Of a stretch of 64,000 nucleotides of DNA, positions 1 to 64,000 are shown one piece after another. The notes beneath the pieces are model-generated. The model saw nothing but the letters and a program-made list of their open reading frames with translations, was not told the DNA's origin and did no database searches. This stretch comes from Daejeonella sp. JGW-45 (GTDB taxonomy: Bacteria > Bacteroidota > Bacteroidia > Sphingobacteriales > Sphingobacteriaceae). Each line of letters opens with the position of its first letter. Position 1 is the first letter of the stretch. The translations under genes were made by a program, and so were the position numbers. Location: the NCBI RefSeq assembly GCF_029360805.1, contig NZ_JARKNC010000010.1, positions 299,287-363,286 of the forward strand, written 5' to 3'.

Positions 1-1
1 A

Positions 2-55
2 CATATGCTGCGCATGCCCATGAGGAGACCCCTGATCAAGTCAGGGGAGAATACC
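2..55 (+). repeat. 54-bp direct repeat, copy 1
   Basis: Bases 2-55 are identical to 239-292, a period of 237 bp. Each copy contains a hairpin with arms CCCCTGA and TCAGGGG. After the copies the sequence diverges but returns to a similar cgatta string, so the duplicated unit may once have been longer. Confidence 0.9.
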
Positions 56-238
56 CCCGCCACCTACGATTAAACGTTGTGAGTGCAGCGCGGTGAGGCT
101 CTTCCCCGATTTAGTCGGGGATCTCGTCAACGACACGCGGCTGCCGCCGCAGTGTTGGCTGGGACATTAAGCTCTACAAACAAAAATTACAGCTATGCCG
201 GAGCTTTGATTCCGGATACATTGAAATACCTCGGCGGG

Positions 239-292
239 CATATGCTGCGCATGCCCATGAGGAGACCCCTGATCAAGTCAGGGGAGAATACC
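239..292 (+). repeat. 54-bp direct repeat, copy 2
   Basis: Second copy of the repeat at 2-55, including the same hairpin (266-284). It ends 38 bp before the first called gene, so the hairpin lies in that gene's upstream region and could end transcription coming from the left. Confidence 0.9.
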
Positions 293-330
293 ACGATTAG
301 ACTTATAAATATTACTTAAAACTCAAAAAA

Positions 331-987
331 ATGGCACACTTACACTCAGGAATTATGGGACCCGTTTCCGGTAAGATCGGAAACCTGGTCTACTATACTT
401 ATCGCGGAAAATGTTATGTCCGCCAGGCGCCGAAGAAAACGAAGAAGCGCCCTACATTAAAGCAAAAGATCCAGCGGGTCAAATTCGGGATAGCGGCCCG
501 GTTCGTTTCGCCGGTAGCGAAGCTGGTGAACTACAGCTACAAACAGTTCAACCGTCGCAAGACAGGGGTAAATGTCCTTATTCGCGATATACTTAACGAC
601 GCGCTCATAGGAAAATACCCCAACTTCGGAATTGATTATTCCCGCGTGGAGTTATTACGGGGCAGCCTGCCCTGGTCTAAAGGCGTCTTATTTCACACAG
701 AGGGCTCCCGCGATCTCGATATCAGCTGGGAGCTATGGGCCGACGGGGCGCACCTGGAAGACGAACTGATCGTTATGACCTACTGGTGCAATGCCCGCAA
801 ATGGCTGTTCGCTGAAGGCGTCGCACAGAGACTTCAAGGATCCTGCACTCTGCACATTGAAGCGCCTATAGACGAAGGTCCTGTCCAGGTCTGGATGGCT
901 TTCCGGTCGCCCGATCGCAGGACTTTCTCGAACAGCGAATTTTTAGGAGAAGTGATCATGCACAAATCGCCATCCTATGAAAACTGA
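331..987 (+). CDS. DUF6266 family protein
   Basis: A 218-residue protein of unknown function. The N-terminus (HSGIMGPVSGKIGNLVYYTY, from about residue 5) fits the start of DUF6266 proteins, a family common in Sphingobacteriia, often in several copies per genome. No signal peptide or membrane helix is visible. The first 60 residues are strongly basic (KKTKKRPTLKQK) and the C-terminal half is rich in aromatic residues and looks like beta-strand. The family's role is not established. The ATG follows an A-rich stretch. Its end overlaps the next gene by 11 bases, so the two are probably translated together. The family call is from memory of the N-terminal pattern. Confidence 0.7.
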   Translation: MAHLHSGIMGPVSGKIGNLVYYTYRGKCYVRQAPKKTKKRPTLKQKIQRVKFGIAARFVSPVAKLVNYSYKQFNRRKTGVNVLIRDILNDALIGKYPNFGIDYSRVELLRGSLPWSKGVLFHTEGSRDLDISWELWADGAHLEDELIVMTYWCNARKWLFAEGVAQRLQGSCTLHIEAPIDEGPVQVWMAFRSPDRRTFSNSEFLGEVIMHKSPSYEN

Positions 988-1636
988 TCGTTTGCAAAAT
1001 GGGGCCGTATGGTTTTACGGTCCCATATTTTTAATTGTCTTTACAGCTACGGTGTATTTGTCACTCGTTACGGAGGCGGCTGGTCTCCAGGAGTCTCCGG
1101 CCAGATTTAAAATCAGGGTAAAGGCGAAAGAGGTGCAGCGGATTTACACTTCCCAGCTGGGAGTACGGGAAAAGGCTTCTAATTCGGGTCCGGCAGTTGA
1201 GCAATACCTGCGCTATGTTAATCTCCCGAAAGGAAATCCATGGTGCGCAGCCTTTGTATGCTGGGTGCTGGGGAAGGCGGGGGTTGATAACCCGCGGACG
1301 GGGTGGTCGCCGGCGTTGTTCCCGGCTAAGAGGGTGATTTGGGAGAGGGCGAAAAGGGAGTTGAAACCCGATAGCTATCGGGAGGGCGATGGTACCCGGG
1401 GTATGGCGGGGCCACGAATGGGTGACGTGTTCGGGATCTATTTCCCTGAAAAGGGGCGTATTGCCCATGTAGGCTTCGTGGATGAATGGGATGGCACCTG
1501 GGTGCTTACCGTGGAAGGGAATACGAATGGGGAGGGGGAAGGATCCCTCGCTTCGCCCGGGATGACGACGGACGGAGTGTACAGGAAGAGGCGGTTGGTG
1601 AGGTCAGTTTTTAGGGTGGCGAGGTACGTCGAGTAG
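977..1636 (+). CDS. CHAP/NlpC-like cysteine peptidoglycan hydrolase
   Basis: A 219-residue protein with a hydrophobic N-terminal segment (about 11-34) that could be a signal peptide or signal anchor, followed by a papain-like amidase/endopeptidase fold. The catalytic set is visible: Cys in PWCAAFVCW (about residue 90), His in RIAHVGFV (about 163), and an acidic/Asn position in VEGNTN. Such enzymes cut peptide bonds in peptidoglycan in the periplasm. The stretch ELKPDSYREGDGTRG lies between two core motifs and is encoded by a 16-bp palindrome that also occurs at 55716, so a repeat appears to have been taken up in frame. It overlaps the upstream gene, and a lipoprotein-like gene follows. A lysis or wall-remodelling role is inference. 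Confidence 0.75.
   Translation: MKTDRLQNGAVWFYGPIFLIVFTATVYLSLVTEAAGLQESPARFKIRVKAKEVQRIYTSQLGVREKASNSGPAVEQYLRYVNLPKGNPWCAAFVCWVLGKAGVDNPRTGWSPALFPAKRVIWERAKRELKPDSYREGDGTRGMAGPRMGDVFGIYFPEKGRIAHVGFVDEWDGTWVLTVEGNTNGEGEGSLASPGMTTDGVYRKRRLVRSVFRVARYVE
1358..1382. repeat. Palindromic repeat inside a coding sequence
   Basis: Bases 1367-1382 form a perfect 16-bp palindrome, CCCGATAGCTATCGGG. With nine flanking bases on the left (25 bp in all) it is identical to 55707-55731, which is intergenic. Here it lies in frame within the peptidoglycan hydrolase gene. Confidence 0.9.
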
Positions 1637-1687
1637 TATCATGTAGCAAGACATTACTCAGCACCGTTACGGGGGCCGCCATCAAAA

Positions 1688-1712
1688 GGTGAAAACTGAA
1701 AACTGAAAGTGG
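1688..1712. repeat. Purine-rich GAAAACT repeat
   Basis: A short run of GAAAACT/GAAAGTGG units between two genes. The same units form a long array at 55610-55753, so this belongs to a dispersed intergenic repeat family. Confidence 0.8.
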
Positions 1713-1723
1713 CTGGGCGGAGA

Positions 1724-1735
1724 TTTGACGTCAAA
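1724..1735. promoter_or_regulatory. 12-bp perfect palindrome, possible operator
   Basis: TTTGACGTCAAA is a perfect palindrome 59-70 bp upstream of the gene at 1794. A dimeric regulator could bind it, but nothing else supports this and no good promoter core was found beside it. Confidence 0.25.
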
Positions 1736-1793
1736 CTTTTGCTTCCTCTGCGCTTAAGGAGCCTTTGCAACCTCCACGTTTACCCGCCGCACC

Positions 1794-2333
1794 ATGTTAA
1801 TCAAAAACACTATGAAAAAATTAAAGATCGTTATCAGAACAGTATCTTTTAGCCTCGTTATGCTAAGCTTTGGTTCCTGTCGTATCAAAAATCTCGACAA
1901 GCAATCCCTCCGGGTTATAGACCGCCAATCAACAGATCTCAGCATCCGGCACATGCAAGATGAAAATTACGAAGGCCAGAGGTTCGTTTCCATTAGGGAT
2001 TCCGGAGATTATCAATATCGCGTAAACATCTTTCCTGCCAGTACATTTAGCTTTTCCATACAAGATGGTTTTAAAGGAAATGCTTCCCGGATAGAGGTTC
2101 TTGGAAGGAACCGGCAGACAAAGATTGTGTCTGACAGCAACTCATTTTACATAGGGCGGCAAACTGAAATGCTATACGACCGGGAAAGTGAAAGCAAGAC
2201 GACGGCGGTATCGCGGGCGAAGAATTTGGAAAAGAGGAAGAGTAGTATACTGCCTTATCTTTTAGGTCTTGTCCTAGGGGTTGTGGCAGTATGGTTGGGC
2301 TGGAGGGTGTGGAAGAGGGACTTCCAAGAGTAG
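1794..2333 (+). CDS. Lipoprotein-like protein with C-terminal membrane helix
   Basis: A 179-residue protein not assigned to a family. It has a basic start, a hydrophobic stretch and a plausible lipobox ending at Cys29 (LSFGSC), then a polar middle (about 30-148). Near the end are a charged segment (RAKNLEKRK), one hydrophobic helix (about 151-170) and a basic tail. This topology would tie the outer membrane (lipid) to the inner membrane (helix), as unimolecular phage spanins do. An internal ATG at 1812 (MKKLKI) is an equally good start. It follows a peptidoglycan hydrolase gene after 157 bp. If the lipobox is not used, it is simply a protein with two membrane anchors. Confidence 0.55.
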   Translation: MLIKNTMKKLKIVIRTVSFSLVMLSFGSCRIKNLDKQSLRVIDRQSTDLSIRHMQDENYEGQRFVSIRDSGDYQYRVNIFPASTFSFSIQDGFKGNASRIEVLGRNRQTKIVSDSNSFYIGRQTEMLYDRESESKTTAVSRAKNLEKRKSSILPYLLGLVLGVVAVWLGWRVWKRDFQE

Positions 2334-2421
2334 AACGCAGATTTCTAAAAAGGAAGGAATGTAGCTATACGATGGAAACCATTTATCTCAAATTCCATAC
2401 CTTTACTTCTCAAACAGCCCA

Positions 2422-3291
2422 ATGAAAGGAATTATCCTCGCCGGCGGATCCGGCACACGTTTGCACCCGTTAACCCTGGCCGTTAGTAAGCAATTGATGC
2501 CGGTTTACGATAAGCCGATGATCTATTACCCCTTGTCTACTTTCATGCAAGCAGGCATCAATGAGGTATTGATCATTTCCACGCCGCATGATCTTCCTCA
2601 TTTTGAGAAACTCCTGGGAGACGGCAGCCGGATCGGCTGTAAATTCTCCTATGCAGAGCAGGCGGTACCTAACGGACTTGCCCAGGCTTTCGTTATAGGC
2701 GAAGAATTTATCGGTGATGATGATGTCGCCCTGATCCTGGGTGACAACATCTTTCACGGCGATTCTATAAGTAACCTTCTGCCCACCATTAAGAACCCCG
2801 AAGGAGGGGTGGTATTTGCTTACCAGGTTTCCGACCCGGAGCGGTATGGGGTGGTTGAGTTTGATAACGATTTTAACGCCCTTTCCATAGAAGAGAAGCC
2901 GGCTAAACCGAAATCTAATTACGCAGTGCCAGGATTATATTTTTATAATAACTCGGTGGTTGAGGTGGCAAAAAACATCCAGCCATCGGCAAGGGGCGAA
3001 TATGAGATAACCGATGTAAACAAGCATTACCTGGAACAGGGTAAGCTGAAAGTCGGCGTTTTGAGCCGCGGAACCGCCTGGCTGGATACCGGAACTTTTA
3101 ATTCATTGATGCAGGCCGGTCAGTTTGTGCAGGTTATTGAGGAGAGGCAGGGTCTGAAGATCGGGTGTATCGAGGAGGTGGCGTATGAGATGGGGTTTAT
3201 TGATGCACAAGAGTTGAGGAAATTGGCGGAGCCACTGAGAAAGAGTGGGTATGGGGAGTATTTGGTGGGGTTGATAGATGGAAATCATTGA
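2422..3291 (+). CDS. rfbA: Glucose-1-phosphate thymidylyltransferase RmlA
   Basis: Makes dTDP-glucose from dTTP and glucose-1-phosphate in the cytoplasm, the first step towards dTDP-rhamnose and dTDP-3-amino sugars. At 289 residues it has the usual length. The nucleotide-binding motif [11 protein letters not shown] starts at about residue 8, followed by [44 protein letters not shown] and [10 protein letters not shown]. No rmlB, rmlC or rmlD lies in the window, so dTDP-rhamnose cannot be inferred from here alone. The FdtA/FdtB pair at 6915-8384 uses a product downstream of this enzyme and of RmlB. Confidence 0.95.
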
Positions 3292-3388
3292 GTCATGGTC
3301 AGTGATAAGTATTTAGTGACCGGGATTCAGGGATCAGCTTCCGCGGTCTTTAACGGGACGAAGGTACTAAGCTTAAATCAGGACTTTT

Positions 3389-4141
3389 ATGTTCTTTATC
3401 CTTTCTAAAGTTCTCGATTTTTTATTGTCCCCGCTAGTGTGGATCATGCTTCTTTTCCTGGGAAGCTTCATAATTCGAAAATCTGTTCTTAAAGATCGAT
3501 TGGTCTATTCCGGGATTGCTCTTCTAATACTATTTAGCAATCCTTTCCTGGCTGGAGAAGCTTTCCGGGCATGGGAAGGAGAACCGCAGCCTTTAAAGAA
3601 TATTGGCAGTTACGACACTGGGATAGTATTGACCGGTGTGGCCTTCAATAGATCTTCCGCACCGGATAGAGTGTTCTTTTCGAAAGGTGCGGACCGCGTT
3701 TTACACGCCATACAATTATATAAGATTGGGAAAATCACGCGAATCCTGATTACCGGAGGTTCGAGCTCGCTCACAAAGAAAAATATCCCTGAATCGGTTA
3801 GATTGAAAGAGGTGATGTTATATAGCGGAGTGCCCGACTCGGTCATTTATATTGAAAGTAAGTCTCGTAATACACGTGAGAGTGCCGCATATACTAAGCA
3901 GTTAGTCGATAGCATACAAATCGCATCGAAATCACTGTTGATCACTTCTGCTTTTCATATACCTCGCTCGCTTGGCTGCTTCAGGAAAGTTGGCTTGAAA
4001 GTGGATGGTTATGGTGTAGATTATTATACAAGAGATCGGTCTTTTAATCTAATTCCCAGTGTAAATGCGTTACACTTATGGACGGTATTGATTCATGAAT
4101 TGGTGGGGTATGGAACTTACAAAGCTGTAGGTTATCTCTGA
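3389..4141 (+). CDS. DUF218 (SanA/YdcF/ElyC-like) membrane protein
   Basis: A 250-residue protein with two N-terminal membrane helices (about 5-22 and 36-52) and a DUF218 domain. Visible motifs include DTGIVLTGV near residue 75, ITRILITGGSSS (about 112-125) and LLITSAFHIPRS (about 183-194). E. coli ElyC and SanA belong to this family and affect envelope integrity and polyprenyl-phosphate use; the exact reaction is unsettled. It stands alone, 97 bp after rfbA and 167 bp before a glycosyltransferase. A role in recycling lipid carrier for the nearby glycan genes is plausible but inferred. Confidence 0.8.
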   Translation: MFFILSKVLDFLLSPLVWIMLLFLGSFIIRKSVLKDRLVYSGIALLILFSNPFLAGEAFRAWEGEPQPLKNIGSYDTGIVLTGVAFNRSSAPDRVFFSKGADRVLHAIQLYKIGKITRILITGGSSSLTKKNIPESVRLKEVMLYSGVPDSVIYIESKSRNTRESAAYTKQLVDSIQIASKSLLITSAFHIPRSLGCFRKVGLKVDGYGVDYYTRDRSFNLIPSVNALHLWTVLIHELVGYGTYKAVGYL

Positions 4142-4308
4142 GGGGGTAAAATGGGAATAAATTTCACCCTGCCACAGCCTAATTTATTTTTGAGACATTC
4201 GTATATCCCAAATAATGTATATTAATCAAAGAACCGAAAGACACTTTAACCTTTTTTTGATATTATTGCCCTGCTAAAACCCTTTTAAGTAGAACGCCGT
4301 GAACGTTG

Positions 4309-5007
4309 ATGAACGATAGTCTGAGCATTTTTATGCCATTTTATAATGATGCCGGCACGGTGAAGAAAATGATCAGCGAAGCCTATTATTATGGTGGTAA
4401 GCTTACTAATGATCTCGAAGTGGTTGCTGTCAATGATGGCAGCACGGATCATACATTAAAAGAGCTTAAGCAAATGCGAAAACAGTTCCCGGCTCTCAAG
4501 ATTGTCTTTCATAAAAAAAACCGGGGATATGGGGGGGCATTGAGATCGGGCATCTCCAATACCACAAAAAAATGGGTCTTTTATACAGATGGCGATGCCC
4601 AGTATCACTTTGATGAGCTTGAAAAGCTTTGGTTAATGCGGAATGACTGCGATGTCGTGAACGGATATAAACTGCACCGTTCTGATAACCTTGTGCGAAA
4701 GGTTGTCGGCTCTTTATATAGCCGGGTAGTTAAAAGTATCTTCAAAACCCCGATCACAGATGTCGACTGTGATTTCCGGTTAATAAACGGCAGCGTTCTC
4801 CGATCGCTTGACCTTAAATGCAGCAGCGGCGCTATTACCGTAGAGCTGGTCAAAAAGCTTTACTCGAAAACAAAGAAATTCAAGGAAATTGGGGTCAATC
4901 ATTATTCACGCGAGTATGGCCGTTCAACATTTTTTACACCGGTTAATATTTTCAGCACGGTGAAAGAGGAGATTAGTTTGTTGAAGGAATTTCGGAGAAA
5001 GGGGTGA
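4309..5007 (+). CDS. GT2 glycosyltransferase, DPM1-like
   Basis: A 232-residue GT-A enzyme without membrane helices, resembling polyprenyl-phosphate sugar transferases (DPM1/GtrB catalytic part). It shows FMPFYNDAGTV near the start, VVAVNDGSTDHTL, the RGYGGALRSGI motif, and the metal-binding DGDAQ. It probably moves one sugar from a nucleotide to undecaprenyl phosphate. The reading frame can start at TTG 4306, but ATG 4309 gives the natural N-terminus. Homopolymers A8 (4513-4520) and G7 (4531-4537) lie inside. The next gene encodes a multi-pass GT-C-like protein, the kind that uses a lipid-linked sugar donor, 7 bp downstream. Confidence 0.85.
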   Translation: MNDSLSIFMPFYNDAGTVKKMISEAYYYGGKLTNDLEVVAVNDGSTDHTLKELKQMRKQFPALKIVFHKKNRGYGGALRSGISNTTKKWVFYTDGDAQYHFDELEKLWLMRNDCDVVNGYKLHRSDNLVRKVVGSLYSRVVKSIFKTPITDVDCDFRLINGSVLRSLDLKCSSGAITVELVKKLYSKTKKFKEIGVNHYSREYGRSTFFTPVNIFSTVKEEISLLKEFRRKG

Positions 5008-5014
5008 TGCAGCA

Positions 5015-6127
5015 ATGAGAACCATATTGACGATAAATAGAAGTCATTTTTTTCAGATCTGCCTTGTTTTTGTTATTACGAGATTGCTTATTATGATTAT
5101 GGGAGCCCTCAGTTATTCGATGTTTCCGGAGAACGGGGAAGTCCACAAAAAAAAGACAATTACCGAAGCACTGGATATCCGAAATACCTGGGACCGGTTT
5201 GATTCAGGCTGGTATGAAAAATTAGCCCGGGAAGGTTACCCGCAACGGCAGTTTACCGATAAGGACCAGGAGACCTGGGGGTTTATGCCCCTGTATCCGG
5301 CGGTAATGAGTATAGTTTCAGGGATTACTGGCCTGAGTTTATTCACAAGTGGCCTGCTTATATCGAACTTTTGCACCTTTCTTGCGATGCTTTTTCTTTA
5401 TAAACTCTCTGAGGAGAAATTTGGAAAAGGTATTCGAACGGTCACCTTGCTCATGATATCGGCGGGAGGCTTTTACCTGAATATTGTGTATCCATCGGGC
5501 CTGTTCGTGCTGCTTACAACAATAGTATTTTATTTTTCGTACAAAGAAAAGTTTGCCTGGGCTCTGATCATTGCTGGTTTGGCTTCGGTTACCAGGATCC
5601 AGGGCTGTCTGCTGCTCATAATTCCTGGTATAGAAATTTTGTTGAAATACCGTCAAAGCAGTTACAAGTTCCTTCCGGCCGTTCTGTTGGGCTTGCTGCC
5701 CATGATTTCTCTAATGTTCTACCTCTACCTTACATCCGGCGAGCCACTCGCTTTTATAAAGATACAGCATGCCTGGGGAAGTTCAGACCTTTTTCCATTA
5801 CAGGGATTTTTGAGTGTCTTTAGCGGTGTACGGCCCGGCGGTTCGTTAACCAATGCTTGCTTCTGGGTTATTATACTCGGCTCAGTACTTTATTGTTATA
5901 AACGGCTACCTCTCTCTTATATTATTTTTACCGTATTGTATGTCCTGATATCAACCAGTAACGAATTGCTGTATGGTTCTGCACGGTATATGTTAGGAAT
6001 GTTGCCGGTGTTTATCGCGATTAGTATAAGTCCTTATTATATAAGGCAGATATTTATTCTGATCAATATACTTTTCCTCTCCCTCATGATCAGCGCCTTC
6101 GTCACTAATACCATGACCTTCCTATGA
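5015..6127 (+). CDS. PIG-V-like multi-pass glycosyltransferase
   Basis: A 370-residue integral membrane protein with about eight to ten helices. The first extracytoplasmic loop has RNTWDRFDSGWYEKLAREGY and then WGFMPLYP. Acidic residues at this place and the PLYP motif are typical of PIG-V mannosyltransferases and their bacterial relatives, which are GT-C fold enzymes using polyprenyl-phosphate sugars. It sits between a DPM1-like transferase, which could make its donor, and a methyltransferase whose ATG overlaps its stop. It probably adds a side sugar to a periplasmic acceptor. The acceptor is unknown. Confidence 0.7.
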   Translation: MRTILTINRSHFFQICLVFVITRLLIMIMGALSYSMFPENGEVHKKKTITEALDIRNTWDRFDSGWYEKLAREGYPQRQFTDKDQETWGFMPLYPAVMSIVSGITGLSLFTSGLLISNFCTFLAMLFLYKLSEEKFGKGIRTVTLLMISAGGFYLNIVYPSGLFVLLTTIVFYFSYKEKFAWALIIAGLASVTRIQGCLLLIIPGIEILLKYRQSSYKFLPAVLLGLLPMISLMFYLYLTSGEPLAFIKIQHAWGSSDLFPLQGFLSVFSGVRPGGSLTNACFWVIILGSVLYCYKRLPLSYIIFTVLYVLISTSNELLYGSARYMLGMLPVFIAISISPYYIRQIFILINILFLSLMISAFVTNTMTFL

Positions 6128-6903
6128 GCAGCCTGATGCACTCCTCAGAGTATAGCCTGATGCACCGTTCAGAAGAGAAGCTATGGTGGTATATCGGAAT
6201 GAGGGATGTTTTAAAGCATTACATCAAAAGATACTCATTTCAGCAGGCTCGGATCCTTGATGCGGGTTGCGGTACCGGGAAAAATATGGAATTTCTGATC
6301 TCGCTTGGTTATGATAATATCGTGGGGATTGACTATTCAGAAGAGGCGATTGACTTTTGCCATAAAAGGAACCTGCAACAGGCACAGTATGGTTCCATTA
6401 CCGAAATAGCTTTTTCCGGCGACTCTTTTGATGTGGTTTATTGCATGGATGTATTAGGCAGCCTTGATGAGGATGAAAGGATGATCGCGGTAACCGAAAT
6501 GCTGAGGGTGTTAAAGCCTGGAGGGCTATTGATAGCTAACTCCGCTTCACTGGAAATTTTCCGTTCGCAGCATGATGAGGTTGCAAATATTAAAAAGCGT
6601 TTCAAAAAAGCGGAGTTTCGGAGTTTGTTTAAGCAATACGACTCAGGCTTGAAAAAACTTACTTACAGGGTATTCCTGCTTTCTCCTTTGGTCTTGTTAT
6701 TCAAAGCCGGAAAAAATCTTTTAAGGACATTAGGGCCGGCCACAGGGCCACAGTCCGATCAGGTGATATTTCCATTGGGGATTAATTGGTGTTTGACACA
6801 GATCCAGTTATTAGAAAATCGCCTCTTGAAATATTTTAATTTTCCATTCGGCTCGTCAGTATTCATTGTTCTCATTAAATCTGAGGGTTCACGTGAATCC
6901 TGA
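6124..6903 (+). CDS. Class I SAM-dependent methyltransferase
   Basis: A 259-residue Rossmann-fold methyltransferase. Motif I is ILDAGCGTGKNMEFL at about residue 41, the acidic end of strand 2 is in VGIDYSEEAI, and VVYCMDVLGSLDEDERM and LKPGGLLIANS follow. The C-terminal hydrophobic stretch (VFLLSPLVLLFKAG) could rest on the membrane. Its start overlaps the PIG-V-like gene by four bases (ATGA). A target on a sugar or lipid-linked sugar is likely from context. It ends only 11 bp from the convergent fdtB-like gene, with no evident terminator between. Confidence 0.85.
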   Translation: MSSLMHSSEYSLMHRSEEKLWWYIGMRDVLKHYIKRYSFQQARILDAGCGTGKNMEFLISLGYDNIVGIDYSEEAIDFCHKRNLQQAQYGSITEIAFSGDSFDVVYCMDVLGSLDEDERMIAVTEMLRVLKPGGLLIANSASLEIFRSQHDEVANIKKRFKKAEFRSLFKQYDSGLKKLTYRVFLLSPLVLLFKAGKNLLRTLGPATGPQSDQVIFPLGINWCLTQIQLLENRLLKYFNFPFGSSVFIVLIKSEGSRES

Positions 6904-6914
6904 CGATATTTTTC

Positions 6915-8015
6915 TCAGCCCTCTGATCTATAACTATTCAGAGCTTCAGCTATATATTCTGCATCCCTTTTTGTATGAATAATCGAAACAGGTAAACTTA
7001 AGGTGGTCCGGTGGATCTCGTCCGCTATCGGGAAGTGCAAGCCCCCGAATAATCCGTTGCAGGCAGTTTGCCTGTGAGGAGCCAGTGGATAATGAACCTC
7101 TGTCTTTATACCGTTTGCCAGTAGATATTGCCTGAGACCATCTCTTTTGTCATGCCTGATATTGAATATATGCCAAACATCGGCTATGTTTTTCTGAACT
7201 ATAGGCAGGATAATGGATTTATTACTGATGGTGCTAAGATAAATGTTAGCGAGGCTCACTTTGTGGCTGTTAAGATCGTCGAGGTGACGGAGTTTAATCC
7301 GGAGGAATGCGGCTTGTAGTTCGTCCAGTCTTGAATTAATACCAGTATATTTGTTATAATATTTCTTATCAGAGCCATAATTGCGAAGGGCTCTGAGCTT
7401 CTCTGCCAATTCTTCATTATCGGTGATAATAGCGCCGGCGTCACCAAGTGCTCCAAGGTTTTTAGTCGGATAAAAGCTAAATGCTCCCATGATACCGAAC
7501 GTCCCAACCTTCTTGCCTTGAAAGGTTGCCCCGTGAGCCTGGGCGCAGTCTTCGATCAGATGAAGATCATGTAGATCGGTTATAGCTTTGATAGCATCCA
7601 TTTCACAAGGCTTACCATACAGATGCACGACTATTATTGCTTTAGTTGCAGAACTTAAGTGTCGTTTAATCTGATGGGGATCTATGTTGTATGTAGTGAT
7701 CCGCGGCTCTACCAAGACCGGTTTTAGACCTGCTTGTAATATGCTGAATATTGTAGCGATATAGGTATTTGAGGGTACCAATACTTCTGATCCTTTAGGC
7801 AAGTCCAGCGCTATGAGGGAGAGATATAAGGCATCCAAACCCGAAGCTACTCCAATGCAAAATTTGCTCCCGCAGTATTTCGCAAATTCATTTTCAAAAT
7901 GTTCTACTTCACTGTCAAGTATGTACCGGCCCTTTTTGATAAATTCTTTAAAGACCTCGCCGAAGCTTTCCTCAAAACGTGAATTTACCTTATTTAGATT
8001 TTCGTACTCGATCAT
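6915..8015 (-). CDS. fdtB: dTDP-3-keto-6-deoxyhexose aminotransferase, FdtB/QdtB-like
   Basis: A 366-residue DegT/DnrJ/EryC1 PLP enzyme. The PLP lysine is Lys185 in [14 protein letters not shown], and the motifs [21 protein letters not shown] and [17 protein letters not shown] are all present. The NLGALGDAG pattern is typical of 3-aminotransferases acting on dTDP-3-keto-6-deoxyhexoses (FdtB, QdtB). The start directly abuts the stop of the FdtA-like gene, so both belong to one minus-strand operon. The product would be dTDP-Fuc3N or dTDP-Qui3N; the sequence alone does not decide which. Confidence 0.85.
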
Positions 8016-8384
8016 TTATCGGGAATATGGCGTAAAGATATAGTCTTCCGGATCGTATTCGGTAGAAGCCAGTACCATAAGGATGGCATCTTCTGAAAAT
8101 TGATCCATGGTGTGCCAGTCTTCGGGTTTAAGAATTAGACATTTAGATGGCTTGTCAAGAATATATTCTTCTACCGACAATCCATTGTCATTGGTGATGC
8201 GGCAAGAGCCCTTAATGCAGATGGCAGCCTGAATGCTTGTTTTATGCCTGTGACCGCCACGTGTTGAATCGTCGACTCCATAGATATAGAAAATGCGATT
8301 GATATTAAATGGGATTACCTTTTCGATCACTGTCAGATTGCCCTTTTTGTCCGTGAAAGTAATAAGGTCGATTATTTGAGCCAT
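8016..8384 (-). CDS. fdtA: dTDP-4-keto-6-deoxyglucose 3,4-ketoisomerase, FdtA/QdtA-like
   Basis: A 122-residue single-domain cupin of the WxcM/FdtA family, which moves the keto group of dTDP-4-keto-6-deoxyglucose from C4 to C3. The hallmark is RIFYIYGVDDSTRGGHRHK, in which the two His of GGHRHK are the expected catalytic pair, followed by the ILKPEDWHTMDQFSEDAILMVLAS core and YIFTPYSR at the end. It supplies the adjacent FdtB-like enzyme. RmlA is in the window but RmlB, needed to make the substrate, is not. FdtA (Fuc3N) and QdtA (Qui3N) cannot be told apart safely here. Confidence 0.88.
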   Translation of the reverse strand: MAQIIDLITFTDKKGNLTVIEKVIPFNINRIFYIYGVDDSTRGGHRHKTSIQAAICIKGSCRITNDNGLSVEEYILDKPSKCLILKPEDWHTMDQFSEDAILMVLASTEYDPEDYIFTPYSR

Positions 8385-8883
8385 GTAATTTTGAAGAGCA
8401 TGTATATACTAAAGAATATTGTTTGGAAAAATACAGATTTGGATCTTATGTCAACCACTAATATTGAAAAGAAGAGTTCTTTGCCAACAGAATGAGTCCT
8501 TAAAATTGGCTAGAACGCTTAACATGTTGTTTGGCCATCCATATAGGATTTGCAGAAAAGATAACTCCTTTGAGATGGGCTGGAAACAATTAAAATGATG
8601 TACCACTAACGGCCTAGACGATCAATAAAAAACAGGTTTCGGAAAGAAAAAATAAGGCGCCTTTCCGGTCAATTTAATGAGATAGAGACTTCATAATTTT
8701 ATCATTGCAGTTCCAACGCTGATTGACAATAAGCAACTGAATCTCTAAGTAATTATCGTGATTTACGAATCGATTTTTTATCCCGGTGTACGAAGAAAAG
8801 TTCCAAATTTAGAAGGTGGGATAGTTTCTAGTCTTCAAAAAAAATGTTTTGAAAATGAAAAATATCAGTATGTTTGATCTAGA
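8385..8883. other. 499-bp non-coding divergent region
   Basis: AT-rich and free of credible genes, between the minus-strand fdtA-like gene and the plus-strand regulator. An inverted repeat (CGGAAAG 8640-8646 with CTTTCCG 8661-8667) surrounds a GGCGCC. The right end holds a good Bacteroidota promoter. I looked for inverted repeats flanking an invertible promoter, as found upstream of Bacteroides capsule loci, and saw none. Confidence 0.6.
8847..8876 (+). promoter_or_regulatory. Promoter of the antiterminator operon
   Basis: A -33 element TTTTG (8847-8851) and a -7 element TATGTTTG (8869-8876, consensus TAnnTTTG) are 17 bp apart. Transcription would begin near 8883, giving a leader of about 25 bases to the preferred start at 8908, or an almost leaderless message from ATG 8884. 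Confidence 0.6.
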
Positions 8884-8907
8884 ATGAGTACTAATTATAC
8901 TCAAAGT

Positions 8908-9444
8908 ATGCTAGAAAGCCTTATCACTTCTAAAACCAGAATCAAGCTACTGCTTAAGTTCTTCTTGAACATTAATAATCAAGGGTATTTACGAAGCCTC
9001 GAGTCGGAGTTTAACGAAAGTACTAACGGTATCAGGCAGGAACTTAACCGTTTTGAAAGTGCCGGCCTTCTTCTAGCCGAAAATGAGGGTAATAAAAAGC
9101 TCTATCGTGCAAATACCAGTCACCCCCTCTTTAAAGACCTCAATAGTATCATACGAAAATTTATAGGCGTCGAGGAGCTGCTTGAAAAAGTAATTGACAG
9201 GGTGGGGAATGTTCAACAAGTTTACCTGGAAGGGCGGATTGCGCAGGGGTTGGATTCGGATGTAATTGATCTGCTGATCATCGGGAATGAAATTAACCGG
9301 GCCTACCTAAGTAACCTGGTTGAGAAGGCAGAGCCTTTAATAAAAAAGCATATCCGTTATGTAGTATGTGAAGAAGGCAAAGGAAAACAGTACGTAGAGA
9401 AGCATGATAAGGAACTGGTATTAATTTTTGACTATACGGCATGA
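8908..9444 (+). CDS. HTH regulator preceding UpxY-like gene
   Basis: A 178-residue protein from ATG 8908 (186 from ATG 8884). I prefer 8908 because the family's conserved N-terminus begins at MLESLITSKTRIKLLLKFFLN. The first 80 residues form a winged-helix domain (YLRSLESEFNESTNGIRQELNRFESAGLL). The second half, with VYLEGRIAQGLDSDVIDLLIIG and IRYVVCEEGKGKQY, resembles a degenerate nucleotidyltransferase fold. Homologues often sit just upstream of NusG-like antiterminators in Bacteroidota polysaccharide loci. It probably controls expression of the locus. Its stop overlaps the next start (ATGA). Confidence 0.75.
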   Translation: MLESLITSKTRIKLLLKFFLNINNQGYLRSLESEFNESTNGIRQELNRFESAGLLLAENEGNKKLYRANTSHPLFKDLNSIIRKFIGVEELLEKVIDRVGNVQQVYLEGRIAQGLDSDVIDLLIIGNEINRAYLSNLVEKAEPLIKKHIRYVVCEEGKGKQYVEKHDKELVLIFDYTA

Positions 9445-9935
9445 ATTGGTATGTATTATATACCAAATCACGCTGCGAAAAGGCAGTAGCTGCGAAGCTG
9501 GCCTCCTCGGGAATCGAAGTTTATTGTCCGCTGTTAAAACGGAAGAAGCTTTGGAGCGACCGCTGGAAGTGGGTTGAAGAGCCTTTGTTTCGATCGTACT
9601 GTTTTGTGCGTTTAGAGGATAATGAAAGGGACAGGGTTTTTACAGCGAACGGGGTAGTGCGTTATTTATATCATTGCGGTAAACCGGCCGTGGTTCGTGA
9701 TGAGGAGTTGGAGCTTTTAAAGAATTGGCTGAATGAGTATAGTCACGACAGCATCCAAAGCTCAGCGTTCCGGGTGCATGATAAAGTGCTTCTTAAGTCG
9801 GGTGCTTTAATGGATCAAAAGGCTGAAGTTTTAAGCAAAAGCGGAAATTACCTGACGCTGTTCCTTGAAACGCTTGGAATGCAGATCAAAGTGGATCTGC
9901 GAAAGAATATTATAGAAAAAATACCTTCCTGCTAG
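9441..9935 (+). CDS. UpxY-like transcription antiterminator (NusG paralogue)
   Basis: A 164-residue NusG-family protein. The NGN domain (about 1-105) starts MNWYVLYTKSRCEKAVAAKL and contains PLFRSYCFVRL, and a KOW-like region follows (about 110-164, VLLKSGALMDQKAEVLSKSGNYLTL). UpxY proteins of Bacteroides bind elongating RNA polymerase near the start of a capsule operon and prevent early termination. It is translationally coupled to the HTH gene and precedes a plus-strand run of about 39 kb, the typical target for such a factor. The recognition site in the leader cannot be defined from one sequence. Confidence 0.88.
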   Translation: MNWYVLYTKSRCEKAVAAKLASSGIEVYCPLLKRKKLWSDRWKWVEEPLFRSYCFVRLEDNERDRVFTANGVVRYLYHCGKPAVVRDEELELLKNWLNEYSHDSIQSSAFRVHDKVLLKSGALMDQKAEVLSKSGNYLTLFLETLGMQIKVDLRKNIIEKIPSC

Positions 9936-10151
9936 GAAAAAACAATGAAGATCAGCCCGCCTGGTCAGTCATGAAATGTGACTGAAGGGGCGAAGCCATA
10001 TCCGGACTGAATCAAAAATTGATTTACTTTAGCCGTTTTGTATTACGTATCTTACAGAATCATTGATGAAAGCAGCATTTTTCAGGTTTAGCGGATCCTG
10101 TCTCAATACTCAATACTCAATACTCAATACTAACTACTCAATACTTTCTTC
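9936..10151 (+). promoter_or_regulatory. Leader between antiterminator gene and gmd
   Basis: A 216-bp stretch with a hairpin (TCAGTCA 9965-9971, loop of 7, TGACTGA 9979-9985) without a T-run, and a heptanucleotide array close to the gmd start. TACTTTAG (about 10030) is one mismatch from the -7 consensus. If the UpxY-like factor loads on RNA early in the operon, this is a likely place. Confidence 0.35.
10102..10143 (+). repeat. Heptanucleotide tandem repeat CTCAATA
   Basis: Six consecutive 7-bp units CTCAATA; the fifth is degenerate (CTAACTA). The array ends eight bases before the gmd start codon, so it occupies the ribosome-binding region. Copy-number changes would alter this leader. Confidence 0.9.
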
Positions 10152-11288
10152 ATGAAAACAGCACTAATTACCGGGATAACGGGCCAGGATGGGGCTTATC
10201 TGGCGGAATTTCTTCTTAAGAGGGGATATTTTGTGCATGGGATAAAGCGGAGGAGCTCTTTGTTTAACACCGACCGGATCGATCATCTTTACCAGGACCC
10301 TCATGAAAGTAATTTGAGACTGAAACTTCATTACGGGGACCTTACCGACTCTACCAACCTGATTCGCATCATCCAGGAGGTTCAGCCTGATGAAATATAT
10401 AATCTTGCGGCGATGAGTCATGTCCAGGTAAGCTTTGAAACCCCGGAATATACCGCTAACGCAGACGGACTGGGTACCTTAAGGCTCCTGGAAGCTATCC
10501 GTATCCTGGGCCTGGAGAAAAAAACAAAAATATACCAGGCTTCCACTTCTGAGCTTTATGGACTGGTGCAGGAAGTTCCTCAATCAGAAAAGACACCTTT
10601 TTACCCGCGGTCGCCCTATGCTGTGGCGAAGATGTATGCCTACTGGATCACGGTGAATTACCGGGAGGCCTACAATATGTTTGCATGTAACGGGATCCTG
10701 TTCAATCATGAGAGCCCGGTAAGGGGTGAAACATTTGTGACGAGAAAAATTACCCGCGCTGCTGCAAAAATATCATTGGGCCTGCAGAGCTGCTTGTACC
10801 TGGGAAATTTGTCTGCGCAGCGCGACTGGGGCCACGCAAAAGACTATGTTGAAGCTATGTGGCTGATGCTGCAGCAAGAAAAGCCCGAAGATTTCGTTAT
10901 TGCAACTGGTGTGACTACCTCGGTGCGGGATTTTGTAAGAATGAGTTTTGCTGAATTAGGCATCGAAGTGGAATTCAGCGGAAAAGATGAGCAGGAAAAA
11001 GGGGTCGTTATTGACGTGGACGTCGAACGCTGTGGTTCATTAGGTATAGATCCATCCACAATAAAGTTTGGTCAGACAGTGGTTAAAGTCGATCCTAAAT
11101 ATTTCAGGCCAACGGAAGTTGATCTGCTCGTCGGGGATCCGGGGAAAGCAAAAACGCAGTTGGGATGGGCACCGAAATACGATCTGCCGGCACTTATTAA
11201 AGAGATGGTACTATCAGACCTTCAATTGATGAAAAAGGACGAATACCTTAGAGTTGGCGGTTTTGATACCCTTAATTATTTCGAGTAA
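10152..11288 (+). CDS. gmd: GDP-mannose 4,6-dehydratase
   Basis: Converts GDP-D-mannose to GDP-4-keto-6-deoxy-D-mannose, precursor of GDP-fucose, GDP-rhamnose or GDP-perosamine. At 378 residues it matches the family. It shows the NADP motif [15 protein letters not shown] (about 7-21), [16 protein letters not shown], the catalytic STSELYG (about 131-137), Tyr156 and Lys160 in SPYAVAK, and [24 protein letters not shown]. No GDP-fucose synthase (fcl) or GDP-rhamnose reductase follows, so the next step is either elsewhere in the genome or done by one of the DegT enzymes at 22011 or 24077 (perosamine-type). Confidence 0.96.
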
Positions 11289-11370
11289 GTTGCTATCTTC
11301 AACTGTTTTCAATATTGAATAACTGGTTAAAATACCCTGAAACAGGTAAACATATAAGCAGAAGATTATT

Positions 11371-11378
11371 TAGCTTTG
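11371..11378 (+). promoter_or_regulatory. -7 promoter element upstream of SLBB exporter
   Basis: TAGCTTTG fits the Bacteroidota -7 consensus TAnnTTTG. Transcription would begin around 11385, eight bases before the ATG at 11393. The -33 element is weak, so confidence is limited. It supports placing the start at 11393 rather than TTG 11315. Confidence 0.4.
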
Positions 11379-11392
11379 CGCAATTACATAGT

Positions 11393-13927
11393 ATGAAGAT
11401 TAAAAAAATATGCAGCCTGCTTGCTATATTATTTCTGGTGGGTCTGACGATACCAGTTATGGCACAGGTGAACCCGCAAAACCTGGGTAATATACGTGTC
11501 GATGAATTAAACGACGATCAGATCAGGGCGATGATGCGGCAGGCGGAAGCCTCGGGCCTGGGCGACACCCAAATGGAGCAGATGGCAAAAGCGAGAGGGA
11601 TGCGCGACGAAGAGGCTGTGAAACTGAGGGCCAGGGTCGAAGAAATAAAAAAAGCCGACAAAAAGCAGAAAAATCAGGCCGATCCCAATAAGGTCCAACC
11701 TAAAAAACCCACAGGCGAACGGGAGCTCAATTTTGAAACGGACACTCTTGAAAAGCAAAAAGACCCTGAGACAGAAGCGGAAAAAGCTTTCCTGGAACTT
11801 CGTTCAAAGATCTTCGGCGCCGATCTTTTCAAAAACTCCAACCTGACCTTTGAGCCAAATCTCAATATGGCCACTCCCAGGAACTATGTTATCGGGCCTG
11901 GTGATGAACTGCTGATTGACATTTACGGGAATTCTGAGGCTTCTTATAATTTAAAGGTGAGCCCGGAAGGGAATATTAACATCGAGTATGTCGGGATTGT
12001 TCCTGTAGGCGGACTGACCATTGAGGCAGCGACGTCCAGGATCAGGTCGAGGATGTCATCTGTTTATTCCGGCCTTCGTAATGGCAGCGTTAATTTAAAT
12101 ATAGCAGTTGGAAATATCCGTAGTATCAAGGTCATTCTTACCGGCGAGGTTGTTAAGCCGGGAACTTATACCTTGCCTTCCCTCGCTAATGTTTTCAATG
12201 CACTCTATTCTTCGGGCGGCCCCAATGAAAATGGCTCCTTCAGGGCTATCGAACTGATTCGTGGTGGTAAAAAAATTGCTACGCTGGATATTTACGATTT
12301 CCTGATGCGCGGCGAAATGGCAAATAACCTGAGGCTCCAGGATCAGGACATTATCCGCATACCGGTATACCGGTCGCGCATCGAGATCGTCGGAGAAGTA
12401 AAACGCCCCGGCATTTTCGAATTATTGGAAAATGAATCATTCGCCGATCTCTTACGTTTTTCTGGTGATTTTACCGAAAGTGCATTTAAGGCGAGGGTTA
12501 AGGTGTTAAAGAATACCGACACCGAGCGTAAAATTGCTGATATTACGAGCGGGCAATTCGAAATCTATAAGCCCTCAAGCGGAGATAAATATTTTGTCGA
12601 CCGGGTTTTGGAACGCTTCGCGAACCGCGTTACCATTGAGGGAGCTGTATTCAGGCCCGGGCAGTTTGAACTCGAACCGGGTATGAAACTTTCACAGCTG
12701 ATCCGTAAAGCGGAGGGAGTGAAGGAAGACGCTTTTATGGAACGGGGTTATATTACGAGATTGAAGCCCGATAACCAGACCGAGGTAATCTCTTTCAATG
12801 TATCTGGTATTTTAAAGGGAACCTCCGCGGACATTAGCTTGCTTAGGGAGGATATCATATCCATAGCGTCCATATTTGACCTGAAAGAGGAGTTCAAGGT
12901 TTCGATCGATGGCGAGGTTCGTGAGCCCGGTGTATTTGATTACGCTGAGAATATGACCCTCGAGGAACTTATCCTGAAAGCTGGCGGTTTTACTCAGGCA
13001 GCTACCGCGCAGCGTGTAGAGGTTTCCAGGCGGGTAAAAAACAGTAATATAACTTCTGCTTCTGCAGTTATTGCAGAAGTATTTCAAATTAATATAGATC
13101 CCAATCTGAATTTTTCTTCTCCTAAGTTTGTATTACAGCCTTTTGATATTGTTTCGGTAAGGAGCTCCATGGGTTACGAGGTGCAAAGGCAGGTGAAAGT
13201 GGAGGGCGAAGTATTGTATCCGGGCATGTATACCATTGCTAACAAAGACGAACGTGTATCGGATCTGCTTAAGCGTGCGGGAGGCTTGACAGCTCTTGCC
13301 TATACTAAGGGTGCGTCTTTGAAACGGGAAGGCAAGGATAAAGATGCGGATTTGCTCGGCGGGGCCAGGAACAAAAAGAATGAGATCAATGAGGAAGATC
13401 TGGAGAATGACCGCTTAGCTAAACTTTCCAGGCTTCAGGGCAATGTCAAGGATTCTGCGGATGTTTTGAAACAGGAGGAAATACTTAAGAATGTTTATGT
13501 AGGTATCGAATTGGATAAGATTCTTCAGAATCCTCACACAAATGTTGATTTGATCCTGGAAGAAGGTGATGTTTTGCGCGTTCCCAAGCAGCTGCAGACT
13601 GTAAAAGTAAACGGGGAGATATTGTATCCGGTTACGACGATATATAATCTAGGTCGAGGGTTCAAGTATTATATATCCCAGGGCGGCGGGTTTTCCAACA
13701 AATCTTTAAAAAGACGGTCATATGTGATTTATGCAAATGGTGCTGTTAAGAGCACGTCCAAGATACTATTCTTTAACAATTATCCTTCGGTCGAGCCTGG
13801 CGCGGAATTGTTTGTGCCTAAAAAGGATGCCAATCAAAAAATATCTGCGCAAGAGTTACTTGGTATAACCACTGGTATCGCGTCTCTTGGAGCTATTATT
13901 TTGGGTATTATGAACCTCAGTAAATAG
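11393..13927 (+). CDS. SLBB-domain polysaccharide export outer-membrane protein
   Basis: An 844-residue Wza-like export protein. The frame opens at TTG 11315, but ATG 11393 gives a clean signal peptide (MKIKKICSLLAILFLVG, cut near VMAQ). A charged, probably helical segment (about 60-130) follows, then the Poly_export domain (from about 160, NYVIGPGDELLIDIYGNSE) and about five or six SLBB repeats (for example VILTGEVVKPGTYTLP and VEGEVLYPGMYTI). A last hydrophobic stretch (LGITTGIASLGAIILGIMNL) may be the membrane-spanning end. It is much longer than E. coli Wza, as usual in this phylum. A paralogue lies at 60619-62949. Sampled GC is 40-60%, above the genes that follow. Confidence 0.9.
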   Translation: MKIKKICSLLAILFLVGLTIPVMAQVNPQNLGNIRVDELNDDQIRAMMRQAEASGLGDTQMEQMAKARGMRDEEAVKLRARVEEIKKADKKQKNQADPNKVQPKKPTGERELNFETDTLEKQKDPETEAEKAFLELRSKIFGADLFKNSNLTFEPNLNMATPRNYVIGPGDELLIDIYGNSEASYNLKVSPEGNINIEYVGIVPVGGLTIEAATSRIRSRMSSVYSGLRNGSVNLNIAVGNIRSIKVILTGEVVKPGTYTLPSLANVFNALYSSGGPNENGSFRAIELIRGGKKIATLDIYDFLMRGEMANNLRLQDQDIIRIPVYRSRIEIVGEVKRPGIFELLENESFADLLRFSGDFTESAFKARVKVLKNTDTERKIADITSGQFEIYKPSSGDKYFVDRVLERFANRVTIEGAVFRPGQFELEPGMKLSQLIRKAEGVKEDAFMERGYITRLKPDNQTEVISFNVSGILKGTSADISLLREDIISIASIFDLKEEFKVSIDGEVREPGVFDYAENMTLEELILKAGGFTQAATAQRVEVSRRVKNSNITSASAVIAEVFQINIDPNLNFSSPKFVLQPFDIVSVRSSMGYEVQRQVKVEGEVLYPGMYTIANKDERVSDLLKRAGGLTALAYTKGASLKREGKDKDADLLGGARNKKNEINEEDLENDRLAKLSRLQGNVKDSADVLKQEEILKNVYVGIELDKILQNPHTNVDLILEEGDVLRVPKQLQTVKVNGEILYPVTTIYNLGRGFKYYISQGGGFSNKSLKRRSYVIYANGAVKSTSKILFFNNYPSVEPGAELFVPKKDANQKISAQELLGITTGIASLGAIILGIMNLSK

Positions 13928-13964
13928 AAGCAAAAAGCCTTAATTGATTAACGAAACCAGAAAG

Positions 13965-15023
13965 ATGATGGAGGAACCAATTTCTTTGAGAGAGGTATTG
14001 CTTAAGTTAAAACTCATTGCATTCAAGGTAGGGAAAAAATGGGTTCTGATTTTAATTTTTAGCTTATTTGGGGCTGGCATAGGCTATTTTTATTCAAGAA
14101 CGCAAAAGCCAGTCTATCGCGCTGTGACTAGCTTTGTTTTGGAGGAGAACACAGAGGGCGCCGGAGGTATGGCTCAATACGCTGGCATGGCCTCAATGAT
14201 GGGATTGAATCTAGGAGGTGGAGTAGGTGGTATTTTTCAAGGCGATAATCTTCTCGAGCTGTATAAATCTAATGCCATATTACGGAAAGCTTTACTTTCT
14301 AAAGTAGAATTTCGGGATAGTGAGCAGCTTCTTATTGATTCATATTTGAAAGTCACTAACTTAAGAGATAGTTGGAAGGGCTCACATCTAGAAAATATTA
14401 AGTTTTATTTGAGTGAGGATTCTCTTCGGGATCGTACTAGAGACAGTTTATTAATAAGTGCAGTAGAAGACATTCGAGAAAATTTTATCATTGTTGATAA
14501 AATGGATAAAAAGCTCAGCATAATTCAAGTTACAACTTTAAGTTCAGATGAAGAGTTCGCAAAATTGCTGAATGAACAGATTGTTGAAACCGTTAATAAA
14601 TTTTATATAAGTACCAAGTCAAAAAAAGCGCTGGACAACATAATTATATTACAACGCCAAACAGACTCCGTGAGGAACGTTCTTAACGGTGCCATTTACG
14701 CAACTGCTGTATCTGCTGACGCGACGCCCAATTTGAATCCAACCAGACAAGTCCTTAGAACGTCTGGTCAGCGATCTCAATTTACTGCTGAAGCTAATAA
14801 GGCAATTCTTACTCAGCTAGTTCAGAATCTGGAGTTGGCGAAAATTTCCCTAAGACGAGAAACTCCATTAATCCAAATTATTGATGCACCAATATACCCA
14901 TTGACCAAACAGCAGTTAGGGCCTAGGAAAGCAGCAGCTGTCGGATTCATATTATGTGCATTTTTAATAACCAGTTTCTTTATTATAAAATATATTCTAA
15001 AAGATATCTTAAAAAGTGAATAG
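13965..15023 (+). CDS. Wzz/chain-length determinant protein
   Basis: About 352 residues from ATG 13965 (the frame opens at TTG 13944). Inner-membrane polysaccharide co-polymerase with a helix at about 20-40 ([18 protein letters not shown]), a large periplasmic part and a second helix near the C-terminus ([20 protein letters not shown]). The loop carries the Gly-rich segment [23 protein letters not shown], shared with its paralogue at 59569. There is no cytoplasmic tyrosine-kinase domain. It sets glycan length together with Wzy. The stop lies inside the next gene's start. GC drops sharply from the preceding gene (about 33% in a sampled line). Confidence 0.85.
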
Positions 15024-16305
15024 AACAAAAATTTGTGTATTAGGTCTTGGCTACGTGGGCCTTCCACTTGCGGTGGAATTTGGGAAAAAATATCATTGTG
15101 TTGGCTTTGATATAAATGGTAAGCGTATTGATGAGCTCAGATCAGGGGTTGATTTTACATTAGAGGTAAATAATTCGGATCTTAACTCCGTTCTCAAACA
15201 AGACTTGAACAAAGAACGTAATGGGTTATTTGTTTCGAAGGACATCGCAGACATTCAGGACTGCAATGTGTATATTATCACTGTCCCTACTCCCACAGAT
15301 AAAAATAATAGGCCCGTGTTAACCCCGCTCTACAAAGCCAGCGAATCGGTGGCTAAAGTTATAAAGAAGGGTGACGTTGTCATTTATGAATCGACTGTTT
15401 ATCCAGGGGTGACAGAAGACGAGTGTATTCCTGTTATTGAAAGGATTTCCGGATTAAAATTTAATGTTGATTTTTATGCAGGTTATTCTCCCGAAAGGAT
15501 TAACCCAGGAGATAAAGAGCATACAGTAAGTAAAATATTGAAAGTTACCTCTGGCTCGACGGAAGAGACTGCTGAATTTGTTGATCAACTGTATAAAAGT
15601 ATCATAACAGCCGGAACACATAAAGCTCCTAGCATTCGTGTAGCAGAAGCAGCTAAAGTTATCGAGAACTCCCAAAGAGATATTAATATAGCTTTTGTGA
15701 ATGAACTTGCAAAGATTTTTAATCTTTTAGGTATAAATACAAACGACGTTCTGGAAGCAGCAGGTACGAAATGGAACTTCCTGAAGTTTAAACCCGGGCT
15801 GGTTGGCGGTCATTGTATCGGAGTAGATCCATATTACCTTGCACAGAAAGCTCAGGAAGTAGGTTACCATCCTGAGATTATTCTTGCCGGACGAAGGTTA
15901 AATGATGGGATGGGCGAGTACATTGCACATGAGTTCATTAAATTGATGGTAAAAAAAGATGTGCCGGTAAAGTCTGCGAATATCCTGGTTATGGGAATCA
16001 CATTTAAAGAAAATTGCCCGGATGTCAGAAATACAAAAGTGGTAGATATCGTACGGGTACTTAAGGAGTACAGCTTGAATTTGACAATACTGGATCCCTG
16101 GGCTAATTGCGATGAAGTACGACATGAATATGGACTTGTTTCTATTAAAGAGCTTCCTTCCGACAAGAAATTCGATGGTGCTATATTGGCTGTATCCCAT
16201 GATGAATTTCTTGAGCTTGATCTTCCCAGTCTCCTAAAACCCAATTCCGTAGTCTTTGATGTAAAAGGAATTTTGCCTAATGATAAAGTAGATGGGAGAT
16301 TATAA
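15016..16305 (+). CDS. tviB: UDP-N-acetylhexosamine 6-dehydrogenase, TviB/WbpO-like
   Basis: A 429-residue UDP-sugar dehydrogenase that oxidises C6 of UDP-GlcNAc or UDP-GalNAc twice to the uronic acid. The NAD motif is [14 protein letters not shown] (about 10-23), with [20 protein letters not shown], and the catalytic Cys267 in [13 protein letters not shown], followed by [14 protein letters not shown] in the C-terminal domain. It starts at GTG 15016, overlapping wzz by eight bases. Together with the TviC-like epimerase it gives UDP-GalNAcA. The UDP-GlcNAcA intermediate could also feed the WbpB/WbpE/WbpD route encoded further on. Confidence 0.9.
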
Positions 16306-17287
16306 TTTCAATAAAGATATGGTTCAACAGAAAGACTTATCTGAGCACTCTTTCCTTGTAACCGGTGGTGCAGGTTTTATAGGTTCTAATATAGTTGAGT
16401 ACTTGCTTAATCAGAATGCTAAGCTCGTGCGGGTATTAGACAACTTTGCTACGGGAAGAAGATCCAATATAGAAAATTTCCTAGGGAGAGATAATTTCGA
16501 GTTAATTGAAGGAGATATCCGTGATCTTGAAACATGTAAACAAGCTGTTGTCAATATTGATTATGTTTCACATCAGGCAGCTCTGGGATCTGTCCCCCGA
16601 TCGATTAATGATCCCATAGCTACAAATCAGGTGAATGTAGATGGCTTTATGAATATGCTGATAGCATCAAGGGATGAAAGAGTAAAAAAGGTGGTGTATG
16701 CGGCCTCTTCGTCAACTTACGGCGACAGTAAATCCATGCCGAAAGTCGAAGCAGTTATTGGCCGACCTCTGTCTCCTTATGCTGTTACGAAGTTTGTTAA
16801 TGAACTATACGCCGAAGTTTTTGCAGACTTATATAAGATTGATATCATCGGACTTAGATATTTTAATGTCTTCGGACCAAAGCAAGATCCTCACGGTGCA
16901 TATGCGGCGGTGATACCACTGTTCATGAAATCTGCAATTGATAATGTCCCGCCATTTATCAATGGAGATGGTGAACAAACACGGGACTTTACTTATGTAA
17001 CAAACGCTGTTGAGGCAAATATCAAATCATTGTTTTCAGATGTATCCGGCCACGAGGTTATTAATATTGCCTTTGGTCAAAAAACATCATTAAATGAACT
17101 GTGGAATTATATTAAAGAACTAGCAAATTCTTCAGTGGAACCCAATCATCGTGAGAATCGTGCCGGAGATGTACGAGACAGCTTGGCTGATATTTCTAAA
17201 GCCCAGAAATTGATCGGGTATGATCCCACTTATTCGGTTAAGGATGGTTTGGATCTTGCATTTAAGTGGTATAAGGAAAATGAATAG
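16292..17287 (+). CDS. tviC: UDP-GlcNAc(A) 4-epimerase, TviC/WbpP-like
   Basis: A 331-residue extended SDR. It contains [16 protein letters not shown] (about 24-39), [24 protein letters not shown], the catalytic Tyr163 and Lys167 in SPYAVTK, and [22 protein letters not shown]. The SVPRSINDP and GPKQDP segments are typical of TviC/WbpP, which interconvert UDP-GlcNAc(A) and UDP-GalNAc(A). ATG 16292 overlaps tviB by 14 bases; a second ATG at 16319 is possible. With tviB and the AsnB-like amidotransferase it supports a GalNAcA or GalNAcAN residue in the glycan. Confidence 0.9.
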
Positions 17288-18410
17288 ATCTTTACAAATG
17301 GTAGATTTAAGATCGCAGTATCTTAAAATAAAGCCGGAGGTAGATGAAGCCATTCAAAGGGTAATTGATGAATCCTCATTTATAAATGGACCAGCTGTCG
17401 AGGTATTCGCCACAAATCTAGCGGAGTATTTAGGGGCGAAATATGTAATCCCATGTGCTAACGGCACAGACGCTTTGCAAATCGCATTGATGGCATTGGG
17501 ACTTCAGCCTGGAGATGAAGTTATTGTTCCATGCTTTACATATGTGGCCACTGCAGAAGTCATAGCTCTTTTACAACTTAAACCCGTTCTTACTGACGTA
17601 GATCCTAAGACATTTAATATTACGGCAGAGCTAATTGAAAAAGTTATAACTTCTAAAACGCGTGCTATCGTACCCGTGCATCTGTTTGGACAAAGCGCAG
17701 ATATAGAGCCTATCATGGCCCTTGCTAAAAAGTATAATCTTTACGTTGTAGAAGATACTGCTCAAGCTATTGGTGCAGACTACTCATTTTCAACTGGAGA
17801 GGTCAGGAAGTGTGGTACCATAGGGCACATTGGAACTACCTCCTTTTTTCCTTCTAAAAATTTAGGTTGCTATGGGGACGGTGGAGCATTAGTCACAGAT
17901 GATGCTGATTTCGCAGGAAAAATCAAAATGATTGCTAACCACGGTCAGTCCCGAAAATATTATCACGAAGTTATTGGGGTCAATTCCAGATTAGATACTA
18001 TCCAGGCGGCAATTTTAAATGTGAAGCTTCGTGAACTGGATAAGTATGCCGCAAGCCGTAGTGACGTTGCAGCCTTTTATGATACACAGTTGGGTGGTAT
18101 AGATTGGCTGGAGATTCCAGAACGGGAGAAAAAATCCACACATGTTTTTCACCAATATACTCTTAAGTTAAAGCAACAGACTGATCGCAATCAACTTAAA
18201 AATTATCTTGAATCAAAGGGCATTCCTAGTATGGTCTACTACCCGGTGCCACTTCATTTGCAGGAAGCATTTAAAACACCAGCAAAAGGTGTCGGAGATT
18301 ATCCGATCACTGAATCATTATGCACTAGAGTTCTCTCTCTACCAATTCATACCGAAATGGGTGAGGAAGAAAAGGAATACATTACATCCTCAATAAAATC
18401 CTTTAAATAA
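17280..18410 (+). CDS. wbpE: UDP-3-keto-uronate aminotransferase, WbpE-like
   Basis: A 376-residue DegT/DnrJ/EryC1 enzyme. PLP lysine is Lys193 in [16 protein letters not shown]; also seen are [23 protein letters not shown] and [15 protein letters not shown]. The [10 protein letters not shown] motif and N-terminus [16 protein letters not shown] fit WbpE/WlbC, which aminate C3 of UDP-3-keto-GlcNAcA using glutamate. ATG 17280 overlaps tviC by eight bases, while the frame itself opens 60 bases earlier. The next gene is WbpD-like and a Gfo/Idh enzyme fit for WbpB lies at 21004, so the route is coherent. Confidence 0.85.
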
Positions 18411-18411
18411 T

Positions 18412-18993
18412 ATGGATGAATTTTTTGTTCATGAGACCGCTATCGTAGATGATGGTTGTGAAATAGGGCGAGGCACTAAGATCTGGCATTTCTCACATAT
18501 TATGAGTGGTTGTAAGGTCGGCAGCAACTGTAATTTAGGGCAAAATGTGGTAGTCTCTCCCGAAGTTATTTTGGGGAATAATGTAAAAGTCCAGAACAAT
18601 GTTTCCATCTATACCGGGGTTATTTGTGAAGATGATGTATTTTTGGGCCCATCTATGGTGTTTACGAATGTTATAAACCCCAGGAGCTTTATAAACAGAC
18701 GTGACCAATACGCTAAAACAAATGTGGGAAGAGGGGCGTCGATTGGGGCAAATGCTACAATTGTTTGCGGTCACGATATTGGGCGATATGCATTTATTGG
18801 TGCGGGGGCGGTAGTAACGAAGAATGTCCCTCCCTACGCTTTAATGGTCGGCAATCCTGCGAGACAAATGGGATGGGTGAGTAAGTATGGTCATCGATTA
18901 GTTTTCGATAGACAGGGATTCTCGACTTGTTTTGAAAGTAAGCAACGATATCAATTGGTTAACGGTACAGTTACAGAAATTTCTGAGGTATGA
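18412..18993 (+). CDS. wbpD: Sugar N-acetyltransferase, WbpD-like
   Basis: A 193-residue left-handed beta-helix acetyltransferase with hexapeptide repeats throughout ([20 protein letters not shown] near the start, [20 protein letters not shown] near 105-125) and the end motif [16 protein letters not shown]. WbpD/WlbB acetylate the C3 amino group of UDP-GlcNAc3NA using acetyl-CoA. FdtC/QdtC, which acetylate dTDP-3-amino sugars, look very similar, so this enzyme could instead serve the FdtA/FdtB pathway. Position directly after the WbpE-like gene favours WbpD. It overlaps the next gene by four bases. Confidence 0.82.
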
Positions 18994-20006
18994 ATACGGG
19001 ACAGGGGTGCGAAATAAAAGCAATTGAATTTGTTTTTCCACAGAAAGTGGTTACCAACTCAGACCTTTCAAAGGAATTTCCTGACTATAACTTTAGTCTT
19101 TTTGAAGCCAAGGTTGGTATAAAGAACAGATATGTTGTGAGTGGTGGAGAAACAGCGTTGGATTTAGCGAAACAAGCTTGTGATCAGTTATTCAAAAATA
19201 TAGACCAGAGTAATATTGATTACATTATTTACTGCACTCAGAGCCCTGAATATATTTTACCGACGTCTGCTTGTATACTACAGGATTTATTATCTCTGAA
19301 AACCAATATTGGTGCATTAGATATTAATCTTGGATGTTCTGGATATACTTATGGCTTAACGGTTGCGAAAGGGCTTATTTTAAGCGGTCAGGCAACAAAT
19401 GTTCTATTAGTTACTGCAGAGACTTATTCAAAATATTTGCATCCAGGCGACCGGTCGAATAGAGCCATTTTCGGTGATGCTGCGTCAGCAACTTTAGTGG
19501 GAGAATGTAGTAATGAGGGGATAGGAAAATTCGTTTTTGGAACTGATGGGTCAGGATATAACAAATTGATCATTAAAAATGGAGGGGGCAGGAATTCTTA
19601 CCAAACGAACGCGGACCTTTTAAGTTATGGAACTGACAATTTGTATACTGACAATCACCTATACATGGACGGTCCTGAAATTTTTAACTTTACTTCGGAG
19701 AAAGTACCTCGGATTGTAAATGATCTGGCGGAAATTAACAATCTTAAAATGCCGCAGATTAATCAGACCATCTGTCATCAAGCAAACGCTGTAATGTTGG
19801 AACTTATTAGAAAAAAATGCAAGATTTCTAAAGATTCATTTTATATAGACCTAGCGGATGGTGGAAATACAGTGTCTAACACGATACCAATTGCTTTAAA
19901 AAGATATTCTCAGGGTCTCGACCAAAGCGAGACAGTCGCTTTGGTCGGATTTGGTGTCGGATTGTCTTGGTGTGGAGGCATTATTAATCTTAAACATAAA
20001 TTATAA
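18990..20006 (+). CDS. 3-oxoacyl-ACP synthase III-like (KAS III)
   Basis: A 338-residue thiolase-fold enzyme with the full KAS III triad: Cys116 in [11 protein letters not shown], His263 in CHQANAVML and Asn293 in [15 protein letters not shown] joins acetyl-CoA with malonyl-ACP to give acetoacetyl-ACP. No other fatty-acid synthesis genes (fabD, fabF, fabZ, fabI) are near. Instead it is followed at once by a small ACP and an SDR reductase, all inside a sugar operon. This points to a short acyl chain made for decorating an amino sugar. Start ATG overlaps the WbpD-like gene. Confidence 0.88.
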
Positions 20007-20009
20007 TAA

Positions 20010-20243
20010 ATGGATCGATCAGCATTTCTTACAAAGTTTACAGAAACATTGGAACTCGAGGACGGGCTTATGGAGGATACCAATTTAAAGAATTTAGATG
20101 ACTGGGATTCAATGACAGAGATGATCACAATAGCATTTGTGAATGAACACTTTAAAACGAATCTTAAAGTAACTGATCTCTCTGTCGTAACTACGGTTGG
20201 GTCGCTAATGGAGTTAATAGGAATTGAAAATTTCGACAATTAG
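20010..20243 (+). CDS. Dedicated acyl carrier protein
   Basis: A 77-residue acidic helical protein with the phosphopantetheine-attachment Ser34 in DWDSMTEM, where DS(L/M) is the carrier-protein hallmark. The rest fits the four-helix ACP plan (LMEDTNLKNLDDWDS before, IAFVNEHFKTNLKVTDL after). It is diverged from housekeeping AcpP, whose motif is usually DSLD. It lies three bases after the KAS III gene and 11 bases before the SDR gene, so it most likely carries the chain these two enzymes make. Confidence 0.88.
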   Translation: MDRSAFLTKFTETLELEDGLMEDTNLKNLDDWDSMTEMITIAFVNEHFKTNLKVTDLSVVTTVGSLMELIGIENFDN

Positions 20244-20254
20244 TTATAACTGAA

Positions 20255-21001
20255 ATGTCGTTTATAGCTGCGGGATCTAGATATCTAGTAACAGGTGCGA
20301 CCTCGGGCATAGGTAAAGCAGTTGTAGAAGCACTGCTCGAAAATGGTGCGACCGTCCTGGGAATTGGAAGGGAAGCTGATAAAGTAGCCGCCATTACCGA
20401 ATCTTATCATCAAACTTTTGAATTTCATAGTTTAGATTTGTGCCAACTACACCTTATCGAAGACGCAATTTCAAAATATATCGGAACTGGCAAATTTGAC
20501 GGGTTTATTCATTGTGCTGGTAGAGATGAAACAACTCCATTACCCATGTGCAACGAGGAAAACATATCAAACCTTTTTAAAATCAATGTTTTTAGTGGAA
20601 TAGAACTATTAAGGGTTTTCTCAAAGAAGCGATTTAGCAATGATGGTTCTAGTATAGTATTCATTTCATCGGTTATGGCTGAGTTAGGACATCAGGGAAA
20701 AATAGGTTATTGCGCAACTAAGGCAGCCATTACGGGTGTTGTTAGAGCTGCGGCACTGGAATTGAGCAAGCGGAGGATTCGAGTAAACGCCATTTCACCA
20801 GCAATAGTTGTAAGTCCCATGTCGGATATGCTCTTAGCTGGGACCTCACATGATGAATATAAGGAGATAAACAAAATGCATCCAACCGGATTTGGTACCA
20901 CCATGGACGTTGTGCCAATGATTTTGTTTTTGCTGTCGGCAAACTCGAAATGGATTACAGGTCAAAATATTAAAATAGATGGAGGTTACTCTATTAAGTA
21001 A
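20255..21001 (+). CDS. SDR oxidoreductase, FabG-like
   Basis: A 248-residue classical short-chain dehydrogenase: TGATSGIGKAV (13-23), HCAGRDE, Asn111, Ser138/139 (FISSVMAE), Tyr152 and Lys156 in GYCATKAA, and the C-terminal ITGQNIKIDGGYS that FabG-type enzymes share. The likely job is to reduce 3-ketoacyl-ACP to 3-hydroxyacyl-ACP, given the KAS III and ACP genes just upstream. It could also act on a keto-sugar. No enoyl reductase or dehydratase is present, so the chain should stop at the 3-hydroxyacyl stage. Confidence 0.85.
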   Translation: MSFIAAGSRYLVTGATSGIGKAVVEALLENGATVLGIGREADKVAAITESYHQTFEFHSLDLCQLHLIEDAISKYIGTGKFDGFIHCAGRDETTPLPMCNEENISNLFKINVFSGIELLRVFSKKRFSNDGSSIVFISSVMAELGHQGKIGYCATKAAITGVVRAAALELSKRRIRVNAISPAIVVSPMSDMLLAGTSHDEYKEINKMHPTGFGTTMDVVPMILFLLSANSKWITGQNIKIDGGYSIK

Positions 21002-21003
21002 AT

Positions 21004-22014
21004 ATGGGGGAAATTAAGTTTGCCGTGATCGGCTATGGACATATCGGTAGAAGACATGCTGAGATGATTGAACGCACTCCTGAAGCCGAGCTTGTTGCGA
21101 TCGTTGATGTTAAGCCGCTCAAGGAGCTCGGAGCTATACCTGACGGAATCCCGGTGCTTTCGTCTCTTAACGAATTGCTGAGCTCCGGTTTAGAAGTAGA
21201 TGTTGTTAATATTTGTACTCCAAACGGATTCCATGCTGAACAGTCGCTAAAAGTTCTTGAAGCGCGAAAGCATTTAGTTGTCGAAAAGCCGATGGCATTG
21301 ACGAAATCAGATGCGGAAAAGGTAATCTTTAAGGCACTGCATGTCCATAAGCACCTGTTTGCAGTGATGCAGAATCGTTATTCTCCTCCCTCTGTTTGGA
21401 TAAAAGAACTTATCTCATCCGGCAAATTAGGGAAAATATTTATGGTACAGTTGAACTGCTACTGGAACAGAGATGATAGATATTATAAAGCAGGGGGGTG
21501 GCATGGAACCGCGGATTTAGACGGGGGTACATTATACACTCAATTCAGTCACTTTATTGACATCCTATACTGGCTTTTTGGGGATATACAGAACATCCAG
21601 GGTAAATTCAATGATTTTAGCCATCAGCATCTAACCGCCTTCGAAGACTCTGGGTTTGTTAGTTTTGATTTTGTCAATGGCGGAATGGGTTGTTTGAACT
21701 ACTCAACTTCCATATGGGACCAAAATCTCGAAAGTAGTATGACTATAATTGGAGAGAATGGAGCCGTAAAGATAGGTGGTCAATATATGGATAAAGTCGA
21801 ATACTGTCATATCAAAGATTATGAGATGCCCGACTTAGCACCTACAAATCCAGGAAATGATTATGGAGCATATAAAGGTTCTGCCCAAAATCATAATTAT
21901 GTTATTAACAATGTTGTGGACGTGTTGAAAGGCAGGGCTGCCATTACAACTAATGCTTTGGAAGGGTTAAAAGTTGTAGACATTATTGAACGTATTTATA
22001 GTTGTAAAATATGA
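21004..22014 (+). CDS. Gfo/Idh/MocA oxidoreductase, WbpB-like role
   Basis: A 336-residue NAD(P) sugar oxidoreductase. N-terminal Rossmann motif GYGHIGRRHAEMI (about 9-21), then NICTPNGFHAEQSL, VVEKPMALTKSDAEK (about 93-107), and the substrate domain with NCYWNRDDRYYKAGGWHGTADLDGG and FSHFIDILYWLFGD. WbpB/WlbA enzymes of this family oxidise C3 of UDP-GlcNAcA, the step needed before the WbpE-like aminotransferase. The match with that role rests on pathway logic and on the CYWNRDDRYY segment. Its stop overlaps the next start. Another keto-sugar oxidoreductase is possible. Confidence 0.75.
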   Translation: MGEIKFAVIGYGHIGRRHAEMIERTPEAELVAIVDVKPLKELGAIPDGIPVLSSLNELLSSGLEVDVVNICTPNGFHAEQSLKVLEARKHLVVEKPMALTKSDAEKVIFKALHVHKHLFAVMQNRYSPPSVWIKELISSGKLGKIFMVQLNCYWNRDDRYYKAGGWHGTADLDGGTLYTQFSHFIDILYWLFGDIQNIQGKFNDFSHQHLTAFEDSGFVSFDFVNGGMGCLNYSTSIWDQNLESSMTIIGENGAVKIGGQYMDKVEYCHIKDYEMPDLAPTNPGNDYGAYKGSAQNHNYVINNVVDVLKGRAAITTNALEGLKVVDIIERIYSCKI

Positions 22015-23117
22015 AGTTTATTCCGCTGAGCTCTCCTGACATACGCCAGGCCGATATTGATGCAGTAACGGAAGTGTTGATGAGTGGAATGTTGGTCCAG
22101 GGCATAAACGTAAATAAGTTTGAGGATTCATTCTGCAGGGTAACTGGGTCGAAAAGCGCTATTGCGGTTTCAAATGGAACCGCGACTATGCATTTAGCTT
22201 TGATAGCACTAGGAATTGGTAAGGGGGATGAAGTTATCGTACCCGCTTTCTCATATATTGCAACTGCTAACGTTGTTGAATTGGTTGGAGCTACACCAGT
22301 ATTTGTAGATATCGATTTGGCAACTTTCAATATCGATGTGAGTAAGATTGAGCATAATATAAGCAAAAAAACAAAAGCAATTATCCCTGTTCACGAATTT
22401 GGCCTAGCGTGTGATATCGAGAAAGTAATGCATATTGCCAACAAATATAATTTGCATGTGATAGAAGATGCTGCATGTGCTCTCGGGGCAACTCAGAATA
22501 ATAAAAGTGTTGGAACATTCGGAACATTTGGATCTTTTTCCTTTCATCCCAGAAAGGCGATCTCTTCTGGAGAGGGTGGAATAGTTTCTGTGCAGGATTC
22601 TATATTGGATAGAAAGATAAGAATTCTTCGAAATCACGGTATAGAGTATGTTGACGGTTCTATGGAATTCGTCGAAGCCGGCTTTAATTATAGGATGACT
22701 GATTTTCAAGCGGCATTAGTGGCTAGTCAAATGACGCGGTTCAACGAGATTTTAACTACTAAGCGTTCTTTGGTTGACGGATATTATTCATTAATCAATT
22801 GTAATAGAGTCTCTTTACCGACGGTGCCCTATGATCGTCCACATACTTGGCAAACATTTCACGTATTGATTAATGAATCGATAAATAGAGATAAACTGAT
22901 TCAAGCAATGAAGGATAATGGCATAGGTACAAATTATGGTGCGCAGTGTATTCCGGCCCAAAAGTATTACTATAAAAAGTATCGTTTAAATTCTGGTGAA
23001 GACTATCCAAATGCTTGGAAGGCATACAAAACCGGCCTCGCTCTTCCAATATATGAAAAGTTAAACTCTGGCCAAATTGAATACATTTCTGAGATTATTA
23101 ATAAACTTACTAAATAA
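22011..23117 (+). CDS. DegT/DnrJ/EryC1 sugar aminotransferase
   Basis: A 368-residue PLP enzyme with Lys182 in FSFHPRKAISSGEGGI, AVSNGTATMHLAL, VIVPAFSYIATANV, EDAACALGA and GFNYRMTDFQAALV. This C4-type signature occurs in enzymes acting on 4-keto sugars such as ArnB, PglE or perosamine synthase. Its substrate cannot be fixed. The candidates are the GDP-4-keto-6-deoxymannose made by Gmd, which would give perosamine, or the product of the epimerase/dehydratase encoded next. ATG overlaps the Gfo/Idh stop by four bases. Confidence 0.82.
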   Translation: MKFIPLSSPDIRQADIDAVTEVLMSGMLVQGINVNKFEDSFCRVTGSKSAIAVSNGTATMHLALIALGIGKGDEVIVPAFSYIATANVVELVGATPVFVDIDLATFNIDVSKIEHNISKKTKAIIPVHEFGLACDIEKVMHIANKYNLHVIEDAACALGATQNNKSVGTFGTFGSFSFHPRKAISSGEGGIVSVQDSILDRKIRILRNHGIEYVDGSMEFVEAGFNYRMTDFQAALVASQMTRFNEILTTKRSLVDGYYSLINCNRVSLPTVPYDRPHTWQTFHVLINESINRDKLIQAMKDNGIGTNYGAQCIPAQKYYYKKYRLNSGEDYPNAWKAYKTGLALPIYEKLNSGQIEYISEIINKLTK

Positions 23118-23123
23118 ACTAAC

Positions 23124-24080
23124 ATGTTGACAAATAAAACAATCTTCATAACAGGCGGTGCCGGCTTTATTGCTAACACACTCATTAAGCACTACGTAGA
23201 AAATAATACAATTGTTGTATACGACAATTTCCATCGAGACACATTGACTGGTAGTGGCCTAAGCAATCATCCTAATGTCAAGATCATAAAAGGAGATGTG
23301 CTTGATTATGAATTGCTTGAATCGAGCATGAAAGGTGTGGATATTGTTGTTCATGCGGCCGGTATTGCTGGAATTGATACTGTTGTTAAAAACCCGGTGA
23401 CTACAATGCGGGTGAATATGATAGGAACAGCAAACGCTCTAGAAGCCGCAAGAGTGAATGGCATTTCAGATAGGTTTGTTGATTTTTCCACTTCAGAGGT
23501 TTTTGGATCAATGGCATTTAGATCGACCGAGGCTGATGCTACAGTATCAGGCTCAGCAGGCGAGGCGCGATGGACTTACGCTGTATCTAAGCTAGCTGGG
23601 GAACATCTAGCGCATGCGTATTATAGCCAGTTCAAGCTACCAGTTGTTACTGTCAGGCCATTTAATGTATATGGACCAGGTCAGACAGGAGAAGGTGCGA
23701 TCCAGATTTTTATTAAAAGAGCGCTAAGTAATGAAGATATTAAGATAGATGGAGATGGTAATCAGATCAGAGCGTGGTGTTATGTGGATGATTTTGTAGA
23801 TTGTTTAATACGTTGCATCGAAGATCCGAAAGCAATTGGGGAAAGTTTCAATCTTGGTAATGCACGCGCAGTAATAACAATACTTGGTTTAGCCCAAACC
23901 GTTTGTCGCGTACTGAATTCAAAGTCAAGAATTTTATTTGAGGCCCCCTTGTCTGCGGATATTGCCATAAGGATTCCTAGTGTGGAAAAAACATTCGAAA
24001 TCCTGGGCTTCAAAGCAAAAGTTGATCTGGAGGAGGGTATTTTAAACACTGCTGAATGGATCAAGAAACTGGATAAATGA
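23124..24080 (+). CDS. NAD-dependent sugar epimerase/dehydratase
   Basis: A 318-residue extended SDR. It shows [10 protein letters not shown] (11-20, with Ala instead of the third Gly), [16 protein letters not shown] (121-129), Tyr152/Lys156 in [25 protein letters not shown], and [12 protein letters not shown]. The Thr-Ser-Glu set in STSEVFG has the same spacing to the catalytic Tyr as in 4,6-dehydratases and UDP-glucuronate decarboxylases, so either is possible besides a plain 4-epimerase. It sits between two DegT aminotransferase genes and overlaps the second by four bases. It probably prepares a 4-keto intermediate for one of them. Confidence 0.78.
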
Positions 24081-25111
24081 TAACCCATTCGAGGCCAACT
24101 ATTACAGATGAAGACCGGTTGGCTGTCGACAGACAACTTTCATCTGGTAATATTGCGAAGGGAACCTTAGTTAATGACTTTCAGAATGTTTTTGAGCAAT
24201 ATACGTCTGTACAAAAATGTCGATTTGTCGATAGTGGTTCAAAAGCCATTTTTATGGCGCTGCAAATCCTGAAGATCGGTAACGGAGATGAAGTCATTTT
24301 ACCAACTTATTTGTGTCATAATGTTCTTGATGCCGTAATTGAATCAGGAGCGGTTCCTGTATTATGTGACATATCAGATGGATGGAACGCAGATGTGAAT
24401 GATGTTGAAAAGGTATTCACAGGTAGAACCAAGTGTATTATTTTAGTACACACAATGGGGATAGCAGTCGATGTAAATAACTTTAAAAAGTTTAATGTAC
24501 CTATTATTGAAGACTGTTGCCAAGCTTTAGGCTCAAAAAACAGCAAAGGAGAAATGGTAGGTGGAATAGGCGATTTTTCGGTTTTTTCTTTCCATGCAAT
24601 TAAATGTCTAACAACAGGTGAGGGGGGAATGTTATGCACGAACAATGAAAAATTCCTTGATTTTGTGAATAACAAAAACCAAATAAAAGCCATAGGAAGT
24701 TCGATGACAGATATTCAAGCCGCACTTGGAATTTCTCAATTGAATCAATACCAAAGGTTTTTGGAGAGGAGAGCAAAGATTGCAAACGACTATATAGATA
24801 GGATCGAATTGCAGAGCTTAATCGCTGATTTTAAAAGAGTCTCACCGACAACCAATTTTTACAGATTTTTAATTGTCTCTGATGGTGCATTTGACGATAT
24901 AAGAAGTTATTTCTCTAATAAAGGAATTGCCGTTCGAAAGGGGGTAGATGAATTACTTCATTTATCTTACCCGCAATTCTCCAGGTCAGAATATAGCAAC
25001 GCGGAGTACATCCTTAAAAGAACCATTTCTATACCAATTTATCCATCATTGACTTCTATTCAGCAAAATAAAATTGTTGACGCAATAAACACTTATGAAA
25101 AGTTCAGATAA
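24077..25111 (+). CDS. Divergent DegT/DnrJ/EryC1 aminotransferase
   Basis: A 344-residue PLP-fold protein, shorter than its neighbours, with Lys176 in [17 protein letters not shown] and [11 protein letters not shown] before it. The N-terminal [15 protein letters not shown] and [13 protein letters not shown] differ from the usual NGT and PxFTY motifs, and the C-terminal domain is compact. It is the third plus-strand DegT protein in the operon, and its substrate is unknown. Its end overlaps the methyltransferase gene by 17 bases. Loss of the standard substrate-loop motifs suggests a non-standard sugar. Confidence 0.75.
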
Positions 25112-25715
25112 AGAAAGAATTATTCGCCGTTATGATGAAAGGCTTGAAAAATTTGGTGCGACTATAGAAGCTTTGGCTTCGGGAAATATTGAAAGGCATA
25201 ATTTAAGATTTAAGATCTCTACTGAAGTCGGAATACAGAATGGGGACACCATTCTTGATTTGGGATGCGGGTTTGCTGACTATTATCAATATTTGGCTGA
25301 ACAGGGCTTCAATATTACATATTCTGGCTATGATATAAATCCATCTTTGATTGAAAAAGCCATAGAAAAATTTCCTCAATTGGATCTTCAAACCAAAGAT
25401 ATACTTCAGGACGATTTCCCAACTTTCGATTATATTGTTTCGTCATCATGCTTCAATCTACCATTGACGGAACAGGATAATTATGAATTTATTGCAGAGA
25501 TTCTTCAGAAATGTTACGAACACGCAGAAAAAGGCGTTGCAATTGATTTTAATAGCTCATATGTAGATTTCAAAAGTGCGGATGGATTTCATTACGAACC
25601 GGAACGGGTATTTAGTATTGCAAAAAAAATCACCAAGAGAGTCTCATTAAGGCATGATTACCCACTATTTGAGTTTGCGATTTATATGTATAAGGATTTT
25701 AAAGGTTGGCGTTAA
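25095..25715 (+). CDS. Class I SAM-dependent methyltransferase
   Basis: A 206-residue methyltransferase. Motif I is ILDLGCGFADYYQYLAEQG (about 53-71), followed by GYDINPSLIEKA and DYIVSSSCFNLPLTEQD. The N-terminal [16 protein letters not shown] is the pattern of free-standing sugar or amine methyltransferases. It overlaps both neighbours (17 bases upstream, and TAATG downstream), so tight co-expression with the aminotransferase and NodB-like genes is likely. N-methylation of an amino sugar or O-methylation are both open. Confidence 0.82.
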   Translation: MKSSDKERIIRRYDERLEKFGATIEALASGNIERHNLRFKISTEVGIQNGDTILDLGCGFADYYQYLAEQGFNITYSGYDINPSLIEKAIEKFPQLDLQTKDILQDDFPTFDYIVSSSCFNLPLTEQDNYEFIAEILQKCYEHAEKGVAIDFNSSYVDFKSADGFHYEPERVFSIAKKITKRVSLRHDYPLFEFAIYMYKDFKGWR

Positions 25716-26575
25716 TGAAGAAGTTTTGTGTCACTTTCGATGTTGATTTAACAGACTACCTTTCTGGAAATAATAGTGATGAGATGGATGAATGCTTTGA
25801 TACTATCAAAGAGAAACTATCAGAATATCCCGAGGTAAAAACCACATGGTTTATTAGAATTGATAAGCAAATCGAAAGTATTTATGGCACCGGAGATTAT
25901 ATATTTACAAGACACAGAGAAAAACTCCGGTGGCTAACGGACAACGGTCATGAACTTGGCTGGCATTATCATGGATATAAGCTTGAAGGAGGAAGCTGGG
26001 TCCAAAATGTGGATGAGGATGAAATCGCCATAGAACTAGAAAAATATGCCGGGGTTGCAATAGGTTATAATCTTAGGATATCGAGGATGGGGTGGGGATT
26101 CCATACGGGCAAAACGTTAAAAAGAATATATTCTTTGGGATTCGAAACAGATAGCAGTGCCATTCCTCGACCAGTGTATAGCTGGGAAAAAAATATAAGA
26201 GATTGGTCTATAACACCTAATAGCCCCTACTATCCTGGGGAGAATGATTATCGAACAGAAATGGGAAAAAAAATTGGAATTCTTGAGGTACCGATTAATA
26301 CGGCCTACCTGAAACTTGATACAGATACGGAAAACGTGAAGAGATACATCAATGTTGGTTATAAACACAAACATTTTAAGAAAGCCATTGAAACACTGAG
26401 TCATTTGCCGTTAATAGTTTCCGTAACCCATCCATATGAACTAGTAGTTAACGAAATATCTCATCCACTGCTGTCTTTTGATATCTCCGAGTTCGGTTTA
26501 AATCTACAGTTTCTTTTGGAGAGCCAATTTGCATTTATAACAATGTCAAATATTAATAATGAAAACTTTAACTAA
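25715..26575 (+). CDS. Atypical NodB-fold polysaccharide deacetylase-like protein
   Basis: About 286 residues from ATG 25715 (the frame opens at TTG 25706). Polysaccharide-deacetylase (CE4) fold without signal peptide. Motif 1 is TFDVD instead of TFDDG, and motif 2 is GHELGWHYHGY, with a His-x-His in place of Hx3H. A late SVTHPYEL supplies another His. A cytoplasmic location suggests a nucleotide-sugar or small-molecule amide as substrate, not polymer. It sits beside the methyltransferase and the aldolase/ATP-grasp genes, and a second NodB-like gene follows at 32438. Confidence 0.7.
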   Translation: MKKFCVTFDVDLTDYLSGNNSDEMDECFDTIKEKLSEYPEVKTTWFIRIDKQIESIYGTGDYIFTRHREKLRWLTDNGHELGWHYHGYKLEGGSWVQNVDEDEIAIELEKYAGVAIGYNLRISRMGWGFHTGKTLKRIYSLGFETDSSAIPRPVYSWEKNIRDWSITPNSPYYPGENDYRTEMGKKIGILEVPINTAYLKLDTDTENVKRYINVGYKHKHFKKAIETLSHLPLIVSVTHPYELVVNEISHPLLSFDISEFGLNLQFLLESQFAFITMSNINNENFN

Positions 26576-26576
26576 T

Positions 26577-27563
26577 ATGGAAATCTTAGATACCACTTTA
26601 AGAGATGGAAGCTATGTGATAGATTTTAAGTTCAATAGCATACAAACCTATGAAATCGCAAAGCGACTAGATAATGCCGGATTTCCATATATAGAGATAG
26701 GACACGGCTTGGGACTAGGTGCCACTAAGCGCCCTGGAATGATAGGGGGTAGTAGTGATGAGGGATGGTTAGAATCCGCATCTTCTGCAGTTCAAAAAGG
26801 AAAGTGGGGAATGTTCTTTATACCGGGTATAGGAGATTTTAATGATATCGATATTGCCTGTAAGTATAAAATGAACTTTATCAGAATTGGCGCAAATGTC
26901 GATTCCTTTGAAAAAGCGGAACCTTATATTAGATATGCCAAAGAAAAAGGCTTGTTTGTATGCGCCAATTTTATGAAAACGTATGCATTAGGATATGAGG
27001 AAGTCGGCAGGGTTGCAGCAAGGGCTAGTTCATATGGCGCAGATTTAAATTGTATTGTTGATTCTGCGGGGGCAATGCTGCCATCTGATGTGGAGGGATA
27101 TATTACTGCCATCCGAAATGAAACAGATAAGAAAATTGGTTTTCATGGCCACAATAATTTAGGGATGGCTAATATTAACAGTATCCGGGCTTATGAAATG
27201 GGTTTGGATATCCTGGATACGAGTCTCAGGGGGATGGCCAGAAGTGCAGGAAATACGGTTACAGAAATATTTTTGTTGACTATGAAGCGAATGGGAGTCG
27301 ACTTTGGTTATGATATTTTTAGTATAATGGATATAGCAGAGCAATTTATTGATCCATTAATGGCTGGTTACAGACAAGTGGACTCCGAAAGTATTCTATC
27401 TGGCTTCGCGAAATTCCATTCGTCATTTGCGCCTATTATTCACCGAATTAGTGAATTGTATGAAGTAGATCCACGGGCGGTGATAGTGGAACTTTGTAAA
27501 GTTGATTGTATTAATGCCGAAGAAAAATTGGTTGAACAAATTGCAAAGGGATTAATTAAGTAG
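26577..27563 (+). CDS. DRE-TIM aldolase (4-hydroxy-2-oxovalerate aldolase-like)
   Basis: A 328-residue TIM-barrel metal-dependent carbon-carbon lyase/ligase. The signature LDTTLRDGSYV is at residues 4-14, an HxH metal motif is in GFHGHNNLGMANINS, and SLRGMARSAGNT and ILSGFAKFHSSFAPII follow. 4-hydroxy-2-oxovalerate aldolase, HMG-CoA lyase and isopropylmalate synthase share this fold. The short length (no regulatory domain) fits an aldolase using pyruvate and an aldehyde. ATG 26577 directly follows the previous stop; an ATG at 26559 would overlap it. An ATP-grasp and an aminotransferase gene follow. Confidence 0.8.
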   Translation: MEILDTTLRDGSYVIDFKFNSIQTYEIAKRLDNAGFPYIEIGHGLGLGATKRPGMIGGSSDEGWLESASSAVQKGKWGMFFIPGIGDFNDIDIACKYKMNFIRIGANVDSFEKAEPYIRYAKEKGLFVCANFMKTYALGYEEVGRVAARASSYGADLNCIVDSAGAMLPSDVEGYITAIRNETDKKIGFHGHNNLGMANINSIRAYEMGLDILDTSLRGMARSAGNTVTEIFLLTMKRMGVDFGYDIFSIMDIAEQFIDPLMAGYRQVDSESILSGFAKFHSSFAPIIHRISELYEVDPRAVIVELCKVDCINAEEKLVEQIAKGLIK

Positions 27564-28760
27564 TTGAAAAAGAAGGTAATTATTCTTGGTGCGTCCCGCT
27601 TTCAGACGAAAGGGATAATAGAGGCAAAAAGGGCAGGTTTCTATATTGTGGCCTTAGATAGAAATCCGAAATCGCCAGGCTTTGATTGGGCTGATGAAGG
27701 AATTGTATGTGATATTGCTGATAAAGAGAAGGTCTTGCAAATTGCTGTGGAAAAGAACATAGATGGAATCGTTGCAATAAATGATACTGGGGTTCCTGTT
27801 GCTGCTTATGTTTCCTCAGTTCTTGGATTACCAGGAATCTCAGAGGAAGTTGCCGAGCTGGCGTCAAATAAGGAACTGATGCGCAAAGTATGGATTGAGA
27901 AGGGTGTGCCATGCCCCAAGGTCTTTGTTGCTACGACTATGAACGAATTTAAAACCGGATTTGAGTATATTGGTTTTCCTTGTATTCTTAAACCCGCACA
28001 TGGACTGGGTGGAGCAAGCAGAGGAGTAATCGTAGTTAACAATATTGAGGAGGCTCCTTTGGCTATTGAATTTTCACAAAGTTTTTACCCAGATAAGTCA
28101 ACTCTAATTGAAACATTTATTGATGCAGAATATGAGCATAGTGCTGAGGTGCTTATTTATCAAGGTGAAGCTCACGTGATTGCAATATCAGATAAAATTA
28201 AGACACCTCTTCCTTACAGGGTAGATAAGAATGTTCTATATCCGTCAATTGTTAAAGGGCGTAAATTAGCAGAACTTAAAAAGGTAATAATTGAATCTGT
28301 ATTGAGTTTAAATATTACCAACGGTGCTGCTCATGTCGAGATTGCTAGTACGAAGAAAGGATTTGTATTATTTGAACTTGGAGCGAGATGTGGGGGAGGA
28401 GGTACGGCAGAACCGATAGTACATTATTCGACAGGAATTAACTTGTTTGTCGAGATTTTACGAATTGCGGTAGGCAATCCTCCCAGTCAGGTTGCGCCAT
28501 TTAAAAGTAAAGGAGCGAATTATCATTTTTTAACCCCTGAGCCGGGAACTATAGAAGATGTGATTGGTCTTGATACTATTTTGCAATTGGATGGCATTTT
28601 GGATGCCGAGTTTTTCAAAGGCCCTGGTGACGTAATCACGCGGGTTAAAGACGGCACCGAAAGATCGGGATTCATTATTGCTGTCGGCGAAACACGCGAA
28701 GAGGCATTTATAAAGGGAGAAAAAGCGGAGAACCTACTACAGGTTACATTTAGGAAATAA
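27564..28760 (+). CDS. ATP-grasp ligase (CarB/PurK-type)
   Basis: A 398-residue ATP-grasp enzyme: N-terminal preATP-grasp domain (KVIILGASRFQTKGIIEAKRAG), ATP-binding core (PCILKPAHGLGGASRGV, about 138-154), and metal-binding GFVLFELGARCGGGGT. These enzymes join a carboxylate, activated as acyl phosphate, to an amine or thiol. The start is TTG directly after the upstream stop, and the natural N-terminus begins there. In a sugar operon, between an aldolase and an aminotransferase, the likely job is amide bond formation between a small acid and an amino sugar. The substrate is inferred. Confidence 0.82.
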   Translation: MKKKVIILGASRFQTKGIIEAKRAGFYIVALDRNPKSPGFDWADEGIVCDIADKEKVLQIAVEKNIDGIVAINDTGVPVAAYVSSVLGLPGISEEVAELASNKELMRKVWIEKGVPCPKVFVATTMNEFKTGFEYIGFPCILKPAHGLGGASRGVIVVNNIEEAPLAIEFSQSFYPDKSTLIETFIDAEYEHSAEVLIYQGEAHVIAISDKIKTPLPYRVDKNVLYPSIVKGRKLAELKKVIIESVLSLNITNGAAHVEIASTKKGFVLFELGARCGGGGTAEPIVHYSTGINLFVEILRIAVGNPPSQVAPFKSKGANYHFLTPEPGTIEDVIGLDTILQLDGILDAEFFKGPGDVITRVKDGTERSGFIIAVGETREEAFIKGEKAENLLQVTFRK

Positions 28761-28773
28761 TCTGCATTGGAAA

Positions 28774-29931
28774 ATGAATATTGATTACATTAAACCTACT
28801 GCCGCGGTTGCACTCGCAGACGAAGCTAGAAAGCTGGAAGGGATAGGGATACCGATTATTAAATTGCAGACAGGAGATCCTGATTTTAGCACACACCATA
28901 AAATATGTGATTCCGCAAACGCAGCGTTGAAGAGCGGGATGACCCACTATAGTTTGTCACAAGGGCTACCTGTTTTAAGACAGAAGATATCTGAAGAGCT
29001 TAATAAGGAGTTGTCAAGTAATTTTTTGGATCAAAATTGGATTTTGATTACAAATGGGGCTGCTGAGGGAATCTATTCTGTTATGGCCTCTTTATTGGAA
29101 CAAGCAGACGAGATAATTATTCTTGAACCCAACTGGCCAACAGTTGATTCTTTAGGTACTCTACTAGGTGGAAAAACATTGAAAATTAATACGCTGAATA
29201 GCGTAGAAAGCATATTGAACCAGCTGGAAAAGTCATATACAGACAAAACTAAAATGCTATGTTTTAACTCCCCTAATAATCCAACGGGCTTAGTCTATGA
29301 CCAGTTTACAATTGACTCCATTTGCAATTGGGCAATAGAAAAGGATTTGTACATTTTAGCAGATGAAGTATACAGGTATCTTCAATTTTCGTCATTAGAA
29401 AGTACGTCGCTATCAAATTTACTCAATTACAATAAATATATCTTTGTAGATAGCTTTTCTAAAAAGTTTGCTATGACGGGATGGAGAATAGGTTATGTAG
29501 CTGCACATCCGTCCACCTTAAATAAGATTTCCAAAGCATCGCAACTCACGATTACTCATGTTGCACCTTTCGTTCAAATGGCTGCATTAACGGCAATGGT
29601 CGACGATGATTCACTTGAATATTGTGTTGAGATGAAAAGCATCTATAATCAGAGACGTTTGGCATTAATTAATATTTGCCGGGAACTGGGCTTGGATTTA
29701 TTAACTCCGACTGGTGGATTTTATTTATTCATTCGTCTTGGAAAGGGAATCGATGATGTAGCGTTTTGTCAACGGATGTTGAAAGAAAAGCAAACTTGCA
29801 TTGTACCTGGGTCCGCATTTGGAGCTTCAGGGAGAAATTGCATCAGAATCTCTTTCGCAACTGAGTTAGAAACAACGATAGAAGGAGTAAATCGTATTGC
29901 CGAAATGATATCAACACAAAATTATGAGTAA
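28774..29931 (+). CDS. Class I/II aminotransferase (aspartate aminotransferase-like)
   Basis: A 385-residue fold-type I PLP enzyme of the amino-acid kind, not of the DegT sugar kind. PLP lysine is Lys230 in SFSKKFAMTGWRIGY. Also seen are LQTGDPDFST, MTHYSLSQGLPVLR, NSPNNPTG and the substrate-carboxylate arginine region CIRISFA. It converts a 2-oxo acid to an amino acid. Such an enzyme is out of place in a plain O-antigen operon, and coupling to the aldolase upstream would give a non-standard amino acid. Its stop overlaps the amidotransferase gene by eight bases. Confidence 0.85.
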   Translation: MNIDYIKPTAAVALADEARKLEGIGIPIIKLQTGDPDFSTHHKICDSANAALKSGMTHYSLSQGLPVLRQKISEELNKELSSNFLDQNWILITNGAAEGIYSVMASLLEQADEIIILEPNWPTVDSLGTLLGGKTLKINTLNSVESILNQLEKSYTDKTKMLCFNSPNNPTGLVYDQFTIDSICNWAIEKDLYILADEVYRYLQFSSLESTSLSNLLNYNKYIFVDSFSKKFAMTGWRIGYVAAHPSTLNKISKASQLTITHVAPFVQMAALTAMVDDDSLEYCVEMKSIYNQRRLALINICRELGLDLLTPTGGFYLFIRLGKGIDDVAFCQRMLKEKQTCIVPGSAFGASGRNCIRISFATELETTIEGVNRIAEMISTQNYE

Positions 29932-31075
29932 GGAATTGAAAATTTGTAGTCGTTGTATCTACGACAGCTTAATAAAAGGGATAACCTTCGACAATGAGGG
30001 TGTATGTAATTACTGTCATCAAGTAGAAAAGCTTAAATTGGAGTACAAGACGGGAAGTCCTCAAGGTGCACAAGATCTTGAAATAATAATTGAGGAGATC
30101 AAAAGAGCAGGGAAAGGAAAAAAATATGACTGTGTAGTAGGGGTAAGCGGAGGTACCGACAGTAGTTTTCTTTTAGCGAAAGCCGTTGAATGGGGTCTAC
30201 GGCCATTGGCAGCTCACTATGACAATACTTGGAATACATCGATTTCAACGGAGAACATAAGAAAAGTAACGAGTAAATTAGGTGTAGATTTGTTTACTAT
30301 TGTTGTTGATAATAAGGAATCGGATGACATTTTTCGCTCCTTTTTACATGCCGGAGTACCAGAATTCGATTGTCCTACAGATATTGCCTTGGCTGAAACG
30401 TTATATCGTGCGGCTTCCAAGCATAAAATATCATACTTGCTGGAAGGTCATAGTTTTATTACTGAAGGGGTTTCACCTATGAGCAATAATTATTTTGATG
30501 GAAAATATATAGAAGACATTCACAATAAGTACGGCAAGCTTACGATGAAGACTTTTCCGAATATGACATTTTTTAACTTTTTAAAATGGACTCTTTTCAA
30601 AAGAATTAGAAAAATTCGGCCATTGTGGTATATAGATTATAATAAGGAAGCGGCTAGGAAATATCTGGAGGAAACATTCGATTGGAAATATTACGGCGGC
30701 CATCACATGGAGAATAGATCCTCTGCTTTCGGGCTAAGTGTGTATTTACCGACAAAATTTAAAATTGATAATAGAAAATGGGCGTTGGCTGCCTCAGCCC
30801 GGGGAGGGTTTTTAAGTCGTGAAGAAGCTCTTGCAATTTATAATTCTCCTATAGAAGAGAACCCTGAGCTTATCGAGTATGTAAAAAAACGCTTATCGTT
30901 GTCTGATGAGGAATATGATCAAATCATAACAGGCCAAAAAAGAAGTTTTCGAGATTTTAAAACATATAAAAAGAGGTTTGAGCTTCTAAGACCATTGTTT
31001 CATATTCTTGCGAAAGCTAATCTAGTACCTATGAGCTTTTATATAAAATATTGTTTTCCACTTGACGAAAGATGA
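29924..31075 (+). CDS. wbpG: N-acetyl sugar amidotransferase, WbpG/PseA-like
   Basis: A 383-residue PP-loop ATPase: SGGTDSS at 75-81, preceded by a probable zinc site (Cys8, Cys11, Cys28, Cys31 in CSRC and CNYC) and followed by GHSFITEGVSP. The family turns an N-acetyl group of a sugar nucleotide into an acetamidino group with ammonia from a HisH/HisF-like pair, as in P. aeruginosa B-band O-antigen (WbpG with HisH2/HisF2) or pseudaminic acid (PseA). The hisH- and hisF-like genes follow directly, overlapping, so the three-part complex is complete here. Confidence 0.93.
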   Translation: MSKELKICSRCIYDSLIKGITFDNEGVCNYCHQVEKLKLEYKTGSPQGAQDLEIIIEEIKRAGKGKKYDCVVGVSGGTDSSFLLAKAVEWGLRPLAAHYDNTWNTSISTENIRKVTSKLGVDLFTIVVDNKESDDIFRSFLHAGVPEFDCPTDIALAETLYRAASKHKISYLLEGHSFITEGVSPMSNNYFDGKYIEDIHNKYGKLTMKTFPNMTFFNFLKWTLFKRIRKIRPLWYIDYNKEAARKYLEETFDWKYYGGHHMENRSSAFGLSVYLPTKFKIDNRKWALAASARGGFLSREEALAIYNSPIEENPELIEYVKKRLSLSDEEYDQIITGQKRSFRDFKTYKKRFELLRPLFHILAKANLVPMSFYIKYCFPLDER

Positions 31076-31680
31076 TAGCAATAATTGACTACGGAATGGG
31101 GAATCTAGGCTCTGTTTTGAATATGTTTAAGTATATAGGAGTTAACGCGAAGGTGACTAGTGATTTCAATGAAATCAAAAAAGCGCAAAAAATTCTCTTG
31201 CCTGGGGTAGGCTCATTTGACAAAGCGATGGAACGAATCAATAACTATGGGCTTCGTGAAATTTTAGATGAACAAGCTCTCCTTCAAAAAAAGCCAGTGT
31301 TGGGAATTTGTTTAGGAATGCAGCTCTTAACGCGAGGCAGTGAAGAAGGTTCGCTTCCAGGATTGGGATGGATTGATGCTTCGGCATCACGTTTCCCACT
31401 TATTCCGAAATTGAGAATTCCTCATATGGGCTGGAATTCCGTTACGCCACTAACTCCTAGCCCTCTCACCGAAAATCTTCCGTACGACAGCCGATTTTAC
31501 TTTGTACATTCGTTTAGCGTTCACGTGGATAAGGCTGAGAACAGCATTTTAAAATGTTCGTATGGGATCGACTTCGATGCAGCAATTCAAAAAGAAAATA
31601 TCTATGGTGCTCAATTTCACCCGGAAAAAAGCCACAAATATGGAATGCAGTTGCTGAAAAACTTTGCTCACCTAACATGA
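31072..31680 (+). CDS. hisH: Glutamine amidotransferase, HisH2-like
   Basis: A 202-residue class I glutamine amidotransferase. Cys80 lies in GICLGMQLL, and the His-Glu pair is in FHPEKSHKYG near residue 190. It releases ammonia from glutamine. In histidine synthesis HisH partners with HisF, but here no other his gene is present and the amidotransferase WbpG gene sits directly upstream, so this is the amidine-specific paralogue. It overlaps both neighbours by four bases. Confidence 0.92.
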   Translation: MIAIIDYGMGNLGSVLNMFKYIGVNAKVTSDFNEIKKAQKILLPGVGSFDKAMERINNYGLREILDEQALLQKKPVLGICLGMQLLTRGSEEGSLPGLGWIDASASRFPLIPKLRIPHMGWNSVTPLTPSPLTENLPYDSRFYFVHSFSVHVDKAENSILKCSYGIDFDAAIQKENIYGAQFHPEKSHKYGMQLLKNFAHLT

Positions 31681-32438
31681 TCAAGGCAAGAGTAATTCCC
31701 GCCCTTCTATTGAAAGATGAAGGATTGGTCAAAACACGAAAATTTAACAGACCACAATATATTGGAGATCCAATAAACACGGTCAGAATATTTAACGAGT
31801 TAGAAGTTGATGAATTAATCTTCCTTGATATCGGTGCAAGCCCTCAGGCTAGATCGCCAGATTTAAAAATCCTGAGAGAAATAGCTAACGAATGTTTTAT
31901 GCCCCTAGGTTATGGAGGTGGTTTGTTCAATTTTGAAGTTGTAAAGTCAATTTTCGACATTGGGTTCGAAAAAGTCGTTCTAAATACGGTTTTACATACA
32001 AATCCTCATTTCATATCTGAGATCGCAGAGCATTATGGCAACCAGGCTATCGTTGCAGCTATTGATGTGAAAAAGAATTTTTGGGGACATTATGAAGTTT
32101 GGACTCTGAGTGGAAAAAACAACACAAAAAAAAACCCGGTGGAATGGGCTGCGGAATTAGAGCAAAACGGAGCCGGTGAAATATTATTGACTTCTATTGA
32201 CAGGGAAGGAACGTGGGAGGGATTTGATATAAATTTGACACGAAAAATATCCGACGCAGTAAACGTTCCCGTGATCGCTCATGGCGGCTGCGGCAAAATA
32301 AGCCATATTAAACAAGTAGTCGAGGACGGGCATGCGGCGGCTGTCGCATTGGGAAGTATGGTTGTGTACCAGCAGAGAAATATGGGAGTTCTTGTAAATT
32401 TCCCGGACAAACAACACTTAGAATCAATTTTGAAATAA
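31677..32438 (+). CDS. hisF: HisF2-like ammonia-channel cyclase subunit
   Basis: A 253-residue TIM barrel starting at ATG 31677 inside the hisH stop (ATGA); the frame itself opens 123 bases earlier. It shows the HisF plan: KARVIPALLLKDEGLVKT, LGYGGGLFNFEVV, VAAIDVKKNFWG, ILLTSIDREGTWEGFDINL and VIAHGGCGKISH. In the sugar-amidine pathway this subunit channels ammonia to WbpG. It contains an A9 tract (32126-32134). The stop and the next start share TAATG. Confidence 0.92.
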   Translation: MIKARVIPALLLKDEGLVKTRKFNRPQYIGDPINTVRIFNELEVDELIFLDIGASPQARSPDLKILREIANECFMPLGYGGGLFNFEVVKSIFDIGFEKVVLNTVLHTNPHFISEIAEHYGNQAIVAAIDVKKNFWGHYEVWTLSGKNNTKKNPVEWAAELEQNGAGEILLTSIDREGTWEGFDINLTRKISDAVNVPVIAHGGCGKISHIKQVVEDGHAAAVALGSMVVYQQRNMGVLVNFPDKQHLESILK

Positions 32439-33163
32439 TGACAACCTCATTTACATTCACATATTTAGAGAAGGAATTGAAAAGCCTTATTGAAAGTGGT
32501 TACACATTTACCAATTGTATTGGGTACTATAAATTGAAGGAGCACAATAAATTACCTAAGAATCTAATTGTTTTAAGGGTTGATGTTGATCTTTCCGTGA
32601 AAAAAGCTGAAAAGCTCCTAAATATTTTCAATCGTTTGGATATCGTATCAACTTTTTTTATCCGGCTCCATGCCCGGGAATATAATCCATTTTCATTTGA
32701 AAATTATAGAATAATTAAGTCAATGGTTAACACCGGACATGAAATTGGCTATCATTCTGAGGTTGTGGACGAGGCTGTAATTTGGGGTGAAGATGAAACT
32801 TCATGTCTTATTAGAGATATCGATGTTTTTAATATGATGTATGGTGTGAAAATTAAGGGAGTAGCGAGTCACGGGGGTGGAACCGGGTATAATAATTTGG
32901 ATTATTGGAAAAACAGAAGGCCTCAAGATTTAAATTTATTATACGAAGGGTATGATTTTGAACCCACTTATAATATTTTTCAAGAAGCATTTTACATTTC
33001 TGACTCGGAATGGATTAGGTGGAAATGTTATGATAAAGGTGTTAAAGTGACCGACGATTACCGATCGCCATCCGAACACGTAAAGGATCATCATTCGTTA
33101 ATACATTTGTTAATTCACCCGGATACTTATTACGAAAATCATATCTACGATAATGAAAGATGA
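32438..33163 (+). CDS. Second atypical NodB-fold protein
   Basis: A 241-residue protein with a polysaccharide-deacetylase-like fold and no signal peptide. Motif 1 reads VLRVDVDLS (two Asp, no FDDG), and motif 2 [10 protein letters not shown] keeps one His where two are usual. [11 protein letters not shown] and a final [10 protein letters not shown] contribute further His. It is unlike its relative at 25715 in detail but shares the DVD and GHE(L/I)G features. A cytoplasmic deacylase or amide hydrolase on the amino-sugar intermediates is possible; it may also be non-catalytic. It overlaps the LpxD-like gene by 11 bases. Confidence 0.65.
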
Positions 33164-34106
33164 TAAATTATCTATTGATGTTATAATTAAGAACAGTGGC
33201 TTTAAATGCGAGGTTGTAAATTATAACCAAGAATTATTTGTTTCGTGCATTTGTGCCACGTCTCCGGGGGATGAATCGGGTTTAACGTTTATTGATAAAG
33301 GGAGAGCGGACAAGGAACACTTGTTAAAACAAACAAGATCAAAACTTGTCCTATGCGACAAGTCTTTGAGCAATTTTGAAACGGAGAAATGCTTATTAAT
33401 TGTCGAAGAACCGAAATTGGCCTTCTCGCTATTCGCAAATAAGTTTTTTAACAATGACCCGAAACCTTCTATTCATCCATCTGCAGTCATACATAAGGAC
33501 GCAACAATTGGGAAAAATGTATTCATAGGTCCTAACTGTACTATTGGCAACGGTACAATTGGTGATAATAGCATTCTGTTTGGCAATGTCTTTATTTATG
33601 ATAACGTTAATATTGGATCGAAAGTAAAAATTGGAGCCGGTACAGTCATTGGCGCTGAAGGTTTCGGATATAATAGGGACGAGAGCGGAATACCTATACA
33701 GTTCCCCCATGTGGGAGGAGTCACGATCGAAGACGAAGTTGAAATTGGCACCAATACGTCGATAGACAGAGGAGCTTTATCAAATACCATATTAAGAAGG
33801 GGAGCTAAAATTGACAACCTTGTCCATATTGCCCATAATGTAGAAATTGGTGAATATACTTTTATCGTCGCAAACTCTATGATTGCCGGAAGTACCAAAA
33901 TTGGTAATTATTCATATGTAGCTCCCTCGGCGTCAGTTAAAGATCAATTAATTATCGGCAATAAATCTTTTTTAGGAATGGCGGCATCTTTAACTAAAAA
34001 TATTTCTGACAAGGAGGTATGGGCAGGTAACCCTGCCAGAGAGATAAATGAATTAAAGAAATTGCAAAAGGTGCTTAATTCTATGTTGTCGGAGGAAAAG
34101 AAATGA
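33153..34106 (+). CDS. LpxD-like sugar N-acyltransferase
   Basis: A 317-residue protein with the two-part build of LpxD: an N-terminal domain (about 1-100) and a left-handed beta-helix (about 105-285), then a helical tail. The catalytic His of LpxD corresponds to His228 in [10 protein letters not shown], and [13 protein letters not shown] and [23 protein letters not shown] match the family. LpxD transfers a 3-hydroxyacyl chain from ACP to a UDP-amino sugar. As no lipid A genes lie near, and a KAS III/ACP/SDR module does, I infer that it transfers that module's 3-hydroxyacyl group to an amino sugar of this glycan. Confidence 0.85.
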
Positions 34107-34140
34107 AGTTGATAATTACATTAGTTTTTGTGGTAATTTC

Positions 34141-35334
34141 ATGAAAATTGCCTTAGTTGGCAATATGAACAATACATTCAGTTCATTAGCCAGATATTTT
34201 CTCGATATTGGTTTTGACGTAAAATTATATAGGTTTTCTAACGAACCCGAGCACTTTTCCGTACAGGCCGATTCTTTCGACCCCCGTCTTATAAATCAGG
34301 TAGAAATACTTCCGTTTGTATCAACTTCAAACGTTTTCTCCAAAGCAGTTAAATGCAAATTCAAAGAGATTAGGAGTAATTGCGATTATGTATTTGCGTG
34401 CGGCTATGCACCCGCCTGGTTTCATAAAGCAAATTGCAAGATAGATTTTTTGCTGCCATACGGGTCAGATATTTATGATCTGCCCTTCTTTAGGTTTTCT
34501 TTGAATCCTAAATTCTTTTTTAGCAATTGGGTGTTTAGTAAATTTCAGCAAGCAGGAATCAAAAATGCTGAATTGTTAATAATGGAGAAACAATCAGTAG
34601 AGACTGAAGTGAAAGTACAAAGACTACGCGGACTAGCTGGACGCAGGAGTTACAATGCAATTCCGATGCTCCATCTGCCGACATACGAAAACCTCGACAC
34701 AGGGTTAGGGGAAATAACTTCGGAGTTTCATGATTCTGTCCGGCGTTTAAGAGCAAAGTTTGATTTTCTGTTATTCCACCATTCCCGTCATTCTTGGCTA
34801 AACCCGCCAGCTGGGATAGAGCAAAAGGGGAATAATTTATTATTTGAAGGGCTGAGAGATTTTTTATTGGCCAACCCCTTAGTAAGTGCTGCAGTAGTTA
34901 CGTTAGACTATGGTGTTGATGTGCAGAACAGCAAAAACTTGATTTTTAAACTTGGCCTTCAAGATAACGTGTTTTGGTTCCCTAAACAAAAGCGTATTGA
35001 CTTAATGATGGGTATATCCGTATGCGATGTAGTTGTAGCCGAACTTACTGGAGGATATAATTTATATGGTACAGTAATGGAAGCATTATGTAAAGGTAAA
35101 CCTATAATCCAAAGTCGGGAAAGAGATAAGTATGAAAATATTTATAAAGATGGGCTGCATAACGCTTTATCCGTGGAAAATTACAATAGTGTAGGCGATT
35201 TACTCACTGATTATTGGGCGAACCGTAGTTTTTACAACGAATCTGCAAAGAAAGGCTCAAAATGGTATAACGACAATATTGTCTCGCCATTTATGAATGA
35301 AATTAGTCGAATAATAGAAAGCAAGCGTGAATAA
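34141..35334 (+). CDS. Predicted GT-B glycosyltransferase
   Basis: A 397-residue protein, probably GT-B fold, but diverged. The N-terminal domain starts MKIALVGNMNNTFSSLARYF, and the C-terminal part has the donor-site pattern VVVAELTGGYNLYGTVMEALCKGKPII, equivalent to the E(x7)E region of GT4 enzymes. The segment LLFHHSRHSWLNPP is typical of a small group of Bacteroidota sugar-operon proteins. Donor and acceptor are unknown. Its end overlaps wzx (GTG start) by eight bases. Confidence 0.65.
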   Translation: MKIALVGNMNNTFSSLARYFLDIGFDVKLYRFSNEPEHFSVQADSFDPRLINQVEILPFVSTSNVFSKAVKCKFKEIRSNCDYVFACGYAPAWFHKANCKIDFLLPYGSDIYDLPFFRFSLNPKFFFSNWVFSKFQQAGIKNAELLIMEKQSVETEVKVQRLRGLAGRRSYNAIPMLHLPTYENLDTGLGEITSEFHDSVRRLRAKFDFLLFHHSRHSWLNPPAGIEQKGNNLLFEGLRDFLLANPLVSAAVVTLDYGVDVQNSKNLIFKLGLQDNVFWFPKQKRIDLMMGISVCDVVVAELTGGYNLYGTVMEALCKGKPIIQSRERDKYENIYKDGLHNALSVENYNSVGDLLTDYWANRSFYNESAKKGSKWYNDNIVSPFMNEISRIIESKRE

Positions 35335-36829
35335 TCGGATAGATTATTTAAAGTCATTAAATACTTTTAGTAAATTCAAATTACTGTTGAAAGACTCGGT
35401 AGTGTTTGGCGGATTGAATGCTCTATCGAAATTTTTTTCTCTATTTCTTACACCATTATTTACCTCGTTATTAAGTAAAGCTGATTACGGCATCATGGAT
35501 CTATTAAATCCGTTAATGTCCATTTCCGGAACCATAATAATTTTAGGTATGGATAGTGCGGTAGCGAGATTTTACTATCAAACAGATAATGTAAAAGAAA
35601 GAAAACAGGTAGTTAGTAATGGGTTTTGGGCCCAGATAATATCGTCGATTTTTGTGGTAGGTTTTATTTTATGCTTCAAGACGATTATATTAACTTTTTA
35701 TCTTAAACATAATTATAATGCTTCTCAGGATCTGTATTTACAAGTTATGGCGGGGATAATATTACTATCGACTCCAATAAGATTTGTGCAAAATTTATTA
35801 ATCTGGACATATGAGAAAAAGAAGTATGCAGTTTTAACAGGTGGATTTGTGATACTAAATTTTCTGTCAATTGTAGGAAGTATGTATGTGTTCCGTGATA
35901 AATTGCTAGCCGTATTTATCGGTCAATTATTTCCAGGAATCATATTCGCTATTATGTCTTTAGTTTATATCCGAGGTTATTTACTGCCAAAGATAAATTG
36001 GATTTTATTAAAGGACATGATGAAATTTGGACTGCCCTTAGTTCTATTAGCCTTAATACCAGCCCTAATTCCAGCTTTAGACAGATCATTTATTAATAAA
36101 TTTAGCGGACTGGAAGAAGTTGCTAACTATGGTATTGGATATCGTATCGCAACACTAATTGCCCTGCCTATAAGTAGTATAAGTACTGCCTTGGGTCCTT
36201 TTATCTTAGGCTTGCACAAAGAGGAGAATGCAGAGCGGTTATTCAATATCATAAGCTATGCAATTATTCTGTTAGTAAGTACTCTCATCATTTTTTTAGT
36301 AACACTATCACCACTTATTATAAAGATACTTGCCTCGCGGCATTATATGCCAGGGATAGTGGTAGTAGCGCCATTGAGCTTTTATTTTCTTTTGGATATG
36401 CTTAAAGGAATTTGCGCTTCCGGAATCGACTTATCAATGAAGACGTACTGGAACTTGATGTTATATCCGGTCGGACTTTTGTTTTTATATATGGCCCTGG
36501 CTACATTAACTCCTTTGTATGGTATAATTGGGGCGGCGATTGCATTGTTCCTGTCAGCATTGATCAACTTTAATTTATTTACGTTAGTAGGAAGACGATT
36601 ATACCCTTTTAAATATAATCAACTTAAGATGTCCTTTTTGGTTCTGTTCGCATTTTTCATGTCTTTTGCATTAAGTCTAAATTTTGAAAATAGCTATTAT
36701 TATGCGTATGGTGCCATTTTGCTAGTGATATTCCCCATTTGCGGCTTTATGGTGTTTATTAGTCGTGATCAACGTGAGTCGCTTAAAATCATCGTGAAAC
36801 AGCAAATTTTAAAAAGAAACATCAAGTGA
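35327..36829 (+). CDS. wzx: Wzx-type oligosaccharide flippase
   Basis: A 500-residue MATE/MOP-type membrane protein with about 12-14 helices. The N-terminal LLKDSVVFGGLNALSKFFSLFLTPLFTSLLSKADYGIMDLL and the following SAVARFYYQTD are classic for Wzx/RfbX proteins. It would flip the undecaprenyl-linked repeat unit made by the operon across the inner membrane. It starts at GTG within the preceding gene's end. A second flippase gene lies at 55856-57091, so two different glycans may be exported. Confidence 0.92.
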   Translation: MNNRIDYLKSLNTFSKFKLLLKDSVVFGGLNALSKFFSLFLTPLFTSLLSKADYGIMDLLNPLMSISGTIIILGMDSAVARFYYQTDNVKERKQVVSNGFWAQIISSIFVVGFILCFKTIILTFYLKHNYNASQDLYLQVMAGIILLSTPIRFVQNLLIWTYEKKKYAVLTGGFVILNFLSIVGSMYVFRDKLLAVFIGQLFPGIIFAIMSLVYIRGYLLPKINWILLKDMMKFGLPLVLLALIPALIPALDRSFINKFSGLEEVANYGIGYRIATLIALPISSISTALGPFILGLHKEENAERLFNIISYAIILLVSTLIIFLVTLSPLIIKILASRHYMPGIVVVAPLSFYFLLDMLKGICASGIDLSMKTYWNLMLYPVGLLFLYMALATLTPLYGIIGAAIALFLSALINFNLFTLVGRRLYPFKYNQLKMSFLVLFAFFMSFALSLNFENSYYYAYGAILLVIFPICGFMVFISRDQRESLKIIVKQQILKRNIK

Positions 36830-36844
36830 CAGGGAGTTAGAATT

Positions 36845-37936
36845 ATGAAGAAGGTAATATTAAATATATACAGCCTTAGAAATGGAGGAGCGGAGCGTGT
36901 TATGGCAAACCTGGCCAATCACCTGACCGTACGGGGTTATGAAGTATATATAATTACGATCGGCAATGCCGAATCTGGTTATGAGCTCTCGTCTGATATA
37001 AAAATCATAGAACTGGGCTTTGATAGCCTAAATTCAGGATTAGTAGCATCTATAAAGAAATTTTTAAAAACAGTTAAAGCTATTCACAAAAATTTCGTCA
37101 TTATTAAACCTGATCTTTGCATTAGCTTTATGACTGAAACTAATATTATAAGTCTGATAGCAGGAAAGCTATGTCACGTGCCTGTGATTGTTTCGGAAAG
37201 GACAAATCCACTGAAGCATTCGATCTCCAGTGTTTATTCGTTTTTAAGAAAGTCACTCTATAAATATGCAACTGAAGTGGTCTTACAGACCGAAGGTGTT
37301 TTAGCTTTTTATCGAAAGAATCTTAAGATAAAAAATTTGCAAGTAATTCCGAATCCGATACTAATTCGAGATTTTATGCCTTGTGAAGAGATAAAAAAAA
37401 AAACTATATTAAGTGTAGGTCGATTGTCTCAAGAAAAAGGTCATTTATTGTTGATAAATGCATTCGCGAAATCAGATGCAGTTAAATTAGGCTGGAAACT
37501 TATAATAGTAGGTTCGGGTCCTATGCAGAACTTTTTATTTGAACAAGTAGTGCATTTGAAATTAACTGATTACATAGAATTTAAAGGTCGATCTCTAAAT
37601 GTTTATGAATATCTCAAGGAAGCGGGTATTTTTGTTTTGCCGTCAAGTTATGAGGGGTTTCCAAATGCGTTGATGGAAGCATTGTCGGTTGGAGTACCTT
37701 CTATTAGTACAAATTGCGATTTTGGGCCATCTGACCTTATTCATGACGGAATAAACGGCTTGCTAGTAGAGACCGATAATGTGACTGATCTAAAAGAAAA
37801 AATCAATACTCTTTTACATAGTGATTCAAAAAGAGCAGATTTTCGAGCCGAGGGGCCGAGGTCAATGAAACGATTTAATTATGAAATTATAATGCATAAA
37901 TGGGAAAGTTTAATCAACAAAACAATTAAAAATTAG
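36845..37936 (+). CDS. GT4 family glycosyltransferase
   Basis: A 363-residue GT-B enzyme. Acceptor-domain start is LRNGGAERVMANLANHL, and the donor site is ILSVGRLSQEKGHLLLINAF (about 185-205) plus VLPSSYEGFPNALMEALSVGVPSIST with the E(x7)E pair. A homopolymer A11 (37393-37403) encodes the KKK just before the donor-site strand. Such a run could slip and switch the gene off. Sugar specificity is unknown. Confidence 0.9.
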   Translation: MKKVILNIYSLRNGGAERVMANLANHLTVRGYEVYIITIGNAESGYELSSDIKIIELGFDSLNSGLVASIKKFLKTVKAIHKNFVIIKPDLCISFMTETNIISLIAGKLCHVPVIVSERTNPLKHSISSVYSFLRKSLYKYATEVVLQTEGVLAFYRKNLKIKNLQVIPNPILIRDFMPCEEIKKKTILSVGRLSQEKGHLLLINAFAKSDAVKLGWKLIIVGSGPMQNFLFEQVVHLKLTDYIEFKGRSLNVYEYLKEAGIFVLPSSYEGFPNALMEALSVGVPSISTNCDFGPSDLIHDGINGLLVETDNVTDLKEKINTLLHSDSKRADFRAEGPRSMKRFNYEIIMHKWESLINKTIKN

Positions 37937-37937
37937 T

Positions 37938-38771
37938 ATGACTGAATCAAGTGAACTGAGTTCGACGGATGTACGAGGCGATCGTTTCTCTTTTGGCGCC
38001 AATTGGGCTAATTACCTCAAATCTATTGACGATGAAAAGATTAACAATGCTGCGACTTCAATGAAAAGAATGTTGGGAAATGATTCCCTCTCGGGCCTCA
38101 GGTTTCTCGACATAGGCTCCGGTAGCGGTATTCATAGCTTAGTAGCAAGAAGATTGGGCGCAACTGTTTATTCCCTAGATTACGATACGCAAAGTGTAGA
38201 ATGCACGAAATATTTAAAGGAGAAATTTTATCCAAATGACGAAACCTGGACAGTAGTACAAGGGTCGGCTTTGGATGACGAGTTCATCCGGTCTCTTGGT
38301 GAATTTGACATAGTATATAGTTGGGGAGTTCTGCACCATACGGGTAATATGTTTAAAGCACTAGCTAATGCGGATATCCCGGTAAAGAAGAATGGGGTTT
38401 TATTTATCTCTATTTATAACGATCAGGGGCCATGGTCAAAGTATTGGACTTTTGTTAAAAGAACCTATAATAAAAATAGGTTTAACAGATTCTTATGGAC
38501 TTATTTTTACATCGCGCTGTTTACGACGAAGGGCGCGGTAAAGGATCTTTTTCTTTTTAAGAATCCATTTAGGAGATACTCTGAATATAAACGTAAGAGA
38601 GGGATGACGATTCACTACGATCTGATAGACTGGATTGGTGGATTTCCATTTGAAGTTGCAAAGCCTGAGGTTATTCTGGACTTTTATTCTGAGAAGGGAT
38701 ATACCTTAAAAAAGTTAAAGACCTGCGGAGGTGGGTTCGGCTGCAATGAGTTTGTGTTTGTAAGAACATAA
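37938..38771 (+). CDS. Class I SAM-dependent methyltransferase
   Basis: A 277-residue methyltransferase. Motif I is LRFLDIGSGSGIHSLVARRLGA (about 54-75), then VYSLDYDTQSVE, and IVYSWGVLHHTGNMFKAL, the LHHT element being common to ubiquinone-type and sugar-chain methyltransferases. The N-terminal DRFSFGANWANYLKSI suggests a glycan-linked role, as in methyltransferases that cap or modify repeat units. It lies between a glycosyltransferase and the polymerase candidate. Confidence 0.82.
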   Translation: MTESSELSSTDVRGDRFSFGANWANYLKSIDDEKINNAATSMKRMLGNDSLSGLRFLDIGSGSGIHSLVARRLGATVYSLDYDTQSVECTKYLKEKFYPNDETWTVVQGSALDDEFIRSLGEFDIVYSWGVLHHTGNMFKALANADIPVKKNGVLFISIYNDQGPWSKYWTFVKRTYNKNRFNRFLWTYFYIALFTTKGAVKDLFLFKNPFRRYSEYKRKRGMTIHYDLIDWIGGFPFEVAKPEVILDFYSEKGYTLKKLKTCGGGFGCNEFVFVRT

Positions 38772-38804
38772 TAAGTCGAACTGGCCCTCATTAAATTATA
38801 GAAT

Positions 38805-40154
38805 GTGCTTCTTAAATACCATTGGCTTTTTCGAATTATAACCGGCATTTTAGCCAGTTTGTTTTTAACGTATTTTGCTTATTACTTTAATGAACCTAGC
38901 CTCTTATTTACAGGTTTGCTATTTTACTTAATCGGCTCATTATTTACATTATGTAAGCGTGAATACCGTATTTTTCAAGTATCATATTGTTGGTTAGTAA
39001 TATTTTGTGTAGCTCAGGCTTTATTTTTTCAATCGGCTTATCTTCAAATATTTGACAAAGGTGGCGATGATAGATATTTTTTTGAAGATTGGATTCTGTT
39101 AGGATACTACGATATCGATGCCGTCTTAACGGAATACAACCCTTATAAGACCTTTGTTCTACCAGCGGTTTATTATTTAAAGTTCATTAATTTTTTGGGT
39201 TTCGGGTCTACCTTTTCGTTTCATGTTAATCTGATCAATGTCTTCGTCGGCTCGATGATACCGGTGTTTGTTTACAAAACAGCCATATTTTTTACTACTT
39301 CCAGACTAGCTCAATTTGCTACGGTTTTTGTTTCTTTTTATCCATTCCTGAATTATCAGAGCGTTAAGATAATGCGGGATGTGGATGTTTATTTATTGTT
39401 CACTATCTTAATTTATCTGTTGACCACTAACCTAAGGTTGTTAGCGAAAGGGCTTTGGATTCTGTTAATTGTTTTCCTAATGTGGAATGTCAGAAAAGAG
39501 GCGTTGATTTATATATTTATTTTGGTGGGCTCATTTAGTTTTCTTCAAAATAAGAGCATTTTAACTCGTGTAACGTTAGTTGTTCTTATTTTTCTTTCGT
39601 TTGGGGTCGTATACATGTATGTAAGTACAGTGTATGGATTAGACCTAAATTCGGTTATTAAGTTTTCTCAACTTTATGACGATTTAAGGCAAGAAACCGC
39701 TGGTGACAGCTCTATAGCTACCATGCTTAAGAATGCAGGGTTCCTGGGAAAAGTGATTTCAGTTCCTTACGTTTGGTTATCACCCTTACCACCACCTATA
39801 TTATTTTCAGTAAATTTTATGAGTTTGCTTATAAGTATAGGTTGTTTGTTATGGTATTATTTGATGCCGAGGGGAGTCATTAACTTATATAATAACACAA
39901 TCAATTCATCTGGTATTGAACAGCGTAATTTATCACTATCAATATGTGTAACGATTCTTATAGGTAGCTTGTTTATAGCATATACTTCAGGTGATCCTCG
40001 GCATACTCTGATTTTCTTTCCAACCTTCTCAATTTTTTGTTTTGGATATTTTCAGAATAGTAGACAAAAGTTCGAATTAAACCTAATTTATGTTACAATA
40101 TTTACTCTTATTGTAGCAATACTATCGTATTTATATTTAAAGTTTTTAATATAG
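38805..40154 (+). CDS. Multi-pass membrane protein, Wzy polymerase candidate
   Basis: A 449-residue protein with about ten to twelve membrane helices, starting at GTG (no ATG in frame nearby). Notable loop features are FDKGGDDRYFFEDW (about 82-96), WNVRKEALI near 224, and SGDPRHTLIFFP near 405. It is the only unassigned polytopic protein in the main operon and lies among glycosyltransferases, so it is the best candidate for the O-unit polymerase. The RxE and DPRH motifs also occur in other polytopic transferases, so a GT-C enzyme cannot be excluded. Wzy proteins are too diverse to prove by eye. Confidence 0.6.
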   Translation: MLLKYHWLFRIITGILASLFLTYFAYYFNEPSLLFTGLLFYLIGSLFTLCKREYRIFQVSYCWLVIFCVAQALFFQSAYLQIFDKGGDDRYFFEDWILLGYYDIDAVLTEYNPYKTFVLPAVYYLKFINFLGFGSTFSFHVNLINVFVGSMIPVFVYKTAIFFTTSRLAQFATVFVSFYPFLNYQSVKIMRDVDVYLLFTILIYLLTTNLRLLAKGLWILLIVFLMWNVRKEALIYIFILVGSFSFLQNKSILTRVTLVVLIFLSFGVVYMYVSTVYGLDLNSVIKFSQLYDDLRQETAGDSSIATMLKNAGFLGKVISVPYVWLSPLPPPILFSVNFMSLLISIGCLLWYYLMPRGVINLYNNTINSSGIEQRNLSLSICVTILIGSLFIAYTSGDPRHTLIFFPTFSIFCFGYFQNSRQKFELNLIYVTIFTLIVAILSYLYLKFLI

Positions 40155-40159
40155 TTTGT

Positions 40160-41989
40160 ATGTGTGGCATATTTGGGACTACTAGCAAGTATGAAGAAGC
40201 GGTTATAAAAGCGAAACTTCAAACAATGGATCACCGTGGACCTGACTATTGTAGTTTCAAGAGTATAGACTCGAGGTTGATTTTTGGCCATAACAGGCTG
40301 GCTATTATCGATCTGGATTCCAGATCTAATCAACCGTTTATTTATGAAAACATCGAGATTGTTTTTAATGGTGAGATATATAATTTTTTGGATCTGAAAG
40401 AAACTTTGCGTGCAGAGGGCCATGTTTTTAATACATCATCGGATACGGAGGTAGTGTGTGCGTCTTATCTGGAGTTTGGAACTAAATGTCTAGATTATTT
40501 AAACGGGATGTTCGCCTTTGTAATTTACGATAGAGCTAAGAATATTCTATTTGGAGCCAGGGATAGATTGGGTAAAAAGCCGTTTTATTATATGTTTGAT
40601 GATGGTGAATTTGAGTTTGCTAGTTCTCTTTCTGCAATAGAATGTGGTAAGCAACTGGAGCTTAATAGGGAATCATTAACAAAATATCTATATTGGAATT
40701 ATATACCAGAGCCTCACACTCCTTTTCAAAATGTCTTTAAATTACCCGCTGGCCATAGTTTCGTTTACGATCTTGGGAGTACAGAGTTAAAAATAAGTAA
40801 ATATTGGGATCTCCCTGTAAAAAACTTTGTAGGAAATGTCAGTTATGAGGATGCTGTAAAAGAATTAGATGAGCTTCTTACGGATGCTGTTAAAATCAGG
40901 ATGATCGCTGACGTACCGCTAGGTGTGTTTTTGTCTGGAGGAGTGGATTCGTCTGTAGTTGCTGCTATAGCTCAGAAGGTAAGTGCGGTTCCGGTTAAAA
41001 CTTTTTCAATAAAGTTTAATGAATCCGGGTTTGACGAAAGTGCATATGCTAGGCAAGTAGCGAATCTTCTTAAAGCAGATCATACTGAAATTGAGTGTAC
41101 ATATGAAGAAGGTATAAACTTTATAAAGAACTTTTCCGACTTTTATGATGAGCCTTTTGCTGACAGTTCCGCCATTCCGTCATTGTTGTTATCAAAATAC
41201 ACAAGTCAAAATGTAACAGTAGCACTTTCTGGTGATGGGGGAGATGAAACTTTCCTGGGTTACAATATTTATGATATAGTACAGGATCGAAGGAAGACTT
41301 TTTACATTCCGCTCTTTGTCAGAAAGCTAATAAGTAAAGTTGTTAAGTCAATTGCTAAAGGCGACACTCGTTTAAACCTGATTGCAAGAGGAATGTTACT
41401 TAAAGACATTAAAGCCTATTATATTTCATATTTCAAGGGCTTAAATAATGATTGGATTGAAGGCAAAGAAGGAGATGTTGAATACGTGGAATATTTAATG
41501 AGTAGGAAAAAGCCACTACTGGAAGCTATTTCAGATTTTGATACCAAGAAATATATGAATGGTGATTGTATTACAAAGGTTGAGAGAGCGAGTATGGCTT
41601 TTTCATTAGAGGTCAGGTCACCCTTAATGGATTACAGAATAATAGAATTTGCCCGCAAAATTCCAACAGACTTTAAATATAATAATGGTATCAAGAAGAG
41701 AATTTTAAAGGATGTCCTTTATAATTATTTACCTGAAAAAATTTTTGACAGAAGGAAGGCAGGTTTTGGTATGCCTTTGGGTGTTTGGTTTCGAACTATT
41801 TTAAAAGATTATGTTTTGGAAATGGTCAGTTCTGAAAACTTAAAATGTATAGATAGCTTGATTGTAAAAGACGAGTTTCTCAGGATCGTTGACGAGCATA
41901 TGGAAGGTAAATGGGATCACACTCCTAAGATTTGGAAGGTTATTGTTCTAATAAACTGGTTAAAAAAACGAGGTCTTAAAGTAAATTAA
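40160..41989 (+). CDS. asnB: Asparagine synthase-like amidotransferase (WbpS/WbtH type)
   Basis: A 609-residue enzyme with an N-terminal glutaminase domain (nucleophile Cys2 in MCGIFG, then HRGPDY and NGEIYNF) and a synthetase domain with the PP-loop LSGGVDSSVVA (about 256-266) and ALSGDGGDETFLGY. Relatives in O-antigen loci, such as WbpS in P. aeruginosa and WbtH in Francisella, turn a uronic acid carboxylate into a uronamide. With tviB and tviC this predicts GalNAcAN or a related amide. Housekeeping asparagine synthesis is possible but less likely inside this operon. Confidence 0.88.
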   Translation: MCGIFGTTSKYEEAVIKAKLQTMDHRGPDYCSFKSIDSRLIFGHNRLAIIDLDSRSNQPFIYENIEIVFNGEIYNFLDLKETLRAEGHVFNTSSDTEVVCASYLEFGTKCLDYLNGMFAFVIYDRAKNILFGARDRLGKKPFYYMFDDGEFEFASSLSAIECGKQLELNRESLTKYLYWNYIPEPHTPFQNVFKLPAGHSFVYDLGSTELKISKYWDLPVKNFVGNVSYEDAVKELDELLTDAVKIRMIADVPLGVFLSGGVDSSVVAAIAQKVSAVPVKTFSIKFNESGFDESAYARQVANLLKADHTEIECTYEEGINFIKNFSDFYDEPFADSSAIPSLLLSKYTSQNVTVALSGDGGDETFLGYNIYDIVQDRRKTFYIPLFVRKLISKVVKSIAKGDTRLNLIARGMLLKDIKAYYISYFKGLNNDWIEGKEGDVEYVEYLMSRKKPLLEAISDFDTKKYMNGDCITKVERASMAFSLEVRSPLMDYRIIEFARKIPTDFKYNNGIKKRILKDVLYNYLPEKIFDRRKAGFGMPLGVWFRTILKDYVLEMVSSENLKCIDSLIVKDEFLRIVDEHMEGKWDHTPKIWKVIVLINWLKKRGLKVN

Positions 41990-41998
41990 TTGAACGCC

Positions 41999-42538
41999 AT
42001 GTTTTTGAAGATATTCCATTTATTTATTTTTTTTTTCAAAGGTGGTACCGCCTACGCTAAAGCAATAGGAGTCAATATTGGTAAAGACTGTAGAATTATA
42101 ACCAGGCATTTTGGAACTGAACCGTTTTTGATTACCATTGGTAACAGAGTAACTGTGACCGATGGGGTGAGATTTTTAACTCATGACGGTTCTCTGTGGC
42201 TCTTTCGCGATCAACGAGGTAGGCGATATAAATATCAAAAGATTAGCATTGGGGATAATGTGTTCATTGGCGTAAATTCTATTATTATGCCAGGAGTCCT
42301 AATCGATAATAATGTGATTGTAGCAGCAGGTTCCATAGTTACAAAGTCAATACCAGCAGGTGTTATTGTTGCGGGTTGCCCCGCCCGGATTATAGGAAAA
42401 TACGACGATTTTGAAGCACGCTGTTTAAGCGATAGTTATGCCGAAGCAGATTTGAAAGAGCATTTAAATTTCAAAGACAACGTACTGCAGCTGATAGATC
42501 ATAAAATAAAGCCCTTTTTGGAACAAACAAGATTATGA
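41999..42538 (+). CDS. Hexapeptide sugar acyltransferase
   Basis: About 179 residues from ATG 41999 (the frame opens at TTG 41990). Left-handed beta-helix O-acetyltransferase of the maltose/galactoside type: ITIGNRVTVTDGVRFLTHDGS (His at about 58), then KISIGDNVFIGVNSIIMPGVLIDNNVIVAAGSIVTKSIPAGVIVAGCPAR. It probably acetylates a hydroxyl of a sugar in the repeat. A T10 tract (42027-42036) at codons 10-13 would frameshift the protein if it slipped, a possible on/off switch for acetylation. It overlaps the next gene by four bases. Confidence 0.87.
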   Translation: MFLKIFHLFIFFFKGGTAYAKAIGVNIGKDCRIITRHFGTEPFLITIGNRVTVTDGVRFLTHDGSLWLFRDQRGRRYKYQKISIGDNVFIGVNSIIMPGVLIDNNVIVAAGSIVTKSIPAGVIVAGCPARIIGKYDDFEARCLSDSYAEADLKEHLNFKDNVLQLIDHKIKPFLEQTRL

Positions 42539-43629
42539 AAATTGGTTTTTTCTTACCCTCGGGTATTAAGGGTGGGGCGGAGCAACTAATTTTTCAGCTA
42601 ATAGCGGAATACCAAACGCTTGGTCATGAAATAGTTGTGTTCTTTCTAACAAATTTAGAAGCTGACTCCTTTATCAAGGATCTTAGGAAGGAGAACATTA
42701 GTGTTTATGTTTGTCCTGTTAAAAGGGAATTTATTGGATATTTGATTTTGCCATTCATGTGTTTATGGCAGACCTTGTTCAATAGGCGATTCTCATTAAT
42801 ATTCAGTTCTCATGTTCATCTAAACAGCCTGGTAGCTGTTTATCGAAAATTATTTTTTTTAAAGACCGAAACCCATCTCGCTAGAGAATCAACGTTGATT
42901 TTTAGTAGATTTAAGGGGAGGAGACTTAAAGCGTTCAGATTTTTCTATAATTTAGGCTACAAATTTATTCCCAACATAATATGTCAAACTGATCTTATGA
43001 GGACTGAGTTGATTAGGAACCTTCCCTGGCTTCAAAATACCTCGAGAGTCATTGTTTTACCCAATCCCATCAATCGAAAAGATATCGAGAATAAGTTGCT
43101 AGAAGCTTTTGATCAACCAAGTTTTGAATACATAGTAGCAGCGGGCTCGTTAACAACGGTCAAGGGGTTCGATATTCTTATAGAAGCATTCAGTTTGACA
43201 TCTGCTAGTTTTCCGGGTTTGAAGCTGTTAATTCTAGGTGAAGGACCGCAACGGGTCAGTTTAGAAAATTTAATTGCTAAATATAATCTATCTGATAGGG
43301 TATCACTTATCGGATGGACACAAAATGTTTATCCGTATTTTAAATACGCTAGAACTTGTGTTGTTTCGTCACGAATAGAAGGATTTCCGAACGTATTACT
43401 TCAAGCGATGGCTTGTAGTAATACGGTCGTTTCAACTTTATGTGCTGGGGGAATTGAGGCTATTCCCGGTATTTACACTTGTCAAACCGAGAGTGCATCT
43501 GCATTATCCGAAGCTTTAAATGTTGCTCTGGCTAATGATAATTTTGAAAATAGAAATGTTTATGATTCATATCTAAACAATAATTTGATCGAACAATATG
43601 TTATAACTCTCAATGGCATAAAGGAATGA
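42535..43629 (+). CDS. GT4 family glycosyltransferase
   Basis: A 364-residue GT-B enzyme: FFLPSGIKGGAEQLIFQLI at the N-terminus, VAAGSLTTVKGFDILIEAF (about 200-220) and CVVSSRIEGFPNVLLQAMACSNTVVST carrying the donor-binding E(x7)E pair. No membrane helix except a hydrophobic stretch (YLILPFMCLWQTLF) that may rest on the membrane. Overlaps both neighbours by four bases. Donor unknown. Confidence 0.9.
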   Translation: MKIGFFLPSGIKGGAEQLIFQLIAEYQTLGHEIVVFFLTNLEADSFIKDLRKENISVYVCPVKREFIGYLILPFMCLWQTLFNRRFSLIFSSHVHLNSLVAVYRKLFFLKTETHLARESTLIFSRFKGRRLKAFRFFYNLGYKFIPNIICQTDLMRTELIRNLPWLQNTSRVIVLPNPINRKDIENKLLEAFDQPSFEYIVAAGSLTTVKGFDILIEAFSLTSASFPGLKLLILGEGPQRVSLENLIAKYNLSDRVSLIGWTQNVYPYFKYARTCVVSSRIEGFPNVLLQAMACSNTVVSTLCAGGIEAIPGIYTCQTESASALSEALNVALANDNFENRNVYDSYLNNNLIEQYVITLNGIKE

Positions 43630-44999
43630 GGTATCAGGCTAAAGTTTTATTGGTTTTCTGCTTGCTTGTCTCAATGGTTGTCGGAGTATGTCCCTCATCG
43701 TTTGGACTACCTACGGTCAGCGTAAAGACTTTTGGCGCACTAGGTGACGACAATATAGACGATACAGAAGCCATTCAGAAGGCTATTGACTATACGGCAT
43801 CGATTTCGGGGATTTTATACTTCCCTAACGGACATTATATTGTTTCAAAGCTATCGATAAAATGTTCCTTGCTTGGTTCTGACAAGTCTGTAATAGTAAA
43901 GAGTCTCAATGCATTTGATCAAGAATATGAATTTTGCCGGGTGGATCGACAAAGTTATATTTCTATTTCTAAGATAACCTTTAACGGTTCGGGGGGGATC
44001 TCTAATTCAAAGGTAACAGGGTCAATACCACTATTCATTAGTTATAGCCGTAATATACACGTATCAGAATGCAAGTTTGAAAATTCCCCGATGAGTGGGA
44101 TCAGAGTAGAATCGTCACAGAATATCAACATACATCGCTCGGTTGCGTCCAATTCGATCGGAAATTTTGGCGATGGGTTTTATATAGAGGATTGTGTACA
44201 GGTTAATGTATCAGATTGCAGGGCAAACGAATATACGCGGATAGGCTTTGTAGTAGAGAGAAATTCCTATGATATTCAGTTTGAAAATTGTACCGCGTCA
44301 AACGGTCGGAATGCTTCATCACTAAGGGGTGGGGGCGAATATAATGCTGGCTTCTGGTTCGAGGGTTCTGGCGATATCACAGTAAAAAATTGTAAAGCGA
44401 TTAACAATACACACTTTGGATTCGTAGCTACCTCGGGAATAGACAAAAAGTTGAAACCCGGAACAGTTAATTTTACTTACAAAAACTGCAGTTCTACTAA
44501 TTCCGCTATCGGTTTTAGAGTTTCATCATCTGGAAATCCGGTTAAGATCACACTTAACGAATGTAAATCGGAAAAGGTAAATCAGGGATTCATAGCATTA
44601 GCCAGAGATGAGAGCGATATCTTTGAATTTCTAAGATGCACAGTTGGATTGATTACCTCGAACAGTACGGGTCTAAATGATATGGGATTTATGTGGGAAA
44701 GCTCTATTAATGAGAAAGGGACAGCAGGTTCTCTTCCTGTGTTTAAATTTATTAAATCCAGGGTCAATTATGTTCTTCCCATAGCAATATCAAAACTATA
44801 CAGCAGAGACATAAATAATAGCGATATAGGAACTTACGGAGGAGGTGCTGCTAATATCTTCATAGAAGATTTTAGCAATTCGCTGGGTAAAACAGGTGTG
44901 ATAATAAAGGCAATCCGCGGGCAGCCTAGTTTCTATATCAAAAACACTAAAGCAAACCTCAATTATCTGGTTAAAAAAGAGAATGTTAAAATCTTATGA
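43626..44999 (+). CDS. Secreted right-handed beta-helix protein (pectate-lyase-3 type)
   Basis: A 457-residue protein with an N-terminal signal peptide (about 1-27, VLLVFCLLVSMVVGVCP) and a right-handed parallel beta-helix. The opening VKTFGALGDDNIDDTEAIQKAIDYT is the hallmark of Pectate_lyase_3 domains, and the body repeats N-x-x-CK/CR rungs (KNCKAINN, FKYKNCSS-like). It would act in the periplasm or outside as a lyase, hydrolase, epimerase or glycan-binding factor on the polymer. Catalytic residues cannot be assigned. A G7 tract lies at 43991-43997. It overlaps glycosyltransferase genes on both sides, so it is made with them. Confidence 0.78.
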   Translation: MRYQAKVLLVFCLLVSMVVGVCPSSFGLPTVSVKTFGALGDDNIDDTEAIQKAIDYTASISGILYFPNGHYIVSKLSIKCSLLGSDKSVIVKSLNAFDQEYEFCRVDRQSYISISKITFNGSGGISNSKVTGSIPLFISYSRNIHVSECKFENSPMSGIRVESSQNINIHRSVASNSIGNFGDGFYIEDCVQVNVSDCRANEYTRIGFVVERNSYDIQFENCTASNGRNASSLRGGGEYNAGFWFEGSGDITVKNCKAINNTHFGFVATSGIDKKLKPGTVNFTYKNCSSTNSAIGFRVSSSGNPVKITLNECKSEKVNQGFIALARDESDIFEFLRCTVGLITSNSTGLNDMGFMWESSINEKGTAGSLPVFKFIKSRVNYVLPIAISKLYSRDINNSDIGTYGGGAANIFIEDFSNSLGKTGVIIKAIRGQPSFYIKNTKANLNYLVKKENVKIL

Positions 45000-46060
45000 C
45001 CCAGAATATTTTATTTTTTTTTTCTAGCACAACGGTCGGAGGTGCCGAGACTAACATTATTAAAATTTCCCGAGAGCTATCGCATCGAGGCCACTCAATT
45101 TATTGGTGCTTCCTGGTAGATAATGGACCGATGCTACAACTGGCTGACTTCAATTTGAAAGTTCTGGAGACCGGATTATATTACAAGGACTTTTTCAGAT
45201 TCAGGAAAAAATATGTCGATTTTATAAAAGCGAATCAGATTGAATGCGTGTTGAATTTTGGGCTGCGTGTGGAGATAATTTCAAGGCTGTTATCTAAAGC
45301 AGCGGGAGCGCGGAAAATAATTTCAAATATAAGAAGCACGGACGACTGGAGAAAGTTCCATCATACGTTGTTAGACAGGATGACAAGTTTTTCTGTAGAC
45401 CACTGGGTATCTAATAGTAACGCCGGTAAATTAATTTTCCATAGACGCGAAAGGATTCCTTTGCATCGCATTGAAGTAATTTACAATTTCATAGATTTAC
45501 AAAGGAAAGGAATTTCAATAGTCCCCTCAGCCAATAAGAAAATCCACATTGGAGTCTTGGCTAATATTACAGCGGAGAAGGGCTATCTTGACTTGATCCC
45601 GCTTTCTAAACTTCTTATCCAAAATGGTATCGATCATGTCTTTGTTTGTGGGGGGAAGGACATGTTGAACAAAAGATTTCATCAAGCTCTTGTGGACAAT
45701 AATATTGAACATCATTTCGATCTTCGTGGCTATATTAGCGATAAAAGCAGCTTCTTCAGTTCATTAAATTTGTTCTTACTTCCCTCATATTTGGAGGGAA
45801 TGCCGACAGTAATATTAGAGGCTATGTCCATGGGGATCCCTGTGATTTCGACAAAAGTAGGTGGTATTCCCGAATTAATAGAAGATGGGGTGAATGGATA
45901 TTTATTTCAACCAGGCGATATCCAGGCTGCTTTGGATTCTATTATTTTAATGTTGCAGCGTGGTCAAAATAAGAAGATAAGTGAGAACGCATTTAAACGA
46001 TTGGACCAATTTTCTAAATCTTTTATAATTGATAAGTGGGAAAAAGTAATTCAACGGTAA
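44996..46060 (+). CDS. GT4 family glycosyltransferase
   Basis: A 354-residue GT-B enzyme: FFFSSTTVGGAETNIIKISREL at the N-terminus, IHIGVLANITAEKGYLDLIPL (about 182-202), and LLPSYLEGMPTVILEAMSMGIPVISTKVGGIPELI with the E(x7)E pair. Codons 7-10 contain a T10 tract (45014-45023), which would frameshift the protein at its very start if it slipped. It overlaps the beta-helix gene by four bases. Confidence 0.9.
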   Translation: MTQNILFFFSSTTVGGAETNIIKISRELSHRGHSIYWCFLVDNGPMLQLADFNLKVLETGLYYKDFFRFRKKYVDFIKANQIECVLNFGLRVEIISRLLSKAAGARKIISNIRSTDDWRKFHHTLLDRMTSFSVDHWVSNSNAGKLIFHRRERIPLHRIEVIYNFIDLQRKGISIVPSANKKIHIGVLANITAEKGYLDLIPLSKLLIQNGIDHVFVCGGKDMLNKRFHQALVDNNIEHHFDLRGYISDKSSFFSSLNLFLLPSYLEGMPTVILEAMSMGIPVISTKVGGIPELIEDGVNGYLFQPGDIQAALDSIILMLQRGQNKKISENAFKRLDQFSKSFIIDKWEKVIQR

Positions 46061-47202
46061 CCCGACCTAAGTTGATCCGGATAACTACGATTCCATTAAG
46101 CTTGAATCTCCTGCTCAAGAATCAGTTAAAGATGTTAAACCAACAATTTGAAGTTGTTGCTTTATCTGCCCCTGGTGATGATCTTAAATTTGTCGGAATG
46201 CGTGAAGGGGTAAGAACGATCGAGGTGCCAATGAAACGCGAAATCAGTTTGATAGATGATTTGGTTTCTTTATATGAACTTGTCAAGGTTTTTCGTAGAG
46301 AAAGGCCAACGATTGTGCACGCCAACACTCCTAAAGGTAGTTTGCTGTCAATGATAGCTTCCTTTATATGTGGCGTACCATTCCGTATTTACACAGTAAC
46401 TGGCCTGAGGTATGAAACTGAGTACGGGAAAAAAAGAAGCCTGTTAATTTGGATGGAGAGATTGACGTGTAAATGTGCCTCACACGTCATTGCTGAAAGT
46501 GGTGGCGTCAAAGCTATGATCGTAAAGGATAAAATTTGCTCAAAAAAGGTGAATATTATAGGTAACGGAAATATTAATGGGATTGATAACGATTTCTGGA
46601 ACCCAGGAAAGGTCGATCCGATTTCGTTGATGGCACTAAGGCACGAGTATGGAATATCTAGTGTAGATTTTGTATACATTTTTATTGGGAGACTGGTTAC
46701 AGATAAAGGTGTAAATGAGCTAGTCAGGGCATTTAAATTGCTTGATGTTAAAAATTCTAAGTTGTTGTTGGTGGGTCCTCTGGAATCTGATTTGGACAGT
46801 TTAGACAAGGATGTACTTTCAGATATTCAATCTAATCCAAATATTTTGACTTCAGGATATCAATCAGACATACGTTCGTTCTTAGGCGTATCTAATATAC
46901 TGGTGTTGCCGAGTTATCGGGAAGGATTTCCTAATGTATTGCTGCAAGCTGGGGCTATGGGCCTGCCGGTCATTTCGACCGCCGTTAACGGTGCATTGGA
47001 TGTTATAGTCGATGGTAAAAATGGTAAGATAGTAGAGAAGCGTAATGTCGTTGCTTTGAAAGAAGCCATGCAATTCATGCGCTGTAATTATAAAGATTTC
47101 GATTCGACATATTGTAGGCAGCAAGTAATAAGCAGGTTTTCCCAAAACAACTACTATCCTCTGTTAATGAATTTTTATAAGGAATTATTTGGATGTATTT
47201 AA
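46036..47202 (+). CDS. GT4 family glycosyltransferase
   Basis: A GT-B enzyme of 388 residues from GTG 46036, or 376 from TTG 46072 (before IRITTIPLSLNLLLKNQLK). The second start better matches relatives, but the first gives the overlap usual in this operon. Motifs are VHANTPKGSLLSMIAS, the RIYTVTGLRYE segment typical of transferases that act next to the initiating sugar (PglA/WbpT-like), FIGRLVTDKGVNELVRAF, and LPSYREGFPNVLLQAGAMGLPVISTAV. Lying just before the PglC-like gene, it is a good candidate to add the second sugar. Confidence 0.88.
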   Translation: MGKSNSTVTRPKLIRITTIPLSLNLLLKNQLKMLNQQFEVVALSAPGDDLKFVGMREGVRTIEVPMKREISLIDDLVSLYELVKVFRRERPTIVHANTPKGSLLSMIASFICGVPFRIYTVTGLRYETEYGKKRSLLIWMERLTCKCASHVIAESGGVKAMIVKDKICSKKVNIIGNGNINGIDNDFWNPGKVDPISLMALRHEYGISSVDFVYIFIGRLVTDKGVNELVRAFKLLDVKNSKLLLVGPLESDLDSLDKDVLSDIQSNPNILTSGYQSDIRSFLGVSNILVLPSYREGFPNVLLQAGAMGLPVISTAVNGALDVIVDGKNGKIVEKRNVVALKEAMQFMRCNYKDFDSTYCRQQVISRFSQNNYYPLLMNFYKELFGCI

Positions 47203-47801
47203 AATACTTTAAACGGATTATTGATATTTCTGCATCGTTGCTTGGTATAATTTTACTTATGCCAGTACTCTTGGTCGTAGCCTTATTATTAATGTTTGTG
47301 AATAAGGGTAATCCATTGTTCCTGCAAAAGCGAGTTGGCAAGAATCATAGTTTATTTCAAATAATCAAATTCAAGACTATGTCAGATAAAAGAGATCAGT
47401 TCGGCGACCCTCTTCCTGACCATGAAAGAATGACGAAGTTAGGTCAATGGATTCGTCGTTATTCATTGGACGAAATTCCACAGCTTTTTAACGTTTTCTG
47501 GGGCGATATGAGCCTAATAGGACCGCGGCCGCTACTAGAAGAGTATTTGCCACTTTACAATGAGTACCAGAAACGCAGGCATCTTGTGCGTCCGGGAATT
47601 ACAGGATGGGCTCAGGTGAATGGGCGGAATGCACTTTTATGGACGCAGAAATTCCAGTTAGATGTTTGGTATGTGGATCATATTTCCCTAGGTTTGGATT
47701 TTAAAATTCTGATGATGACATTCATCAAAGTGTTTAAAAGCGAGGGAGTAAGTCATAATGGCCACATTACTATGAGTAAATTTGAGGGAAACGATATATG
47801 A
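47193..47801 (+). CDS. pglC: Initiating phosphoglycosyl transferase, PglC-like
   Basis: A 202-residue monotopic enzyme that moves a sugar-1-phosphate from UDP-sugar to undecaprenyl phosphate. One N-terminal membrane helix (about 11-36), then FKTMSDKRD, the catalytic Asp93-Glu94 in YSLDEIPQ, FWGDMSLIGPRPL and RPGITGWAQVNGRN. The short form matches Campylobacter PglC, which uses UDP-diNAcBac, and the next genes encode PglD- and PglE-like enzymes that make this sugar. It overlaps both neighbours and is the only such transferase in the window. Confidence 0.92.
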   Translation: MYLKYFKRIIDISASLLGIILLMPVLLVVALLLMFVNKGNPLFLQKRVGKNHSLFQIIKFKTMSDKRDQFGDPLPDHERMTKLGQWIRRYSLDEIPQLFNVFWGDMSLIGPRPLLEEYLPLYNEYQKRRHLVRPGITGWAQVNGRNALLWTQKFQLDVWYVDHISLGLDFKILMMTFIKVFKSEGVSHNGHITMSKFEGNDI

Positions 47802-48421
47802 TCTATTTGATAGGCGCTGGAGGGCATGCAAAAGTGATTATCGAATTATTGGAAGATCGGGGGGTGGAAATCGGCGGATTAATTGCGAATAGTTCCGACC
47901 GCACTGTTTTATTTAACTATCCGATCATAAATTCGTTTCCTCCTCATTTCGATAGAGGTGCGGTATCAACAATTATTGCTGTAGGAAACAACACACTAAG
48001 AAAGAGAATAAGTTTTGAATACGAGGATTTTCAGCTTTCACCGGCTGTCTTTCATTCTCGATGTAATATGTCACCTCGCGCTGATATAGGACATGGCTCA
48101 GTATTGATGGCGGGCGTAACGGTTAATTGCGATGTTGTGATAGGCAAACATTGTATCATCAATACGAACTCATCAATAGACCACGATTGCTCACTTTCAG
48201 ATTTTGTTCATATTTCGCCTAATGGCGCACTCGCAGGGAATGTTACAGTAGGCGAGGGTAGCCATATTGGAATTGGGGCCTCTGTGCTACAAGGAGTTAA
48301 CATCGGCAAATGGGCGACAATAGGTGCGGGTGCCGTAATAACCCGAGATGTTCCTGATTACGCTGTCGTTGTCGGAGTTCCCGGTAAAATTATTAAGTAT
48401 AATACACAACATGAAGGATAA
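47798..48421 (+). CDS. pglD: UDP-4-amino-sugar N-acetyltransferase, PglD-like
   Basis: A 207-residue enzyme: N-terminal Rossmann-like domain (MIYLIGAGGHAKVIIELL) and C-terminal left-handed beta-helix. Catalytic His129 lies in NTNSSIDHDC, as in PglD, which acetylates the C4 amine of UDP-4-amino-4,6-dideoxy-GlcNAc with acetyl-CoA to give UDP-diNAcBac. The end AVVVGVPGKIIKY is also typical. It overlaps pglC by four bases and the pglE-like gene by 11. Confidence 0.92.
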   Translation: MIYLIGAGGHAKVIIELLEDRGVEIGGLIANSSDRTVLFNYPIINSFPPHFDRGAVSTIIAVGNNTLRKRISFEYEDFQLSPAVFHSRCNMSPRADIGHGSVLMAGVTVNCDVVIGKHCIINTNSSIDHDCSLSDFVHISPNGALAGNVTVGEGSHIGIGASVLQGVNIGKWATIGAGAVITRDVPDYAVVVGVPGKIIKYNTQHEG

Positions 48422-49532
48422 AATTTGGCTTTCGTCGCCCCATATGGGGGGGGCAGAACAAAAATACGTCAATGAGGCTTTTATCACCAATTGGATAGCT
48501 CCTCTGGGGCCCAATGTTACCGGTTTTGAGAACGATCTCGAAGATTATTTAAAAGAAGATACTCACATTGCGGCTCTAAGCTCAGGAACGGCTGCATTAC
48601 ACCTAGCTTTGATATTGTTAGGTGTTGGACCGGGAGACGAAGTAATCTGTCAGAGCTTGACATTTTCTGCTTCTGCAAATCCAATTGTTTATCTTGGAGC
48701 AACTCCAATATTCGTCGATTCAGAACAAGATACCTGGAATATGTCTCCGGAGTTTTTGGAAGAAGCTATAATTGAAAGAATTAAGAAAGGTAAAAAGCCA
48801 AAAGCAATAATTCCGGTTCATTTATACGGAATGCCGGCGAGGATGCCTGAGATTCTCTCCATGGCTGAACAATATGATATACCCGTTTTAGAGGACGCTG
48901 CTGAAGCTTTGGGATCATCGATTAATGGTCGACGTTGCGGCACTTTCGGTGCGATGGCTTGCCTTTCATTTAATGGTAATAAGATCATTACAACCTCGGG
49001 AGGTGGAGCTTTGGCCTCAAAAACATTTCAAAATAAAGCGGATGCCGTTTTCTTAGCTACGCAAGCTCGCGATCAGGCACCGCATTACGAACATACCCAA
49101 ATTGGATATAATTACCGAATGAGCAATATTTGTGCTGGGATCGGGCGAGGCCAAATGGAAGTGTTGGACGAGCACATTGCTTTGAGACGTAGGAATTATG
49201 ATTTTTACAGGAGCGCTCTATCATCTGCTGGGTGTTTTTCTTTTTTACAAGAGCCCCCTGGCTATTTTTCGAATCGATGGTTGTCATGTATGCTAATTAA
49301 GCCAGACAGCGGATTGAAATCGGAAGATATTAGGACTCATTTAGAGGAATTGAATATAGAGGCCAGGCCGATATGGAAACCTATGCATTTGCAACCCGTT
49401 TTTAAGCATGCGCCCTACTACGGTTCTCAGGTCTCTGAAGATTTATTTGAAAATGGAATATGCCTTCCTTCGGGCTCGAACCTTGAAAATGAACAACTCG
49501 AACGTGTTGTAGAGCATATTTTGAAATTCTAA
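48411..49532 (+). CDS. pglE: UDP-4-keto-sugar aminotransferase, PglE-like
   Basis: A 373-residue DegT-family enzyme from ATG 48411 (the frame opens 63 bases earlier). MKDKIWLSSPHMGGAEQKYV at the N-terminus and Lys191 in LSFNGNKIITTSGGGAL are the PglE/LegC-type signature. It aminates C4 of UDP-4-keto-6-deoxy-GlcNAc, the PglF product, using glutamate. A G8 tract (48446-48453) at codons 12-15 could slip. As this enzyme makes the predicted first sugar, such slippage would stop assembly of the whole glycan. Ends the long plus-strand run; a 137-bp gap follows. Confidence 0.92.
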   Translation: MKDKIWLSSPHMGGAEQKYVNEAFITNWIAPLGPNVTGFENDLEDYLKEDTHIAALSSGTAALHLALILLGVGPGDEVICQSLTFSASANPIVYLGATPIFVDSEQDTWNMSPEFLEEAIIERIKKGKKPKAIIPVHLYGMPARMPEILSMAEQYDIPVLEDAAEALGSSINGRRCGTFGAMACLSFNGNKIITTSGGGALASKTFQNKADAVFLATQARDQAPHYEHTQIGYNYRMSNICAGIGRGQMEVLDEHIALRRRNYDFYRSALSSAGCFSFLQEPPGYFSNRWLSCMLIKPDSGLKSEDIRTHLEELNIEARPIWKPMHLQPVFKHAPYYGSQVSEDLFENGICLPSGSNLENEQLERVVEHILKF

Positions 49533-49639
49533 GTTATTGCAATCTTAAGACTTAACCGTAATTATTCCGAATAGACAAATAACTAACAGGTTTAATGAGA
49601 TATAAATTAAATGTTTCAAAATTTCATTTAGAATAATAC

Positions 49640-49647
49640 TATATTTG
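49640..49647 (+). promoter_or_regulatory. -7 promoter element for the PglF-like gene
   Basis: TATATTTG matches TAnnTTTG exactly. Transcription would begin near 49654, about 16 bases before TTG 49670. The -33 element is weak. The site lies in the only sizeable gap between the long operon and pglF, so this gene can be expressed on its own. Confidence 0.5.
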
Positions 49648-49669
49648 TCATTAGACCAATACTATTGTT

Positions 49670-51637
49670 TTGTTCAACCTGATCAATATTGTACCGCGCT
49701 GGATCATTTTTTGTCTGGATCTTCTCGTCTGTATATTTTCACTCTGTTTTGCTTACTTCCTGAAATTTAATTTCAATATTGCTGAGATCGATATGAATGA
49801 GCTCAGTCGTAATATTTTAATTTTCACTGTTTTAAACAGCTTCGTGTTTCTTAGTATCAAGACTTATGCCGGCATCATACGTTATACAAGTGCGCAGGAT
49901 TCATTTCGAATCCTTTTTTCTATTATAATAAGTAATGGATTGTTTTTCCTCGTTAATCTCTTTCTCGTTAGTTTTAATAAAGACACTTATATATCTAACG
50001 TAATTCTGATCATAAATGGTCTTACTGGGTTTTTGCTGCTTATTACTTATCGTGTCATGGTTAAGTACTTTTTTATGTATGTGAAGAATTTCCGGATGGA
50101 CAAGCGGAAAGTAATCATTTACGGCGCAGGGGAGGCAGGTATAGCAGCTAAACGGACTCTGGACCACGATAATAAGGTTAATATGTTGCTGGCTGCCTTT
50201 ATTGATGACGATGAGCGAAAAGCCGGAAAGGCGATTGATGGCATAAAGATCTTTCATACCCGCGAGTTTTCTTCATTGCTCAAACAGGAAAAAATTGATA
50301 ACTTGATTATCGCCACGCAAAATGTCCCGCCTGAGCTTAAAAATCGAATTGTAGACATTTGTTTAGAAAATAATATTAAAGTACTGACATTACCACCGGT
50401 ACGATACTGGATTAACGGTCAGCCAACGGCTAAGCAGCTTCAGAATATCAAAATTGAAGATCTTTTAGAACGCGAGCCGATAGAAATTCATAATGATATT
50501 ATCGGAGATCAGTTAAAGGGGAAACGAGTTTTGGTTACCGGAGCAGCCGGATCAATAGGATCGGAGATTGTGCGCCAAATTGCTCTATTCAGTCCTCAGA
50601 TGATCATTCTTAATGACCAAAGCGAAACTCCTCTTCATGAACTTCAATTAGAGCTCCAGGAAAACAACCTTAATAATAACTTCCATTCCTTTATCGGAGA
50701 TGTTCGGGATAACCGTAGAATGGAGTTGCTTTTCCAGACTTTTAAACCGCATTACGTCTATCATGCGGCCGCTTACAAGCATGTGCCTTTAATGGAACAC
50801 AATCCAGGGGAAGCGGTGCGCACCAATGTCATGGGAACTAAAGTTGTGGCGGATCTCGCGGTGAAATATGGTGTGCATAAATTTGTCATGATCTCCACCG
50901 ATAAGGCTGTGAACCCTACCAATGTGATGGGGGCTTCTAAGCGTATAGCGGAGATCTATGTCCAGTCATTATTTAATTCTTTTAAATACAACGAACCCAC
51001 GATTTATACCAATGGTCTAAGTCACCTAAATGAAGATCCTTCGAAGGCAAAGACGAGTTTTATCACCACCCGATTTGGGAATGTATTGGGTTCTAACGGG
51101 TCAGTTATTCCGCGGTTTCAGGCACAGATCCAAAAGGGCGGGCCGATCACAGTTACCCACCCCGATATTACCCGTTATTTTATGACCATCCCGGAAGCTT
51201 GCAGGCTGGTACTTGAAGCCGGATCTATGGGAGAAGGGGGAGAGATATTCATATTTGATATGGGTAAGTCGGTTAAGATCGTGGAGCTTGCTAAAAAGAT
51301 GATCCGTTTGTCGGGTTTAGTCCCAAATCAAGACGTCGTCATTGAATATTCAGGTTTGCGGCCCGGAGAAAAGTTATATGAAGAATTGCTTAACGATAAC
51401 GAAAACACTAAACCGACGCACCATGAAAAAATTATGGTTGCTCAGGTCAGAGAATATAATTTTCATACTATAAGTAAGCATATAAAGGAGCTTATCCAGT
51501 TAAGCTGCGAATACAAAGACCGCCAGGTTGTAATTAAAATGAAGGAAATAGTTCCTGAATTCAAAAGCAATAATTCTATTTATGAAGAGTTAGATATTCA
51601 TACAGAGGAGCCTTTAAAATCATTCTCTGATTTTTAA
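49670..51637 (+). CDS. pglF: UDP-GlcNAc 4,6-dehydratase, PglF/WbpM-like
   Basis: A 655-residue membrane-bound nucleotide-sugar dehydratase. Four N-terminal helices (about 8-130) and a CoA-binding-like Rossmann domain (VIIYGAGEAGIAAKRTL) precede the catalytic SDR domain: VLVTGAAGSIGSEIVRQIA (about 286-304), AAAYKHVPLMEHNPGEAV, STDKAVNPTNVMGASKRIAE, where Met replaces the usual Tyr as in WbpM/PglF, and FGNVLGSNGSVIPRF. It makes UDP-4-keto-6-deoxy-GlcNAc for the PglE-like enzyme. The start is TTG, as no ATG lies in a sensible place and a promoter ends just upstream. Confidence 0.93.
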   Translation: MFNLINIVPRWIIFCLDLLVCIFSLCFAYFLKFNFNIAEIDMNELSRNILIFTVLNSFVFLSIKTYAGIIRYTSAQDSFRILFSIIISNGLFFLVNLFLVSFNKDTYISNVILIINGLTGFLLLITYRVMVKYFFMYVKNFRMDKRKVIIYGAGEAGIAAKRTLDHDNKVNMLLAAFIDDDERKAGKAIDGIKIFHTREFSSLLKQEKIDNLIIATQNVPPELKNRIVDICLENNIKVLTLPPVRYWINGQPTAKQLQNIKIEDLLEREPIEIHNDIIGDQLKGKRVLVTGAAGSIGSEIVRQIALFSPQMIILNDQSETPLHELQLELQENNLNNNFHSFIGDVRDNRRMELLFQTFKPHYVYHAAAYKHVPLMEHNPGEAVRTNVMGTKVVADLAVKYGVHKFVMISTDKAVNPTNVMGASKRIAEIYVQSLFNSFKYNEPTIYTNGLSHLNEDPSKAKTSFITTRFGNVLGSNGSVIPRFQAQIQKGGPITVTHPDITRYFMTIPEACRLVLEAGSMGEGGEIFIFDMGKSVKIVELAKKMIRLSGLVPNQDVVIEYSGLRPGEKLYEELLNDNENTKPTHHEKIMVAQVREYNFHTISKHIKELIQLSCEYKDRQVVIKMKEIVPEFKSNNSIYEELDIHTEEPLKSFSDF

Positions 51638-51655
51638 TGCCCTGACCTCCTGCTA

Positions 51656-53245
51656 ATGTCTAACGTGCAAAGAACTAAGTATGAAGAATTTAATGGGCCT
51701 AAGCAGATAGCTAAGCAAATTCTTTATTGTATCATCCTGAGCTTTAGCATGCTTGAGGCGGGGGCACAAAGCCTTGGTGTCGGTACAATGGCTTTTGAGG
51801 ATTACTACCGTAGAAGTCAGCTGGCAGGCGGCCTGGATTCTGCAATTTCTTTTACCTTGCGCCCCCTGTCACTTTCTTTCAGCGACAGTATTTCCAGCCG
51901 GCAGGGATTGTCTGTTTACGGATCCTCTGCCACAAAAAACAATGTTCAGGTTTTGCCGGTTATGTGGCAGCATCAGTACTATGCAAATCCTACGGACATC
52001 CGGAATGACGGGCTTATGATACCCGCAAAAGGATACCAGACCATGCTCAGCGCGGGCGCTTTCGCGAAGCTTGGGCCGCTCCGGATTCAGCTGCGGCCGG
52101 AATTTGTTTTTGCTGCAAATAATGACCATGAGGTACGTGCGTATCATTATGGCGCTATGGACCTGCCCTCGCGCTTCGGAGATAGATCCTATTCTCAGCT
52201 ATCGTGGGGGCAGAGCAGTATAAGCTTAAACTTTGACCCGGTATCAGTCGGTCTTTCGAACGAGAATTTATGGTGGGGGCCGGGTATGCAGAATTCCCTG
52301 CTGATGTCTAATACGTCTCCTGGATTTAAACATCTGACCTTAAATACCAGCCGGCCGGTGCGGACCCCAGCCGGTTCCTTCGAGGCACAGATCGTGGCGG
52401 GCAGGCTGGAAGGTTCAGGAGTTGGAAATAGTCTTCCTGAAGACTGGAGGTATTTATCCGGCCTGGCGTTTTCATACCAGCCTAAGTGGGTCCCCGGCTT
52501 ATTCCTGGGATTAACCAGGAGCTTCCAGATCTACCATGAGGATATGGATGACAGCTTCGGCGATATCTTCCCGATTTTCCAGGCTTTCCAGAAGGTTAAA
52601 ACAAATGAGGATACCAAACCAAGGGATCAGCTTACCTCTCTTTTTGCCCGCTGGTTAATCCCGGCAGCCCGGGCCGAAGTTTATTTTGAATATGGGTTGA
52701 ACGATCATTCCTATAATACCCGGGATTTCCTGATGGCGCCCGAGCATTCACGCGCATATATACTGGGTATGAATAAGCTCATTCCCTATAAGCAAAGACC
52801 GGGGGAATTTATACAATTCTCTGCGGAGATCACCCGGATGGAACAGTCTATTGATCGCGTGGTCAGGGATGCGTGGGAGTGGTATACCCACTCCCAGCTT
52901 TTACACGGATATACCCACAAAGGGCAGGTATTAGGAGCCGGCATTGGCCCGGGGGGTAACCTGCAGTCACTGCAGATTGGCTGGGTAAGAGGGCTTGATC
53001 GGCTTGGGGTTCAGCTGGAGCGTTATGAGCATAACGGCGATCTGGCATATGTCTTTGGTTTCAGCCCCTGGATAGATATCAGCATGTCTACCATCGCTGA
53101 CTGGACATTTAAGAGGTTCCTGCTGAGCGGAAAGCTGCAGGGGATGCAGTCGATTAATTATCAATGGAAGGATGGGATCGATGGCCGGGCCAAAAGGAAT
53201 GTTTTTAATATTAATGCCCGGCTCGGGATAATGTATAGCTTTTGA
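51656..53245 (+). CDS. Wzi-family capsule assembly outer-membrane barrel
   Basis: A 529-residue outer-membrane beta-barrel with a signal peptide (cut near EAGAQS, residue 37). Family features are LGVGTMAFEDYYRRSQLAGGLDS, FGDRSYSQLSWGQSSISLNFDPVSVGLSNENLWWGPG, SNTSPGFKHLTLNTSRP and the final GIMYSF ending in an aromatic residue. E. coli Wzi is a lectin-like barrel that attaches capsule to the surface. It follows pglF by 18 bp. A close paralogue lies at 53932, so the two probably arose by duplication. GC is higher than in the sugar cassette. Confidence 0.9.
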   Translation: MSNVQRTKYEEFNGPKQIAKQILYCIILSFSMLEAGAQSLGVGTMAFEDYYRRSQLAGGLDSAISFTLRPLSLSFSDSISSRQGLSVYGSSATKNNVQVLPVMWQHQYYANPTDIRNDGLMIPAKGYQTMLSAGAFAKLGPLRIQLRPEFVFAANNDHEVRAYHYGAMDLPSRFGDRSYSQLSWGQSSISLNFDPVSVGLSNENLWWGPGMQNSLLMSNTSPGFKHLTLNTSRPVRTPAGSFEAQIVAGRLEGSGVGNSLPEDWRYLSGLAFSYQPKWVPGLFLGLTRSFQIYHEDMDDSFGDIFPIFQAFQKVKTNEDTKPRDQLTSLFARWLIPAARAEVYFEYGLNDHSYNTRDFLMAPEHSRAYILGMNKLIPYKQRPGEFIQFSAEITRMEQSIDRVVRDAWEWYTHSQLLHGYTHKGQVLGAGIGPGGNLQSLQIGWVRGLDRLGVQLERYEHNGDLAYVFGFSPWIDISMSTIADWTFKRFLLSGKLQGMQSINYQWKDGIDGRAKRNVFNINARLGIMYSF

Positions 53246-53264
53246 TCAAGGAGGTACGAGAAAC

Positions 53265-53930
53265 ATGAATACCAACATGCCTAAATATTGCTTCTTCCTC
53301 CTGTGCCTGGCGATGCTCGGGGCCTGCAAAGGCGTTCCCAGGGAGACCGTCGTTTTTAAAAGCGACTTCGAGCATGGGGTTCCGGTGAATGTGGTCAACG
53401 GTAAGATCGAGCAATACAATGGTACCGGGGTGCTGGGGCGCTACTCTGATGGTGGATTTAACGTCCAGGTTAAAGGGATGCCGCCTCACGATATGATCAA
53501 GATCACCTTCGATCTGTATATTCATGACACCTGGGACGGGAATCAGTCTGCGCCGGGTGGTAAGGATATATGGATGATGAACGTTGACGGGGGAAGCGTG
53601 ATCTATGCGACATTCGCTAACGGTGGCTGTACGGACTGTACCCAGTCCTACCCGGACCAGCAGCCTGTCTTTTTTAACAATACCTTTAATTTTGCTTTGA
53701 ACAAGCTCAACAGCAATGCGATTAAAACCGATCTGCCGGGGGCCTGTAAGCTAAAGGATATTAATGGCGGGACGTCTATGTACCGGATACAGCGGACCTT
53801 CCACCATACGGCAAGCACCATTGAGCTGGGTTGCTTCGGGCAGCTTGAAGACCCTGATACAGCGAATAAGAACTGTAATGAAAGCTGGTCTGTAGACAAT
53901 ATGCGTATAACTGCCATTGAAAACCGCTAA
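53265..53930 (+). CDS. Cysteine-rich lipoprotein between two Wzi genes
   Basis: A 221-residue protein not assigned to a known family. The signal peptide ends in a lipobox, LGAC (Cys21), so it is probably outer-membrane anchored. The body looks like a beta-sandwich (FKSDFEHGVPVNVVNGKI, MIKITFDLYIHDTWDGNQ, IELGCFGQLEDPD, SWSVDNMRI), similar in plan to carbohydrate-binding or LamG-type domains that end in a WxVDN motif. It has further Cys in GGCTDCTQ, GACK and NKNCNES, which could form disulfides or bind metal. Its place between two Wzi genes suggests help in glycan binding at the surface. Confidence 0.65.
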   Translation: MNTNMPKYCFFLLCLAMLGACKGVPRETVVFKSDFEHGVPVNVVNGKIEQYNGTGVLGRYSDGGFNVQVKGMPPHDMIKITFDLYIHDTWDGNQSAPGGKDIWMMNVDGGSVIYATFANGGCTDCTQSYPDQQPVFFNNTFNFALNKLNSNAIKTDLPGACKLKDINGGTSMYRIQRTFHHTASTIELGCFGQLEDPDTANKNCNESWSVDNMRITAIENR

Positions 53931-53931
53931 G

Positions 53932-55602
53932 ATGCAAAGTAAATTTTTATACTGTCAGCTCGTTTTTATCCTGTTGTTTGCATCAGCGGCTTTTTCGCAG
54001 TCCCTTCCTGCCGGCATGCATGTCCTTGAAGATGTATACAGGAGGGAACAGCTGCTGGGAAATGCTGACTCAACAGTTTCGTTCACGATACGCCCCTTAT
54101 TTACTGGCCCGGAACGTGGCGCGCGGGGGATTTCCTCGGATACGATCGATGGGGAAGGCTTTACCAGGCTGGCCAGTACTGTAGATATCGGGAACAGTAA
54201 AGGATACCTGCAGCTGCTTCCGGTCAGCTGGCTGCAGCAATACAATTCCCGGGTGCCTTACGGCTGGAATGATGGTTCTATGATCGCCGCCGCAGGTTAC
54301 CAGACGCAGCTTAGCCTGGGCGTGTACGCGAAATATGGCCCCTTAAGCATCCAACTAAAGCCGGAGTTAATATCCGCTCAGAACAAGGAGTTCGAAGGGC
54401 TTCCAACGGATTACCACGAAATTGTTTGGGCGAAATACTATGACAATTATTTTAATGTTATTGACATCCCTGAGCGATTCGGTGAGAAGCCGTATTCTAA
54501 AGCTTTCTGGGGACAAAGCAGCATCCGGTTGAATTTTGATCCTGTTTCCCTGGGGGTTTCGACCGAGAACTTATACTGGGGCCCGGGTAATCGCAGCTCT
54601 CTTATTATGAGCAATAATGCTCCGGGCTTTAAACATATTACCGTGAATACTACACGTCCTGTTATGACGCCTGTAGGCTCGTTCGAAGCGCAAATGGTTT
54701 TGGGAAGCCTGGAAAATTCAGGATACCTGCCCCCGGAAGTGAACAGACTTTACCTGGGAAGGACTTTATATGTTCCGAAGAGTGGTGATCAGAGGAACCT
54801 TTCGGGGTTCGTCCTTACTTACAATCCTAAGGGAGTTCCGGGACTTTTTATCGGGGCCAGCCGCACTTCTCAAATGTACGCTAAGGATTTTGGGTCTAAG
54901 ATCGGCGATTTCATTCCTCTCCTGCAGCCTTTTGAAAAGAAGGATGATGCTGAGGCCAGGGAGTATATGTCGTCCCTGTTTTTCCGCTGGGTATGGAAGG
55001 AAGCGAATGCCGAGATCTATGGCGAGTACGGGCATAACTCGCCAAGGGGGTTCAAAGAGTTCTTATATGAGCCGGATTACGGCGCAGCCTGGATCATCGG
55101 CCTGCGCAAGCTGGTTCCGCTGAACCGGCGTGCCGGGGAGTACCTGCAGGCTGGGATAGAGCTTACCGAACTACAGCAGACTACCCTTCCGGCTTTGGGA
55201 GGCTGGTACACCAGTAATAAGATTCGCCAGGGTTATACGCACCAGGGTCAGGTACTTGGTGCCGGGATCGGGCCTGGAAGTAACCTGCAGTCCCTCAACA
55301 TCGGATGGGTTAAGGGCATTAAGCGTTTCGGACTCCAGGTGGAGAGGTATCTGCACAATAATGACCTGTATTACCAGATCCACATACCTTCCGGCGAATA
55401 TGCCAAACATTGGGTGGATATGAGCTATTCTTTATATGCCGACTGGGATTATAAAAACCTGCTGGTGAGTGTCAATGGAGGTATGATAAGGACACTTAAC
55501 TATAATTACGTCTTATATTATCCGCCTGAGGGAGGGTATTATAAACCGGGGATGGATTTTTTGAATTATCAGGTTAGGGTGGGGGTGACGTATAGGTTTT
55601 GA
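53932..55602 (+). CDS. Second Wzi-family outer-membrane barrel
   Basis: About 556 residues from ATG 53932 (the frame opens at TTG 53917). Signal peptide cut near SAAFSQS. It shares the Wzi pattern with the 51656 protein: SLPAGMHVLEDVYRREQLLGNADSTVSF, FGEKPYSKAFWGQSSIRLNFDPVSLGVSTENLYWGPG, SNNAPGFKHITVNTTRP, GYTHQGQVLGAGIGPGSNLQSLNIGWVKG and the final VGVTYRF. It is longer by an insertion near residues 155-175. Having two Wzi proteins fits the presence of two export pairs in the locus. Confidence 0.9.
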   Translation: MQSKFLYCQLVFILLFASAAFSQSLPAGMHVLEDVYRREQLLGNADSTVSFTIRPLFTGPERGARGISSDTIDGEGFTRLASTVDIGNSKGYLQLLPVSWLQQYNSRVPYGWNDGSMIAAAGYQTQLSLGVYAKYGPLSIQLKPELISAQNKEFEGLPTDYHEIVWAKYYDNYFNVIDIPERFGEKPYSKAFWGQSSIRLNFDPVSLGVSTENLYWGPGNRSSLIMSNNAPGFKHITVNTTRPVMTPVGSFEAQMVLGSLENSGYLPPEVNRLYLGRTLYVPKSGDQRNLSGFVLTYNPKGVPGLFIGASRTSQMYAKDFGSKIGDFIPLLQPFEKKDDAEAREYMSSLFFRWVWKEANAEIYGEYGHNSPRGFKEFLYEPDYGAAWIIGLRKLVPLNRRAGEYLQAGIELTELQQTTLPALGGWYTSNKIRQGYTHQGQVLGAGIGPGSNLQSLNIGWVKGIKRFGLQVERYLHNNDLYYQIHIPSGEYAKHWVDMSYSLYADWDYKNLLVSVNGGMIRTLNYNYVLYYPPEGGYYKPGMDFLNYQVRVGVTYRF

Positions 55603-55855
55603 GGGGGAGGTGAAAACTGAAAGTGGAAAACTGAAAACTGAAAACGGAAAACTGAAAAGGTGAGAGTTGAAAGTGGAAAACTGAAAACTGAAAACTGAAA
55701 AGGTGAGAGTTGAAACCCGATAGCTATCGGGTGGAAAGTTGAAAACGGAAAGCATAGCACAGCGTTTAGTTCACTTTCAGTTTTCAGCTTTCAGTTTTTT
55801 TAATCAAACCCCTCTATTCTCTATTCCCTATTCTCCATTCTCTATTCCCCATTCT
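55603..55855. repeat. Repeat-filled gap between convergent genes
   Basis: From 55610 to 55753 there is a degenerate array of GAAAACT/GAAAGTGG/GGTGAGAGTT units in two larger blocks. It holds the second copy of the 25-bp palindromic repeat (55707-55731). At about 55770-55800 inverted units (CTTTCAGTTTTCAG) appear, so the RNA could fold back in either direction and end transcription from both sides. From about 55812 a pyrimidine-rich array (CTATTCTC/CCATTCTC type) runs into the end of the flippase gene. Confidence 0.85.
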
Positions 55856-57091
55856 CTATCCTCCATTCCCCCTCTCCCCTCTCAAATAATATATACTCGC
55901 AGCAATAAGTATAAGGATCTCGCAGATAATTGTGGCTATTGCGGCTCCGAGGGCGCCGTGCGCGGGGATCAGGAAGAAGTTTATGCCGATATTTAGCGCT
56001 ATCATTACGGTATTAAGCCAAACAAGAAACCTGACCTTGTTCAGCGCAACGAGGTTATTGCTGATCGAGCCATAGATAAATACAATGGCCAGGTACCAGA
56101 CCAGGACTTTGAATACCGGGATTGAGGCGTCATATTTACCGTCAAAGAAGATGCTGAAGATCAGGTCTGCGCTTAAAAAAAGTCCCCCGCTCAAAATAAC
56201 TCCGATGCCTCCCAGGTAATAAAGAGCCAGATACCGGATCTTCCGGAAATTTTCGCCGTCGTTAACGTGCTTTGCCAGGCTGGGGAAAACCGCGGTCATG
56301 AAAGCCGTGGAAATGAACATGAAAGGATAAATAAACCGGGTAGCCCCCGAATAATAGCCGACCTCGGTGCTGCCCAGCATTTTCTCCAGCATGATCACAT
56401 CAATTTTATTATAGATCACGTTCGCGGTCATGAGCGCGGTAAACAGGAGTCCCTGTTTCATGAAAGGAATACTTGCCCGCAGGTCGGTCCGGTTCCTGAA
56501 AAAATAATTGAATTCCGCCTTCCATTTAATAAAGAGATAGAGAACAAAAAGCACGATACAGTTGAGGAATCCAAGGAAAATAAAATAGATAATGGGCTGT
56601 TTAAGCGCAATTCCGGCTATCATAAAGACGAGCTTCGCGACACTTAGCGACACATCTTTATAAAAAATAAGATCCTTTCTTCCCGAAGCGACCAGGATCG
56701 CCAGCATCGGGGAAAAGAAGGCGGAGACCACTACGCTTAAGCCATAGATCAGGAGCAGGAAGAAGTCTTCCCTGGAATTTAAAGGGTAGGAGACTAATAC
56801 GATAAGCACTATCATGAGGAGACTGATCAGCACCTGTGCCGATTGTGCGCGGGCGTAGATAGCTCTTACATCACTGGCATGCTGGCTCGTCTCCCGCACG
56901 ATAAGCTGGGTAAATCCGCCGTCGGCAAAGAAGGCGAATATGGAGATGAATTCGATGACATAGATATATTTGCCGTATTGGGCGACAGGCAAAAAATTCA
57001 TCAGCAATAACATCCCGGTAAAACCGAGAACCTGCACGATGACGCTTCCGCTGATGTAGATTGCGGAATCCCTAAGCAGCTGTCTTTGCAT
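55856..57091 (-). CDS. Second Wzx-type flippase
   Basis: A 411-residue polytopic protein with about 12 helices: LLRDSAIYISGSVIVQVLGFTGMLLLMNFLPVAQYGKYIYVIEF at the N-terminus, then FADGGFTQLIVRE and LEKMLGSTEVGYYSGATRFIYPF. It belongs to the MOP flippase group and would carry a lipid-linked glycan across the inner membrane. The last residues (RGERGNGG) are encoded by the pyrimidine-rich repeat, so the original stop may have been replaced. It follows a glycosyltransferase gene on the same strand with a 20-bp overlap. Confidence 0.88.
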   Translation of the reverse strand: MQRQLLRDSAIYISGSVIVQVLGFTGMLLLMNFLPVAQYGKYIYVIEFISIFAFFADGGFTQLIVRETSQHASDVRAIYARAQSAQVLISLLMIVLIVLVSYPLNSREDFFLLLIYGLSVVVSAFFSPMLAILVASGRKDLIFYKDVSLSVAKLVFMIAGIALKQPIIYFIFLGFLNCIVLFVLYLFIKWKAEFNYFFRNRTDLRASIPFMKQGLLFTALMTANVIYNKIDVIMLEKMLGSTEVGYYSGATRFIYPFMFISTAFMTAVFPSLAKHVNDGENFRKIRYLALYYLGGIGVILSGGLFLSADLIFSIFFDGKYDASIPVFKVLVWYLAIVFIYGSISNNLVALNKVRFLVWLNTVMIALNIGINFFLIPAHGALGAAIATIICEILILIAASIYYLRGERGNGG

Positions 57092-58244
57092 GTTTGTCGA
57101 AATAGCTGATGATCCGGCGGACTATTTTTTGCCAGGTCAGGTTAAGGCCGGCGAAATTCTTTATCTCCAGGTGCAGATCCGCGTCTAAGAAGCCCTCCGA
57201 TATGGCCTTGCTGATTGCGGCGGATACGGCCTCCGGGCGGGCTTCAGCCACAGTCCCCAGGCGGCCATTGCCGGTAACATAGGATGCACTTGATACCGGG
57301 GTGCTGATAATATAGTTGCCGAAATAGGAGGCTTCAGCAAAGGCAATCGGGAAGCCTTCAAACCTGGAAGTCATGCAAAATACCTTGGCGCGGTTATATA
57401 ATTCATAGAGTTCCTTCCGGTCGCTGATCTCGCCGGTGAAAAAGATCTTATCCTTTAATCGTGGATGCCTGGCAAAAAAGCTCTCCCGGAAAGGCTTAAA
57501 ACTATCTTCGATATTTCCGGCGATATAAACGCTCCAGTTCCCGAGGTCTGTTAGCAGGAGCGATTCCAGGAAAAGCTCTGTGTTTTTCTGGGCGGTTCCG
57601 ATCCGCCCCACGGAAATAATAATGTTTTCTTTTTGTTCGAAGCTTTTTAGCGATATATTACTGTTAATATATTCGCTATCTACGCCGTTAGGGACGCAGA
57701 TCAGCTTTTGTTTCAGCTCCGGGTAAACGCCCAGGAGATAATTCCTGGCTTCTTCAGTCTCTACAGAGAACAGGTCCGTTAGCCTGAAATGAACTTGCGT
57801 CAGAACTTTGAGCAAATAATTTTTCAGAACGAATTTGGAATAAAAAAAGCTGTTGTAGTCCCGGAAGAAATTCAGATCAATATCCAGTTTTACATAAGCC
57901 TTGCCTTGCGGGTTAAGGATCTTGTAGAGCAAAAGGTACAGGATATTACCTTTTTTAAAATGGAAAAGATTCAGGACATCTATTCTTTTAGCGGCCGACC
58001 TAAGAAATTTAAGGACCCCTTTTTCAGCATAAAGGACCCTCCCGGTATTTTCGATGAATGAAAGTTTCAAGCCTTTAACCTCATCCTTAAGATAAGGATA
58101 TTCCGGGCTGTTCCTATAGGTAACCAATTCTGCCTCATAAGCCCCGGCCCGGTACATAAAATAGGGGATCTGACCCACATCTTTTACCAGGTGAAAGTTT
58201 TCCGTATCCGTAAAGACTGTAACGAATGATTTTTTAGACTTCAT
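57072..58244 (-). CDS. GT4 family glycosyltransferase
   Basis: A 390-residue GT-B enzyme on the minus strand. The frame opens at 58358, but ATG at 58244 (MKSKKSFVTVFTDTENFHLV) is the natural start; the upstream part is basic and unlike the family. Motifs are ICVPNGVDSEYI, IISVGRIGTAQKNTELFLESLL (about 215-236), and VFCMTSRFEGFPIAFAEASYFGNYIISTPV with the donor-site E(x7)E pair. It forms a two-gene operon with the flippase downstream and is divergent from the GT2 gene. Confidence 0.88.
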   Translation of the reverse strand: MKSKKSFVTVFTDTENFHLVKDVGQIPYFMYRAGAYEAELVTYRNSPEYPYLKDEVKGLKLSFIENTGRVLYAEKGVLKFLRSAAKRIDVLNLFHFKKGNILYLLLYKILNPQGKAYVKLDIDLNFFRDYNSFFYSKFVLKNYLLKVLTQVHFRLTDLFSVETEEARNYLLGVYPELKQKLICVPNGVDSEYINSNISLKSFEQKENIIISVGRIGTAQKNTELFLESLLLTDLGNWSVYIAGNIEDSFKPFRESFFARHPRLKDKIFFTGEISDRKELYELYNRAKVFCMTSRFEGFPIAFAEASYFGNYIISTPVSSASYVTGNGRLGTVAEARPEAVSAAISKAISEGFLDADLHLEIKNFAGLNLTWQKIVRRIISYFDKHAKTAA

Positions 58245-58274
58245 GGAAATCCGGCGAAGACTTGTTTTAATTCT

Positions 58275-58282
58275 TAATTTTG
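58275..58282 (+). promoter_or_regulatory. Possible -7 element for the GT2 gene
   Basis: TAATTTTG matches TAnnTTTG in the divergent region. Transcription would start near 58289, 24 bases before ATG 58313. No -33 element is placed properly, so this is weak. Confidence 0.3.
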
Positions 58283-58312
58283 GGACGATTTTAATCCGCT
58301 GCAATTTAGTTA

Positions 58313-59284
58313 ATGCCGGACGTAACACAAGCCTTATATAAAAAAAACGAACGGTCAATGGATCATCAGACGCCTGGTATTACGCATCTCCCGCCTGTTT
58401 CGGTCGCCATGGCGACCTATAATGGTGCGAAATACCTGGAGGAACAGCTGGACTCTATTCTTGCTCAGAGCCTGCCGCCCCGCGAGATCATCGTGTGCGA
58501 CGACCTTTCTTCGGACGGCACCCCTGAGATACTTGCGAGGTACCAGTCGGAAGGCTTGCTCCGCTATTATGTCAATGATAAACGGCTGGGCTATCTCGGG
58601 AATTTCAGGAAGGCTGTTTCGCTCGCCCGCCCAGGTCATTATGTTGCCCTTTCTGACCAGGATGATGTATGGCTTCCCGGGAAAATTGAAGCGGCGATGA
58701 AGATCATGCTCGGCCTGGAAGATGGCATCAGGCCAGCTATGGTTTACTCCGACCTGGTTTTGGTTGACGAGAACAAGCAGGTACTTAATCCCTCGTTCCG
58801 GAATGAACTGGGGCAGGACGGTTACAGGCATTGCCTGGAAACACTGCTGTTCGGCGGTTTTGTGAACGGCTGCACGATGCTGATGGATCCTTTAATGGCA
58901 TCTTATTTTGCCACGATCCCCGAAGGTGAATTTATTACCCACGATACCTGGATAGCCCTGATCGCTAATACCTTCGGGAAGGCAGGAACTGTGCCTGAAG
59001 CGCTGATACATTACCGGAGTCATGGTAATAACACCACGGACCTGGCCGGCCTGAAAAAGAAGAGCAGATTCGAAAGGATCAGGGCTGAAGTGGCCGCTGC
59101 TTTTCAAAAGCCTGCCTTATTTGAAAAGGAGCTGGCTTGCGCAGAGAGTTTCTATCACACATTTGAGGAAAAACTGGACAAGAACCAAAAGGAGTTGATC
59201 CTTAAATTTTTGAGGCTAAAGAATAAGACCTACCTGGAGAAGAAAATTGGTTTGAGGTTGTTTTTCAGGGGGAAGTGGGTGTAG
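58313..59284 (+). CDS. GT2 family glycosyltransferase
   Basis: A 323-residue GT-A enzyme, or 308 residues if ATG 58358 is used. It shows VSVAMATYNGAKYLEEQLDSILAQ, REIIVCDDLSSDGTPEIL, LGYLGNFRKAV, the metal site ALSDQDDVW and FVNGCTMLMD, typical of rhamnosyl-type GT2 enzymes. The usual conserved start (PPVSVAMATYNG) lies 28 residues in, so either start is possible. Divergent from the GT4 gene and convergent with wzz2. GC is about 50%, like the right-hand block. Confidence 0.88.
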   Translation: MPDVTQALYKKNERSMDHQTPGITHLPPVSVAMATYNGAKYLEEQLDSILAQSLPPREIIVCDDLSSDGTPEILARYQSEGLLRYYVNDKRLGYLGNFRKAVSLARPGHYVALSDQDDVWLPGKIEAAMKIMLGLEDGIRPAMVYSDLVLVDENKQVLNPSFRNELGQDGYRHCLETLLFGGFVNGCTMLMDPLMASYFATIPEGEFITHDTWIALIANTFGKAGTVPEALIHYRSHGNNTTDLAGLKKKSRFERIRAEVAAAFQKPALFEKELACAESFYHTFEEKLDKNQKELILKFLRLKNKTYLEKKIGLRLFFRGKWV

Positions 59285-59568
59285 GTTTCTTCCCCGATTT
59301 AGTCCTACCGTGTGGACGCAAATTTATCTTATTTAAACACGGTAACCAACCGACCCCGAAGGTGGTCGCATATTTATAGCAAAACATTCATGAATTTTTC
59401 GACCCCGAAGGTGGTCGTATGTGTGGCTTTATTACATGCGACCACCTTCGGGGTCGGGATTTCGGACTAAAATGATGTTCTATAAACATTTGACCCGTTC
59501 CGGGTCATTACAATGCATTAAAAATAAAAAGACGTGAGTACCCGATAGGATCAACGGAAGAGTCCTGA
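59285..59568. repeat. Hairpin-rich gap between convergent genes
   Basis: The gap begins with a 16-bp match (59289-59304) to the left-end hairpin at 101-116, but the second arm is missing. TACCGTGT (59306-59313) pairs with ACACGGTA (59337-59344). Three copies of an 18-bp unit follow: 59351-59368 and 59400-59417 direct, 59439-59456 inverted. A further hairpin lies at 59491-59507 (TGACCCG/CGGGTCA). No gene is seen. This looks like a REP-type island that also separates two convergent transcripts. Confidence 0.85.
59400..59456. terminator. Long perfect hairpin, probable two-way terminator
   Basis: CGACCCCGAAGGTGGTCG (59400-59417) pairs perfectly with its reverse complement at 59439-59456. The stem can extend inward by about six more pairs including one wobble, leaving a short AT-rich loop. 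It sits between the stops of the convergent GT2 and wzz2 genes. There is no long T-run, so an alternative role as REP element is possible. Confidence 0.5.
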
Positions 59569-60618
59569 TTACTTCCTAACCAGCAACAAATACAAGGCAT
59601 AAATAAAGCCCAATAGCAAACCACCCAAAACCATCGATTTCAGGTACCCCGTCCGGTTCTTTTTAAGCGGGAGCTCCGGTTCGTCTACGATCTGGAAGGT
59701 GGGGGTTTCCTGGATGAGCATGGTCCTGCTTATCTCGAGGTTTTTTACGATCTCCGCGTAGATGGTCTGGAGTACCATTTTATCCCGCTCCTTTAATTCA
59801 ACGTTAACGTTAGCGGTCGGGTACGCCGGGTTTATGTCCAGCAATACATTGTTGGCTGCCGATGCGGAATAGGTTTTCCGGTTCAGCAATCTCTCAATGC
59901 TGTCGGCGCGTGCCTGGAGCCTGTTGACATTAGTCCGCTGCCTCAGGGTTTTAGTGTCGATATAGAAGCGCGTTGCCTGGTCGATAAGGCGGGTTGTGAA
60001 GAGTTGTGCAACCTCCTCGTCCGCCATAGTCACGGATGCCTCGAAGAAGCTTAGTTTCTTATCTGTTTTACCTACTGCAAGCTCAGACTCGGTGATGGTT
60101 TTCATCATTACCTGCAGCAAACTGTCCTGCAGCCGGTTGTATTTTCCCTCAGCAGGAAAACGGATGACCTTCCCATTATTATATTTTTCTGCCCAGGGCT
60201 TGCTCAGCTCCGATGTTTCCGCATACCTGTCGGCAAGAGTGAGGTTACTGTCTGCAGGATAAGGTGTGAGCAGCGTGTTTTTGATCATCTTATTACTACG
60301 CAGCAGCTCCTGGACGTTATCGCCGGCAAGTACACCCCCTGTGCCCGACATTCCTCCCAGGTCAAAGCCGAACTGCCCGGCCAGGCCTGACAGCAGCGAG
60401 CCGCCGCCGGCACCGCCTTCTTCGACAACAAAGGTGAGTTTAGACGTATAGGTTATAGGTCGTGTCCAGGCATATAAAGCCCCGAGGGCGGCGCCAATGA
60501 TGCCAAGCACGATAAATTTGTAGCGGTGCTTCCAAAGCATCCGGAAATCCTCGCGGCGTTTGGCCAATAATTGCTTAAAAGAGAATTCAGGCTCGTAAGG
60601 ATATTGTTCCTGCTTCAT
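59569..60618 (-). CDS. Second Wzz/chain-length determinant protein
   Basis: A 349-residue inner-membrane co-polymerase with a helix near 33-51 (FIVLGIIGAALGALYAW) and another at the C-terminus (VLGGLLLGFIYALYLLLV). The periplasmic Gly-rich segment (LAGQFGFDLGGMSGTGGVLAGDNVQELLRSNK) and the YTSKLTFVVEE strand match the paralogue at 13965. There is no kinase domain. The ATG lies directly at the end of the SLBB gene upstream, so both are co-transcribed. It has the higher GC of the right-hand block, unlike the first Wzz. Confidence 0.88.
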   Translation of the reverse strand: MKQEQYPYEPEFSFKQLLAKRREDFRMLWKHRYKFIVLGIIGAALGALYAWTRPITYTSKLTFVVEEGGAGGGSLLSGLAGQFGFDLGGMSGTGGVLAGDNVQELLRSNKMIKNTLLTPYPADSNLTLADRYAETSELSKPWAEKYNNGKVIRFPAEGKYNRLQDSLLQVMMKTITESELAVGKTDKKLSFFEASVTMADEEVAQLFTTRLIDQATRFYIDTKTLRQRTNVNRLQARADSIERLLNRKTYSASAANNVLLDINPAYPTANVNVELKERDKMVLQTIYAEIVKNLEISRTMLIQETPTFQIVDEPELPLKKNRTGYLKSMVLGGLLLGFIYALYLLLVRK

Positions 60619-62949
60619 TTATTTTGAATTAAGAATAGCGATCAATCCTACAAGCGCTGTAATGGCCGAGGTAATGCCTGATATCTCCGCAAAGCCGAGC
60701 CTGAACCGGTTGTCCGGGTTCTTTTTCGGAACCATGATGGTGCTGCCGGGTTTTACGGCAGGGTAATTCCTGAAAACCAGGAAATTACGAACCGGTTTAT
60801 TCAGGCCATTGGGATACTGAACATAAGCGCCTTTTATTCTTGCATCTTCCAGGGCGCCGCCTGCCGAGTTAATATAATATTTAAAGCGCCTTCCCTGGTA
60901 GCTGATGTACTGCGGGTTATTGACGGCGCCTGATACTTGTACAAAGGAGATCACTCTCGGTATAAAGATACTGTCGCCTGGCAGAAGCATCATACTCTTC
61001 CGGATCACCGGGTCAGTTCCTGCCCGGGTCAGGTCGAGGTCCACCCGGATATTATTCCGGTAGATCTGGGCGCTTTCCAGCGAGCCGTAAGGGCTCAGGC
61101 CGCCTGCCCGCTGTATAAAATCAAGCGCAGTCTCGTCCCTCTTCTGCACGGCATATTCGCCCGGGAATATAACCTCCCCGGTAACAGCAATATTCCCCAG
61201 GGGCTTGAAATTTACCAGCCGCGGGATGTTGATATAATCAAGGGGCTGGAGCTCGATATCCGGGCCGCCCTTAGTGATATCCACGTTGAATGTCTCGACA
61301 AGCTGGTTGGCCACGCTGTCTGTATTGTTCCTGATGATCCGGGATACCTCAACATGATGCCCTGCTGCCTGCTCATTCAGGCCGCCTGCGATTGCGATGA
61401 GGTCTGCTAACTTCATTCCCTTGCGGTAGATCACCGGCCCGGGGTTCCTGACATTCCCCCCGATGGTAACGTACTGATCTGTTATGAACTCAGCCCGGTT
61501 CTGAACCACGATGGAGTCCTCCCTCAACAGGGGAATGTCCGTTCTGCCATTCAGCACATCGGCCGGATTAAAAGATATCAGCTCTTTATCCAGGTTCGGC
61601 AGCGTCCGTTTAATGTATGCTCGCTCCATATAAGCTTCCGGCTTCAGGCCGTCGGCTTTTTTGAGTAAGCTGGACAGACTCAGCCCGGCGCTAAGCTCAT
61701 AAGGCCCCGGCCGGTTCACCGCCCCCTCGAGTACAACGCGGTTGGCATACCTGTTTTGAATGGGACCTATCGTAACCTGGTCGCCGTTCCTAGGCAGGAA
61801 GTCGTCAAACATCCCGGACGGCACATCCTTTACCGCTCTTTCCAGCTCGGTAACCTGGTCAACCTTGGCGATGCTTTGATAGGCGATATCGGTAAAGCCG
61901 CCGGCATAGCGGATCAGGTCGGAAAGCCTTTCTTCCGCTTTAAGCTCATAGATCGCCGGGCGCTTAACTTCGCCGCTTATGGAAACGCGCTTGCGGTAGA
62001 CCGGGAAGTTGATCACATCCTGGTCCTGAAGGCGGATGTTCCCCTCAAGAACGCCCTGCTGAAGGAACGTATAAAAATCGACCGTCCGGTATATTTTGTT
62101 ATTACGGATGATCTCGATATTACGGAGCGTACCGTTAGGCGCCGGGCCTCCCGAAAGGTATAGGGCATTGAATAAAGTGGATAACGAGGAGATGGTATAC
62201 GAGCCCGGGGTTTTCACTTCACCTACCAGCGTTACCTTAATGCTGCGCGTATTCCCTAAATTGACAGTGAGCTGGCTCTGGCCGCTGCCAAGCGCGGGGT
62301 AAATTCTCGCCATTTTATTCCGGATCAGCGAGGTTGCCTGTTCTATCGTGAACCCGTTCACGTATACAATCCCGGCATAAGGGATCTGAAGGTTACCCTC
62401 AGGGCTGACTCTGGACCGGACAGTACTTTCATTTAAGCCGGTCAACAAGATAATCAGCTCGTCACCGGGGCCAAGGACATATCCTTTTGGTGTGGCAACA
62501 TTAAAGTCGGGATCAAATTTTATCGTGGTTTGGTTAAAAAACTCTGAGCCATAAATAGTCAGTGGGACTTCAGGGTTAACCTTATCAGGGGCTTTTGCAG
62601 CAGGTTTTTCTACCACGACGACGGTATCCCTTCTAAAGTCTATATCTTCTTTTTTAGCTGTTGCTGAAACTTTATTTCCGCCCTTGTTTAATCCCAGTAA
62701 ATTTACCCTTTGCTTAAAAAGATTGACCTCTATGGGATCCATGCCCTTTTGCTCCATGAGCTTATAGGCGTCCTGCTCGGTTATACCCATATCCTGCATT
62801 TTTTTCCAGGCTTCCATGATCTGCGCGTCGGAAAGCTGGCTGACTTTAACATTCCGGATCTGGTCCAGGGAGAAGCTTTGGGCTGAAGCAGCCTGACCGG
62901 ATAGAATCAGTGCGGCCAGAAGTATATATAGAACAAATTTGATGCGCAT
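60619..62949 (-). CDS. Second SLBB-domain polysaccharide export protein
   Basis: A 776-residue Wza-like protein. Signal peptide MRIKFVLYILLAALILSGQAAS, cut near ASAQS, is followed by a helical region with SDAQIMEAWKKMQDMG and EQDAYKLMEQKGM. The Poly_export domain starts at about 150 (KGYVLGPGDELIILLTG) and several SLBB repeats follow (VTLVGEVKTPGSYTISS, VSISGEVKRPAIYEL, VAVTGEVIFPGEYAV-like). A hydrophobic end (ISGITSAITALVGLIAIL) matches its paralogue at 11393, whose N-terminal linker is longer. It heads a minus-strand operon with wzz2. Confidence 0.92.
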   Translation of the reverse strand: MRIKFVLYILLAALILSGQAASAQSFSLDQIRNVKVSQLSDAQIMEAWKKMQDMGITEQDAYKLMEQKGMDPIEVNLFKQRVNLLGLNKGGNKVSATAKKEDIDFRRDTVVVVEKPAAKAPDKVNPEVPLTIYGSEFFNQTTIKFDPDFNVATPKGYVLGPGDELIILLTGLNESTVRSRVSPEGNLQIPYAGIVYVNGFTIEQATSLIRNKMARIYPALGSGQSQLTVNLGNTRSIKVTLVGEVKTPGSYTISSLSTLFNALYLSGGPAPNGTLRNIEIIRNNKIYRTVDFYTFLQQGVLEGNIRLQDQDVINFPVYRKRVSISGEVKRPAIYELKAEERLSDLIRYAGGFTDIAYQSIAKVDQVTELERAVKDVPSGMFDDFLPRNGDQVTIGPIQNRYANRVVLEGAVNRPGPYELSAGLSLSSLLKKADGLKPEAYMERAYIKRTLPNLDKELISFNPADVLNGRTDIPLLREDSIVVQNRAEFITDQYVTIGGNVRNPGPVIYRKGMKLADLIAIAGGLNEQAAGHHVEVSRIIRNNTDSVANQLVETFNVDITKGGPDIELQPLDYINIPRLVNFKPLGNIAVTGEVIFPGEYAVQKRDETALDFIQRAGGLSPYGSLESAQIYRNNIRVDLDLTRAGTDPVIRKSMMLLPGDSIFIPRVISFVQVSGAVNNPQYISYQGRRFKYYINSAGGALEDARIKGAYVQYPNGLNKPVRNFLVFRNYPAVKPGSTIMVPKKNPDNRFRLGFAEISGITSAITALVGLIAILNSK

Positions 62950-62978
62950 GAAAGCTATTCTAAGATAAGTGATAAATG

Positions 62979-62986
62979 CAAATATA
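62979..62986 (-). promoter_or_regulatory. -7 promoter element for the second export operon
   Basis: On the minus strand the sequence reads TATATTTG, an exact TAnnTTTG match identical to the one before pglF. Transcription would start near 62972, about 23 bases upstream of the ATG at 62949. No clear -33 element. Confidence 0.5.
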
Positions 62987-63072
62987 AAGATTAAAAGGAT
63001 ATGAGAAATGAGATGTGAGAGATGAGATATGTTGTACTTATATGATGAAGATTAGCCTCTGCTTGCATTCCA

Positions 63073-64000
63073 CTAAAACCCGTATGAGACTCCGATCCTG
63101 AATTCATTGGCGACTGCTTTCGGCTGAAGCGCCGGGCGGATTATGCCTGCTTGTTTCAGGTAAGATCCGGCTACCCGCAGCTGGTTGATAATTTCATATT
63201 TGACCTCGACAAGCATTTGCTTTTGGGTAGTTACACCGCCGTCGAGGAATGCGGGCTGGGGTTCGGCATAATATTGGTCTTCCAGGCTTCCGTCTTTGCC
63301 TTTCCGTGTGTAATTAAGCTGTATGCCTGTGCTTAAACGCGGTGCGGGATTGTAACGTATCCAGGCAGTCAGCCGGTCGGCGTTCTGGCCTATCCAGTCG
63401 CCAAGCGTATAGGTTTGATTTGTATAATTCTGTGCCGGGATCAGGTTCTGGTAAACAAAAGGATTTAGCCGGGTATATTCCAGTCCGAGGGTCAGGTAGG
63501 GGACGAAAACATCCGTAACCGATGCACCGAGGTTAAACCCGACCTGGTTGCGGCTCTTCGCCTTGTTAAAGACCTCCGACAAACGGATCTCGTCGATAAA
63601 AAGACTGCCATAAAGATGCGTGCGCGGAATATGGTTGCGTGAGCTTGCCTGTAAAAAGAACTGCCCGTTGGACCCGGAGTTTATTTTATACCTGCTGGCA
63701 TACTGGTCGTACGCTTTGAAGAACATAACGGGAATAAGATAACCTACATCCAGTTCGTCGCTGTAGATCATTGATTCACCTATGCTCAGTGCCAGGCCCT
63801 TAACGGGAAAGAAATTAAAGCTGTGGGTGGCCATGAACTTCGGGATATAAATTTCGCGCTGATCGCCATATATGGTATTGCCTTTCGGATAAGTTGCAGC
63901 GGAGTCGATAATTGCGGACTGCAGCCAGGAATGTGCATAATGAAAGCGGAACCACTTTAAAGGCTGGTAGTCGAGGCGTATAAAGGGGTAAGCAGGGGAC
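63073..64000 (-). CDS. Outer-membrane beta-barrel protein, 5' end outside window
   Basis: The reading frame is open from its stop at 63073 to the window edge, giving about 309 residues of the C-terminal part. An internal Met at 63834 is probably not the start, since the frame before it (PLKWFRFHYAHSWLQS) continues the same barrel-like pattern. Alternating aromatic strands (VGFNLGASVTDVFVPYLTLGLEYTRLNPFVYQNL, RLTAWIRYNPAPRLSTGIQLNYTRKG) and a last FRIGVSYGF ending in Phe mark an outer-membrane barrel, possibly of the Wzi/RemB group. It lies just upstream of the second export operon on the same strand. Confidence 0.75.
   Translation of the reverse strand, partial: SPAYPFIRLDYQPLKWFRFHYAHSWLQSAIIDSAATYPKGNTIYGDQREIYIPKFMATHSFNFFPVKGLALSIGESMIYSDELDVGYLIPVMFFKAYDQYASRYKINSGSNGQFFLQASSRNHIPRTHLYGSLFIDEIRLSEVFNKAKSRNQVGFNLGASVTDVFVPYLTLGLEYTRLNPFVYQNLIPAQNYTNQTYTLGDWIGQNADRLTAWIRYNPAPRLSTGIQLNYTRKGKDGSLEDQYYAEPQPAFLDGGVTTQKQMLVEVKYEIINQLRVAGSYLKQAGIIRPALQPKAVANEFRIGVSYGF

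Follow-up and report, generated by a model that had tools for sequence, protein, structure and literature searches.

An 18-bp hairpin found across a bacterial class and probably captured in frame in a peptidoglycan hydrolase-like gene of Daejeonella sp. JGW-45

The 64,000-nucleotide stretch of Daejeonella sp. JGW-45 DNA analysed here (the window) contains a peptidoglycan hydrolase-like ORF of 219 amino acids at positions 977–1636 of the forward strand. It carries a CHAP domain (PF05257, E 8.5e-8), which passes the Pfam cut-off. Immediately upstream, at 331–987, is a gene for a DUF6266 protein (PF19781), with which the start of the hydrolase overlaps by a few bases. The initial annotation had described a 25-bp string in the hydrolase gene with a second copy elsewhere in the window, a perfect 16-bp palindrome inside it, and its translation as KPDSYRE between two conserved blocks. 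All three observations hold. Identical 25-mers GAGTTGAAACCCGATAGCTATCGGG are located at 1358–1382 and 55707–55731, and both contain the perfect palindrome CCCGATAGCTATCGGG, at 1367–1382 and 55716–55731 respectively. The hydrolase reads the palindrome as K-PDSYR-E, flanked by WSPALFP and GDVFGIYF. The adjoining GAGTTGAAA (1358–1366, forward strand), a heptamer-type sequence common to the coding and the intergenic copy, is translated within RELK. Even when up to two mismatches are allowed, the window still has just these two palindrome sites, where dinucleotide shuffles average 0.01.

The second copy is an intergenic 18-bp hairpin at 55715–55732 with an outer A..T pair. It lies directly past a stop codon, within an array of degenerate 7-bp repeats of the GTTGAAA, GTGGAAA and ACTGAAA types that extends over 55610–55750 on the forward strand (limits approximate, set by eye). 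The same array includes a hairpin-less match at 55633–55693, in which AGT takes the place of the hairpin. Degenerate tracts of the GTTGAAA and ACTGAAA types are found 3' of genes both here and at 1689–1712, right after the hydrolase.

Within the 4,095,353 bases of the host genome, the palindrome is present in 28 exact copies, compared with none for a control of equal composition obtained by reading the palindrome pattern backwards, which is itself palindromic. The whole 25-mer was found 3 times around these 28 copies. It is rarer than the palindrome because GAGTTGAAA belongs to a separate host repeat, whose degenerate 7-bp units, GTTGAAA and its variants, are arrayed between genes. The 25-mer described in the initial annotation does recur, but the actual element is an 18-bp hairpin. 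Only two of the 28 host copies fall into sense ORFs, namely that of the hydrolase, read as PDSYR, and that of an M14 peptidase, read as PIAIG, as judged by a mechanical criterion (an open frame of at least 120 amino acids with at least 40 codons on either side). A third frame meeting this criterion is the antisense of the hydrolase, and the remaining copies were not assigned by homology.

The extent of the hairpin is reflected by its base pairing. The bases flanking the 16-mer pair with each other in 243 of 255 distinct copies, compared with a mean of 143 and a maximum of 160 in shuffles. At offsets 2 to 5 outside the 16-mer, pairing in the same copies falls under the shuffle level. Once two later-fetched genomes had been added, outer-base pairing was observed in 307 of 322 copies; the later copies by themselves gave 69 of 72. 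Since the outer bases pair and the pairing ends there, we define the unit as a hairpin of 18 bp whose end varies in sequence but remains paired. Its 7-bp stem begins with an outermost pair that is mostly T-A, also A-T or C-G, and continues as CCCGAT/ATCGGG around an AGCT loop; the 18-mer is predicted to fold into this stem and loop at about -9 kcal/mol. Two of the three reading frames of the hairpin are open, giving PDSYR and PIAIG. The coding copy of the window, with outer bases A..A, is among the 15 of 322 copies that are unpaired.

The outer bases of the host copies are A..T in 17 cases, T..A in 10 and A..A in the coding copy of the window alone. At least three heptamer-type motifs lie within 60 bp of 16 of the 17 A..T copies, whereas the T..A copies have none or one. 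The ten T..A copies sit in partial copies of stable RNA genes: four in fragments by an intact tRNA-Leu(CAA), one by tRNA-Leu(TAA), two in tRNA-Ile fragments and three in 5S-like sequences. At locus L022:4719-5770, an intact tRNA-Leu(CAA) is adjoined by four copies of its 5' part, 226–300 bp apart, and in each of these the hairpin replaces three D-loop bases. Similar hairpin-bearing tRNA fragments occur in other genera (L038, L176, L196 and L218).

Five other genomes of the genus provided 13 related ORFs, and alignment of the hydrolase with these revealed that the palindrome lies in a hypervariable linker. This linker, bounded by the LF..IW and GD[VI]F blocks, comprises 27 residues in the window hydrolase, and its length in the relatives ranges from 23 to 104. 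It is rich in translated intergenic repeats: besides the hairpin itself, it contains heptamers (SRKLKVES) and a different palindrome (LPAGQAG). SRKLKVES-type translated heptamers occupy the place in related hydrolases that corresponds to GAGTTGAAA in the window. Two hydrolase genes of genome G006 carry the exact hairpin in the PIAIG frame. Copies with one mismatch are read as PDSHR in G009 and PNSYR in G019, and one of these two hydrolases also holds a more decayed copy, QADSYRL. The G019 hydrolase moreover provides a coding unfilled site, with ATT where both G006 genes have A[16]T. The data contained no direct unfilled partner for the window hydrolase, whose nearest relatives, 63 and 60% identical to it across the matched part, have unrelated linkers. 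The initial annotation had proposed a spreading palindrome that became coding sequence, a claim that homologues with the same residues and no palindrome would have refuted. KPDSYRE without the palindrome was found in none of the 13 related ORFs, and the proposal is supported by the homologue comparison together with the genomic copy number.

A second hairpin-captured gene of the host genome encodes an M14 carboxypeptidase (PF00246; L306, G000:C3:335093-336445; also L031:5001). Two matched parts of this protein are separated by 51 to 56 residues; the counterpart stretch measures 3 to 5 residues in 14 genomes and 11 in G018, the closest relative (79% identity). This comparison covers 15 other genomes of the genus with lengths derived from coordinates, four relatives being shown residue by residue. 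The insert is made up of translated heptamers, a partial hairpin (VDSYRV) and a full hairpin (NPIAIG), in different frames. The linkers of hydrolase and peptidase present intergenic repeats building new protein sequence. Further cases emerge from comparison with solved homologues. In the EPSP synthase of L039, there are five extra residues at PDSYR when compared with 5xwb and 3nvs, within an N-terminal part of the match that scores weakly, and the EPSP synthase of Lacibacter cauensis (L091) has seven extra residues at PIAIG relative to 7tm4. Residues 141–168 of an RNase HII from a Bacteroidetes metagenome genome (L088) lack a counterpart in 3o3g save for 3 residues; this 28-residue stretch (L088:7415-7480) contains PIAIG and other translated repeat-like sequence. 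The evidence for in-frame insertion is thus the unfilled hydrolase site, the M14 gene against its 15 relatives, and the EPSP synthases and RNase HII against solved homologues. The hairpin is also read through in a hybrid kinase (L096), a Y2_Tnp transposase (L132), an M23 peptidase (L155) and a DUF1501 protein (L095), for which absence in relatives is not shown. A Pfam search of ten hairpin-bearing proteins left six without a match. At RNA level, a Cyclobacteriaceae genome (L112) has an RNase P RNA, scoring 246 bits, with the hairpin inserted near its 3' end. At L151:7778-7793 it stands in frame (PIAIG) right before MPNHLH, which we take to be the HUH motif of Y1 transposases, in a cut ORF without a Pfam match.

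Joined-flank alignments revealed that homologous hairpin-less sites differ by a short segment. This segment is GTT in tRNA-Leu, ATT in tRNA-Ile, AGT or ACT in heptamer arrays and ATT in a hydrolase, among others. Same-locus unfilled sites exist in the host genome itself for tRNA-Leu, tRNA-Ile and the 5S 3' end. An alignment-free scan of the 322 copies, using 12-base flanks and gaps of 0–12, returned an unfilled match for 124 copies and none for 198. The best gap was 3 in 42 of the matched copies, 4 in 15, 5 in 14, 6 in 11 and 10 in 15, the last equalling 3 plus one heptamer. The remaining 27 are scattered over gaps of 0–2, 7–9, and 11 or 12. The commonest exchange is therefore 18 bp for 3 bp, a net gain of 15 bp. 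Gap 3 ranks top both in the first set (31 of 86) and in the later two-genome set (11 of 38). With permuted right flanks as a control, 23 of 322 copies matched, 4 of them at gap 3. It should be noted that many unfilled matches share repeat families and are not independent. In alignment-based counting, a net gain of 18 bp came second (16 of 56), with many of the matches weak. A strict rule of 3 bp for 18 at R-N-Y targets, obeyed by 19 of 19 cases in the alignment-based analysis, was softened by the alignment-free scan and is not retained.

For T..A copies, the replaced segment begins with a purine and ends with a pyrimidine in 14 of 20 cases at gap 3, in 35 of 46 at gaps 3–5 and in 39 of 62 at gaps 3–7, compared with 25% expected for random bases. 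The base preceding a T..A hairpin is seldom T (5% vs about 30%). Since the hairpin lacks an orientation, the analysis itself contributes part of this purine..pyrimidine symmetry. Target-site duplication is not supported: apparent repeats at 4, 11 and 18 bp correspond to the phase of the 7-bp arrays, and the unfilled sites lose bases. As no insertion between close strains was seen, mobility is inferred from these comparisons.

The palindrome is present in 30 of 98 genomes of the host's class, inferred to be Bacteroidia (host included), and in none of 297 from the other classes of the phylum (395 genomes sampled, class totals tallied by hand). Within the genus, copy number ranges from zero, in 6 of 20 genomes, to 48 in G002. 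A scan of named genomes yielded at least 118 stretches with the palindrome. Among the matches listed, one of 80 titles reads 'uncultured bacterium' and the other 79 carry Bacteroidota lineage names. Genera with hairpin-bearing named isolate genomes include Flavobacterium and Mucilaginibacter. Viral contigs contain the palindrome in 42 stretches. The repeat is not confined to this organism, being class-wide and present in viral contigs as well. No account of the sequence, or of such elements in Bacteroidetes, was found among the matches listed from the open-licence literature searched. The exact 16-mer had no match in that literature's text, and the titles retrieved by a half-site search look unrelated among the matches listed.

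Taken together, the palindrome is probably a mobile hairpin of very small size that enters existing DNA and takes the place of a few bases, most often three, with in-frame copies adding residues to proteins. Each new copy would mostly bring a gain of 15 bp. As such a gain keeps the frame and two of the three frames are open, a copy in a permissive loop would be translated as about five extra residues. The window copy sits in the hypervariable linker of a CHAP hydrolase, and in this gene family the linker has collected translated intergenic repeats of several kinds. The spread, the pairing of the ends, insertion with loss of a few bases and in-frame reading are observed as far as sequence comparison can establish them; an enzyme is inferred. 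This enzyme would act in trans, as a hairpin-recognising or target-symmetric nuclease or transposase that inserts the hairpin. A symmetric target, purine..pyrimidine with no T outside, would fit a dimeric nuclease. A role of phages in transferring the hairpin from one species to another is likewise an inference, as are the production and function of the hairpin-containing proteins. The explanation has weak points: the replaced length is not constant, and the window hydrolase has no unfilled site and unpaired A..A outer bases. A more far-reaching version, which we put forward tentatively and rate at somewhat under an even chance, is that the hairpin represents minimal mobile DNA of a new class. 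In this version, a still undiscovered enzyme that recognises hairpins would write the 18-bp unit, which many species of the class share and viral contigs contain, into genomes in place of a few bases, as a rule three and frequently purine-N-pyrimidine.

No mover gene was found. One explanation, which we regard as unlikely, is that the palindrome belongs to the REP type and owes its movement to a REP-associated tyrosine transposase (RAYT, Y1_Tnp), perhaps one of the Bacteroidetes subclass 2.6, for which atypical hairpins are reported. REP and GTAG-/CGTC-tagged repeats are likewise short hairpins, mainly intergenic and in part intragenic, and hairpin repeats that also occur within genes are typical of REPs (PMC3733652). 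Subclass 2.6 is reported mostly from Bacteroidetes, with atypical structures on its flanks (PMC6006769). Y1_Tnp matches were detected in 13 of 20 genus genomes. At a threshold chosen post hoc (E<1e-20), the palindrome is present in all nine genus genomes with a strong Y1_Tnp match and in 5 of the 11 others (one-sided Fisher 0.012; 0.07 at E<1e-10 and 0.72 for any match). Given this tracking within the genus, 80 class genomes were tested. There the palindrome is present in 20 of 55 genomes with a Y1_Tnp match and 4 of 25 without, that is, 20 of 24 palindrome genomes have a match compared with 35 of 56 palindrome-free ones (one-sided 0.078, 0.069 and 0.054 at the three thresholds, the last for any match). 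This association is weak, threshold-dependent and uncorrected for phylogeny or genome size, and lends at most weak support to RAYTs. Against it, the 4 palindrome genomes without a match stand alongside the richest genome, G002, which also has none. A RAYT gene would be expected to lie beside copies of its repeat, yet the palindrome occurs within about 1.5 kb of none of 29 fetched Y1_Tnp loci (20 from the genus and 9 from the class, not all matches), even at three mismatches. Moreover, unlike REPs, the hairpin is accompanied by a GTAG foot in only 2 of 322 copies, by GTGG in 6, and has no CGTC foot. A loose RAYT motif scan gave one site. The fetched loci gave little support for a larger parental insertion sequence bearing identical ends, as half-sites lying apart from complete copies showed no excess (81 vs 7–91 for shuffled 8-mers). 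Half-sites facing each other within 3 kb were represented by one pair in 1.8 Mb of fetched loci, in two overlapping loci.

Spread without a dedicated enzyme, through template switching at hairpins or recombination among arrays and RNA-gene fragments already holding the hairpin, strikes us as rather improbable. It would agree with the enrichment of copies between direct repeats of at least 7 (29 of 252, shuffles 1.4) and at inverted-repeat tips (9 of 252, shuffles 0.9), and with the concentration of host A..T copies in heptamer arrays and of T..A copies in RNA-gene fragments. It does not readily account for the preferred net gain or for the same sequence appearing class-wide in unrelated single-copy contexts, including EPSP synthase and RNase P RNA. 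The highly constant palindromic sequence could also suggest a selected functional site that is not mobile, such as a protein-binding operator or an RNA hairpin, and some copies cap terminator-like hairpins (L190, L269). However, copy numbers of 0 to 48 in one genus, copies in coding sequence, tRNA fragments and arrays, and the common unfilled homologous sites make this very hard to sustain. That the window match is due to chance and KPDSYRE is ordinary conserved protein sequence can practically be dismissed. The hydrolase gene is intact and the bases flanking its palindrome are unpaired, but relatives carry the palindrome elsewhere in the linker and in another frame, in addition to the shuffle result and the absence of these residues from palindrome-free relatives. 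A mobile hairpin thus remains our preferred explanation.

This class-wide small hairpin, captured in frame, belongs with coding palindromes, and its mover is unidentified. Rickettsia offers the best-known examples of palindromic repeats captured in frame. The hairpin is reminiscent of Rickettsia palindromic elements (RPEs) and Wolbachia palindromic elements in lying in frame within preexisting ORFs, and the likeness to RPEs drawn in the initial annotation is apt for this outcome. It does not extend to size or foot sequence. RPEs are reported as repeated palindromes of 100–150 bp inserted in frame without destroying preexisting genes (PMC3767692), and some types (RPE-4, RPE-6) have CGTC at one end (PMC3733652). 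The hairpin has only 18 bp, occurs in a different phylum and has neither a GTAG foot nor a constant CGTC foot; CGTC stands beside it in 3 of 322 copies and overlaps its first bases in 33. CGTC repeats are reported from Bacteroidetes among five phyla (PMC3733652). MITEs, described there as 70–300 bp long with terminal repeats of 15–30 bp, share with the hairpin the character of non-coding repeated palindromic DNA, whereas the hairpin measures 18 bp overall and lacks target duplication. Yeast mitochondrial GC clusters are also small palindromic, transposable-element-like units with an unknown mover, GC42 having 42 nt and an AG target duplication (PMC4478555). Unlike these, the hairpin is bacterial, produces no duplication and usually entails base loss. 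The perfect inverted repeats in nematomorph mitochondrial coding sequence reportedly measure up to 284 bp (PMC6649704), whereas here there is one constant short sequence.

The hairpin shows how a very small spreading piece of DNA can lengthen proteins. In the more far-reaching version of the explanation, the usual gain of 15 bp would be a natural generator of five-residue protein insertions and RNA loop extensions. As the unit is 18 bp long, usually preserves the frame, occurs in genera with named isolates and leaves readable unfilled sites, the long-standing question of how small palindromes spread and give rise to protein segments becomes testable by strain comparison and genetics.

When the four loop positions are freed, 35 places are found in the host genome compared with the 28 exact copies, and thus seven have other loops. 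CCTGCC..GGCAGG was rejected as a second abundant host family (3 copies vs 1 for its control). In the variant TCCGATAGCTATCGGA, of which seven host copies were read, both partners of the next stem pair are changed, so that the pair is compensated. This variant (L291-L297) sits in a different repeat set, with ends GGA..TGACA or TCA..TCC.
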